In this document: piece by piece, positions 1-37,793 of the stretch
Layout: each line of letters begins with the position of its first letter
How positions within the stretch are numbered: position 1 is the stretch's first letter
Source: a virus
IMG/VR virus record: IMGVR_UViG_3300044608_000471
Coordinates: 1 to 37,793 of that record
DNA length: 37,793 bases
Direction: 5' to 3' (one strand)
The notes under the pieces: generated by a model
What the model was told of the DNA's origin: nothing
Databases searched by the model: none
Seen by the model: only the letters and a program-made list of their open reading frames with translations
Made by a program: the position numbers and the translations under genes

Positions 1-240
1 GCACCTCTTTTGCAGGCCCGAGAGATTGGGAAGATTGAGGCCAAACTTGGCTCCAATCCTCTTGTGAAACCGACTACGTCTGCGCCTGCGCCTATTTCGC
101 CTGTTACCGCACGCACCAGTGGAAGCCCGTCCTACGACACGACTGATCCTCGCTCGACGAAGACCATGACTGATTCGCAGTGGATTGAAGCTGAACGTGC
201 TCGGCAGATGAAAAAGCTGCAAGCACAAATGAACCGCTAA
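1..240 (+). CDS. Scaffolding protein, C-terminal part (5' end cut by window edge)
   Basis: The frame is open from base 1 to the TAA at 238-240 and is the last 79 codons of the gene seen whole at 36915-37706. It ends in a basic, amphipathic segment rich in Arg, Lys and Gln. In P22-like scaffolding proteins the C-terminal helix-turn-helix is the coat-binding part, so this tail probably contacts the capsid protein encoded 21 bases downstream. It differs from the right-hand copy by two residues (Pro for Ser, Ala for Thr). Confidence 0.85.
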   Translation, partial: APLLQAREIGKIEAKLGSNPLVKPTTSAPAPISPVTARTSGSPSYDTTDPRSTKTMTDSQWIEAERARQMKKLQAQMNR

Positions 241-327
241 AACTTTGAAAGGACCGCCGAAATGGCTAATAGCATTCTTACCATTGACATGATCACCCGG
301 AAGGCTCTCGAAATCCTCGAGAACAAC
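1..327. repeat. Left copy of the terminal direct repeat
   Basis: Bases 1-327 match 37467-37793 except at positions 72, 88, 126, 127, 156, 201, 213 and 318. The repeat covers the end of the scaffolding gene and the start of the capsid gene. Two of the differences change residues (Ala/Thr and Pro/Ser). This shows that the sequence closes on itself with a unit of about 37,466 bp. The mismatches suggest the two ends come from slightly different strains of one population. Confidence 0.95.
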
Positions 328-1470
328 CTAGTGCTCACCCGTAACGTGAACCGTCAGTACGACGACAGCTTTGCTGTTGAAGGTGCCAAGATTGGTTCGA
401 CCCTGCGTATCCGTCTGCCTGACCGCGCTCTGGTCACCGACGGCGCCGCCCTGCAAGTGCAGGACGACAACGAGCAGTTCACCACTCTGACTGTGTCTTC
501 GCAGAAGCACATCGGCGTGAACTTCACGTCTGCCGAACTGACCATGCAGTTGGACGACTTCGCAGAGCGTGTTTTGAAGCCTCGTATCAGCCAGTTGGCC
601 TCCAGCATCGATGCTGACGTGGCAAACAGCTTCAAGTACATCGGCAACACCGTTGGCACCCCTGGCACCACGCCCGCCACCTCGCTGGTTCTGCTGCAAG
701 CCCAGCAGAAGCTCAACGAGAACGCTGCTGTGATGTCGCCTCGCTACGCCACCGTCAACCCGGCTGCTAACGCTGGTTTGGTTGAAGGCATGAAAGGTCT
801 GTTCAACCCCACCGACACCATCAGCAAGCAGTTCAAGAACGGCATGATGGGCACTGGCGTGCTGGGCTTTGACGAGATCAACATGTCTCAGTCGATCAAG
901 CAGTTCACCACCGGCTCGCGTGACGCTACTGGCGGCTCGACCTCTGCCGCTGTGACCGCTGAAGGCGCTACCTCCATCGTCATCACCGGCGCTGGTGCGA
1001 ACGACACCATCAAGCTCGGCGACGTGTTCACCGTGGCTGACTGCTACGCTGTGAACCCGCAGACCCGTGAGTCCACTGGTTCGCTGTTCCAGTTCGTTGC
1101 TGCTGCTGACGTGACCCTGAACGGCTCTGGCGCCGGCACCGTTACCGTGTCCCCAATGTACTCGGCCAACCACGCGCTGGCTACCGTTGACGTTCTGCCG
1201 CAAACCGGCAAGGCCGTCGTGTTCGTGGGTGCTGCTTCCAGCCAGTACGCTCAGAACTTGGTGTACCACAAGGATGCGATCACCTTCGCCACCGCCGACC
1301 TGCTCCTGCCGCAAGGTGTGGACATGGCCGCTCGCGCCGTTCACAATGGCATCAGCCTGCGCGTTGTCCGTCAGTACGACATCAACAACGACCGTATGCC
1401 CTGCCGTATTGACGTGCTGTACGGCTACAGCGTGATTCGTCCTCAGATGGGCGTTCGCCTCTGGGGCTGA
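262..1470 (+). CDS. Major capsid protein (P22 gp5-like coat)
   Basis: This 402-residue protein forms the icosahedral shell. The N-terminal half (N-arm, then a segment with LRIRLPDRAL, then a segment on coat-type binding to VNFTSAELT) resembles the P22 gp5 coat family with the HK97 fold. Roughly residues 215-330 are a Ser/Thr/Gly/Val-rich beta insertion, in the place where P22 carries its I-domain. The ATG follows AAAGGA at about 10 bases. It lies directly after the scaffolding gene and is followed by a hairpin, so it can be expressed at high level. The C-terminus is well formed (RIDVLYGYSVIRPQMGVRLWG-like ending). I am confident of the role and less so of the closest relative. Confidence 0.9.
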   Translation: MANSILTIDMITRKALEILENNLVLTRNVNRQYDDSFAVEGAKIGSTLRIRLPDRALVTDGAALQVQDDNEQFTTLTVSSQKHIGVNFTSAELTMQLDDFAERVLKPRISQLASSIDADVANSFKYIGNTVGTPGTTPATSLVLLQAQQKLNENAAVMSPRYATVNPAANAGLVEGMKGLFNPTDTISKQFKNGMMGTGVLGFDEINMSQSIKQFTTGSRDATGGSTSAAVTAEGATSIVITGAGANDTIKLGDVFTVADCYAVNPQTRESTGSLFQFVAAADVTLNGSGAGTVTVSPMYSANHALATVDVLPQTGKAVVFVGAASSQYAQNLVYHKDAITFATADLLLPQGVDMAARAVHNGISLRVVRQYDINNDRMPCRIDVLYGYSVIRPQMGVRLWG

Positions 1471-1476
1471 TTGAAT

Positions 1477-1492
1477 GGGGGCTTCGGCCCCC
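1477..1492 (+). terminator. UUCG-loop hairpin after the capsid gene
   Basis: GGGGGC, loop TTCG, GCCCCC form a perfect 6-bp stem with a very stable tetraloop, 6 bases after the capsid stop codon. It is followed by TTCTAC rather than a clear T run. It is therefore more likely a partial attenuator or a mRNA 3'-end stabiliser than a full terminator. Confidence 0.6.
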
Positions 1493-1523
1493 TTCTACAC
1501 ATTTATTTTGAAAGGATTTCATC

Positions 1524-1931
1524 ATGGCTCTCCCTAATGGCGCAGGTGGTTATCAAGTCGGCGACGGTAACTTGACCGAGGCACAACTCACCGTACAAAC
1601 TATTCCCGCAACCTTGACCGGCGACACTACGTTGACCGCTGCTCAAGTGGCTGTTGGTCTGGTTGTGTGCAACAAAGGCAGCGATGCCACGCTGACCGTG
1701 ACGCTGCCCGCCGCAGCGTTGCTCGACGCGGCTGTCCCCAGCGCAAAGGTTAACTCCGCTTTTGAGCTGACCATTTGCAACAACAACAACACCGGATCAT
1801 CGTCTACCGTTCCCGTTACCACGGGCACTGGTATCACGATCTTCGGGTCTGTTACCGTTCCACGCTTCGGTGCCCACACGTACCGTTTCGTGCGTACTGG
1901 CGAAGCAGCTTACTCGGCGTTCTTGAAGTAA
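1524..1931 (+). CDS. Small beta-rich virion protein, possible capsid decoration protein
   Basis: This 135-residue protein is rich in Thr, Val, Ala and Asn, with no charged clusters, no signal peptide and no membrane segment. The composition fits an all-beta virion component. The ATG follows GAAAGGA at a good distance. It sits between two strong hairpins directly after the major capsid gene, a usual place for head decoration or head-fibre genes. The Asn run CNNNNTG lies near residue 88. I do not recognise a named family; virion role is inferred from position and composition. Confidence 0.65.
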   Translation: MALPNGAGGYQVGDGNLTEAQLTVQTIPATLTGDTTLTAAQVAVGLVVCNKGSDATLTVTLPAAALLDAAVPSAKVNSAFELTICNNNNTGSSSTVPVTTGTGITIFGSVTVPRFGAHTYRFVRTGEAAYSAFLK

Positions 1932-1936
1932 ATAAT

Positions 1937-1958
1937 GGGGGCTCCGGCCCCCGTTTTT
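1937..1958 (+). terminator. Rho-independent terminator
   Basis: GGGGGC, loop TCCG, GCCCCC is followed by GTTTTT, 5 bases after the stop of the preceding gene. It is nearly identical in stem to the hairpin at 1477-1492 but has a T run, so it should terminate part of the capsid transcript. Confidence 0.75.
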
Positions 1959-1970
1959 AAAGGAAACACT

Positions 1971-2384
1971 ATGTCCTCCAATACCAAACCAATTGGTGTG
2001 GCTTTTGAAGACCAGAACATCATTGGGTCTGACTCAGTGCTGTCTGGTGGTGAGCTGGGCTACACCGCAGAAGCGAGTGGTACGGTCACGCAATTGACTG
2101 ACAAATCGACGGGCGTGACCTTGAACAAGTCCGCTGGTCAGATTACGATGAACAACGCCGCTCTGGCTAACGCCACGAACGTCTCGTTCACGCTGACCAA
2201 CAGCACTATTTCGGCCAAAGACGTTGTGGTGTTGAGCGTGTCTTCCGGTGCCACTGCTGGCGCCTACAACTGCTGGATTTCTGGCAAGGCTACTGGAAGC
2301 TGCACGATCACCCTACGCAACCTTTCGGGCGGTTCGCTGTCCGAGGCCGTGGTGATCAACTTTGCGATAATTCACGTACGGTAA
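1971..2384 (+). CDS. Small beta-rich virion protein
   Basis: This 137-residue protein has the pattern LTDKSTGVTLNKSAGQITM, then Ala/Ser/Thr/Val-rich strands, ending in SEAVVINFAIIHV. I recognise this as a recurrent phage structural protein near capsid genes in environmental phages, of unknown exact function. A longer frame opens at an ATG (1935), but that ATG lies within the terminator stem. The ATG at 1971, preceded by AAAGGA, is the better start. Flanking terminators on both sides mean its level relative to coat is set by read-through. Confidence 0.7.
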   Translation: MSSNTKPIGVAFEDQNIIGSDSVLSGGELGYTAEASGTVTQLTDKSTGVTLNKSAGQITMNNAALANATNVSFTLTNSTISAKDVVVLSVSSGATAGAYNCWISGKATGSCTITLRNLSGGSLSEAVVINFAIIHVR

Positions 2385-2390
2385 AACCGA

Positions 2391-2418
2391 ACGGGGCCGA
2401 CAATCTCGGCTCCGTTTC
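2391..2418 (+). terminator. Hairpin terminator
   Basis: A 10-bp stem (ACGGGGCCGA with TCGGCTCCGT, one G-T pair) with loop CAATC is followed by TTTC, 6 bases after the preceding stop. It is the third hairpin in about 940 bases of the capsid region. Confidence 0.65.
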
Positions 2419-2423
2419 TACAC

Positions 2424-2603
2424 ATGCCCGTAATCTATCTCACACACCCAGTCCACGGCGCTAAGGTTGCGACGATAGACTTGGAAGCCGATTTGGATGT
2501 CCAAAACGGCTGGTCAAGATACAATCCAGAAATTGTGGAAACCGCGCCGGAGCCAGAACTGGTTGTGCGGCGCGGGCGGCGCAAGAAGGACGAAGAGGAA
2601 TAG
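2424..2603 (+). CDS. Small conserved phage protein, 59 aa
   Basis: ATG to TAG encodes 59 residues beginning MPVIYLTHPVHGAKVA, with a central NGWSRYNP and a highly charged C-terminus (RRGRRKKDEEE). Short proteins with this LxHPxHGxKVA and NGWxRY layout are common between head and neck genes in phages. The function is unknown. The next gene begins one base after its stop, so the two are probably translated together. There is no clear ribosome site, as the start lies just behind the terminator. Confidence 0.65.
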   Translation: MPVIYLTHPVHGAKVATIDLEADLDVQNGWSRYNPEIVETAPEPELVVRRGRRKKDEEE

Positions 2604-2604
2604 C

Positions 2605-3336
2605 ATGACGACCTACACCGCAGGCGAACAGATTAACCGGGCGCTTCGGTTGTTGGGCGTTTTGGCTGAAGGAGAAACTCCGTCTGCGTCGGTGTCGCAA
2701 GATGCTTTGATGGCGCTAAATCAGATGGTTGATTCGTGGTCAACCGAGCGACTGGCTGTTTTTGCCACCATCGACCAGATCGTCAACTGGCCGACCGGCT
2801 CTATCAACGAGACTCTTGGCCCCAGCGGTTCGCTGGTACGCCTGAACGGCACTGCTGTACGCCCGATTCTGGTGGACGACGCCACCTACTTCAAAGACCC
2901 CGGCACTGGCGTGTCGTACGGCATCAAGCTGATCAATCAGCAACAGTACGACGGCATCGCTGTCAAGACTGTGACCTCGACTTTTCCGCAGGTGATGTTT
3001 GTAAACAACACCTACCCGAACTTTGACATCTTTATCTACCCGCGCCCGACGCGGCTGCTGGAGTGGCACTTCATCAGCGTCCAAGAGTTGACGCAGCCGG
3101 CTAATCTGTCCACCCAGATTCTGTTCCCGCCAGGCTACCTGCGGGCGTTCACCTACAACTTGGCCTGCGAGATCGCGCCAGAGTTTGGCGTCGAACCAAG
3201 CCCCCAGGTGCAGCGCATTGCGATGTACAGCAAGCGCAACTTGAAGCGCATCAACAACCCGGACGATGTGATGTCGATGCCGTACTCGCTAATCGCTACG
3301 CGGCAGCGGTACAACATCTACGCCGGAAATTTTTGA
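2605..3336 (+). CDS. Head-tail adaptor, P22 gp4-like packaged DNA stabilisation protein
   Basis: This 243-residue protein starts MTTYTAGEQINRALRLLGV. It has the segments typical of the P22 gp4 (tail accessory factor) family: an N-terminal helical part with ALMALNQMVDSW, a beta middle, and a C-terminal helical ending (LPPGYLRAFTYNLA-like segment, then RNLKRIN). In P22, gp4 binds below the portal and closes the channel after packaging. The start at 2605 is chosen because AAGAGGAA precedes it and the upstream extension overlaps the 59-residue gene. The gp10-like gene follows, as in P22. Confidence 0.8.
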   Translation: MTTYTAGEQINRALRLLGVLAEGETPSASVSQDALMALNQMVDSWSTERLAVFATIDQIVNWPTGSINETLGPSGSLVRLNGTAVRPILVDDATYFKDPGTGVSYGIKLINQQQYDGIAVKTVTSTFPQVMFVNNTYPNFDIFIYPRPTRLLEWHFISVQELTQPANLSTQILFPPGYLRAFTYNLACEIAPEFGVEPSPQVQRIAMYSKRNLKRINNPDDVMSMPYSLIATRQRYNIYAGNF

Positions 3337-3338
3337 TC

Positions 3339-3500
3339 ATGGAGTTCACTTTTCGCTCTCGTCCCTTCGAAGTGTGCGTGCGTCTTGGCCGCGTATACGA
3401 CTTGCTGGAGGAGCGGTTCTTGGGTTCCGCTATCAACGTGCGCGTCGGCAAAACTGTTTGGACTACCGGTAAAGGCTTGCAAAGGATAGGTCAAGCATGA
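3339..3500 (+). CDS. Small basic protein, 53 aa
   Basis: The frame starts MEFTFRSRPFEVCVRLGRVYDLLEE in part and ends GLQRIGQA. It begins two bases after the gp4-like stop and its TGA overlaps the ATG of the gp10-like gene (ATGA). The packing and the coupling support a real gene. Function unknown; a small neck or assembly protein is possible. Confidence 0.55.
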   Translation: MEFTFRSRPFEVCVRLGRVYDLLEERFLGSAINVRVGKTVWTTGKGLQRIGQA

Positions 3501-4936
3501 AAACGCCGATCCTTGGCTCGACCTATGTGGCTCGCAGCGTCAACGCTGCGGATGCCCGCATGGTCAACCTGTTTCCCGAGATCGTGCCCGAGGCGGGCAA
3601 GGAGCCGGCGTTTCTAAACCGCGCCCCCGGCCTGCAACTGCTCAACTCGATTGGCACTGGCCCGATCCGTGGTTTGTGGGCCTTCTCGCCGCAGGACGGC
3701 ACCGGCTTTGTGGTGTCGGGCACCCAGTTGTACAAGATCAACAACAGCTACACGCCGACGCTGTTGGGCACCGTGGCAGGCGCCGGCCCGGTCAGCATGG
3801 CCGATAACGGCACCCAGCTCTTCATCGCGGCCAACGGCCCGAGCTACATCTACAACAACACGACCAACGCCTTTGGACAGATCACCGACCCGGACTTTCC
3901 TGGCGCAGTGACCGTAAGTTACTTAGACGGCTACTTTGTCTTCAACGAGCCGAACAGCCAAAGGCTGTGGATTACGGCGCTGCTTGACGGCACGTCGATT
4001 GACCCGCTGGAGTTTGCCAGCGCCGAAGGCTCGCCCGACGGATTGGTGGCTGTTATATCCAACTTCCGCGAGGTGTGGGCCTTTGGCACCAACTCAATTG
4101 AGGTTTGGTCTGACACGGGCGCAACGGACTTCCCGCTCCAGCGCATCCCTGGTGCGTTCAACGAGTTGGGCTGCGCCGCGCCCTACTCGATTGCCAAGAT
4201 GGACAACGGCCTGTTCTGGCTTGGGCGCGACCGACGCGGTCAGGGCATCGTCTACCGGGCCAACGGCTACGCCGGCCAGCGCATCAGCACCCACGCCGTC
4301 GAGTGGCAGATTCAGCAGTACAGCGACCTGTCGGACGCGGTTGCGTACACCTACCAGCAAGACGGTCACAGCTTCTATGTGCTAATCTTCCCCACGGCCA
4401 ACACGACCTGGGTGTACGACGTTGCCACCCAAGCCTGGCATGAGCGGGCTGGCTGGAACAACGGCGAGTTCACCCGACACCGCAGCAACTGCCAGATGGC
4501 GTTCAACAACAAGGTAGTCGTCGGCGACTACGAGAACGGCAACATCTACGCCTTTGATCTGGAAGACTACTCGGACAACGGCAGCATCCAGAAGTGGCTG
4601 CGGTCGTGGCGGGCGCTGCCTACTGGCGCCAACAACCTCAAGCGCACCGCGCAGCACAGCTTGCAACTCGACATCGAGGCCGGCACTGGCTTGAACTTGG
4701 GCCAAGGCAGCGACCCCGAGGTCATGCTGCGCTGGTCGGACGATGGTGGTCACACATGGTCCAACGAGCACTGGGCGCAGATCGGCAAGATCGGCGAGTA
4801 CTATCGCCGGGTGTTCTGGCGGCGCATGGGCATGACCCTGAAGCTGCGCGACCGCGTTTATGAGCTATCGGGCACCGACCCCGTGAAGATCAGCATCATG
4901 GGCGCAGAGTTGATTCTGAGTCCAACGAATGCTTAG
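3497..4936 (+). CDS. P22 gp10-like packaged DNA stabilisation / tail hub protein
   Basis: This 479-residue protein starts MKTPILGSTYVARSVNAADARMVNLFPE, cited here in part. That N-terminus, with VNLFPE and a following RAPGL, is characteristic of the P22 gp10 family. The rest is a series of beta blades with Asp-Asn-Gly turns and Trp residues, as expected for a beta-propeller-like hub. In P22, gp10 extends the neck below gp4 and helps hold DNA in the head. The ATG overlaps the stop of the small upstream gene. Length is close to that of P22 gp10 (472). Confidence 0.85.
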   Translation: MKTPILGSTYVARSVNAADARMVNLFPEIVPEAGKEPAFLNRAPGLQLLNSIGTGPIRGLWAFSPQDGTGFVVSGTQLYKINNSYTPTLLGTVAGAGPVSMADNGTQLFIAANGPSYIYNNTTNAFGQITDPDFPGAVTVSYLDGYFVFNEPNSQRLWITALLDGTSIDPLEFASAEGSPDGLVAVISNFREVWAFGTNSIEVWSDTGATDFPLQRIPGAFNELGCAAPYSIAKMDNGLFWLGRDRRGQGIVYRANGYAGQRISTHAVEWQIQQYSDLSDAVAYTYQQDGHSFYVLIFPTANTTWVYDVATQAWHERAGWNNGEFTRHRSNCQMAFNNKVVVGDYENGNIYAFDLEDYSDNGSIQKWLRSWRALPTGANNLKRTAQHSLQLDIEAGTGLNLGQGSDPEVMLRWSDDGGHTWSNEHWAQIGKIGEYYRRVFWRRMGMTLKLRDRVYELSGTDPVKISIMGAELILSPTNA

Positions 4937-5639
4937 CCCAACCCCGCCAATCATTACGCCCCCACGGGTGCCGCTGGTTGACCCGCGCACGGGGCTGATC
5001 AGCCGGGCTTGGTACTTGTTTTTCCTGTCGCTCAACAACGCGGCCACGGCGATCATTGACGACTCAGGCATTACGTTTAGCGCCGAGTCAACAATTGCGT
5101 CTGTTGACGCTGCGCTTCAGGCAGTCAACCAAGAGTTGCAGACGCTGCCGCCCGCACTTGACTTGAGCGATGAGTTGGTCAAGTTGATTGACGCAGCGAC
5201 GTTGGCAGACTGCTGCTCGGCGTTGGTGTCGCAGGTTGCCGAGTTGCAAAAGCAGATTGACGCGCTGCAAGTTCAGCCCATCGTTGATGCCGGCGCGATC
5301 AATGCAGCGATTGCTGCGCTGTCCAGCGCCCCGGCAACGTACACCGCCGACTTCTCGGTGGCCGCTACGAATGTCTGGATTATCAACAACAAGTCCGGGT
5401 CATCCTGCACCGTGACGCTGCCAACGGCCAGCATCAGCGCCGGGCGAGTGCTGTACTTTCAGAACTACCAGGCCCAGACGCTGGTGTCAGCGTCGAGCAA
5501 CGTAGTGCCTTTGGTCGGCGGCTCGGCCACCACGGCGATCTTGGAGGCCGTAGCTGGGGCAAACGCCACCTTGGTTTCCGATGGAACAAGTTGGATAATG
5601 ACGCAATACTCGTCTAACAACTCTTTGCAATTGGAGTAA
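4929..5639 (+). CDS. Tail protein with coiled coil, possible tail needle or fibre connector
   Basis: This 236-residue protein begins MLSPTPPIITPPRVPLVDPR. The PPxVPLVDPRTGLISRAWY segment is common at the N-terminus of short phage tail proteins. Residues of about 50-120 form heptad-like helices (VDAALQAVNQELQ, then VAELQKQIDALQ), consistent with a trimeric coiled coil. The C-terminal half is beta-rich (TVTLPTASISAGRVLYFQN). The position after gp10 is that of the P22 needle gp26, but sequence similarity to gp26 is not evident. The ATG overlaps the gp10-like stop by 8 bases. Confidence 0.6.
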   Translation: MLSPTPPIITPPRVPLVDPRTGLISRAWYLFFLSLNNAATAIIDDSGITFSAESTIASVDAALQAVNQELQTLPPALDLSDELVKLIDAATLADCCSALVSQVAELQKQIDALQVQPIVDAGAINAAIAALSSAPATYTADFSVAATNVWIINNKSGSSCTVTLPTASISAGRVLYFQNYQAQTLVSASSNVVPLVGGSATTAILEAVAGANATLVSDGTSWIMTQYSSNNSLQLE

Positions 5640-5642
5640 ACC

Positions 5643-5978
5643 ATGACCGTTTCAGTCAAAGTCCTTGTTCCGGCCAAAACGGTCGAGAACAGCCAAACCA
5701 CCCAGTACACCGCGACTGGCGTGACGACCATCATCGACAAGTTCACCGCGACGAACTACAGCGCCAGCGCTGCGACGATCAGCGTCAACCTCGTCACGGC
5801 GGCAGGGTCGGCCGGCAACCAGAACTTGATCACCAAGACCAAGACGCTTCAAGCGTCCGAGGTGTACACCTTCCCCGAACTGGTGGGCCAGGTGCTTGGC
5901 ATCGGCGACTTCATCAGTACAATCGCTGGAACTGCCAGCGCCATTAACATGCGCGTCAGCGGGCGCGAAGTGACGTAA
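5643..5978 (+). CDS. Small structural protein, 111 aa, unknown function
   Basis: A Thr/Val/Ala-rich beta protein starting MTVSVKVLVPAKTVENSQTT and ending RVSGREVT. It starts 3 bases after the preceding stop. Similar short proteins accompany tail genes in many environmental podophages. No enzymatic motif or membrane segment is visible. Virion role inferred from position only. Confidence 0.6.
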   Translation: MTVSVKVLVPAKTVENSQTTQYTATGVTTIIDKFTATNYSASAATISVNLVTAAGSAGNQNLITKTKTLQASEVYTFPELVGQVLGIGDFISTIAGTASAINMRVSGREVT

Positions 5979-5988
5979 GGAGCCTGAC

Positions 5989-6741
5989 ATGAGTTTCGGT
6001 AGACTACTTGGCGCAGCCGGCGGCTTTTTACTTGGAGGCCCGGCTGGCGCTATGCTGGGTATGGGTGTAGGTGGCGCTGCTGAAGAAGCCCTTGGCGGCG
6101 GCGAAACCGGCGCGATCAGGGACGCGGCGTCAGCGCAAGGTGCGGCGTCTGACCGCGCTATCGCGCTGCAGCGCGAGATGTTCAACAAACAGCTTGAGCT
6201 ACAAGAGCCGTACCGCAAAGCTGGCGAGCAGGCGCTCAACAAGTTGATCCCGCTGGCGACCGAATACACACCGTTCGGCATGCAACAGTTCCAAGCTGAC
6301 CCTGGGTATGCGTTCAGGCTGTCCGAAGGCCAGAAGGCGCTGGAGCGTTCGGCTGCGGCTCGTGGTGGTTTGATGTCAGGCGCGACCGGCAAAGCATTGA
6401 CGCGGTTCGGCCAAGATTTTGGCTCGCAAGAGTACACCAATGCTTTCAACCGCTACCAAACCGAGCGGGCTGCGCGGCTTAACCCGCTGCAATCGCTGGC
6501 CGGCGTTGGTCAGACTGCGTCCAACACGTTGGGCAGCAACGCCGGCGCGTTCGGCCAAAATTTAGGTGGCATGTATATGGGCCAAGGCAGCAATACGGCC
6601 AATGCTTTGTTGGCTGCTCAACAAGCCCGATCATCGTCTTACGGCCAATTAGGTAGCGCCCTCGGCAAGTATCTGGGTGGCGCTGGCAGCTTTGGCGGTG
6701 GTGGTCAGATGGACGAGCTGCGCGGCTACGGCGTGTTCTGA
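5989..6741 (+). CDS. DNA transfer / ejection protein (P22 gp7-like position)
   Basis: This 250-residue protein has a Gly/Ala-rich hydrophobic N-terminus (GGFLLGGPAGAMLGMGVGG, about residues 12-30), then helices with QFQADPGYAFRLSEG and ALERSAAARGGLMSG, and NPLQSLAGVGQTA. This pattern is that of proteins commonly labelled phage DNA transfer protein. Ejection proteins leave the head with the DNA and help form a channel through the cell envelope; the Gly/Ala segment could insert in membrane. It is the first of three successive genes of this kind. Start ATG follows AAGGAG. Confidence 0.7.
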   Translation: MSFGRLLGAAGGFLLGGPAGAMLGMGVGGAAEEALGGGETGAIRDAASAQGAASDRAIALQREMFNKQLELQEPYRKAGEQALNKLIPLATEYTPFGMQQFQADPGYAFRLSEGQKALERSAAARGGLMSGATGKALTRFGQDFGSQEYTNAFNRYQTERAARLNPLQSLAGVGQTASNTLGSNAGAFGQNLGGMYMGQGSNTANALLAAQQARSSSYGQLGSALGKYLGGAGSFGGGGQMDELRGYGVF

Positions 6742-6754
6742 TAAGGACTAAATT

Positions 6755-8452
6755 ATGGCAGTCAACTTCAACGTCTTACGCCGTGAAGGCCCGATGAACC
6801 TTTATGAAGGGTTTGAGCAAGGGCAGCAGGCCGCTGCTCAAAACGCTCTGGCGCAGCAAAAGATGGCGCAAGAGCGCGATTTGATGTCTATGCGCCGCCA
6901 AGAGTTTCAGGCAAATCTTGAATCTACTCAAGCGGATCGCAGGCGCAAAGCGGTGGCTGAAAAAACGGCAATGTTCCGCGATAGGGTGCTTAGGGCACCT
7001 ACGCCGCAGGCCGCGCGTGAACTGGTTCGGCTGCAACATTCTGACCCTGATCTTGGGCCTGTGATACAGCAGTTCGGCTCGCTTGATCAAGACTTGGCCG
7101 ACATTCCAGACGATCCAACAGGGTTTGAAAGTTGGCGCCAACGCGAGGCGATGGGTGCGGCTGAGTTTATTAAAAGCCAAGCGTCTGAGCGAGGGTTCCA
7201 AGCCCTTTTGGCAAGAGCTAGAGGTGGTCAGCCCCCGGCTGCTGCACCTACTCCCGCACCCGTGGGTGAGGTTGTTGCAGAGCCAATAGCCGCGCCTAGA
7301 GGCGTCATGCGCGAGATCGCGCCCGGCGGCGCTGTGGGTGCGGAAGCGCCCCTCACTCGGGGTGAGCCTGCGTTTGTTAACACTCTCGCGCCTGCTGCTG
7401 CGCCGACTGTAAACGCGATGGTTGGTGGTGGCAGAACGCCCGCGCAAATCCGCGCTGAGATTGATGTTTTGAACACAGATAAATTTTCAAACGACCCTCG
7501 CGTTGTGCGGGAGATTCAGACACTGCAAAAAGAATACGCAGCCGCGCTGCGGGTCGATCCGTCTGAGCTTCGCACTATGCAAGCGCTGGGTTATCCGCTT
7601 ACGCAAGAAGGATATGCGTCCTTTCGCGCAGCGCAAATGCGTGAACAAGCGCCGCCCGCGCTTGTGCCAATTCTGCAAAACGGCAGACCAGTCCTTGTGC
7701 CGCGTGAACAAGCCGTTGGACAGACGCCGTTCAGCCCGACGTCTGTGCAAGTGTTGGGTATGGGGCCGCAGCGCGAAGCGGCGGGTCAGAAGGCGCCCGC
7801 AGGCTACCGCTTTACGCCGTCTGGCGATCTTGAGCCTATCCCTGGTGGGCCGGCTTCGCCTAGCCTAAACCCGAAAGACATCCAGAAACGCGAAGCGGCG
7901 TTCCCGCAGGCTACGCAGGCGGTCAGCGGTTTTGAAACCAAATCGGAACAGTTCATCAAAGAACTTGAGCGCTTGCGGGACGACCCTGGGCTTAACCAGA
8001 TAACTGGCCCCATTTTTGGCCGCACACCTAGTGTGAGCCGCGAAGGCAGTCGGGCGCAAGCGCTGTACGACAAAATTTTTGCCAAGGGCGGCTTTCAAGC
8101 GCTGCAAGACATGCGCGAAGCATCCAAGACAGGCGGCGCGTTGGGCAACGTGTCAAACGAAGAGGGTCGTCGTCTTGAGAAATCTATCGTCGGTGGGCTT
8201 GACCGCACGCAAAATATTGCGGATGTTCAGCAAGGCATCAACGACCTGATTGACGAAATTCGCACATCAAAGTCGCGGGTGCGTGAGGCGTACGATACAA
8301 CTTATGAGTACCGCGCACAGCGCGGCGCAAGTGGCAGCGCGCCTGCCGCAAAGCAGATGTCGCCCCAAGACAAACAAGCGTTAGACTGGGCAAACAGCAA
8401 TCCGAAAGATCCTCGGGCAGCGCAAATCAAGGCACGTTTGGGAGTCCAATAA
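6755..8452 (+). CDS. Putative ejection / internal virion protein
   Basis: This 565-residue protein has an N-terminal Gln/Arg/Ala-rich helix (about residues 20-75), a Pro/Ala-rich linker near 160-215, and helical charged segments to the C-terminus (for example around residues 430-515). No enzyme motif is visible. Its place between two other likely ejection proteins, downstream of the neck genes, matches P22 gp20/gp16-type genes. The start follows AAGGA. The stop overlaps the next start by one base (TAATG). Confidence 0.6.
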   Translation: MAVNFNVLRREGPMNLYEGFEQGQQAAAQNALAQQKMAQERDLMSMRRQEFQANLESTQADRRRKAVAEKTAMFRDRVLRAPTPQAARELVRLQHSDPDLGPVIQQFGSLDQDLADIPDDPTGFESWRQREAMGAAEFIKSQASERGFQALLARARGGQPPAAAPTPAPVGEVVAEPIAAPRGVMREIAPGGAVGAEAPLTRGEPAFVNTLAPAAAPTVNAMVGGGRTPAQIRAEIDVLNTDKFSNDPRVVREIQTLQKEYAAALRVDPSELRTMQALGYPLTQEGYASFRAAQMREQAPPALVPILQNGRPVLVPREQAVGQTPFSPTSVQVLGMGPQREAAGQKAPAGYRFTPSGDLEPIPGGPASPSLNPKDIQKREAAFPQATQAVSGFETKSEQFIKELERLRDDPGLNQITGPIFGRTPSVSREGSRAQALYDKIFAKGGFQALQDMREASKTGGALGNVSNEEGRRLEKSIVGGLDRTQNIADVQQGINDLIDEIRTSKSRVREAYDTTYEYRAQRGASGSAPAAKQMSPQDKQALDWANSNPKDPRAAQIKARLGVQ

Positions 8453-10083
8453 TGGCTTTTGATCCGGATGCGTATTTGGCGCAAAAACCCGCTGCACCGC
8501 CAGCCGCGTTTGACCCTGACGCGTACTTGCAAGCCACAGCAGCAAACATTCCTGGCCCCCGCCGCACAGGAGCCCGCGCCGATCAGATTCCCGGCTACGG
8601 TGGCCCTGTGCCTGCTGCTACCGCGCCTGTCTCAACAGCGCCCGCGTCGCTCACTGAAAGACTGCTTGCGCCGTTAGAAACTGGCGTTGCGTTGACGACG
8701 GGCGCAATCACCGCGCCTGTTGTTGAAGGCGCTAAGATATTGGGCACCTTGACCAGCGGTCAATTTGGCACGCAAGCCGGCATTCGTGCTGGCGAAGCAA
8801 CTGGCCGGCGCGTACAGCAGTTCTTCCGGCCGGCTCTTAGCCCTACGGCGCAGGCTCAGACTGAAGCAGTTGGCAACGCTTTGGCAGCTACTGGTCTGCA
8901 AGGCGTACCGCTAAACATGATGGGCGACATTGCTACGCTTGCGCGCCCGGCAGTCCAACAAGTTGCGCCAGTTGTTCAGGCGCCTATTCAAGCGCGGCAG
9001 CAGCGCGTTCAGCAACAGCGCGTTAAAGAAAGCGAATTAAACGCACCTCGCATTGACGCGGCCAAAGACGCTTTGGAGTTGGGGTTGGCTCTTGATCCGG
9101 CCATTTCTGCGCCCAGCGCCACCACGCGCCTTAAAACGGCGGCGGTCGGCTCTGTTGGACTGCAAGGCAACCTCTCTAAGATCAACTTGCCTCAAGTAGC
9201 AAAAGTCGCTCGTGAAGATTTGGGCCTGCCTGAAACAATTAAACTTGACGCCAAGGCTTTTGAGACCGCTCGCAGTCGCCCTGAAATTAGCGGTGCGTAT
9301 GACAAAGTGCGGGCCATTCCTCGCGTAGTGGCAGATGACGCCGTGTTGAGTGAACTTGACGCATTGCGCGTTCCGGCTGCAATTGGCGATACCGGCCAAG
9401 CTGCCGCAGTCAATAGTTTTCTTGATGTAGTTAAGCAACAAATGCAGGCTGGCGCGAACGGCAAAGTTGCGCTGGACAGCATTCGCCAACTGCGACGCGA
9501 CGCTCAGGCTATTTACAACCGGCAATCGGCAGGCGTTAACCCGCCGTCGCCGGCCGAGATAGCCAAGGCCGACGTGACGATGGGTGTGGCAAATGCAATT
9601 GAAAAAGCTATCGAAAACAGCATCACTGACCCTAAGTTGGTAACTGATTTCCGCAACGCCCGCACGGCGCTGGCGCGTACATACGATTACGAGCGCGCCA
9701 CTAATCTGGCGACCGGCGTCGTAGACCCGCAAGCACTGGCGCGGTTGGCCGCTGAAGGCAAGCCGCTATCGGGCAAGTTGCAAAAACTGGCTAACGTAGC
9801 TGCTAACTTCCCTGAGGTCACGCAAGGCGGTGTCGTTCGCGAACCAACATGGCGCGAAAAGCTCACTCGCTCTAGCGCCGGCGGCACCGTAGGCGCGCTT
9901 GTTGGCTCGCCCTTTGGCCTGCCTGGCGCTATTGTTGGCGGCGGCGCAGGTGCTGCGGTTGGCAATGTGGCGTCCGGTGTAGCTGCGCGTCGCATGGCTT
10001 CGCCCGCATATCAGCGTGCTAACGCCTTGCCGCCCGACTATCGCCCTGTTCCAATGGACAACCAGAACAAACTTGCCCCTTGA
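8452..10083 (+). CDS. Putative ejection / internal virion protein
   Basis: This 543-residue protein opens with two copies of the motif FDPDAYL (near residues 3-9 and 21-27), which often mark the ends of long phage internal proteins. A long Ala/Gln/Arg-rich helical part follows, including QARQQRVQQQRVKE near 180. A Gly/Ala/Val segment (GGTVGALVGSPFGLPGAIVG, about 475-495) could cross a membrane. Together these fit a protein injected with DNA. No lytic transglycosylase motif is seen, unlike some T7-type homologues. Confidence 0.6.
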   Translation: MAFDPDAYLAQKPAAPPAAFDPDAYLQATAANIPGPRRTGARADQIPGYGGPVPAATAPVSTAPASLTERLLAPLETGVALTTGAITAPVVEGAKILGTLTSGQFGTQAGIRAGEATGRRVQQFFRPALSPTAQAQTEAVGNALAATGLQGVPLNMMGDIATLARPAVQQVAPVVQAPIQARQQRVQQQRVKESELNAPRIDAAKDALELGLALDPAISAPSATTRLKTAAVGSVGLQGNLSKINLPQVAKVAREDLGLPETIKLDAKAFETARSRPEISGAYDKVRAIPRVVADDAVLSELDALRVPAAIGDTGQAAAVNSFLDVVKQQMQAGANGKVALDSIRQLRRDAQAIYNRQSAGVNPPSPAEIAKADVTMGVANAIEKAIENSITDPKLVTDFRNARTALARTYDYERATNLATGVVDPQALARLAAEGKPLSGKLQKLANVAANFPEVTQGGVVREPTWREKLTRSSAGGTVGALVGSPFGLPGAIVGGGAGAAVGNVASGVAARRMASPAYQRANALPPDYRPVPMDNQNKLAP

Positions 10084-10085
10084 TC

Positions 10086-10307
10086 ATGGACTACCAAATC
10101 CTCTTCAACATCGCCGTCGCCATCGCTGGGTTCTTCGGGGGCTGGACACTCAACCGCATCTACCAAGCCATCGATCGGCTCGACGCTGACGTGCGCCAGA
10201 TGCCGACGCACTACGTCGCTCGTGACGACTACCGCGCCGACATGGCCGACATCAAGTTGATGCTGGGGCGCATCTTCGACAAGCTCGACAACAAGGTAGA
10301 CAAATGA
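10086..10307 (+). CDS. Small membrane-anchored protein of the lysis region, 73 aa
   Basis: The protein has one N-terminal hydrophobic helix (ILFNIAVAIAGFFGGWTL, residues 4-21) followed by a charged helix with ending IFDKLDNKVDK. Such proteins are frequent next to holin and endolysin genes. A one-helix anchor plus coiled tail could regulate or assist the holin. The ATG at 10086 is preferred to an in-frame TTG two codons earlier. The stop overlaps the next start (ATGA). Confidence 0.6.
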   Translation: MDYQILFNIAVAIAGFFGGWTLNRIYQAIDRLDADVRQMPTHYVARDDYRADMADIKLMLGRIFDKLDNKVDK

Positions 10308-10543
10308 TTGCAAAAGACAAACTGCTGCACCTAGGCATGGGCGTTGGCTCGACCATCGTCTTTGGCGCGGTCCACTTCCTATCTGTAGGCTGGGCCGTTG
10401 CCATCGGGGGCATCGTGTTCGGCATCTTCTACGAGTTCCAACAGTGGTATCGTAAAGAAGGTCAGCCTGACGTTTGGGACGCCATAGCGACCGCGCTGCC
10501 TGGCGTTGTTGCTGGCGTGGCTCTGGAACTGCTGAAGGTGTAA
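10304..10543 (+). CDS. Small membrane protein of the lysis cassette, 79 aa
   Basis: Two hydrophobic segments are visible (about residues 12-38, and 62-78), separated by YEFQQWYRKEGQPDVWDAIA. The KEGQPDVWDAIATALPG pattern resembles small YfiM/DUF2279-like membrane proteins; this link is tentative. Start coupled to the upstream gene by ATGA. A holin-like or holin-partner role is possible. Confidence 0.5.
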   Translation: MIAKDKLLHLGMGVGSTIVFGAVHFLSVGWAVAIGGIVFGIFYEFQQWYRKEGQPDVWDAIATALPGVVAGVALELLKV

Positions 10544-10545
10544 GT

Positions 10546-10962
10546 ATGTCAGACCAAGACCTGAACCACGAACTCGCGCTTATCAAAGAGCAGGCCAAAG
10601 TTGAGCTGAGCAGACTGCAAGCGCAGAGCACCGCCAAAGAAGTTGCCGGTAAGGCGATTGGTGAAAGCGGCCTCTTCTACATCACGCTGATCATCGTGAT
10701 CGGCGTCGGCTCCAGCGTAGTGCTGGAGAATGAGAAGATCGCCGCCGTTATGGGCCTGCTGGGCGCCGCTTTGACCGCGCTGATCAGTATGCTCAACGGC
10801 ATCGCTGGCGCAAACACCAAACAAGAGAAGCCCGAGTTTGAGGTCATGAAGCAACTGATCGACAAGCTCGACCGCCTTGAGCAGCCCATGCGCGTTGACG
10901 TTGAAGGCGACAAAGTCACTGTTCGCAAGGGTGATGACGTTGTCACCACGAAGAAGGAGTGA
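10546..10962 (+). CDS. Two-helix membrane protein, holin candidate, 138 aa
   Basis: A charged N-terminal helix (residues 1-40) is followed by two membrane segments (GLFYITLIIVIGVGSSVVL near 45-63 and VMGLLGAALTALISMLNGI near 70-90). A charged C-terminal tail ends VTTKKE. This layout suits a holin or an accessory pore protein. The ATG at 10546 follows the previous stop by two bases. An upstream alternative start would lie within the preceding gene and is not favoured. Confidence 0.55.
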   Translation: MSDQDLNHELALIKEQAKVELSRLQAQSTAKEVAGKAIGESGLFYITLIIVIGVGSSVVLENEKIAAVMGLLGAALTALISMLNGIAGANTKQEKPEFEVMKQLIDKLDRLEQPMRVDVEGDKVTVRKGDDVVTTKKE

Positions 10963-10964
10963 GC

Positions 10965-11450
10965 ATGGACTGGCTTAAACAGATCGCGCCCACCGTTGCC
11001 ACCGCGCTAGGTGGCCCGCTAGCCGGCATGGCTGTGTCGGCTATCTCCAAAGCCATCGGCGTGGACGAGGACAAGGTCCAAGACATGATCTCCAGCAACA
11101 AGCTAAGTGCCGATCAAGTGGCGCAGCTAAAGTTGGCCGAGATTGAGCTTGCCAAGCAGGCGCAAGAACTTGGTCTGAACTTTGAAAAGCTGGCCGTGGA
11201 AGACCGCAAGTCTGCACGGGAGATGCAGGCCACGACCCGCTCGATGATGCCGCCAATTTTGGCCGGTGCAGTCACCATCGGGTTCTTTGGCATCGTGGTG
11301 ATGATGTTCTTCAACCAAGTAGACAGCAACAACCCGGCGATCTTGATGATGCTGGGGTCGCTGGGCACCGCTTGGACGGGTATCATTGCCTACTACTTTG
11401 GCTCGTCTGCCGGCTCTCAAGCCAAAACAGAAATGATGGCGAAAAAATGA
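10965..11450 (+). CDS. 3TM-type holin (GTA_holin_3TM-like)
   Basis: The 161-residue protein starts MDWLKQIAPTVATALGGPLAG, quoted up to its first hydrophobic stretch. It has a long amphipathic middle (KLAEIELAKQAQELGLNFE) and two C-terminal membrane helices (PPILAGAVTIGFFGIVVMMF and AILMMLGSLGTAWTGIIAYY). This order, including the MQATTRSMMP lead-in, is that of the 3TM holin family that releases gene transfer agents and phages. It would permeabilise the inner membrane to let out the endolysin. AAGGAG precedes the ATG; its stop overlaps the endolysin ATG. Confidence 0.75.
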   Translation: MDWLKQIAPTVATALGGPLAGMAVSAISKAIGVDEDKVQDMISSNKLSADQVAQLKLAEIELAKQAQELGLNFEKLAVEDRKSAREMQATTRSMMPPILAGAVTIGFFGIVVMMFFNQVDSNNPAILMMLGSLGTAWTGIIAYYFGSSAGSQAKTEMMAKK

Positions 11451-11959
11451 AACACAATTGGGAAGAAGCGCTCAAGCACATCCTCAAGTACGAGGGTGGT
11501 TACGTCAACCATCCTGCCGACCCTGGCGGCATGACTAACCTAGGAGTGACTAAACGTGTCTGGGAAGATTGGTCCAATGGTGCTGCCACCGAAGCCGACA
11601 TGCGCTCGCTCACGCCTGATATGGTTGCGCCGCTGTATAAGAAGCGTTACTGGGATGTCGTTCGCGGTGATGAGCTTCCTTCTGGTGTTGATCTGTGCGT
11701 TGTTGATTGCGCCGTTAATGCTGGTCCTGGCCGGGCTGCTCAGTTCCTCCAGCAAGCCGTAGGCGTCCCAGTTGACGGGCAGATCGGCCCCAAGACGTTG
11801 GCCGCTGTAACGGCCATGCCCGCCGATGAACTCATCGAGAAGTTCTGCGATCTGCGAGAGGCTCACTACAAGAGCCTGTCCACCTTCGCCACCTTTGGCA
11901 AAGGCTGGATGCGCCGACTGGACTCGGTTGAGGCCGAATCCAAAACGCTAACGGCGTAA
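11447..11959 (+). CDS. Endolysin, GH108-type N-acetylmuramidase
   Basis: This 170-residue enzyme cuts the glycan strands of peptidoglycan. The N-terminus has the GH108 signature: ILKYEGGYVNHPADPGGMTN with the catalytic Glu at residue 16, then LGVT. The C-terminal half has FLQQAVGVPVDGQIGPKTL, the peptidoglycan-binding (PG_binding_3) type repeat. No signal peptide is present, so it needs the upstream holin for export. The ATG at 11447 overlaps the holin stop (ATGA). The last 12 bases overlap a convergent gene. Confidence 0.9.
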   Translation: MKHNWEEALKHILKYEGGYVNHPADPGGMTNLGVTKRVWEDWSNGAATEADMRSLTPDMVAPLYKKRYWDVVRGDELPSGVDLCVVDCAVNAGPGRAAQFLQQAVGVPVDGQIGPKTLAAVTAMPADELIEKFCDLREAHYKSLSTFATFGKGWMRRLDSVEAESKTLTA

Positions 11960-12127
11960 CAAGTCCCGATAGGCGTTAATCGCCGTCTTCAGGTCTTGGC
12001 GCAGGTGCATGATCTCGTCCTGCTGCTCTTGCATCTTTGCGTAGGCGTCCTGCGCGAACTTTGCCAGCGTCGCTGGCTGCCAGCTTTGGAAGTCTGGCGC
12101 GTTCTTCTGTGAAAAATCAGTGCTCAT
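11948..12127 (-). CDS. Small coiled-coil protein, 59 aa
   Basis: The minus-strand frame runs from ATG at 12127 to TAG at 11948. It starts MSTDFSQKNAPDFQSWQP and continues as an amphipathic helix (KMQEQQDEIMHLRQDLKTA). It overlaps the stop of the preceding operon gene by ATGA and overlaps the end of the endolysin gene tail-to-tail. The coupling supports a real gene. Function unknown. Confidence 0.6.
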   Translation of the reverse strand: MSTDFSQKNAPDFQSWQPATLAKFAQDAYAKMQEQQDEIMHLRQDLKTAINAYRDLLRR

Positions 12128-12480
12128 TGTTGCGCTCGTGTGTTGCTTTGATACGCAGGTATCCCCGCCCGCCGACCTATGGTGCTGATCATGTTATCAC
12201 TAAGGCCAAATGTTTTGGCGATCACAAAATGCTTTTCGCCAGTACGCATCATGTTCAGGATTTGCTCATTGCGTGCGTGCAGTTTTTGCTTTTTACGGAT
12301 GCTTTTAATGTGCGGAAGAAGATACTTTTTTAGCGTCTCTTCTAGCCCGTCATCTATCTCATAGGTAAAAAACTTCAGCCCGCACTGGCCGCAACCGCGC
12401 CGCCGCCGCATAACTAGCGCGTCATGCTCTGTCCGAGAGTCCAAAACGGATGTCTTGCACCCACACTGCACGCACTTCAC
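12124..12480 (-). CDS. NrdR-like zinc ribbon fused to helix-turn-helix, putative regulator
   Basis: This 118-residue protein starts with a zinc ribbon very like that of the ribonucleotide reductase repressor NrdR: C3-x2-C6, DSR at 14-16, RRRR at 25-28, C30-x2-C33, then FFTYE. NrdR would continue with an ATP-cone. Here a basic helical linker and a probable helix-turn-helix (about residues 70-108, including IAKTFGLSDNMISTIGRRAG) follow instead. It should bind DNA and may regulate phage or host transcription. No ribonucleotide reductase gene is present in the phage. It is coupled by ATGA overlaps on both sides. Confidence 0.7.
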   Translation of the reverse strand: MKCVQCGCKTSVLDSRTEHDALVMRRRRGCGQCGLKFFTYEIDDGLEETLKKYLLPHIKSIRKKQKLHARNEQILNMMRTGEKHFVIAKTFGLSDNMISTIGRRAGIPAYQSNTRAQQ

Positions 12481-12668
12481 TTTGCCTCCGTTGCGCGGCG
12501 TAGGTACGACGTCAGACGCTTGATCTTAACGTCGTAGTACTTGCACATGGACTCAGCGTATTCGTGCGCTGACTGAGCCTCTAGCAGCTTGCGCTTGGCC
12601 TCTTCCAACTCTTTGAGCGCCAGCGTCTCGGCGCTTGGCGGCAAAAATACTTTGAAAATCTTGTTCAT
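12477..12668 (-). CDS. Small coiled-coil protein, 63 aa
   Basis: Starts MNKIFKVFLPPSAETLALKE and continues as a Lys/Glu/Leu-rich helix typical of a coiled coil, ending in a basic segment. The stop and start overlap with neighbours by ATGA at both ends. Function unknown. Confidence 0.65.
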   Translation of the reverse strand: MNKIFKVFLPPSAETLALKELEEAKRKLLEAQSAHEYAESMCKYYDVKIKRLTSYLRRATEAK

Positions 12669-12847
12669 TTGATTGCTTCCTTCAGTAGTTCCACTCGTTC
12701 CCGCGCTGCGCGCAGCATGGTGTAGCGCTGGTGCAGGCGCTCCAAGAACGTCACGCGCTTGGCGCCTTGGCGTTCAATCTCAAGCAGCGCCAGCACCTCA
12801 TCCTCGGTCAGCATGTTTAGCTTTTTGTTTAGCTCGCGCCAGTTCAT
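12665..12847 (-). CDS. Small helical protein, 60 aa
   Basis: Starts MNWRELNKKLNMLTEDEV and is all helical in appearance, with RVTFLERLHQRYTMLRA and a final RVELLKEAIK. The LTEDEVLALLEIE segment recalls small phage proteins of unknown function. It overlaps the next gene upstream by 50 bases in another frame and the downstream gene by ATGA. Confidence 0.6.
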   Translation of the reverse strand: MNWRELNKKLNMLTEDEVLALLEIERQGAKRVTFLERLHQRYTMLRAARERVELLKEAIK

Positions 12848-12974
12848 CTTTCTTCTCCAGTTGTTCGAGTGATTTTTTTAGCCGCTCCATCAGGCGCTGC
12901 GCTTGGTTGTACTGCTTGACGGCGATGCGGAACTGCGCCTTCGTCGAGCGGATACGGTCTTTCAGGGTGTTCAT
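12798..12974 (-). CDS. Small basic coiled-coil protein, 58 aa
   Basis: ATG at 12974 to TGA at 12798. It starts MNTLKDRIRSTKAQFRIAVK and continues as a Lys/Gln/Leu helix ending KQKAKHADRG. The ATG overlaps the helicase stop (ATGA), which supports translation. The last 50 bases are shared in another frame with the next gene, unusual even for this compact operon. Function unknown. Confidence 0.55.
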   Translation of the reverse strand: MNTLKDRIRSTKAQFRIAVKQYNQAQRLMERLKKSLEQLEKKDELARAKQKAKHADRG

Positions 12975-14251
12975 TTCAGACTCTCCATTGCAATGTCACT
13001 GACCGCCTGCTTGCTGTGCAGCGCGGCCCATATCTTCTCATCGACCGTCTGGTTGGCGATCATGACGTAGCACCAGACGTCGTGGCGCTGCCCGGATCGG
13101 TGCAAGCGCCCGTTGGCCTGCTCGAACAGCTCAAGGCTCCAAGGCAGGCTGAGCCAAACGATGTGGTGGCCGCCGTGCTGGAGGTTGAGCCCGTGCCCGG
13201 CGGATCGCGGGTGCAGGCATAGAAGGCGTATTCGTCCGGCGTTCCAGTCATCAATGCTGTCAACCGTTCGGGCGTGAGGGAAGCGCCGCTGTAGTTCATT
13301 GAGTTCCTCGATGAAGTTGTAGAAAACGATAGTGTTGGCCTGCTGGTTCTCGGCCAGCAACTCCTCCAGCCGGTCGAACTTGTGGCTGCTGAACCAGACT
13401 GGCTCTGGCGTGTAGACGAAGCCAGCCGCCATCTGCGAGAGCTTTTGCGTCACTACGGCGGCGTTGATCGCCACCGCAGTCGCGTCCGGAAAGCGCGTCA
13501 CGAAGTCCTTCTTCATGTCCTCGTACGGCTTGCGGTCGGGCAGGTCCATCCGCACCTCGACCGTGTGCAGCGGCGGCAGCTTGTCCTTGTACTCGCCTGG
13601 CTCCAGCACGAACGTCGCCGGCTTGATCCGGGCCATAACCTGCTCCAGCGCGCCGGGGCGCGGTTGCCAGTCGTTGTAGTCCTTGTTGACGAGGTAGAAG
13701 TACTGCTGCTGGAACGCGCCCTTGCTGCGGCCTAGTAGCTTCTGGTCGATGATCTTGCACTGCCCGAACACGTCCTCAAGGCCGTTGCTGGTAAAGCTGC
13801 CGGTCAGGCCCCAGCGGATCGGGCAGTCGAGCGCCTTGGCGAGCGCCTTGAACCGAGCGCCCGACGGATTCTTCAAGCGCGTCAGCTCATCGAACACAAT
13901 GCCGTCGAAGGTGCTTAGGTCTTGCTCGGCCAGCCACTGGAGGTTGTCGTAGTTGGTGACAACAACATCTGCTGAACTATTAAGGGCTGTTTTACGGTGA
14001 GTTGGCGTTCCAGTAGCAACCGCGACCGTCAGTTTAGGCGCCCACTTGTAGGCTTCGGCAAACCAAACTGTTTGCGCTACGCGCAGCGGCGCCAGCACTA
14101 AGAACCGTGACGCATAGCCGTCTCGCATTATGTCTTGCATGGCCGTTAGCGTGATCGCCGTCTTGCCTGCGCCGACCGGCGCTAGGATCATGGCGCGGTC
14201 GTGCTCGTACAGGAAGTCAGCCGCCTGCTCTTGATAGGGTCGTAGGTTCAT
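12971..14251 (-). CDS. SNF2/DEAD-like superfamily 2 helicase
   Basis: This 426-residue ATPase has motif I APVGAGKT (24-31), a DEAD-box variant DELT (121-124) within VFDELTRLKNPSG, motif III GLTGS (148-152), and C-terminal motifs V/VI including SAGHGLNLQ and QANGRLHRSGQ (378-388). This is the compact SNF2-type helicase that many phages carry beside a VRR-NUC nuclease. It probably remodels or unwinds DNA in replication or recombination. The Q-like N-terminal RPYQEQA is intact. Its start lies in the overlap with a small upstream gene. Confidence 0.88.
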   Translation of the reverse strand: MNLRPYQEQAADFLYEHDRAMILAPVGAGKTAITLTAMQDIMRDGYASRFLVLAPLRVAQTVWFAEAYKWAPKLTVAVATGTPTHRKTALNSSADVVVTNYDNLQWLAEQDLSTFDGIVFDELTRLKNPSGARFKALAKALDCPIRWGLTGSFTSNGLEDVFGQCKIIDQKLLGRSKGAFQQQYFYLVNKDYNDWQPRPGALEQVMARIKPATFVLEPGEYKDKLPPLHTVEVRMDLPDRKPYEDMKKDFVTRFPDATAVAINAAVVTQKLSQMAAGFVYTPEPVWFSSHKFDRLEELLAENQQANTIVFYNFIEELNELQRRFPHARTVDSIDDWNAGRIRLLCLHPRSAGHGLNLQHGGHHIVWLSLPWSLELFEQANGRLHRSGQRHDVWCYVMIANQTVDEKIWAALHSKQAVSDIAMESLK

Positions 14252-14369
14252 TTTTTACCGACTCAATAAATCGTTTCAGCGCCTCGGCGTCAAACACATA
14301 CTTCTCAACAAACTTGTGATAGTCCGGGTATGCGGCGCGGGTTTCGATGTTGCCGCCAGCCTCAAGCAC
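14217..14369 (-). CDS. Small protein between nuclease and helicase, 50 aa
   Basis: A GTG start at 14369 is preceded by AAGGAG (4 bases away) inside the end of the VRR-NUC gene. The product contains NIETRAAYPDYHKFVEKYVF and ends TTLSRAGG, running 35 bases into the helicase gene in another frame. An in-frame ATG lies 18 bases upstream as an alternative. The ribosome site and tight packing support a gene; function unknown. Confidence 0.5.
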   Translation of the reverse strand: MLEAGGNIETRAAYPDYHKFVEKYVFDAEALKRFIESVKNEPTTLSRAGG

Positions 14370-14640
14370 TGCGCTCCTTAATCCACTCATTGACATGTTC
14401 TTTACTCCATAGACAAACGTAGTTCTGGCGCAGCCGCGCCATGTCAGATTGAAAGATCTTCTGTAGCTCGGACAGCCGACCGCCCGACGCCTTCAACTCG
14501 ACGAACCATGTCTGGCCGTCGGGCAGACAGACGACGCGGTCGGCCACGCCTCGATGCGCCGGGCTGGTGAACTTGTACGCTACGCCGCCAAAAGCTTTGA
14601 CCTTGGCGACGAAGTGCTTCTCGATGGTTGACTCTCTCAT
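14362..14640 (-). CDS. VRR-NUC domain nuclease
   Basis: This 92-residue protein is a stand-alone VRR-NUC (PD-(D/E)XK-type) nuclease. It has the N-terminal [19 protein letters not shown], then RGVADRVV with the metal-binding Asp, then [15 protein letters not shown] with the Glu and Lys of the active site. Phage VRR-NUC proteins can act on branched DNA and often neighbour an SNF2 helicase, as here. The ATG at 14640 overlaps the upstream stop (ATGA); a GTG five codons earlier is an alternative start. Confidence 0.85.
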
Positions 14641-14969
14641 TTTCTGTTGGGGCACTTTCTGCCTTGGTCACAGTCGTGGTTGCATGGCGGGCAAGCGAAC
14701 TGAGGCCAGTCGTCGAACAGTGGCATGGGATCTTGTTCCCTTGCCGCTGCAATGGCGGCTCTAGCTTCACCCAAGCCGCGAACATCATCAGACGACGTTG
14801 GGCCAAAATTGTCCACCATGACAATGAGAGCGCCCAGCAGTTGCGCGTTTACTGCCTCCAGGCGGCGCAGTTCGGCAGCGGCTTTGCCGACATCGGCATT
14901 GATGCCGCGATATCCAAGCAGCGCGTCCAATGCCGCAGCCAGCCGCTGGGCTTCGGTTTGTTCAGTCAT
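14637..14969 (-). CDS. Unknown protein with C-terminal Cys cluster, 110 aa
   Basis: Starts [19 protein letters not shown] and is helical up to about residue 85. The C-terminus has [15 protein letters not shown], a likely small metal-binding knuckle. GGAG stands 7 bases before the ATG at 14969; a longer frame upstream is not needed. The C-terminal Cys/His pattern occurs in small phage proteins of unknown function. ATGA coupling to VRR-NUC suggests co-translation. Confidence 0.65.
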
Positions 14970-15129
14970 GATTGGTCTCCAAAACAAATGGCCCCTGCCA
15001 CTCACCTATTTCAGTCACAACTCCGTGCCTGTCTCTTTTTACGACGCGGCTTTGATAGCCGTCAGGGACATCCCGGCGTTCAAGCTCGACAGTCCCCAAA
15101 AGGTCTTTGATATTGATTAGCTCATCCAT
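14962..15129 (-). CDS. Small protein, 55 aa
   Basis: ATG at 15129 is preceded by AAGGAG. The product starts [20 protein letters not shown] and ends PFVLETNHD. Overlaps the downstream gene by 8 bases. The strong ribosome site makes it a convincing gene. Function unknown. Confidence 0.65.
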
Positions 15130-15200
15130 GATTGCTCCTTAATTGGCGGCTGGCCGGGGCGGTCAAGCGGGTTAGGAAAGGGCGGGAACGGCCAAGTCAT
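15117..15200 (-). CDS. Tiny proline-rich ORF, 27 aa
   Basis: The ATG at 15200 overlaps the preceding stop (ATGA) and is preceded by GAGGTGAT, an excellent match to the ribosome site. The peptide is MTWPFPPFPNPLDRPGQPP followed by eight residues. It is Pro/Phe-rich and could bind a host protein, though this is inference. The tiny size keeps confidence modest. Confidence 0.45.
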   Translation of the reverse strand: MTWPFPPFPNPLDRPGQPPIKEQSWMS

Positions 15201-15361
15201 GCGATCACCTCTTGCAGTGCAGCAATCAGTTCTTGCGCCTGCTTTTTGGTCAGCACAGTGCTGGCGCGGCCGCGCTCAATGCTGATGGTTAGCCACACGG
15301 CGTCTCCGTGCTCGTCTACCAAAATAGCTTCGGCGGGCAGTGTGCGGATGTAGTGTTCCAT
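15197..15361 (-). CDS. First gene of the leftward operon, 54 aa
   Basis: Starts MEHYIRTLPAEAILVDEHGD, with a beta part (AVWLTISIERG) and a C-terminal helix (KKQAQELIAALQEVIA). The ATG at 15361 follows GGAG at 7 bases; an upstream in-frame start would fall in the promoter region. It is the promoter-proximal gene of an operon with almost every junction overlapping. Function unknown. Confidence 0.6.
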   Translation of the reverse strand: MEHYIRTLPAEAILVDEHGDAVWLTISIERGRASTVLTKKQAQELIAALQEVIA

Positions 15362-15391
15362 AGTGGACTCCAGTTGATTGATTGGGCCGCC

Positions 15392-15420
15392 ATCATAGCG
15401 GGTCAAAAACTTTTGTGCAA
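15392..15420 (-). promoter_or_regulatory. Leftward promoter of the divergent pair
   Basis: Read on the minus strand: TTGCAC (15420-15415), 17 bases, TATGAT (15397-15392). The -10 matches the sigma-70 consensus at 5 of 6, the -35 at 3 of 6. Predicted start near 15385 gives a short leader before the ATG at 15361. It should drive the operon 15361-11948. Confidence 0.55.
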
Positions 15421-15442
15421 CTACTTTTTTTCGTGCTATGAT
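15413..15442 (+). promoter_or_regulatory. Rightward promoter of the divergent pair
   Basis: TTGTGC (15413-15418), 18 bases, TATGAT (15437-15442). The -35 overlaps the opposite -35 by four bases, so the two promoters cannot easily be occupied together. Predicted start near 15449, then AGGAG and the GTG start at 15471. It should drive the replication operon. Confidence 0.55.
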
Positions 15443-15470
15443 GACGGCTCAACAACTACAGGAGAGTTCA

Positions 15471-16577
15471 GTGCAACACTCAAATATAGTCGGCGGTAGC
15501 ACCGCCAAGCGCGTCATCTCGTGCCCTGGCTCTGTGAAGCTGGTGCAGAAGATGCCCCCGCAGCCGTCCAGCGTCCACGCTGATCGCGGCACCATGCTGC
15601 ATGACGTCATTAGCCGCATCTTGCTCGACCAAGGAGTCGTCATCGGCCAGTACAAGCACAAGGATCAACTACTGACACAGGAGCTATACGATGAGAAGAT
15701 TACGCCTGCCCTGGACGCGCTCGACGAGATCGATCCCAACGGTAACCTGGTATACGAGGTGGAGACACGCGTTGGTTTCGGCGATCTTCTGCCTGGAGTG
15801 TTTGGTAGCACTGATCTTGTTGGGCGCATTGGCAATCGTGCTCTTGTATTGGATTGGAAATTTGGCGACGGCGTGGTGGTGGATGCTGTTGATAATGCTC
15901 AGTTAATGTTCTACGCCGCAGCGGCCATGCGTACCGAGGAGTTGCAGTGGGCGTTTGACGGCGCTGACGAGATTGAGTGCGTCATCGTGCAGCCGCCTGT
16001 CGTGCGGCGCTGGGTGACGAACGTGGGCCGCATCAAGCAGTTCGAGCATGAGCTGGTGTCTGCGGTCAAGACCGCGCTGCAAGACGACGCGCCTCTGGCG
16101 CAGGGCGACCACTGCCGCTGGTGCGCGGCCAAGCCGATCTGCCCGCAGATGACCGGCGCTGTTGATCGTGCGATCAAGCAGCAGATTATCAACATGGATG
16201 TTGACACGTTGGCAAAGCATCTGCATACTGCCGACCTCTTGGAAGACTGGATTAAAGATTTGCGTGCGCTTGCTTTTGGGCTGCTTGAGAAGGGCGCTGA
16301 TGTGCCTGGCTACAAGATAGTCCAGAAGCAAGCGCGGCGGCAATGGACCGACGAGCTGGCCGCCATCAAATGGCTGGACAGCCAAGGTGTCAACCCTTTT
16401 AAAGGTGAGACTATTTCTCCAGCACAAGCGGAGAAAGAGCTCAAAAAGAGCAAGGTGGCGCTGCCCGACTTACTTGTCGTGGCAGTGTCGTCGGGCACGA
16501 CGCTCGCCCCGGTGGATGATCCCCGGCCAGCGGTGCAGTCGTTCATCGGGCTGTCAAAGGCCCTTTCTAAACTCTGA
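15471..16577 (+). CDS. Cas4/RecB-like PD-(D/E)XK nuclease (DUF2800 type)
   Basis: A 368-residue protein. GTG at 15471 is chosen because AGGAG lies 6 bases upstream and the resulting N-terminus HSNIVGGSTAKRVISCPGS is the family pattern. It has His44 in RGTMLHD, Asp115 in GSTDLVG, the LDWK motif with Asp128 and Lys130, and a following Gln in NAQLMFY (144). The Cys in SCPGS, with C215, C218 and C224 in CRWCAAKPIC, probably hold an iron-sulphur cluster, as in Cas4/AddB. It likely processes DNA ends in replication or recombination. It heads the operon with a putative ssDNA-binding gene and polymerase. Confidence 0.8.
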   Translation: MQHSNIVGGSTAKRVISCPGSVKLVQKMPPQPSSVHADRGTMLHDVISRILLDQGVVIGQYKHKDQLLTQELYDEKITPALDALDEIDPNGNLVYEVETRVGFGDLLPGVFGSTDLVGRIGNRALVLDWKFGDGVVVDAVDNAQLMFYAAAAMRTEELQWAFDGADEIECVIVQPPVVRRWVTNVGRIKQFEHELVSAVKTALQDDAPLAQGDHCRWCAAKPICPQMTGAVDRAIKQQIINMDVDTLAKHLHTADLLEDWIKDLRALAFGLLEKGADVPGYKIVQKQARRQWTDELAAIKWLDSQGVNPFKGETISPAQAEKELKKSKVALPDLLVVAVSSGTTLAPVDDPRPAVQSFIGLSKALSKL

Positions 16578-16586
16578 AAGAAAGTT

Positions 16587-17222
16587 ATGTCAAATCTCGT
16601 AAAGTTCTCTGGCGCTAACCTGCCTTCCGTCACTTCCCTCTCGACCGCGCTGCGCTCCATCGCCACCGATGTCAGTGCCGTGTCTACGTCCATCATCAAG
16701 ATGGACCGGACCGGGCACTGGGTCTTCGGCGCTGACCAGACCGAGGCTGAGTCGGATGCAACTTGGGCGGTCAACCCCTTCAGCTTCGTCCACGGCTTCA
16801 TCGCTTGGGGCGACGGCGAGGTGTTGGCTGAGAAGCTGGTGTCTGTCACCGAGCCTCTGCCTGAGCTGGAAGCAGCGCCCCCCGGCGCGAAGAAGGGTTG
16901 GGAGCCGCAGACGGGCCTGAGCCTGAAGTGCATTTCTGGCGAAGACGCCGGCATGGAAGCGCGGTTCACGACCACCTCGGTCGGTGGCCGCAAGGCCGTG
17001 CAGGCTCTGGCTGTTGCCATCGCCACGCAAGTGGAAAAGGACCAGTCCAAGCCCGTGCCTGTCGTGAAGCTGGGCAAGGACCACTACACCCATAAGAGCT
17101 ACGGTCGTATCTATACGCCCGTGTTCGAGGTGGTGGAGTGGGTCAGCATGGACGGCGAGGCTGAGGCCGCGCCTGAAGCTGAGGCAGCGCCTGCTGCTGG
17201 CCGTCGTCGTCGTGCGGCCTAA
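16587..17222 (+). CDS. Putative single-stranded DNA-binding protein, 211 aa
   Basis: Starts MSNLVKFSGANLPSVTSLST. The middle is beta-rich with Trp and Phe (GHWVFGADQTE, WAVNPFSFVHGFIAWGDGE). The C-terminus is an Ala/Glu/Pro tail ending GRRRRAA. In phages with the order DUF2800 nuclease, this gene, DNA polymerase, the middle gene is usually taken as an OB-fold ssDNA-binding protein; that is the basis of this call. Unlike T7 gp2.5 the extreme tail is basic, not acidic. The ATG lies 9 bases after the previous stop with GAAAG before it. Confidence 0.55.
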   Translation: MSNLVKFSGANLPSVTSLSTALRSIATDVSAVSTSIIKMDRTGHWVFGADQTEAESDATWAVNPFSFVHGFIAWGDGEVLAEKLVSVTEPLPELEAAPPGAKKGWEPQTGLSLKCISGEDAGMEARFTTTSVGGRKAVQALAVAIATQVEKDQSKPVPVVKLGKDHYTHKSYGRIYTPVFEVVEWVSMDGEAEAAPEAEAAPAAGRRRRAA

Positions 17223-17240
17223 TTGAGAATAGGGGGGAAA

Positions 17241-17347
17241 GCGGATGCTGTGCCAGAGTCAGGTCTATTGGTGACATGACTATAGGTCGTCAAGGGCTGT
17301 CATGAGCAATGCTTGCCGATCCGTGAGTTCGAATCTCACCAGACGCA
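17241..17347 (+). ncRNA. tRNA-like RNA element upstream of DNA polymerase (possible degenerate class II tRNA)
   Basis: The gap 17223-17368 holds a convincing T-arm (GTGAG, TTCGAAT, CTCAC; 17323-17339). Before it is a small arm GCAA-TGC-TTGC (17306-17316) like a class II variable arm, and a 5-bp stem ATGAC/GTCAT (17276-17280 with 17299-17303) in the anticodon-arm place. Its loop is 18 bases, not 7. GCGGATG (17241) and CAGACGC (17340) can pair at 5 of 7 as an acceptor stem. There is no normal anticodon loop and no CCA. It may be a decayed tRNA, or a structured leader controlling polymerase. Confidence 0.35.
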
Positions 17348-17368
17348 GCGAGTACCCCCGCCTTTTTT

Positions 17369-20167
17369 ATGATCCTCTGGATCGACTTCGAGACGCGCAG
17401 CCGGGTAGACCTCGGCAGCAAAGGCGTCTACAACTACGCGCAGGACATGAGCACCGAAGTGCTGTGCATGTCCTACGCCTTCGACGACGGTGAGGTCGTC
17501 ACATGGCTTCCAGGCCAGCCGTTACCCGACTTCACCGGGTGCACCATCTACGCCCACAACGCGGCGTTTGAGCGCTTAATTTTTTGGTATGTGCTTCAGC
17601 AGAATTTCGCCTTAGAGCAGTTCTACTGCACCGCCACGCAGGCTAGGGCCAATTGCGCCCCTGGCAGCCTTGAGGACGTGGGGCGCTTTGCCAGTGCGTC
17701 CATGAAGAAGGACCACCGAGGGAGCCAGTTGATCCGGCTGCTGTCCATCCCCCAAGCTGATGGCACCTTCCGCGAGGACGCGGCGCTGATGGCTGAGATG
17801 ATCGCCTATTGCGAGCAGGACGTGAGGGCCATGCGCGAGATCAGCAAGGCCATGCGGCCCCTAAGCGCTGAGGAGTTGGCTGACTATCACGTCAACGAGC
17901 GCATCAACGACCGTGGCGTGCTGGTGGACGTGCCGCTTGCCAAGGCAGCGATGCGCTACGCTCACGACGAGCTGGTTGAGATCGAGGAGCGCGTGGCTGA
18001 GCTGACCGACGGCGAGATCACCAGCGTACGCTCGCCCAAGATGCGCGAGTGGGTGCTTGAGCGCGTGGGCGACGAGGCCAAGAAGCTGATGCTGGTCAAG
18101 GACAAGTATTCAATTGACAAGACTGTGCGGGCCAACTTGCTCGCGATGGAGAACCCCGATGAGATACCGCCCGCTGTCGCCGAGGTCATACAGTGCGCTG
18201 ATGACCTCTGGGCGTCGTCAGTTGCGAAGTTCAGCCGCATGGCAGACCTGGCAGACGACGAGGATTGCCGAGTCCGTGGCGCTTTTGTCTTCGCTGGGGG
18301 TGCCGCCACTGGTCGTGCATCGAGCTATGGACTCCAAGTGCATAACTTCACTCGCAAGTGCGCTAAGGAACCTGACGCGGTACGAACATCTATGGTCAGA
18401 GGACATAACATTGTCCCTGCCTACGGAAAACGAGTCACAGATGTTCTACGGGGAATGCTCCGGCCCGCACTGATACCGGCTAAGGGAAAGCACTTCGTCG
18501 TCGCCGACTGGTCGGCCATCGAGGGCCGCGTCAACCCGTGGCTGTCAGGCAGCGCCTTTGGCGAGGCCAAGCTGGACGTGTTCAGGCGCAAGCTGGATCC
18601 CTACAAGGTCAACGCTGCTGCGACGTACAGCGTGGCCTATGAGGAGGTCACTGGCGAGCAGCGTCAGGTCGGCAAGGTGCAGGAGTTGGCTTGCTTTGCC
18701 GCTGAAACCAAGGTCTTGACTAGTAACGGAGTCAAGGCTATAGTGGACGTTCAATTAACTGATCTTTTGTGGGACGGCCAATCATGGGTGACGCATCAGG
18801 GGGTGATATGCAAGGGAGTTCGACCAACTATCAACGTGTGCGGAATCGAAGTAACGCCGGATCATTTGATCAAAACAAAGGCAACTTGGACGCAGGCGCA
18901 GGAAATCGTTTCAAACAAACAGTTGCTGACCCAAGCGTTGGAAGTCGGTTCGGCTTCCTTACCGTATTGGGCGTTGAGTTTCACGATCAAGGCGCCTGCC
19001 GGATGCGGCTCGTTCGTGTTCAGTGTGATTGCGGCGCTGCGCCGCACTTGGTCTACATCCATAACCTTCTCAAAGGCAAATCGACGCGGTGCAACGTATG
19101 CGCCAAAAAATCTGCTGGCTTCTGGCGAAAAGATTTTTACAAGTATGCCGATGCCTGCCCAGATGACGAGCACCGCCGGCGCCTGCTCAACCGGCTATCT
19201 GCTTGCAAGAACCGATGCCACAACCCCAAGGATCGAGGCTATCCAAACTATGGTGGCAGGGGGATACATCTACATGAGCCCTGGCGCACTGACAAGGCGG
19301 CGTTCCTCCGCTACGTTGTCACGCTTGATGGATGGGATCAGCCGCATCTGGAACTCGACCGTATTGACGTCAATAAGGGCTATGAGCCGGGCAATCTACG
19401 GTTCGTTACGCGGCAAGTCAATCAGGCTAACCAACGAAAAGTCCGAGACATGCAACGGTACATCACCGAACTTGAGGCCCGTGTACGACATCTTGAACAG
19501 CGGCTCGCGCAATCGGTTTACAGTGCTGAGTGACGCCGGTCCGTTGATCGCGCATAACTGCGGGTTTGCTGGAGGTGTCGGGGCATTTGCCGCAATGGGT
19601 AGAGTGTATGGAGTTCACTTTACTGAAGCTCAAGCAAGAAAAACTGTCGACGCCTGGCGCCGCGCTAATCCGTGGGCCGTGCCGTTTTGGCAAGACCTGG
19701 AGGAAGCGTACACCCGTGCGATGCGTAACAAGGGCCATGAGTTCAGCGCAGGCCGTGTGGCGTACCTCTTTGACGGTCAGCACCTGTGGTACGCGCTGCC
19801 CTCTGGGCGCGTGCTATGCTACCCCTACGCTCGGCTGGAAAGCGATGGGGTGACTTACGCCAAAGCATCGTGGAAGCCAGCCGCAGACGCTACAGAGTGG
19901 CCTCGCGCCCGCCTCTGGAAGGGCCTGGCCTGCGAGAACATTACTCAAGCCGCAGCCAATGACATCCTACGCCACGCCTTGCGCCAGCTCGAAATGGAGG
20001 GCGAGCAAATTGTTTTGCACGTTCACGATGAGGCTGTGGCAGAGACTGCCGACCCCATAGCAACTACAGAGCGCATGCGCCGCGTAATGACAACGCCGCC
20101 TGCGTGGGCGCAAGACCTGCCGCTCAACATCGAAATAAGCACTATGTCTCGGTACGGCAAAGGCTGA
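17369..20167 (+). CDS. Family A DNA polymerase with proofreading exonuclease, interrupted by an intein
   Basis: The precursor is 932 residues; removal of the intein (442-730) leaves 643. The 3'-5' exonuclease motifs are D6/E8 in WIDFETRS, HNAAFE (63-68) and YCEQD (147-151). The polymerase motifs are A, VADWSAIEGR with Asp380; B, RQVGKVQELA joined after splicing to CGFAGG; and C, HDE (886-888). All catalytic residues are present, so the spliced enzyme should replicate the phage genome. The ATG at 17369 has no clear ribosome site; a T run and the tRNA-like element precede it. Splicing is required for activity because the intein splits the O-helix. Confidence 0.93.
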   Translation: MILWIDFETRSRVDLGSKGVYNYAQDMSTEVLCMSYAFDDGEVVTWLPGQPLPDFTGCTIYAHNAAFERLIFWYVLQQNFALEQFYCTATQARANCAPGSLEDVGRFASASMKKDHRGSQLIRLLSIPQADGTFREDAALMAEMIAYCEQDVRAMREISKAMRPLSAEELADYHVNERINDRGVLVDVPLAKAAMRYAHDELVEIEERVAELTDGEITSVRSPKMREWVLERVGDEAKKLMLVKDKYSIDKTVRANLLAMENPDEIPPAVAEVIQCADDLWASSVAKFSRMADLADDEDCRVRGAFVFAGGAATGRASSYGLQVHNFTRKCAKEPDAVRTSMVRGHNIVPAYGKRVTDVLRGMLRPALIPAKGKHFVVADWSAIEGRVNPWLSGSAFGEAKLDVFRRKLDPYKVNAAATYSVAYEEVTGEQRQVGKVQELACFAAETKVLTSNGVKAIVDVQLTDLLWDGQSWVTHQGVICKGVRPTINVCGIEVTPDHLIKTKATWTQAQEIVSNKQLLTQALEVGSASLPYWALSFTIKAPAGCGSFVFSVIAALRRTWSTSITFSKANRRGATYAPKNLLASGEKIFTSMPMPAQMTSTAGACSTGYLLARTDATTPRIEAIQTMVAGGYIYMSPGALTRRRSSATLSRLMDGISRIWNSTVLTSIRAMSRAIYGSLRGKSIRLTNEKSETCNGTSPNLRPVYDILNSGSRNRFTVLSDAGPLIAHNCGFAGGVGAFAAMGRVYGVHFTEAQARKTVDAWRRANPWAVPFWQDLEEAYTRAMRNKGHEFSAGRVAYLFDGQHLWYALPSGRVLCYPYARLESDGVTYAKASWKPAADATEWPRARLWKGLACENITQAAANDILRHALRQLEMEGEQIVLHVHDEAVAETADPIATTERMRRVMTTPPAWAQDLPLNIEISTMSRYGKG
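18692..19558 (+). other. Intein in DNA polymerase motif B
   Basis: This 289-residue in-frame insertion has all splicing signals. It has Cys1 (codon 18692) in CFAAETKVLTSNGVKAIVDV (block A), a block B GIEVTPDHLI with the TxxH pattern, block F VYDILNSGSRNRFTV, and block G GPLIAHN followed by Cys+1 (19559). The middle, about 180 residues, is Ser/Arg/Thr/Ala-rich and shows no endonuclease motif in this frame. An HNH gene fills that DNA in another frame (18808-19533). The insertion is between Ala and Cys of the polymerase O-helix, a typical conserved target site. Confidence 0.9.
18808..19533 (+). CDS. HNH-type homing endonuclease nested out of frame inside the intein
   Basis: A 241-residue protein entirely within the intein coding DNA, in the -1 frame relative to polymerase. 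From residue 44: VGSRFGFLTVLG, a zinc ribbon (C73, C75, C95, C98), RCHNP (136-140), YGGRG (148-152), LDRID (183-187) and GYEPGNLRF. This is the HNH-like endonuclease family common as mobile genes in phages. A C-terminal coiled coil (ITELEARVRHLEQRL) overlaps intein block F. ATG 18808 is chosen because AGGGGGTGAT directly precedes it; ATG 18784 and GTG 18769 are possible earlier starts. A TGA at 18760 closes the frame upstream, so it must be translated on its own. It probably cuts intein-free polymerase genes to spread the intein. Confidence 0.85.
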   Translation: MQGSSTNYQRVRNRSNAGSFDQNKGNLDAGAGNRFKQTVADPSVGSRFGFLTVLGVEFHDQGACRMRLVRVQCDCGAAPHLVYIHNLLKGKSTRCNVCAKKSAGFWRKDFYKYADACPDDEHRRRLLNRLSACKNRCHNPKDRGYPNYGGRGIHLHEPWRTDKAAFLRYVVTLDGWDQPHLELDRIDVNKGYEPGNLRFVTRQVNQANQRKVRDMQRYITELEARVRHLEQRLAQSVYSAE

Positions 20168-20168
20168 T

Positions 20169-20276
20169 ATGATCTCGACAAACACGGCTAGTCTGGAAGT
20201 CATGAGCCAGACGAAAAGCGAACCTCCCGCCTGCCGTCGTTTCTTTTCTCGGAGGAATTGCGAGGGGTTTACATGA
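20169..20276 (+). CDS. Possible small ORF, 35 aa, between polymerase and HNH-AP2 gene
   Basis: ATG two bases after the polymerase stop, ending in a TGA that overlaps the ATG of the next gene (ATGA). It begins MISTNTASLEVMSQTK and contains CRRFFSRRNC. No ribosome site is evident. It may merely be the leader of the HNH-AP2 gene; confidence is low. Confidence 0.25.
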   Translation: MISTNTASLEVMSQTKSEPPACRRFFSRRNCEGFT

Positions 20277-20767
20277 ACCAAGAACAGCTTAAAGAGCTGC
20301 TGCATTACTGTCCCGAAACGGGCGTGTTTACGCGGCGGAAAAATTTTGGGCGCCATAAAGCAGGCGTAATTGTCGGGACAAAGCCCGGCAGAACTTGTAA
20401 GTATGTAACGATATATGCGGGCGGAAAGCGATATGTGGCGCAGCGGTTAGCCTGGCTATACGTGCACGGTCAATGGCCGGACGATGATCTTGACCACATA
20501 AACCGCATAAAAACAGACAACAGAATTGCAAACTTAAGGCAAGTAACGCGATCTCAAAACATGCAAAACGTGTTGCTGCACCAACACAACACGAGCGGGC
20601 ACAAAGGCGTAAGTTGGGCTGAACAGCTAAAAAAATGGCGCGTGTATTTGTACGTGCAATACAAACAAATCCACATAGGTGTTTTTGCAAATTTTGACGA
20701 TGCAGTTGCAGCGTACCACGTAGCGGCGACGCAGTACCACACTCACAACCCGGTCACACAAGCATGA
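20273..20767 (+). CDS. Free-standing HNH endonuclease with AP2 domain
   Basis: A 164-residue protein. Residues 56-100 form the HNH module: VAQRLAWLYVHG, LDHINR (73-78), N83, RIANLR and TRSQNMQN. Residues 107-155 form the AP2 DNA-binding domain: TSGHKGVSW, KWRVYL, HIGVFANFDDAVAAYHVAA. Such genes are mobile homing endonucleases. ATG 20273 follows GAGGGG; a TTG five codons upstream has GGAGGA before it and is an alternative. Its TGA overlaps the ATG of the primase gene, so it has settled into the operon. Its G+C appears lower than that of its neighbours, suggesting transfer. Confidence 0.88.
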   Translation: MNQEQLKELLHYCPETGVFTRRKNFGRHKAGVIVGTKPGRTCKYVTIYAGGKRYVAQRLAWLYVHGQWPDDDLDHINRIKTDNRIANLRQVTRSQNMQNVLLHQHNTSGHKGVSWAEQLKKWRVYLYVQYKQIHIGVFANFDDAVAAYHVAATQYHTHNPVTQA

Positions 20768-23073
20768 CAACAAATTTCATCGACTACTTAGTGTCCCTCG
20801 CGCCAGAGGGCGAGACTTTTTTAGTTGTTAGGCAAAAGCCTGTTGGCAAGGAGTTGCAGTACCACGCCGACGGTGGCGTCAAAGCTACCTGGCCGGCGTT
20901 CCTGCCCAACAAGAAGATGGCCGAGGGCCAGTCGTGGTATGGCAATACCGCCTCGTTCATCCTCGACCGTTTCACCGACGGCTATGCGCGCGCCAGTGCC
21001 GCCAACTGCGAGTATGTCCTGTGCATGGTGCTGGACGACGTGGGCGATCCCGTCAAGGCCCCCAAGACGCCGCCGCTGTCCCCGACCTGGGTGATGGAGA
21101 CGAGCGAGGGCAGCTTCCAGTGGGGCTACGCATTCACTGAAGAGCAGCCGACCAAAGCCGAGTTTAGCGCGGCGATCACGGCCATCGCCGCTGCCGGTTA
21201 CAGCGACGCTGGCGCGATCAACCCAGTGCGTAACTTTCGCTTGCCGGGGTCGGTCAACATCAAGCCCGGCCGCGACGGCTTCGCCTCGCGCCTTGTCGAG
21301 TTCCACCCCGAGCGCCAATTCACCCTCCCGCAAATCTGCGAAGCGCTCGGCGTCACCCCGCATGAGGAGGTGACCGCCTTTCGCCCGATCCGCGTGTCCG
21401 ACGACGGCGCCGATGACGTGCTGGCCTGGCTGTCAGGCCAAGGGCTGGTGCTGCGTAAGCCCAACGCCGAGGGTTGGGCCGGCATCATCTGCCCCAACGA
21501 GGCGCAGCATACCGACGGCTCGCCTGAGGGCCGCTACAACCCCGCCATGCGCGCGTATTGCTGCTACCACGGCCACTGCACTGAGCTGGACTCGGGTGCG
21601 TTTTTGTCGTGGGTGGCCGAGAACGGTGGCCCGTCCCACGCCCCTGGCCTGCGCGATGAGCTGCTGGCGTCGATGATGACCGACGCCTTGAACAAGCTGC
21701 ACCCCACCGAGGCGTTCCCAGACGAGGCAAAGCGCGTGATCGCCGAGGTCGAGCGCAAAGAGCTGGGCCGCACCACACGCGCCGAGTGGTACGCGAGGTT
21801 CTGTTACGTTCAAGAGGGCGACCATTACTTCGACCTGCAAGACCGCCGCGAGATCAGCCGTAGCACGTTTAACGCCCTGTTTCGCCATATCGAATGCCGG
21901 TCCCTGTTCGGCAAGAAGCCTAAGATAGAGGCGTCGTATTGCTTCGATGAGAACCGCCAAGAGATGGGCGCCCGCGCCCTGGTCGGTATCACCTACGCCG
22001 CCGGCGAGGGCGTGTTGGTGGCCCGTGACGGTGACGTGTACGGTAACCGCTGGCGCGATGCCCGCCCGGCCATTGAGGCCGACGCTGGCGCCGACGTCGC
22101 GCCCTGGCTGGATCACTGCGCGGCGCTGGTGCCCGAGGCGTCCGAGCGCGAGCATATCTGGGACGTCATGGCCTATAAGGTCCAGCACCCGGAGATCAAG
22201 ATCAACCACGCGGTCCTGCATGGTGGCGATCAGGGCTGCGGCAAAGACACCCTTTGGGCGCCGTTCATCTGGGCCGTCTGCGGCCCCCAGCTCAAGAACC
22301 GGGGTCTGCTCGACAACGACACTCTTGGGTCACAGTGGGGCTACGCGCTGGAGTCGGAGATTCTCATCCTGAACGAACTTAAAGAGCCAGAGGCCAAGGA
22401 GCGCCGCGCTCTGGCTAACAAGCTTAAGCCTATCATCGCCGCGCCGCCCGATATGCTCACGGTTAACCGCAAGGGGCTGCATCCGTACGATTCGCTTAAT
22501 CGCATGTTCGTGCTGGCGTTCAGCAATGACCCGGTGCCGATCACAATCGACAGTCAGGACCGCCGTTGGTTCTGCGTCTGGTCGTCGGCGCCTCGCATGG
22601 CGCCAGACGCCGCCGCCCGGCTCTGGGCATGGTACAAGGCCGGCGGCTATGAGGCGATCGCCGCTTGGCTGCGCGCCCGTGACGTGTCGGCGTTCAATCC
22701 CTCCGCTGCGCCAGGCTGGACGGAATTTAAAGCTAACTTGGTTGAGCATGGCATGAGCATTGCCGAGAGTTACTTGGTCGAAATGATGCGCGCGCGTCGG
22801 GGTGAGTTTGCCCGTGGGGTGGTCGGTAGCCCTTTTCATAGCCTCTGCGATCGCGTGGCGGCCTCTGCGCCGTCTGGCGTCAAAGTACCGCAGGCCGCGC
22901 TTCTGCACGCGCTTAAGGAGGCCGGCTGGATCGACTGCGGTCGGCTCAAGTCTCGGGCTAACGATGGCCGCAAGCACGTTTTCTGCGCGCCTGACATGGT
23001 CACGCATAGTAAGTCAGAACTGCGCGATTTGGTCGAGGAACCCGCATCGCCGCTCATGGTGCGGGTCAAATAA
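20764..23073 (+). CDS. Primase-helicase (AEP-like N-terminus, D5/DUF5906-type ATPase)
   Basis: A 769-residue replication protein. The N-terminal half resembles RepB-like archaeo-eukaryotic primases: CMVLDDVGDP (87-96) with the metal-binding Asp pair and VRNFRLPGSVNIKPG (155-169). A Cys/His region with CPNEAQH and CCYHGHC (near 244 and 268) may be a zinc site. The C-terminal half is a superfamily 3-like helicase with Walker A GDQGCGKDT (from 488), a LNELKEPE acidic motif and a FSNDPVP sensor segment. It would prime and unwind DNA for the polymerase encoded upstream. Its start is coupled to the HNH-AP2 stop. Confidence 0.82.
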   Translation: MTTNFIDYLVSLAPEGETFLVVRQKPVGKELQYHADGGVKATWPAFLPNKKMAEGQSWYGNTASFILDRFTDGYARASAANCEYVLCMVLDDVGDPVKAPKTPPLSPTWVMETSEGSFQWGYAFTEEQPTKAEFSAAITAIAAAGYSDAGAINPVRNFRLPGSVNIKPGRDGFASRLVEFHPERQFTLPQICEALGVTPHEEVTAFRPIRVSDDGADDVLAWLSGQGLVLRKPNAEGWAGIICPNEAQHTDGSPEGRYNPAMRAYCCYHGHCTELDSGAFLSWVAENGGPSHAPGLRDELLASMMTDALNKLHPTEAFPDEAKRVIAEVERKELGRTTRAEWYARFCYVQEGDHYFDLQDRREISRSTFNALFRHIECRSLFGKKPKIEASYCFDENRQEMGARALVGITYAAGEGVLVARDGDVYGNRWRDARPAIEADAGADVAPWLDHCAALVPEASEREHIWDVMAYKVQHPEIKINHAVLHGGDQGCGKDTLWAPFIWAVCGPQLKNRGLLDNDTLGSQWGYALESEILILNELKEPEAKERRALANKLKPIIAAPPDMLTVNRKGLHPYDSLNRMFVLAFSNDPVPITIDSQDRRWFCVWSSAPRMAPDAAARLWAWYKAGGYEAIAAWLRARDVSAFNPSAAPGWTEFKANLVEHGMSIAESYLVEMMRARRGEFARGVVGSPFHSLCDRVAASAPSGVKVPQAALLHALKEAGWIDCGRLKSRANDGRKHVFCAPDMVTHSKSELRDLVEEPASPLMVRVK

Positions 23074-23104
23074 CACTGCATCCGCCTTCGGCGTCTACAG
23101 AAAG

Positions 23105-23128
23105 AAAAACCCCGGCATTGCGCCGGGG
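23105..23128 (-). terminator. Terminator of the second leftward operon (possibly bidirectional)
   Basis: A 7-bp GC stem (CCCCGGC at 23110-23116, GCCGGGG at 23122-23128) with loop ATTGC. On the minus strand it is followed by TTTTTCTTTC, a good rho-independent terminator. On the plus strand only CTAAAA follows, so rightward termination after the primase would be weaker. Confidence 0.75.
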
Positions 23129-23143
23129 CTAAAAGGCAACTGC

Positions 23144-23206
23144 CTAGAGGTCGAAGAAAACCGCTAGCAGTGCGGCGATTATGCCGCAAATCAGGATTGC
23201 TCCCAT
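23144..23206 (-). CDS. Tiny membrane peptide, 20 aa
   Basis: ATG at 23206 has GAGGAGG at about 7 bases. The peptide MGAILICGIIAALLAVFFDL is almost wholly hydrophobic, one membrane helix. It overlaps the end of the preceding gene by 16 bases. The strong ribosome site and clean helix support a real product; small phage membrane peptides can inhibit host enzymes or lysis, but no role is shown. Confidence 0.5.
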   Translation of the reverse strand: MGAILICGIIAALLAVFFDL

Positions 23207-23409
23207 GCCGCCGCCTCCTCGATGGCTTGCACCGTGCCGGGCGATAGCAGGGGCAGTATGTCGATCCCGCCCACCTTGGCGCTTAGGATGTAAGCCGAGG
23301 CCGGCCATGCGGGATCTATGTCAGTCTCACGATAGCCTGGCTCATAGTCCAGCTCACAATCAATCTCAATCTCGCCGTATCGGTATAGGTGCGAAATAGT
23401 GGTTAGCAT
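23191..23409 (-). CDS. Small acidic protein, 72 aa
   Basis: Starts MLTTISHLYRYGEIEIDCEL and includes the acidic DYEPGYRETDIDP, then a C-terminal helix with TVQAIEEAAAWEQS. Overlaps the upstream gene by 7 bases and the tiny membrane peptide downstream. Family unknown to me, function unknown. Confidence 0.65.
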   Translation of the reverse strand: MLTTISHLYRYGEIEIDCELDYEPGYRETDIDPAWPASAYILSAKVGGIDILPLLSPGTVQAIEEAAAWEQS

Positions 23410-23744
23410 GGCAGCTTCTCAACTTCAGGGATTAAAGGGTCCAGCATGGGCGCGGGTCGGTCGGCGTGCATATAGGACAGAATCTTGTCTTCAGCGTAGG
23501 TGCCGACAAAAAGATAGCGGTTTAGGCTGGTGTACTGGCGGATATATTCCGCCGTGCTCATGCCGGGCTGAAAAACGGGATAGGACCGCTTGCTGCTGTC
23601 GTGCTTGGCCTGGCCCTTTGGCCGGGTCAACTTGGCGCCCTTGCGCCCTTTGGATTTGTCGATTAGGGCCAGCAACGCGCGCGTCGGCTCGGCGTTTTCG
23701 GGTTTGACCGTGAGGGTTGCGCGATTGTGGTTGATGGTGATCAT
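23403..23744 (-). CDS. Unknown basic protein, 113 aa
   Basis: Start at 23744 (MITINHNRATLTVKPENA) has GGAG 8 bases upstream; a longer frame is not supported. The middle is basic (SKGRKGAKLTRPKGQAKHD), then MSTAEYIRQYTSLNRYLF and an acidic C-terminus. The basic part could bind nucleic acid. No family recognised. Confidence 0.6.
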   Translation of the reverse strand: MITINHNRATLTVKPENAEPTRALLALIDKSKGRKGAKLTRPKGQAKHDSSKRSYPVFQPGMSTAEYIRQYTSLNRYLFVGTYAEDKILSYMHADRPAPMLDPLIPEVEKLPC

Positions 23745-23748
23745 GTTG

Positions 23749-23877
23749 TTAGCTCCAGAGAATGTCAAAGTAAGCCAGACCGAGCGCGGCCAAGGCAAGG
23801 CCGACGACAAGCGCGGCGAGGAAGTCGAGCGCGGCGCTGGCGCGGCGCACGGGGCGGGGTTGGTAGTGCTGTCTCAT
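23749..23877 (-). CDS. Small membrane protein, 42 aa
   Basis: ATG 23877 overlaps the upstream stop (ATGA). A basic N-terminus (MRQHYQPRPVRRASAA) precedes one membrane helix (FLAALVVGLALAALGLAYF). This gives an N-in orientation by the positive-inside rule. Function unknown. Confidence 0.55.
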   Translation of the reverse strand: MRQHYQPRPVRRASAALDFLAALVVGLALAALGLAYFDILWS

Positions 23878-24146
23878 GCTTTGATGTATCCATGTTCGGC
23901 CATGAATTCGGCCAGGGTTAAATTTCGGGCTTTGTAGGTGTCGCCAAACTTGGTGAAGCAAGCGTGCACCGCCTCGCCTTTGCTGTTATGGCGCAGGGGT
24001 TCGCCCACCATGAAGCTATCGCCTACCATCTTGCGAGGCGGCAGCACTTCCAACATTTCCCAGTACATAGCTTCTGTCGTCGGAATCCATTGGTCGGGCT
24101 GCGCGTCCATAGCTGCCCACAAGTCGGACCATTCGAAAGTTTTCAT
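23874..24146 (-). CDS. Unknown protein, 90 aa
   Basis: ATG at 24146 follows GAGGAGG at 7 bases. Begins MKTFEWSDLWAAMDAQPDQW, contains YWEMLEVLPPRKM and FMVGEPLRHNSKGE. The pattern recalls the DUF1419 family of small unknown proteins, tentatively. It overlaps its neighbours by 4 bases at both ends. Confidence 0.65.
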   Translation of the reverse strand: MKTFEWSDLWAAMDAQPDQWIPTTEAMYWEMLEVLPPRKMVGDSFMVGEPLRHNSKGEAVHACFTKFGDTYKARNLTLAEFMAEHGYIKA

Positions 24147-24424
24147 GCTGCCGCCTCCTCGCGCTGGGTTAGCTGGTTGATACGGTCGCACAAGGATTGC
24201 AGGCAACCGTCATATTCTTGGAAAACAATCCCACCGCCATAGGCTTTAGTGTGGTACTTGCGCCCACCTAGGCTGTTGGCGAGCTTGCAGGCTATGGCGT
24301 AACGCTCGGACAGTCCGATGTTGGACTGCCAGCCGTGGACGTCCAGGTGCAGGAAATAACACACATGGCGAGGATTGCCGTTTATGTCGTTGCGTATGCG
24401 GGTGAAACTGCTAGGGGTGATCAT
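24143..24424 (-). CDS. Unknown protein, 93 aa
   Basis: Start chosen at 24424 (MITPSSFTRIRNDINGNPRH) with AAAGGA upstream. A beta segment (HVCYFLHLDVHGW), then a helix (SERYAIACKLANSLGG), then YHTKAYGGGIVFQEYD suggest a compact alpha/beta fold. No family recognised. A GC-rich hairpin (CGCGGC/GCCGCG) lies just upstream at about 24452-24469. Confidence 0.6.
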   Translation of the reverse strand: MITPSSFTRIRNDINGNPRHVCYFLHLDVHGWQSNIGLSERYAIACKLANSLGGRKYHTKAYGGGIVFQEYDGCLQSLCDRINQLTQREEAAA

Positions 24425-24479
24425 GATGGTCTGTCCTTTACTGAATGATGCGCGGCGCTCGGGCCGCGCGGGTTGAAGG

Positions 24480-24692
24480 TTAGTTGGGCAAATCGAGATT
24501 ACGGGCGCAAAGCTCATCATCAATCCGGAACAGCAGAGAATCAATGTCATCAATCTGGCTGTCCAAATCTTCGCCGTTGTCGGCGCGCTCGATTAGCGCT
24601 TTGCGGTGGGCGCGTGCGTCAATATAGTGTTGGGTCAACTCAGCGTCGCTGAATTGCCCGAATAATGGATTGTGAATTGAACGAAGTGTCAT
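24480..24692 (-). CDS. Small acidic protein, 70 aa
   Basis: ATG at 24692, with GGGAG 9 bases before it. It starts MTLRSIHNPLFGQFSDAELT and is acidic and helical (NGEDLDSQIDDIDSLLFRID). The leader around the start is nearly the same as that of the gene at 25062-25403. Function unknown. Confidence 0.6.
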   Translation of the reverse strand: MTLRSIHNPLFGQFSDAELTQHYIDARAHRKALIERADNGEDLDSQIDDIDSLLFRIDDELCARNLDLPN

Positions 24693-24712
24693 GTCGTTTG
24701 CTCCCTGGTAAG

Positions 24713-24859
24713 TTAACGGGTTGCGCGGTACGCCGCGCGAGCTTGAATGGCTGCGGTGCTGGCTGCCCAATAGGCGGCGTAGCTTGCGTCTGTCGGGTTG
24801 CGCTTGTAGGCGCGCAGGGCGCGGTCTGCGGCGCGGATTGCGGCGATGTAGGCTTTCAT
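24713..24859 (-). CDS. Small Ala/Tyr-rich helical protein, 48 aa
   Basis: ATG at 24859 follows GGAG at 8 bases. MKAYIAAIRAADRALRAYKR is followed by an Ala-rich helix (ASYAAYWAASTAAIQARAAY). The start overlaps the upstream stop by ATGA. Amphipathic and basic; function unknown. Confidence 0.55.
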   Translation of the reverse strand: MKAYIAAIRAADRALRAYKRNPTDASYAAYWAASTAAIQARAAYRATR

Positions 24860-25059
24860 GCTGTTGCTCCGGTGTTGATGTAATGCACGGCGTCCTGAGC
24901 GCGCATCGCAAGAATGCGCCCGTCGGTGCTGTCGTCTTGGTTTGCAAGCCACTGCGCCACATAAGCTAGCTTGACGGCGCGGATGATTTCGGGAGCCAGC
25001 ACAGTCTTGAAGGGGACTGCGCTAGCCTCGGCGGCTTTGGCGATTTCGACTGCGTTCAT
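24856..25059 (-). CDS. Small helical protein, 67 aa
   Basis: Starts MNAVEIAKAAEASAVPFKTV and ends DAVHYINTGATA. It begins two bases after the upstream stop, with no strong ribosome site, so it probably depends on reinitiation. Function unknown. Confidence 0.55.
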   Translation of the reverse strand: MNAVEIAKAAEASAVPFKTVLAPEIIRAVKLAYVAQWLANQDDSTDGRILAMRAQDAVHYINTGATA

Positions 25060-25061
25060 GA

Positions 25062-25403
25062 TTAATAGACCGACAGGCCGGTTTCGGTGTTGACGTTACG
25101 ACCGGCGTTTTCCCAAATCATGCCGGCGGCGATTGAAAGATGGCGATGCATCTCGCGCCAATGGCCGAGGCGGTCATAGTCAAGCCCACCTTCTCGGTTC
25201 TCAATAGCGCAGTCTTCGGCTACGCCAGCAAGGCTTGCGTCGACCAGCTGTAGCGCATCAAGCAGCGCAGCGTAGCGCGCCTTGTCGGCGCTTACGCGAG
25301 CTTGGACTGCGCTGCGCTGTTGCGCGGTCCAGTCGTCCTGAATGTAGATCTCAGTCGCGGCAGGCAAGCTGTCAATCCATTTGGCTAGCTGCTTAGGTGT
25401 CAT
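25062..25403 (-). CDS. First gene of the second leftward operon, 113 aa
   Basis: Starts MTPKQLAKWIDSLPAATEIY; AGGAG lies 9 bases before the ATG. The protein is helical, with ARVSADKARYAALLDALQL and a His/Trp segment GHWREMHRHLSIAAGMIW. It is the promoter-proximal gene after a sigma-70-like promoter, as expected for an early phage gene. Function unknown. Confidence 0.65.
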   Translation of the reverse strand: MTPKQLAKWIDSLPAATEIYIQDDWTAQQRSAVQARVSADKARYAALLDALQLVDASLAGVAEDCAIENREGGLDYDRLGHWREMHRHLSIAAGMIWENAGRNVNTETGLSVY

Positions 25404-25430
25404 GTCGTTTGCTCCTGGGTTGTTGGGGAA

Positions 25431-25463
25431 CCCTTACTGTAAGGGAATCTCTTACCTTGTCAA
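25431..25463 (-). promoter_or_regulatory. Leftward early promoter with palindromic operator
   Basis: On the minus strand: perfect -35 TTGACA (25463-25458), 16 bases, TACAGT (25441-25436, 4 of 6). The -10 sits in the perfect palindrome CCCTTACTGTAAGGG (25431-25445), a likely operator for a dimeric repressor. It should drive 25403-23144. Confidence 0.65.
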
Positions 25464-25501
25464 GCCCCCTAGTTGTCACGTTTGCGACATCAGAGGGTGT
25501 T

Positions 25502-25933
25502 TGTGGGTCATGTGTGGTTAGCGTGTGGTCAATGCGCGGGGATATGCGTGACCCACACGTTGCCAGAAGGGAAATGGGCTTTGTGGTCAATGTGGATAAT
25601 GAGTTGTATAGTCTAAAAGGAGATATATATACTGTATATATGTACAGCTATGGCTGCTACGCCCGCCGCCAACCCGCGCCGCGATTGCCCACATTGACCA
25701 CAAACGCGTTTTTGGCTGTAACTTGTTGATTTTAAAAGGCTTTTTTGTGGGTCATTGTGGGTCAATACCATAGTCCAACAATGACCCACGCGATGACCCA
25801 CAAACTGGCGCTAAAACTGTGGTCCATGTGGGCAATGGCAAACCGATTGCCCACATGACCCACACATCCAGGTGCGCTAGCTTTCAGCCGTGCGACTGCA
25901 AACCCGTTGCCCACATGGACCACATGGACCACA
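25502..25933. repeat. Array of 19 copies of a 9-base motif; candidate replication origin or control region
   Basis: Consensus TGTGG(G/T)(T/C)(C/A)A in both orientations. Forward copies begin at 25502, 25513, 25524, 25582, 25591, 25746, 25756, 25818 and 25827. Reverse copies begin at 25549, 25685, 25694, 25782, 25794, 25847, 25856, 25907, 25916 and 25925. Some copies are degenerate (25513, 25591). Many abut exactly (9-base steps), others are 10-12 bases apart, so neighbouring sites often lie on the same helix face. The gene-free stretch 25404-26069 contains nothing else coding. Such iterons bind a replication initiator or a regulator. Confidence 0.85.
25604..25647. promoter_or_regulatory. AT-rich core with LexA-like SOS box
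   Basis: CTGTATATATGTACAG at 25632-25647 fits the gammaproteobacterial/betaproteobacterial LexA pattern CTGT-N8-ACAG, with the preferred AT spacer. It overlaps a possible rightward promoter (TTGTAT at 25604, TATACT at 25628). The surrounding 40 bases are the most AT-rich of the region and could serve as an unwinding element. Confidence 0.6.
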
Positions 25934-26008
25934 CGGCTGCTGGCCGCCCGGCCATGTGAGTGAGTGCCCGCTAACCAGGGGGGAGGGGGAGGGCCGGCGG
26001 CCGGGCGG
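25885..26008. repeat. Nested inverted repeats and G tract near the terminase genes
   Basis: CAGCCGTG (25885-25892) pairs with CACGGCTG (25932-25939), enclosing the last three 9-base motifs. CCGCCCGGCC (25944-25953) pairs with GGCCGGGCGG (25999-26008). The loop of the second includes GGGGGGAGGGGGAGGG (25978-25993), which could form a quadruplex. Position just before terminase makes it a candidate packaging (pac) site as well. Confidence 0.5.
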
Positions 26009-26013
26009 TCACG

Positions 26014-26049
26014 GCAGCGGAGGGGCTGCAAACCTTTTTTATTTTTTGC
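26014..26049 (+). terminator. Possible rho-independent terminator before terminase
   Basis: GCAGC (26014-26018) and GCTGC (26025-26029) form a short stem, followed after AAACC by TTTTTTATTTTTT. It would stop rightward transcripts from the iteron region. The short stem and the five-base gap keep confidence low. Confidence 0.35.
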
Positions 26050-26057
26050 AAAAGTGC

Positions 26058-26063
26058 TATATT
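26058..26063 (+). promoter_or_regulatory. Possible -10 element directly before terminase small subunit
   Basis: TATATT lies 6 bases before the ATG at 26070, and no ribosome site is visible. If this is a real -10, the transcript would start at or near the ATG and be leaderless. No good -35 is present, so this is tentative. Confidence 0.3.
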
Positions 26064-26069
26064 CGGCCC

Positions 26070-26513
26070 ATGTTCGAGACCCTGCCATATGAGCCGCGTC
26101 AGTTGCAAGCGACTGAGGACCGGCTGCATCGCATCTACAAGGCTGCCAAGCTCGGCCTCAAGGGCGACAACCTGGCGTTGGCCGCAGGCATGTTGCCCAA
26201 GGAGTACGCCAGGCTCAAGCAGTTTGACGAGATCGCGGAGTACGCTGAACTCAAAGGCCGCGCAGAGGGCGAGATGGAAATGAGTCACCTACTGCACGAC
26301 GCCGCAGCGCAGGGCGACGCTAAGGCGGCGTTGGCGATCCTTCAGAACGTTCACGGCTGGGTAGCCAAGCAGGCCATCACAGTAGATGTGAATCAGTCGA
26401 TCAGCATCACGGCGGCGCTACAAGAGGCCGAGCGGCGCGTGATTGACGTCATCGAGAACAACCCAAGCCAAGTGCTACAACATGCAGACCACACGTTACA
26501 GCGCGCAGGATGA
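26070..26513 (+). CDS. Terminase small subunit
   Basis: A 147-residue helical protein (MFETLPYEPRQLQATEDRLH start) directly before the large subunit. It has an N-terminal helix-turn-helix-like part (AAKLGLKGDNLALAAGMLP near 25-43), an oligomerisation-like helical middle, and a C-terminal helix overlapping the start of the large subunit by 32 bases. Small subunits recognise the packaging site and feed DNA to the motor. Assignment rests on position and layout; the sequence itself is divergent. Longer frames upstream extend into the iteron region and are not favoured. Confidence 0.7.
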   Translation: MFETLPYEPRQLQATEDRLHRIYKAAKLGLKGDNLALAAGMLPKEYARLKQFDEIAEYAELKGRAEGEMEMSHLLHDAAAQGDAKAALAILQNVHGWVAKQAITVDVNQSISITAALQEAERRVIDVIENNPSQVLQHADHTLQRAG

Positions 26514-28014
26514 GCAGGAGCTAATGGCTCGGCTATGGAGCCCGGCCATCAAGGACAACCCGCTGGCGTTCGTGATGTTTGCCTACCCGTGGGGCGTCAA
26601 GGGCACGCCACTGGAGCACTTCACTGGCCCGCGCAAGTGGCAGCGCGAGGTGCTCGCGACTATGGCCGAGCACATCAAGAAGAACGGCGGCAAGCTGGAC
26701 TTTGACGTGCTGCGCCTGGCGGTCAGTTCTGGCCGGGGTATTGGCAAGTCGGCGCTGGTCAGTTGGATCACAGACTGGATGCTGTCCACGCGCATCGGCT
26801 CGACGACCATCATCTCGGCCAACAGTGAGAGTCAGCTCCGCAGTATCACCTGGGCCGAGCTGACTAAGTGGCTGGCAATGTCAATCAACAGCCACTGGTT
26901 CGAGGTATCAGCCACTAGGCTGATGCCAGCCAAGTGGCTGACGGAACTGGTCGAGCGCGATCTGAAGAAGGGCACCAGATACTGGGGCGTTGAGGGGCGG
27001 CTGTGGTCGGCTGAGAACCCAGACGCTTACGCTGGCGTGCACAACTTCGACGGCGTGATGGTGATCTTCGACGAGGCCAGTGGTATTGACGACTCGATCT
27101 GGGCGGTGACCAGTGGATTCTTTACCGAGAACACACCAAACCGCTTCTGGTTGGCGTTTTCCAACCCGCGCCGCAACACCGGGTACTTCTACGAGGCGTT
27201 TAACAGTAAGCGGGAGTTCTGGGCGTCAAAGATCGTGGACGCCAGGACGGTCGAAGGCACTGACAAGCAGGTGTATGAGCAGATCATCGCGGAATACGGG
27301 CCAGACAGCAGTCAGGCGCACGTCGAGGTGTATGGTCAGTTCCCGAACGAGGGCGACGATCAGTTCATTAGCATCGGCGTGGTCGACGACGCAATGAAAC
27401 GGGCCAAGCATATGGACCAGTCGGCGCCGATTGTGATCGGCGTAGACCCGGCGCGGTTCGGGGCAGACGCAACGGTCATCGCCGTGCGGCAGGGGCGCGA
27501 CATCGTCAAGCTGATCCGGCACCGGGGCGACGACACCATGACGGTGGTTGGGCACGTCATCGACGCGATTGAAGAGTTTAAGCCGTCGCTGGTCAACATC
27601 GACGAGGGCGGGCTGGGAGCGGGCGTTGTGGACCGGCTCAAAGAGCAGCGGTTCAAGGTCAGGGGCGTGAATTTCGGCAACAAGGCCAAAAACCCCATTA
27701 TGTATGGCAACAAACGGGCTGAAATGTGGGGTGATATGCGCGAATGGTTAAAAACAGCCAGTGCGCCAAACGACAGGTTCTTGAAAAGTGACCTGATTTC
27801 GCCTAAGATGAAGCCCGATTCGCGTGGTACGATCTATCTAGAGTCCAAAAAGGACATGAAAGCCCGTGGTCTGGCCTCACCGGACGCAGCAGACGCCATC
27901 GCGCTGACGTTTGCGTATCCTGTCGCCAGCCGAGAGTATCGTGAGCCAAAGTCACACATCCGCACCGCAAGCGGGTATAGTGGCGGGGCTGTAACCAGTT
28001 GGATGGGTGCTTAA
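26482..28014 (+). CDS. Terminase large subunit
   Basis: A 511-residue packaging motor. The ATPase part has Walker A SSGRGIGKS (82-90) and Walker B VMVIFDEAS (192-200). The nuclease part has VIGVDPARFGAD with Asp322, VNIDEGG with Asp374, and SPDAADAIAL with Asp468/Asp471, an RNase H-like fold. It drives DNA into the procapsid through the portal and cuts the concatemer. The start at 26482 overlaps the small subunit; ATG 26524 is an alternative with AGGAG too close. Circular permutation of the assembly would fit headful cutting, though that cannot be proven here. Confidence 0.92.
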   Translation: MQTTRYSAQDEQELMARLWSPAIKDNPLAFVMFAYPWGVKGTPLEHFTGPRKWQREVLATMAEHIKKNGGKLDFDVLRLAVSSGRGIGKSALVSWITDWMLSTRIGSTTIISANSESQLRSITWAELTKWLAMSINSHWFEVSATRLMPAKWLTELVERDLKKGTRYWGVEGRLWSAENPDAYAGVHNFDGVMVIFDEASGIDDSIWAVTSGFFTENTPNRFWLAFSNPRRNTGYFYEAFNSKREFWASKIVDARTVEGTDKQVYEQIIAEYGPDSSQAHVEVYGQFPNEGDDQFISIGVVDDAMKRAKHMDQSAPIVIGVDPARFGADATVIAVRQGRDIVKLIRHRGDDTMTVVGHVIDAIEEFKPSLVNIDEGGLGAGVVDRLKEQRFKVRGVNFGNKAKNPIMYGNKRAEMWGDMREWLKTASAPNDRFLKSDLISPKMKPDSRGTIYLESKKDMKARGLASPDAADAIALTFAYPVASREYREPKSHIRTASGYSGGAVTSWMGA

Positions 28015-28275
28015 ATGGCTAAAAAAGGCGTGTCTCTAAGCGTTGGACGGGGCGAGAAGCTGCCCGTCAGCAAGGGCGCGGGCCTGACAGCCAAGGGCCG
28101 CGAGAAGTACAACGCAGCCACCGGCTCCAACCTCAAGCCCCCGGCCCCAAGCCCCAAGACTAAGGCTGACGCTGGCCGCAAGGCGAGCTTCTGCGCCCGC
28201 ATGGAGGGCGTCGTCAAGAACGCCAAGGGCGACGCAGAGCGGGCTAAGGCATCACTCAAACGATGGAAGTGCTAA
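28015..28275 (+). CDS. Small basic conserved protein (DUF6321-like), 86 aa
   Basis: Starts MAKKGVSLSVGRGEKLPVSK and has GLTAKGREKYNAATGSNLK and KASFCARMEGVVKNAKGD, ending ASLKRWKC. I recognise the pattern of a widespread phage protein (DUF6321-like). Very basic; may bind DNA or act in head assembly. It begins immediately after the terminase stop. Confidence 0.75.
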   Translation: MAKKGVSLSVGRGEKLPVSKGAGLTAKGREKYNAATGSNLKPPAPSPKTKADAGRKASFCARMEGVVKNAKGDAERAKASLKRWKC

Positions 28276-28277
28276 TC

Positions 28278-28436
28278 ATGGCTACAAAACCCGGACTCTA
28301 CGCTAACATCCACGCCAAACAGGAGCGCATCAAAGCCGGTAGCGGCGAAAAGATGCGTAAGCCTGGCTCGCCTGGCGCACCCACCAAAAAAGACTTTGTG
28401 CAGTCGGCCAAAACGGCCAAGAAAGGCAAAAAATGA
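28278..28436 (+). CDS. Small basic conserved protein, 52 aa
   Basis: ATG 28278 to TGA 28436. The product starts MATKPGLYANIHAKQERIKA and has GSGEKMRKPGSPGAP. This KPGLYANIHAKxxRI pattern is common beside the preceding gene in phages. Its stop overlaps the next start (ATGA). Function unknown. Confidence 0.7.
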   Translation: MATKPGLYANIHAKQERIKAGSGEKMRKPGSPGAPTKKDFVQSAKTAKKGKK

Positions 28437-28618
28437 GCAAGCACCTCGAACCCATCAGCAAACTCAACGCCCGTGAGCCGAAGATGTCCGGCGGCGGGAT
28501 GCCTGACCGCAACAAGGAGACGTACTCCAAGATGCCGGGCATGGGCTGTCACGGCAGCATCCCGTCGGGCACCAACGTCAAGGCCACGGTTGCTAAGGTT
28601 CTGAGCAAGATCAAGTAA
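28433..28618 (+). CDS. Small conserved protein, 61 aa
   Basis: Starts MSKHLEPISKLNAREPKMSG and ends TVAKVLSKIK, with MGCHGSIPSGT in the middle. Third of a run of small Lys/Gly-rich genes between terminase and portal. Coupled by ATGA to the previous gene. Function unknown. Confidence 0.6.
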   Translation: MSKHLEPISKLNAREPKMSGGGMPDRNKETYSKMPGMGCHGSIPSGTNVKATVAKVLSKIK

Positions 28619-28620
28619 TC

Positions 28621-30765
28621 ATGGACTACACAGGAATCGCCGCTGCTGGAGCGGTCAGCGAGGGCGGCTCGGCCAAGGACAAGAGCGACTCTGAGGTGCT
28701 CTCGACGGCCCGCAGTCGCCTCGACATGGCGATTTCTGCGCTGTCTGAGTCGCGTGAAGACGAGCTGGACGACCTGCGGTTCTACGCCGGCTCGCCCGAC
28801 AACCACTGGCAGTGGCCGGCTGACGTGCTGGCGACCCGTGGCGCGGTGCAGGGTCAGACGATCAACGCCAGACCGTGCCTGACGATCAACAAGCTGCCGC
28901 AGCACGTTCACCAGGTGACCAACGAGCAGCGGCAGAACAGGCCGCAGCCCAAGGTCATCCCGGCAGACGACGGCGCTGACGTTGAAGTGGCCGAGGTCTT
29001 CAACGGCATGATTCGGCACATCGAGTACATCTCGGACGCCGACGTGGCCTACGATACAGCGTGCGAGAACCAGGTGTCCTACGGTGAGGGCTACGCTCGT
29101 ATCCTGACCGAGTACTGCGACGACGACACGTTTGATCAGGACATCAAGATCGGGCGCATCCGCAACAGTTTCAGCGTCTACATGGACCCGCTGATCCAAG
29201 ACCCGTGCGGCTCAGACGCCCGCTGGTGCTTTATCACCGAGGACATTCCCAAGGACGAGTACGAGCGCCAGTACCCGGACGCCGCGCCCATCACCACGCT
29301 GCAAACGCTGGGCGTAGGCGACCAAGGCTTTAGCCAGTGGATGAACGAAAACACGGTGCGTATCGCCGAGTATTTCTACATCGAAAACACCAAAGAAACG
29401 CTCAACCTGTACCCCGGCAACGCCACGGCGTTTAGCGGCACGCCCGAGGACAAGATGATGCGGGCGCAGTTTGGCAAGCCCCTGCGCTCGCGCCCGTCTG
29501 ACCGCAAGAAGGTCAAGTGGCTCAAGATCAACGGCTACGAGGTGCTGGAGCGCTCTGACTGGGCCGGCTCGCACATCCCGGTGATCCGCTGCGTGGGCAA
29601 CGAGTTCGAGGTTGAGGGGCGGCTCTACGTCAGCGGCCTCGTGCGTAACGCCAAAGACGCGCAGCGCATGTACAACTACTGGACCAGCCAAGAAGCCGAG
29701 ATGCTGGCGCTGGCGCCTAAGGCGCCGTTTATCGGCTACGGCGGTCAGTTCGAGGGCTACGAGATGCAGTGGAAGACTGCAAACACCCAGAACTGGCCCT
29801 ACCTTGAGGTCAATCCAGACGTTACAGACGGCGCAGGCGCCGTTTTGCCGCTGCCCCAGCGTGCAGCCCCACCGCTGCCCCAAACCGGCCTCATACAGGC
29901 CAAAATGGGTGCTGCTGACGACATCAAGAACACCACAGGTCAGTACAACGCATCGCTGGGCCAAACATCGAACGAGCGCAGCGGCAAGGCCATTTTGGCC
30001 CGGCAAAAAGAGTCGGACACCGGCACCTACCACTACGTTGACAACTACGCCCGGTTTATTCGCTACATCGGCCGTCAGTTGATCGACCTGATCCCGAAAA
30101 TCTACGACACGCAGCGCATCGCCCGGATTGTCGGCGAGGACGGCGAGTCCAAGATGATCAAGATCAACCCGATGCAGCCCGAGCCGGTTAAAAAGATCCG
30201 CAACGAGCAAGGCATTGTGGTCGAGAAGATTTACAACCCTGGCGTTGGCAAGTACGACGTGATGGTCATCACCGGGCCAGGCTTTGCCACCAAGCGTCAG
30301 GAGTCGCTGGAGGCGATGGCCCAACTGCTGCAAGGCAACCCAGACCTCTGGCGCGTGGCTGGCGACCTGTTCGTTAAGAACATGGACTGGCCGGGCGCTC
30401 AGGAGATGTCGCAGCGGTTTGCCAAGGTTATCGACCCGGCGATCATCGGCGACGATGAGGACAATCCGGCGCTGGCTGCGGCCAAGCAGCAGATGGAGGC
30501 CATGAACCAAGAGATGCAGCAGATGTCTGGGATGCTCCAGAACGTGCAGAAGTCGATGGAAGCCCGTGACCTGTCGATCAAAGAGTTCGAGGCCGAGATC
30601 AAGGCGTACCAGGCTGAGACGCAGCGCATCAGCGCGGTGCAGGCCGGCATGACCGAGCAGCAGATTCAGGACATCGCTATGGGCGTCGTGGCGGCTGCGA
30701 TGGAGAGCAATAACTTGAACTCGCAGATGCCGGAGATGATGCCTGAGCAAGGAGTTCCGCAATGA
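28621..30765 (+). CDS. Portal protein (P22 gp1-like)
   Basis: A 714-residue protein, close to P22 gp1 (725). It has the family signatures VTNEQRQNRPQPKVIP near 99-114, DTACENQVSYGEGYARI, and SFSVYMDPLIQDPCGSDARW, with a stem/clip region in the middle. The last 150 residues are a Gln/Met/Glu-rich helix (for example MNQEMQQMSGMLQNVQKSME), matching the C-terminal barrel of P22-like portals. The dodecamer forms the DNA channel at one vertex. The stop overlaps the next gene by ATGA. Confidence 0.9.
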   Translation: MDYTGIAAAGAVSEGGSAKDKSDSEVLSTARSRLDMAISALSESREDELDDLRFYAGSPDNHWQWPADVLATRGAVQGQTINARPCLTINKLPQHVHQVTNEQRQNRPQPKVIPADDGADVEVAEVFNGMIRHIEYISDADVAYDTACENQVSYGEGYARILTEYCDDDTFDQDIKIGRIRNSFSVYMDPLIQDPCGSDARWCFITEDIPKDEYERQYPDAAPITTLQTLGVGDQGFSQWMNENTVRIAEYFYIENTKETLNLYPGNATAFSGTPEDKMMRAQFGKPLRSRPSDRKKVKWLKINGYEVLERSDWAGSHIPVIRCVGNEFEVEGRLYVSGLVRNAKDAQRMYNYWTSQEAEMLALAPKAPFIGYGGQFEGYEMQWKTANTQNWPYLEVNPDVTDGAGAVLPLPQRAAPPLPQTGLIQAKMGAADDIKNTTGQYNASLGQTSNERSGKAILARQKESDTGTYHYVDNYARFIRYIGRQLIDLIPKIYDTQRIARIVGEDGESKMIKINPMQPEPVKKIRNEQGIVVEKIYNPGVGKYDVMVITGPGFATKRQESLEAMAQLLQGNPDLWRVAGDLFVKNMDWPGAQEMSQRFAKVIDPAIIGDDEDNPALAAAKQQMEAMNQEMQQMSGMLQNVQKSMEARDLSIKEFEAEIKAYQAETQRISAVQAGMTEQQIQDIAMGVVAAAMESNNLNSQMPEMMPEQGVPQ

Positions 30766-31127
30766 GCACCGCAGCAGACTTCATGGGCCTCTTGTTCTTG
30801 GCCCGCGACGTAGCCCATTCGGTGCATCTGAACACGCGCAGCTACTCCAAGCATGTGGCGCTCAACACCTTTTACGACACCATCATCGACCACGCTGATG
30901 CGTTTGCCGAGGCGTACCAAGGGCGTCACGGGCTGATTGGTCCCATTACCCTACACTCGGCCAAAAAGACGACCAACATCACCGAGTTCCTTGAGGCATC
31001 ACTGGCCGAGGTTGAGGAGATGCGCTACAAGGTGGCGAAAAAAGAAGACACCTCGTTGCAGCAGTTAATCGACAACATTGTCGAGTTGTACCTGACCACT
31101 CTGTACAAACTCAAGTTTCTGGCATGA
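30762..31127 (+). CDS. Ferritin-like four-helix protein (DUF5856-like), 121 aa
   Basis: Starts MSTAADFMGLLFLARDVAHS and has VHLNTRSYSKHVALNTFYD and DHADAFAEAYQG, then two more helices. The spacing of His, Glu and Asp across helices recalls small Dps/ferritin-like proteins, and the pattern matches the DUF5856 family, tentatively. It may bind metal or act in the virion. Overlaps both neighbours by ATGA. Confidence 0.65.
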   Translation: MSTAADFMGLLFLARDVAHSVHLNTRSYSKHVALNTFYDTIIDHADAFAEAYQGRHGLIGPITLHSAKKTTNITEFLEASLAEVEEMRYKVAKKEDTSLQQLIDNIVELYLTTLYKLKFLA

Positions 31128-31582
31128 CCTTAACAGTCAACCACTCAACACCCGCCGACGGCACGTTTAGCGCCACCGGCGCGGCGGCTTGGGACGCATC
31201 GCACACGTTGACGGGTGCGATAGACATCGCCAACGGCGGTACGGGCGAAACAACACGGCAAGCAGCAATAGACGCCCTAGCAGGCGCGGTAACCTCTGGG
31301 CAGTATCTGCGCGGCAACGGTACCGACGTAGTCATGTCTGCTATCCAAGCGGCAGATGTACCGACTTTAAATCAGAATACGACCGGAACCGCATCAAACG
31401 TGACAGGCATTGTGGCCGTGGCAAACGGCGGCACAGGAACGGCAACACCGTCATTGGTAGCCGGCACCAATGTGACCATTACAGGCTCTTTTCCAAACCA
31501 AACCATCAACGCTTCTGGTGGTGGTGGCGGTGGCTCTTCACCCATCCCTAAACTACAATCTTGGTCTATTGGAGCAATGTAA
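31124..31582 (+). CDS. Tail fibre-like protein, 152 aa
   Basis: Thr/Gly/Ala-rich with two NGGTG motifs (IDIANGGTGETT near residues 37-48 and VAVANGGTGTAT near 101-112), typical of tail fibre shafts. The C-terminus has a Gly run (SGGGGGGSS). It is the first gene of the fibre module. It likely forms part of the host-recognition apparatus. Overlaps the previous stop (ATGA). Confidence 0.7.
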   Translation: MTLTVNHSTPADGTFSATGAAAWDASHTLTGAIDIANGGTGETTRQAAIDALAGAVTSGQYLRGNGTDVVMSAIQAADVPTLNQNTTGTASNVTGIVAVANGGTGTATPSLVAGTNVTITGSFPNQTINASGGGGGGSSPIPKLQSWSIGAM

Positions 31583-32026
31583 ATGGCACAGAACACAAAC
31601 CCTATTTTTCCGCTAATCCCTGTTAACTCTTGGGTAAGCGGAACAGCCGCAACAGCAGGTACTCCTGGCCTAACTGCTAACACCACCACAGACCTGACCA
31701 GCGGCACAATCTACGGCCCGATTGAAACGGCTGGTGCTGTGGAAGGCTCACGGCTTGATTTTATTAAGGTCAGGTCGCTTGGCACTAACGTGCAAACTGT
31801 TGTCCGCATCTGGATCAACAACGGCTCTGTGACGACAACAGCAGCCAACAACACGCTGTATCTTGAGCGCACACTGTCTGCAACAACGGTATCGCAAACA
31901 GCAGAACAACCTGACATTATCTTGCCTTTGAACATTAGTTTAGCGGCGGGTTACCGTGTGTACGCTACGTTTGGTACAGCAGTGGCGGCAGGCTTTCACC
32001 TGACTGCCATTGGCGGGGATTACTGA
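31583..32026 (+). CDS. Tail-associated beta protein, 147 aa
   Basis: Starts MAQNTNPIFPLIPVNSWVSG and is Thr/Ala-rich with beta strands (RLDFIKVRSLGTNVQTVVRI, LAAGYRVYATFG). Likely a fibre or adaptor subunit; the LPLNISLAAGYRVYATFGT ending recalls phage tail proteins of unknown function. Starts directly after the preceding stop. Confidence 0.6.
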   Translation: MAQNTNPIFPLIPVNSWVSGTAATAGTPGLTANTTTDLTSGTIYGPIETAGAVEGSRLDFIKVRSLGTNVQTVVRIWINNGSVTTTAANNTLYLERTLSATTVSQTAEQPDIILPLNISLAAGYRVYATFGTAVAAGFHLTAIGGDY

Positions 32027-33210
32027 TGTTTACGGGGTTTGCATCTGAGAACACACCTGCAATACAGGTGTGGGATTTTTTTACTGCACAAGCATCTACT
32101 TCTGCCGATAGAACTATTTCACTAACAGATGATTGTGCTCCAATTCAGTATTTTAGAACGGGAGCAGGAACCAACACTATACGAGTTTACTTGCCAACAT
32201 CCCCACCTGAAGGCAAAGTTATCAGGTTTATTGTTGCCAGATACGGAAGCAACAGCCAAGGCATAAACATATATTCAAGCGATGCAAGAGATGGAACCGC
32301 TGCACAATCTGCCTCTGGTATTTATTACGGCACTCCCGGTAAAAATTTAGAGCTTGTATATTGTAAAAATGCAATTTCAACGGGGGCTGGTGGTAATGCC
32401 GAAACTGGATGGCTTTCTCTAACTGAAACGCCCGTATCGTCACCTGCTTACCGAGCAGTGGCTTTTTCAAGTTCTAATGCTACCGGGAACCATGCTATTG
32501 CTGGTGGAGCAGTTGCAACTGCATCCGGTGCTAATTCAGTGTGCTTGGGAGGCCAGAACGCTACTGCGTCTGGAAGTGGTGCTGTATGTATTGGCAACGG
32601 AACTTCAAGCGGTTCAAGTTCTGCTGTTGTGGGTGGTTCCAGCAACACAGCAAGCAGTACAACCGCTGGCGTCTATGCTGGAAATGTAAATACAGCAAAT
32701 AGTAGTTATTCCGCTGTAGTTGGTGGTGGTTACGGCACGACAAGATCAATAAATGGAAACTTTGTCACGCCTGCAAGTGACACGCCTATTACTTCATCAG
32801 CGGGGCGGCAGCAACTTGCAACATTGTTACTTGGTCGAGAAACTACGAATGCAACGGCAACAAGACTCGCAAGCAACGCTGGTGCGGCAGGAACAACCAA
32901 CCAAGTAATTCTGCCTAACAACAGTGCCTACACATTCCAAGGCACTTGCATTGCTAACGTAACTGGTGGTGGTACTACATCAGGCTGGAAGTTTGAAGGC
33001 GTAATTAAGCGCGGCGCTAACGCTGCGTCCACAGCTTTGGTTGCGGCTGTGACTCCAACTGTTATTGCCCAAGATGTTGCCGCTGCTACTTGGGTTTTGG
33101 CAATTACTGCTGACACAACAAACGGCGGTATTGCTGTGACTGTCACCGGCGCAGCGGCGACCACAATCCGCTGGGTAGCAAAAATTGACACTACTGAGGT
33201 GACCTTCTAA
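32026..33210 (+). CDS. Tail fibre protein with YadA-like head repeats, 394 aa
   Basis: N-terminal beta domain (residues 1-145), then about residues 150-240 with Ala/Ser/Gly repeats such as NHAIAGGAVATASGANSVCL and NATASGSGAVCIG, the pattern of YadA-type trimeric adhesin heads. The C-terminal domain (QVILPNNSAYTFQGTCIANV onward) resembles endings of other phage fibre proteins. It probably forms a trimer that binds the host surface. The gene is AT-richer than the head genes, which suggests module exchange. TGATG coupling to the previous gene. Confidence 0.7.
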   Translation: MFTGFASENTPAIQVWDFFTAQASTSADRTISLTDDCAPIQYFRTGAGTNTIRVYLPTSPPEGKVIRFIVARYGSNSQGINIYSSDARDGTAAQSASGIYYGTPGKNLELVYCKNAISTGAGGNAETGWLSLTETPVSSPAYRAVAFSSSNATGNHAIAGGAVATASGANSVCLGGQNATASGSGAVCIGNGTSSGSSSAVVGGSSNTASSTTAGVYAGNVNTANSSYSAVVGGGYGTTRSINGNFVTPASDTPITSSAGRQQLATLLLGRETTNATATRLASNAGAAGTTNQVILPNNSAYTFQGTCIANVTGGGTTSGWKFEGVIKRGANAASTALVAAVTPTVIAQDVAAATWVLAITADTTNGGIAVTVTGAAATTIRWVAKIDTTEVTF

Positions 33211-33473
33211 TGGCTCTGAAAATCTCCATCCAAAACAGTAACGTAGGCGTACCGTTTACGGAGGCTTACGCCCGTATCACCAACATCTTTGGCAACAAAG
33301 ATCAGGTGCAGTACCAAGTCAGTGTCAGCGCCAATGCAGATGCCCGACAAGCAAACGCGCAGGAAGTGGCGTCACATGCCTTCTATTGCGCTACCCCGCA
33401 GGGCAACTTGATGGACGGCCTGTACGCTGATCTGAAGCTGCAAGCTGGTTTTGAGAATGCAGAAGACTGCTGA
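33210..33473 (+). CDS. Small protein of the fibre module, 87 aa
   Basis: Starts MALKISIQNSNVGVPFTEAY; contains YQVSVSANADARQANAQEV and ends FENAEDC. A small beta-rich protein often seen next to phage fibre genes; function unknown. TAATG overlap with the upstream stop. Confidence 0.6.
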   Translation: MALKISIQNSNVGVPFTEAYARITNIFGNKDQVQYQVSVSANADARQANAQEVASHAFYCATPQGNLMDGLYADLKLQAGFENAEDC

Positions 33474-33541
33474 TGGTCAAAGCACAAGCGCTAAAATTTG
33501 GGTTGAAAATACGCCAGAAACCGGCGAAAATTGACCTATGA
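33473..33541 (+). CDS. Tiny basic ORF, 22 aa
   Basis: TGATG start and ATGA stop link it to both neighbours. The peptide is MVKAQALKFGLKIRQKPAKI followed by two residues, very basic. The double coupling supports translation, the size does not. Confidence 0.4.
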   Translation: MVKAQALKFGLKIRQKPAKIDL

Positions 33542-33657
33542 GCGGCCCTTTTTTTGGCGGGAATTTTTTTGCCGGCGGCTTCTTTGCCGGCGTTGTGCAA
33601 GCAACTGAGCAACTTTTGATCAAGTTGCGGTCATTCACTGAACGTAGGAGATTTTAA
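33538..33657 (+). CDS. Phe/Gly-rich small protein, 39 aa
   Basis: MSGPFFGGNFFAGGFFAGVV opens the protein: three FF pairs separated by Gly, then a helix (QATEQLLIKLRSFTERRRF). Small GGFF-type proteins recur in podophages between tail genes; the role is unknown. ATGA and TAATG couplings at both ends. Confidence 0.55.
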   Translation: MSGPFFGGNFFAGGFFAGVVQATEQLLIKLRSFTERRRF

Positions 33658-33962
33658 TGGCGATCAACCTCAAAGCAATCACGTCAGTGATGGGCTATCA
33701 GCAAATCACAAGTCTTAGCTCGGCAACTCGACTGACAGTCCCTCAACGTGACTTAAACGGCCTGGTAGGCACGCCCCGCATTGCTATCATCACCCCTGAA
33801 ACGCAAGCTGTGCGCTGGCGCGATGACAATGTAGCCCCGACCTCGACGGTCGGAATGCCGCTGGCCGCTGGCGTCACTTTGCAGTACGATGGTGACCTGT
33901 CTCAGATTCAGTTCATTGAGCAAACTGCTGGGGCCAAGCTCAACATCACCTATTACTCTTGA
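33657..33962 (+). CDS. Small beta-rich protein, 101 aa
   Basis: Starts MAINLKAITSVMGYQQITSL, has VRWRDDNVAPTSTVGMPLAA and ends LNITYYS. AGGAG precedes the ATG. This WRDDGxxPT-like pattern is seen in small phage virion proteins. Function unknown. Confidence 0.6.
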   Translation: MAINLKAITSVMGYQQITSLSSATRLTVPQRDLNGLVGTPRIAIITPETQAVRWRDDNVAPTSTVGMPLAAGVTLQYDGDLSQIQFIEQTAGAKLNITYYS

Positions 33963-33972
33963 CGAGGTCATC

Positions 33973-34461
33973 ATGCAAGTTTCCAATGACACCCCGGCGC
34001 TGAACTACGTTGAGTACTTCACCAAGCAGTTGCCTATTGACCTGGCTACGATGGCCGCGCTGCGTGACGAACTGGCCGTGCGCCAAGGCGCTTTGTCGGC
34101 TGCTCAAGACGCAATCAAAGACCGCGATGCGGCCAAGCGCGAGCTAGAAGCCGCTAAGGCAGAAGCTGCAAGCATCAAAGTTGACGCAAAAGCTGACCGT
34201 GATGCGGCTGCACAGGCGCTGGCCGAAGCCCAAGCAAATGCCAGCAAACTGAACGACGCCGCCTCGGCGGCATCAAACGATGCAATCGCACGGGAAAAAG
34301 CAGTGGCAGCGCGTGAAAAACAAGTTGCAACGGCTGAAGCTGCGTTGACCAAAGGTCAAGAACAACTGGCTCAACAGCAAGCCGCGTTGGTTGCTGACCG
34401 AGCCGCACTTGAGGCTCGCGTCAAAGCCTTCCAAGACAAAGTTGCCGCGCTCAGCGCGTAA
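33973..34461 (+). CDS. Coiled-coil protein, 162 aa
   Basis: From residue 30 it is a near-continuous Ala/Lys/Glu/Gln helix (EAAKAEAASIKVDAKADRDA, AREKQVATAEAALTKGQEQL), a long coiled coil. GAGG stands 6 bases before the ATG at 33973. It could be a virion spacer or assembly factor. Longer upstream frames overlap the preceding gene and are not supported. Confidence 0.65.
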   Translation: MQVSNDTPALNYVEYFTKQLPIDLATMAALRDELAVRQGALSAAQDAIKDRDAAKRELEAAKAEAASIKVDAKADRDAAAQALAEAQANASKLNDAASAASNDAIAREKAVAAREKQVATAEAALTKGQEQLAQQQAALVADRAALEARVKAFQDKVAALSA

Positions 34462-34470
34462 GGACACGAC

Positions 34471-34974
34471 ATGCCCGCAGTATTGCTTTCAGCCTTTGGC
34501 GGCGTTGGTGCTCAGTTTTTTGACAACAGCGGCAATGTGCTGACTGGCGGCAAAATCTACACCTACGAGGCCGGCACAACTACGCCGTTGGCATCGTACA
34601 CTTCGTCGTCTGGCAACACCGCCCACACCAACCCTATTGTGTTAAATGCTGCTGGTCGGGTGCCCAGCGGCGGCGAGATTTGGATTGCGTTGCAGTTGTA
34701 CAAGTTTGTGCTTGAAACCAGCACCGGCGTTTTGATTGCCACTTACGACAATGTGGGCAGCAGCTTTAACGCCACCGCAATCATTGCAAACTTTACCGGT
34801 AACGGCTCCACTGTCGCATTCACGCTGGCAAGCGCTCCTGCGGGCGAGAACGCCACCAACGTGTACATCAACGGTGTGTACCAGCAAAAGAACACGTACA
34901 GCATTGCGGGCGCTGTGCTTACCTTTTCAGAAGCACCTCCGGTTACTTCAACAATTGAAGTCAACTACGTCTAA
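34471..34974 (+). CDS. Tail fibre / tailspike head-binding-like protein, 167 aa
   Basis: Contains AQFFDNSGNVLTGGKIYTYE and AGTTTPLASYTS, the common N-terminal domain of podophage tail fibres and spikes. A second beta domain follows (FTGNGSTVAFTLASAP, VYINGVYQQKNTYSI). As a stand-alone protein it may be an adaptor holding the spike encoded downstream. Confidence 0.7.
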   Translation: MPAVLLSAFGGVGAQFFDNSGNVLTGGKIYTYEAGTTTPLASYTSSSGNTAHTNPIVLNAAGRVPSGGEIWIALQLYKFVLETSTGVLIATYDNVGSSFNATAIIANFTGNGSTVAFTLASAPAGENATNVYINGVYQQKNTYSIAGAVLTFSEAPPVTSTIEVNYV

Positions 34975-34983
34975 AAAACAATC

Positions 34984-35622
34984 ATGGCTGACCTAAAAAT
35001 TTCTGCACTGACTGGAGCAAGCACTCCTCTTGCTGGCACCGAGGTTCTGCCGATTGTTCAAAGCGGGTCAACGGTAAAAGTGTCTGTCGCAAACCTTACG
35101 GCTGGCCGCGCTGTTGCAACGGCTGGCGGGTCGTTTACGGACAACATCACCCAAGGCACCGCAGGCAAAGGCATCGACTTCACCGCCAACACGGGCGCGC
35201 CAGGGATGACGAGCGAGTTGCTGAACTGGTATGAGGAGGGGGCGTTTACGCCTACCGTCATTGGCTCAACTACAGCGGGCACTGCGTCATATGCGTCCCA
35301 AAAAGGCATTTACACAAGAATTGGCAATGTTGTGTATTTTTCTATTGCGTTGAACTGGAATTCTGGAACAGGTACTGGAAATCTGCGAATGTCTGGTTTG
35401 CCTTTTACAACTCGCAACGATTCAATACTATTTAACTCTGTAACAATAGGCGTGCAGTCTAATTTAACATTGACTGTTGGAACTTATCCAACAGCAATTA
35501 CCATACCAAACACTAATCAGATAGCATTTTACGCAGGCGTTGTTGGCCCTGGCGGTGGAACTACAACGATTGCTTATGACGCCGAAGCCGAAATTGAGTG
35601 CAGTGGGTTTTATTTCATTTAA
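34984..35622 (+). CDS. Tail fibre protein, 212 aa
   Basis: Starts MADLKISALTGASTPLAGTE, then VLPIVQSGSTVKVSVANLTA, a widespread N-terminal module of phage fibres. The C-terminal domain (about residues 75-212, EEGAFTPTVIG through ECSGFYFI) is a beta sandwich type seen at fibre tips, likely the receptor-binding end. A drop in G+C within the C-terminal half suggests domain swapping. Confidence 0.7.
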   Translation: MADLKISALTGASTPLAGTEVLPIVQSGSTVKVSVANLTAGRAVATAGGSFTDNITQGTAGKGIDFTANTGAPGMTSELLNWYEEGAFTPTVIGSTTAGTASYASQKGIYTRIGNVVYFSIALNWNSGTGTGNLRMSGLPFTTRNDSILFNSVTIGVQSNLTLTVGTYPTAITIPNTNQIAFYAGVVGPGGGTTTIAYDAEAEIECSGFYFI

Positions 35623-35631
35623 GGACAAAAA

Positions 35632-36837
35632 ATGTCGCTGACCAAAGCAACATACTCGATGATCAGCTACGCGCCGATCAACGTCATGGACTATGGCGCG
35701 GTCGGTGACGGGCTTACTGACGACACTGCGGCCATCAATGCCGCGATTGCTGCGGCCCCCGCTGGCGGCTGGGTAATCCAGCTTGGCCCAGCGCATTTGA
35801 TCTCATCTACGATTGAGGTCAACAAGCCAGTTCGCATCACAGGCCTGTCTAGAGAAAACACTACGGCGTCTAGGATTTTTAAAAAATCCACGATGACCAC
35901 TTCTGCGATCAAGATCACAACTTCAAACGTTGCACTTGAAAATTTTGCGTTGACCGGGCAAGCCGGTAACACTGGCGATGGGATTTGGGTTTTTCAGCAA
36001 TACGCCGTGTTGCAAAATTTAACTGTTAACTCAATCGGCGGTAACGGCATCGTTGTAGGCGACCCTACTGGATCGGTTAATACCAACATTTTTGGCTTTT
36101 ATAACATAACTGTTATTGGAAGTACTTTTAACGGGTTTTATTTTGATTCGTTTACTACTAATGCTGGCGGCGGCACGTTGGTGAATTGTTTTAGCCACCT
36201 TAACTCTGCCGATGGTTTTAGATTTGATCGCTCGCAGTTAAACACCCTAGTGGGTTGCGTCGCCGAACAAAACACGGCTTATGGTCTTAGTTACGGCAAC
36301 GGCGCCAGAGACATTTGGTGGTTTGCGGGCGACAGTGAAGCCAACGGATTTGGCGACTTCAACAAGGACGCCAACGCATTGCGCTGCAATGCTCTTAGCT
36401 CGTCTATCAACGACTGCATTGGCGCTAGGATTTACAACAGCGCAGCGCAAAGCATTCCAAATGCGGTTTCTACGGCGTTGACGTTCAATGCTGAATATTT
36501 TGACACTGATGGGATGCGCGACCCGCTGGGAGTGCGCCCCAATGCGCTGACGGCTACCACAAAAGGCAAATACATTGTTACGGCCAATGTTGGACTTAAT
36601 GCAAACGCTACAGGCACTCGCTCAGTAGGTATAAAATTAAACGGTGCTACGTTTGTTGCACAACAGACTTGGGTTGGCTTTACCGGGGACAGCAATATCG
36701 TTAGCGTTACGGCCACAATAAGCATGAACGTAGGCGATTACGTTGAAGTTTTTGTCTATCAAAATTCAGGCGGCGCATTAGACACAACATTGTTTAATCA
36801 AGCCACCCCGGTGTTTTCGGCTATTCGCCAAAACTAG
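35632..36837 (+). CDS. Tailspike with pectate-lyase-like beta-helix and C1q-like C-terminus
   Basis: A 401-residue protein. The N-terminal INVMDYGAVGDGLTDDTAAI is the signature of phage beta-helix depolymerase spikes. Repeated rungs follow to about residue 270 (TSNVALENFALTG, YAVLQNLTVNSIGGNGIVVG). The last 130 residues (GKYIVTANVGLNANATGTRS to VFSAIRQN) look like a C1q/TNF-type trimerisation domain. It probably binds and may cleave a capsular or O-antigen polysaccharide. Catalytic residues cannot be assigned by eye. Confidence 0.78.
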   Translation: MSLTKATYSMISYAPINVMDYGAVGDGLTDDTAAINAAIAAAPAGGWVIQLGPAHLISSTIEVNKPVRITGLSRENTTASRIFKKSTMTTSAIKITTSNVALENFALTGQAGNTGDGIWVFQQYAVLQNLTVNSIGGNGIVVGDPTGSVNTNIFGFYNITVIGSTFNGFYFDSFTTNAGGGTLVNCFSHLNSADGFRFDRSQLNTLVGCVAEQNTAYGLSYGNGARDIWWFAGDSEANGFGDFNKDANALRCNALSSSINDCIGARIYNSAAQSIPNAVSTALTFNAEYFDTDGMRDPLGVRPNALTATTKGKYIVTANVGLNANATGTRSVGIKLNGATFVAQQTWVGFTGDSNIVSVTATISMNVGDYVEVFVYQNSGGALDTTLFNQATPVFSAIRQN

Positions 36838-36839
36838 TC

Positions 36840-36866
36840 TTGACAAGCGCCTTCTTAGCGCATAAT
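36840..36866 (+). promoter_or_regulatory. Late promoter for scaffold and capsid genes
   Basis: TTGACA (perfect -35, 36840-36845), 15 bases, CATAAT (36861-36866, 5 of 6). The spacer contains GCGC-N7-GCGC (36847-36861), a possible operator or transcript hairpin. A leader of about 40 bases follows to the scaffolding ATG. The spacing is short, so activity might need an activator. Confidence 0.6.
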
Positions 36867-36914
36867 CTGAGAACTGTACTGGCCCGGTAGACCAGGGATT
36901 CACAAGAATCGAAA

Positions 36915-37706
36915 ATGACTGAAGAAGTCCAACAAGCCTTAGCGGAAGTTGAATCCGCGCCAGCACCCGAGGCGACGGCCGCCCCGGAGAATGCACAAAA
37001 CGCGCCGGAAGTAGCTGAGAATCAACCCGAGCAGACGCCCGAGGAGAAGAAATTCACCCAGGCTGAGATCGACGCGATGATCAGCAAGCGCCTTGCCAGA
37101 GAGCAGCGCAAATGGGAACGTGAGCAGCAGGCTAAAGCCACCCATCAGGTGGTGAAAACGGAAGTCCCGCCTATCGACCAGTTTGAGTCCCCTGATGCCT
37201 ACGCGGAAGCGCTGGCCGTTAGAAAGGCCGAAGAACTGATCGCGCAGCGAGATTTCCAACGGCAGCAGGCTGAGATTAACGACGCTTACCACGACCGTGA
37301 GGAAGAGGCCAGGGCCAAGTACGACGACTTTGAACAAGTCGCCTACAACCCGCAGCTTCGAGTCACTGACGTGATGGCCGAGACAATCAAGGCGTCCGAC
37401 ATGGGGCCGGACCTAGCCTACTGGCTGGGAACCAACCCGAAGGAAGCTGATCGCATTTCCCGCTTGGCACCTCTTTTGCAGGCCCGAGAGATTGGGAAGA
37501 TTGAGGCCAAACTTGGCTCCAATCCTCTTGTGAAACCAACTACGTCTGCGCCTACGCCTATTTCGCCTGTTACCGCACGCACCAGTGGAAGTTCGTCCTA
37601 CGACACGACTGATCCTCGCTCAACGAAGACCATGACTGATTCGCAGTGGATTGAAGCTGAACGTGCCCGGCAGATGAAGAAGCTGCAAGCACAAATGAAC
37701 CGCTAA
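36915..37706 (+). CDS. Scaffolding protein
   Basis: A 263-residue, highly charged protein directly before the coat gene. The N-terminus is acidic and Ala/Pro/Glu-rich; residues about 45-135 form long charged helices (FTQAEIDAMISKRLAREQRK, RDFQRQQAEINDAYHDREEE). The C-terminus is basic (ERARQMKKLQAQMNR). This is the general layout of P22 gp8-type scaffolds, which assemble coat subunits and then leave the head. The AEIDAMISKRLAREQRKWE segment is common in phage scaffolds. Confidence 0.82.
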   Translation: MTEEVQQALAEVESAPAPEATAAPENAQNAPEVAENQPEQTPEEKKFTQAEIDAMISKRLAREQRKWEREQQAKATHQVVKTEVPPIDQFESPDAYAEALAVRKAEELIAQRDFQRQQAEINDAYHDREEEARAKYDDFEQVAYNPQLRVTDVMAETIKASDMGPDLAYWLGTNPKEADRISRLAPLLQAREIGKIEAKLGSNPLVKPTTSAPTPISPVTARTSGSSSYDTTDPRSTKTMTDSQWIEAERARQMKKLQAQMNR

Positions 37707-37793
37707 AACTTTGAAAGGACCGCCGAAATGGCTAATAGCATTCTTACCATTGACATGATCACCCGGAAGGCTCTCGAAATCCTTGAGAACAAC
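37467..37793. repeat. Right copy of the terminal direct repeat
   Basis: Pairs with bases 1-327 at 319 of 327 positions. See the left copy for the mismatches. It marks the point where the circular genome was opened. Confidence 0.95.
37728..37793 (+). CDS. Major capsid protein, start only (3' end cut by window edge)
   Basis: The first 22 codons of the capsid gene, beginning MANSILTIDMITRKALEILE, identical in protein to the start of the complete gene at 262-1470. One silent base differs (T for C in the codon before Glu-Asn-Asn). AAAGGA precedes the ATG as in the other copy. Confidence 0.9.
   Translation, partial: MANSILTIDMITRKALEILENN

Follow-up and report, generated by a model that had tools for sequence, protein, structure and literature searches.

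A predicted mini-intein in a phage family A DNA polymerase with an HNH endonuclease gene nested in the −1 frame

Organization of the polymerase locus

The stretch of DNA that was analysed (the window) comprises 37,793 nucleotides of the IMG/VR virus record IMGVR_UViG_3300044608_000471. Its plus strand encodes a family A DNA polymerase interrupted by a predicted intein, and the DNA of the intein contains an HNH endonuclease gene in the −1 frame relative to the polymerase. Both frames were as described in an earlier sequence-only reading of this DNA. The features of the locus are as follows.

17369..20167, plus strand: family A DNA polymerase ORF including the intein, 932 amino acids in one ORF
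17369..18691, plus strand: N-extein of the family A DNA polymerase (whole-ORF matches to PF00476, E 1.1e-14, and phrog_17, E 1.1e-80)
18692..19558, plus strand: predicted intein of 289 amino acids in the polymerase frame (alignments, our own Hint HMMs, AF2 Hint fold)
18692..18730, plus strand: splicing block A (CFAAETKVLTSNG; C1, T6, T10 and G13 invariant in 11 sequences)
18771..18777, plus strand: GGGACGG, Shine-Dalgarno-like, within the intein Trp-Asp-Gly codons (anti-SD energy −6.4 kcal/mol)
18784..19533, plus strand: nested HNH endonuclease gene, 249 amino acids and stop, −1 frame relative to the polymerase (phrog_374 'HNH endonuclease', E 3.2e-32)
18842..18871, plus strand: splicing block B (GIEVTPDHLI), doubling as the HNH N-terminal region, with both frames constrained
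18986..19459, plus strand: intein residues 99–256, predicted disordered in the intein frame and HNH core in the −1 frame
19024..19101, plus strand: HNH zinc-ribbon cysteines (CxC ... CxxC; C81, C83, C103 and C106 invariant in 48 sequences)
19249..19263, plus strand: HNH YGGRG motif
19354..19368, plus strand: HNH LDRID motif (D192 and R193 invariant)
19481..19525, plus strand: splicing block F (VYDILNSGSRNRFTV), doubling as the HNH C-terminus (intein-frame dN/dS 0.07)
19535..19558, plus strand: splicing block G (AGPLIAHN; G283, H288 and N289 invariant in 48 sequences)
19559..20167, plus strand: C-extein of the polymerase, stop included (junction exact against the empty allele L005)

Inteins are defined by splicing blocks A, B, F and G with Cys1, a TxxH motif, His-Asn and a Cys, Ser or Thr at position +1. 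All four blocks were found by alignment in the polymerase frame, with Cys1 at 18692, TxxH, His-Asn ending at 19558 and Cys+1 at 19559. The AlphaFold (AF2) model contained a predicted Hint fold with a pLDDT of about 95–97 over most of residues 1–98 and 257–289. The 158-residue middle (99–256), which the sequence-only reading had called featureless, had a pLDDT of about 30–40 for most of its length and is predicted to be disordered. Comparison of the model with the Mtu RecA and Ssp DnaB inteins (3ifj, 1mi8) gave a Z score of 15.1 over 113 residues with an rmsd of 2.2–2.6. Foldseek alone gave no match in the PDB at E 0.001, and the best hit (2.7e-3) was an intein. As modelled, the protein has the fold of a Hint domain.

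An intein-free polymerase allele (L005) with the exact junction was identified, which places the insertion in frame at a conserved extein site that we take to be polymerase motif B. The hosts of the dual-coded inteins were polymerases and helicases, with site classes assigned by rough patterns. The HNH and Hint sequences are far closer than the exteins that carry them; for example, comparison of the window with one relative (L042) gave an identity of 31% for the extein, 56% for the Hint domain and 67% for the HNH protein. Part of the HNH excess could reflect stronger constraint.

The nested HNH gene and its start

The zinc-ribbon cysteines and the YGGRG and LDRID motifs are all present in the −1 frame, and the DNA of blocks B and F is shared by the two genes. 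HNH enzymes usually have a His where LDRID has an Arg, so cleavage by this protein is not certain. Profile searches of each frame gave a mixed outcome: our Hint HMMs and phrog_374 matched, but the Pfam HNH families were matched by none of 48 members of the −1 class and none of 6 members of a second class with the HNH at +1. The HNH family call comes from PHROGs and viral predicted structures for the −1 class, some of the matching structures being annotated as HNH, and from our own profiles for the +1 class. Against the PDB, the nested HNH gave no sequence match of note and its model no fold match at E 0.001. Alignment with the downstream HNH_3 ORF by hhalign gave an E value of 8.6e-4 and a probability of 23.

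The start of the nested gene that relatives share is ATG 18784, which overlaps the intein Trp32 codon, rather than the first GTG (18769) or ATG 18808, the latter being absent from a relative of 93% identity (L015). In 66 members the start fell at one position, as ATG in 49, GTG in 13, TTG in 3 and CTG in 1, and a stop followed the conserved start in 2/66. The start-deciding base was A in 64/93 inteins of the −1 class against 31.2 expected; it was also somewhat raised at the corresponding site of +1 inteins (20/44 against 13.2 expected). The sequence-only reading gave the gene its own start and a good ribosome site. The start is conserved and a Shine-Dalgarno-like site is present, but this site belongs to the intein motif and is about equally strong in +1 inteins that make no use of it (median −6.9 vs −6.6), so it is not specific.

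Programmed −1 ribosomal frameshifting from the polymerase frame, producing a polymerase-IntN-HNH fusion, would agree with the HNH lying exactly at −1 in the window's class, but we consider it improbable. In 54/66 members the HNH frame is interrupted by a stop that lies within the intein and upstream of the start, and in 19/66 a stop comes within two codons of it, so that a slip site would have little space. The +1 class, which is related, uses the other frame, and several of its members have a strong Shine-Dalgarno sequence before an ATG (to −12.7 kcal/mol), although in L090/L200 (one contig) the start is absent before the +1 HNH frame opens. Frameshifting would also make conservation of the start codon unneeded. 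A separate initiation event at the conserved start is the reading that we prefer.

Distribution among relatives

The nested layout was found in 113/120 loci, window copies included (72 non-redundant at 90% HNH identity), among them 15 of the 21 phage records examined. The seven remaining loci comprised the empty site L005, the broken polymerase L008 (SS3e), three with an HNH but without detected intein blocks (L010, L012, L119) and two with Hint blocks but no HNH (L022, L025). An assembly or sequencing error is unlikely given this agreement between loci.

A set of 164 non-redundant complete inteins had the HNH at −1 in 95, at +1 in 57 and at neither in 12, with none in frame, the count detecting only HNHs that resemble that of the window. 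Of the 164, 149 had an intact HNH and 3 a fragment of one; in the other 12 no HNH was detected. Homologues with an in-frame HNH had been named as evidence against the nested arrangement, and there were none among the 152 non-redundant HNH-bearing inteins. The only locus to read otherwise was SS3e, where the HNH and part of the intein lie in one open frame and the polymerase is spread over three frames; judged by its sequence, it is a broken copy. The HNH-less inteins measured 123–171 amino acids, too short for another endonuclease. The sequence-only reading suggested that a mini-intein may have been invaded by an independent HNH gene; some of the HNH-less inteins retain HNH remnants, so that these arose by HNH loss.

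Searches with intein sequence only also gave no complete intein with an in-frame HNH. Among the best 80 of 286 relatives, the complete inteins (redundant) had the HNH at −1 in 74, at +1 in 2 and absent in 2; among the best 80 of 192 relatives in a second search (also redundant) the counts were 3, 70 and 12, with none in frame in either. The intein-anchored search skipped intein starts unmatched by block A, SS3e among them, and in 12 cases the ORF lacked a C-block (7 with the HNH at +1, 3 at −1 and 2 HNH-less). Its contribution to the 164 was 30 at −1, 49 at +1 and 10 with none, excluding those represented by HNH-anchored inteins. Two of 282 complete rows, longer than 400 amino acids and each joining two inteins, were left out. 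The filter on the 120 loci, that both intein ends lie in one ORF, removed one locus, SS3e. Further scans covered the best 80 of 358 relatives and 11/11 genome contigs; one intein sequence used as the query gave 10 loci and two narrower alignments gave more. Trees were made by FastTree only, and most Hint forks were weak.

The intein-containing DNA polymerase of Jerseyviruses (f18SE, Ent2, S528) carries the same element with the HNH at −1. Of 14 phage records that are annotated and have the intact layout, 12 leave the nested gene unlisted, the other two being SO-1 and APSE-1; in the Ent2 record the intein is annotated only as 'encoding splicing domains'. In L066 and L077 a single polymerase locus has both a nested and a split intein, and the latter comes with an ORF that resembles GIY-YIG by eye. 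Taken across these sequences, the nested intein/HNH design is a recurrent class in phages.

Selection on the two frames

The polymerase frame had been described as open beyond chance, and this was borne out by codon shuffling. None of 2000 synonymous shuffles of the window's HNH codons kept the intein frame open (mean 5.4 stops), and the third frame contains 18 stops. Over the 149 intact HNH genes 385.5 + 438 (about 824) intein-frame stops were expected and none observed, a low rate that partly follows from the choice of intact members and from the requirement for both intein ends in one ORF. HNH-silent changes occurred at 0.059 per site if they made an intein stop and at 0.44 if they changed an intein residue.

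Per-frame dN/dS, another proposal of the sequence-only reading, showed constraint in both frames. The values came from 17 pairs (each locus once) drawn from 91 equal-length pairs, were uncorrected for multiple hits and include some pairs with shared lineages. In the N-terminal overlap dN/dS was 0.40 for the HNH and 0.32 for the intein frame, in the middle 0.15 and 0.64, and in block F 0.61 and 0.07. By this pattern, the intein frame is under selection at the two ends, the HNH in the mid-region and both frames in between.

The HNH frame could be a non-functional relic, with only the intein frame of consequence, as the 3/164 fragmentary and 12/164 undetected HNHs might suggest. We regard this as very unlikely given the mid-region HNH dN/dS and the variation of HNH codons, which is four times greater at the third base than at the second (0.291 vs 0.068). 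From the intein protein alone about 935 HNH-frame stops would also be expected in the 149 genes, against none seen in genes that were chosen as open.

HNH enzymes are common in introns. This general background, together with the GenBank note that so annotates gp38/gp39 of Sodalis phage SO-1, favours a group I or other RNA intron that carries an HNH gene and has an accidentally open polymerase frame. Such an intron is exceedingly improbable here, as Rfam gave no intron family over 17300–20800 at E values up to 1, the intein frame is open in 149/149 intact members, and a Hint domain (Z 15) is predicted with Cys1, block B and HN/C conserved. An intein that contains a complete HNH gene in another frame, and so gives two products, is supported by the conserved layout, the conserved start and the selection on both frames.

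Discussion

Inteins with endonucleases are usually pictured as having both activities in one polypeptide. In full-length inteins such as PI-SceI and TliVMA an in-frame endonuclease domain separates block B from block F. The element described here resembles these in its Hint domain, in having its endonuclease between the same two blocks and in the existence of mini-inteins from which the endonuclease has been lost, but its endonuclease is in another frame and would lie outside the excised intein protein. Dassa et al. in 2009 reportedly described fractured genes, in which the intein is split and the endonuclease is free-standing. An endonuclease translated apart from the intein would be common to both, but the host gene there is broken into two ORFs, while the polymerase of the window is one.

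An out-of-frame HNH within an insert through which the host frame stays open is in print for ShiLan (PMC11855218), and the window shares this arrangement. As in the window, the in-frame product there has mostly poor predicted confidence and an internal start was proposed; the authors found neither splicing domains nor support for an intein or intron (PMC11855218). The window differs in that Hint blocks and a predicted Hint fold flank the HNH, the insert occurs in polymerases and helicases, and Hint motifs contain the start of the HNH. A non-splicing insertion of the ShiLan kind, tolerated by the polymerase and with only the HNH of consequence, has this published precedent, and splicing at our locus is itself something that we infer; nevertheless it is most unlikely. 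The insertion lies in polymerase motif B (assigned from general knowledge), constraint on the intein frame is strongest in block F, and the splicing blocks persist in HNH-less mini-inteins.

The sequence-only reading knew of no well-described system of this form. That statement must be narrowed by ShiLan, and stands for an HNH out of frame inside an intein, of which no description was found among the matches listed from the open-licence PMC literature; work outside that set may bear on novelty. For phage Felix O1, PMC3185647 rules out inteins by the lack of a shared frame, an assumption that a dual-coded element of the predicted kind breaks.

We consider it likely that the locus is a mini-intein in a phage family A polymerase with a separately translated homing endonuclease nested at −1. 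The full-length polymerase-intein would be translated and the intein would excise itself, its middle 158 residues being disordered filler that is kept stop-free. Ribosomes would also initiate at ATG 18784 on the same mRNA, within the intein Trp-Asp-Gly-x-x-Trp codons, and produce a free HNH enzyme. This enzyme would cut intein-free polymerase alleles during mixed infections, and repair of the cut allele would copy the intein and the HNH gene together, so that the nested HNH probably spreads the insert.

More broadly, and with some reserve, we favour the view that dual-coded inteins are a main form of phage intein and not a curiosity. They would form two old lineages (−1 and +1) in which a free HNH endonuclease has its ribosome site and its start within the Hint codons, so that splicing and mobility occupy one DNA stretch with separate proteins and dosage. 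Deletion could turn this form into mini-inteins, and it could perhaps give rise to split 'fractured' genes as well; the connection of the nested form with split inteins and mini-inteins can be tested. With the endonuclease as a second overlapping gene, enzyme dose would be uncoupled from splicing, and gene lists tend to miss the nested gene. Such inteins seem able to accommodate about 150 unstructured filler residues, and dual-coded inteins provide a large natural data set for the evolution of overlapping genes.

Structure of the polymerase intein and its out-of-frame HNH gene

The 37,793-base window, itself a virus record, contains a family A DNA polymerase ORF that is interrupted, in polymerase motif B, by an insert that starts with Cys and ends with His-Asn, followed by Cys. 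Splicing blocks A, B, F and G are all present in the insert.

17369-20167, family A DNA polymerase ORF, 932 aa
18692-19558, insert interrupting the polymerase ORF, 289 residues
20258-20767, + strand, free-standing second HNH gene (HNH_3, E 3.2e-16; weak AP2)

The nearest intein-free allele was that of L005 (MW202483), with exteins 61-62% identical to those of the window. Its junction reads ...GAACTTGCT followed directly by TGCGG..., while the window has ...GAGTTGGCT, the intein and then TGCGG.... As judged from these junctions, the intein is an exact insertion relative to the empty allele.

The -1 frame of the intein DNA is open for 256 codons and matched the PHROGs family phrog_374 'HNH endonuclease' (E 3.2e-32). 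Read in the polymerase frame, the intein matched phrog_93 ('endonuclease', E 8.5e-16) and two unnamed families, and none of the PHROGs families named HNH; its sole Pfam match was the Hint-type Vint model, below the cut-off (E 0.12). An AlphaFold run with 48 sequences gave a pLDDT of about 95-97 for the Hint part and below 50 for intein residues 99-256. Foldseek returned 39 PDB matches to the intein model, almost all of them inteins or Hint relatives (best E 2.7e-3), and the Hint part superposed on the Mtu RecA and Ssp DnaB inteins in VIA-align (Z 15.1, 113 residues). The HNH core was modelled with a pLDDT of about 90 and resembled predicted structures of viral proteins, several of which carry an HNH or homing endonuclease annotation; no solved structure matched the HNH model at E 0.001.

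The second HNH gene follows shortly after the polymerase and shares 4 bases with the start of a primase-like gene (20764-23073). Between it and the polymerase is an Rfam int-alpA RNA match (20181-20255, + strand, E 1.4e-4), scoring 34.4 against a gathering threshold of 35.8.

Distribution of the nested arrangement

An intein in frame with its host gene and an HNH gene in a shifted frame of the same DNA were found in 113 of 120 loci examined, with the HNH at -1 in 105 and at +1 in 8; 72 loci remained once HNH proteins at least 90% identical were removed. The arrangement was present in 15 of the 21 phage records fetched, including Vibrio phage 97.13, Pseudomonas MR14, Salmonella jerseyviruses, Dhillonvirus phages, APSE-1, APSE-2, Caulobacter RLK, Streptococcus Javan101 and Shewanella SFCi1. 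The sole exception among loci with both HNH and intein was SS3e, where the HNH shares one frame with part of the intein and the polymerase is broken across three frames. By tblastn, at least 80% of the HNH was found at one place in 166 phage records, and at least 80% of the first 88 intein residues in 184; frames were checked for part of each.

Loci were also retrieved through the intein sequence alone, without an HNH anchor. Complete inteins from the best 80 of 286 relatives comprised 74 at -1, 2 at +1 and 2 without HNH, and those from the best 80 of 192 comprised 3, 70 and 12, respectively; neither set held a complete intein with an in-frame HNH. Pooling gave 280 complete inteins, of which 164 were left after clustering at 80% identity; 95 of these had HNH sequence at -1, 57 had it at +1, 12 lacked it and none had it in frame. 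Long HNH genes accounted for 93 at -1 and 56 at +1, besides three fragments. Among the insertion sites are two in polymerases, motif B and GKL/CEN, and others in SNF2 and ResIII helicases.

Several loci have unusual architectures. The single polymerase gene of L090/L200 (IMGVR 3300002732_000012) carries two nested-type inteins at different sites, one HNH at -1 and one at +1, the 5' part of the latter not being open; that of L173/L222 (3300025104_000002) carries two such inteins, the second a mini-intein without HNH. In L247 (945-4979) the N-terminal part of a polymerase ORF with a nested-HNH intein matches uracil-DNA glycosylase. Escherichia phage phi G17 (1184-4606) has an HNH-like ORF between two DNA polymerase ORFs, where a search for intein blocks detected none.

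Selection on the two reading frames

The intein frame held no stop in any of the 149 non-redundant HNH genes, against totals of 385.5 (-1 class) and 438 (+1 class) expected when synonymous HNH codons were shuffled; for the window alone it stayed open in 0 of 2000 shuffles. Selection was measured by region as dN/dS over 17 pairs, with each locus in one pair at most. In block A, upstream of the HNH, the intein frame gave 0.21 and the HNH frame, as control, 0.80; on these values block A evolves only as intein. Both frames are constrained over intein bases 93-250 (HNH 0.40, intein 0.32), the HNH dominates in the middle (0.15 vs 0.64) and the intein dominates in block F (0.07 vs 0.61). Substitutions per site in the middle were 0.104, 0.068 and 0.291 at HNH codon positions 1, 2 and 3. 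HNH-silent changes that create an intein stop occurred at 0.059 per site, compared with 0.44 for those altering an amino acid. Because the HNH dominates in the middle and stop-making changes are rare, that part of the intein protein is, on this substitution pattern, mostly free filler obliged to remain open. The proposal of an out-of-frame HNH gene within an intein is borne out: the arrangement exists, is conserved, and shows selection on each of its two frames.

Probable initiation of the HNH gene

The sequence-only reading holds, with its start corrected to ATG 18784 at intein Trp32 (stop 19533, 249 aa) and with a far broader scope. The -1 class starts at a single position, formed by the last base before Trp32 and the TG of Trp32 (ATG 49, GTG 13, TTG 3, CTG 1; n=66). 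Base A occupied this position in 64 of 93 -1 members against 31.2 expected from extein codon use, and in 20 of 44 +1 members, which do not start there, against 13.2. An upstream Shine-Dalgarno-like GGGAYGG accompanies the conserved Trp-Asp-Gly and is about equally strong in the +1 class, and is therefore not by itself evidence for a start. Starts recur in the +1 class at intein bases +145, +187, +202 and +220, several preceded by strong Shine-Dalgarno sites (to -12.7 kcal/mol) encoded in Hint codons; no start was found for the +1 HNH of L090/L200. Since an HNH-frame stop precedes the start within the intein in 54 of 66 -1 members (no more than two codons away in 19 of 66), internal initiation is probably to be favoured over frameshifting as the source of the HNH protein.

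Relation to known elements

The fractured gene form was reportedly described by Dassa in 2009. It is the form seen in L066 (1278-5369) and L077 (1190-5624), where a split intein divides the polymerase into two ORFs and a GIY-YIG-like ORF (by eye) overlaps both halves; the second polymerase ORF also has a nested-HNH intein. Existing annotations of the nested ORF are part of an intron (SO-1 gp39), no product (APSE-1 P46) and HNH endonuclease (SS3e orf42). Among the matches listed from open-licence PMC papers, none described an intein whose endonuclease is encoded out of frame. The nearest element in print is that of ShiLan, where an HNH is read out of frame from an insertion in a mycobacteriophage methylase and the authors find no splicing domain (PMC11855218); a further methylase case is mentioned in PMC12613952.

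Loss of the HNH and probable mobility

Inteins without HNH are 123-171 aa long. In L160, L173 and L245 pieces of the HNH ends persist in the shifted frame (by eye), so the HNH was lost by deletion at least in these three. The -1 and +1 classes form two sides of one branch of the HNH tree (support 96), and on the poorly resolved Hint tree HNH absence requires 11 changes, at least 3 of them forced by well-supported branches.

Over 2,152 pairs, identity was on average 17 points higher for the HNH than for the exteins, a difference that may in part reflect stronger constraint on the HNH. Between the window and L042, identity is 31% in the extein, 56% in Hint and 67% in the HNH. The two exteins of intein-free L005 are 61 and 62% identical to those of the window, only slightly below the values for intein-bearing L017 (64 and 67%) and well above those for intein-bearing L001 (28 and 27%). 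The mismatch in divergence and the placement of L005 are compatible with horizontal spread of the element.
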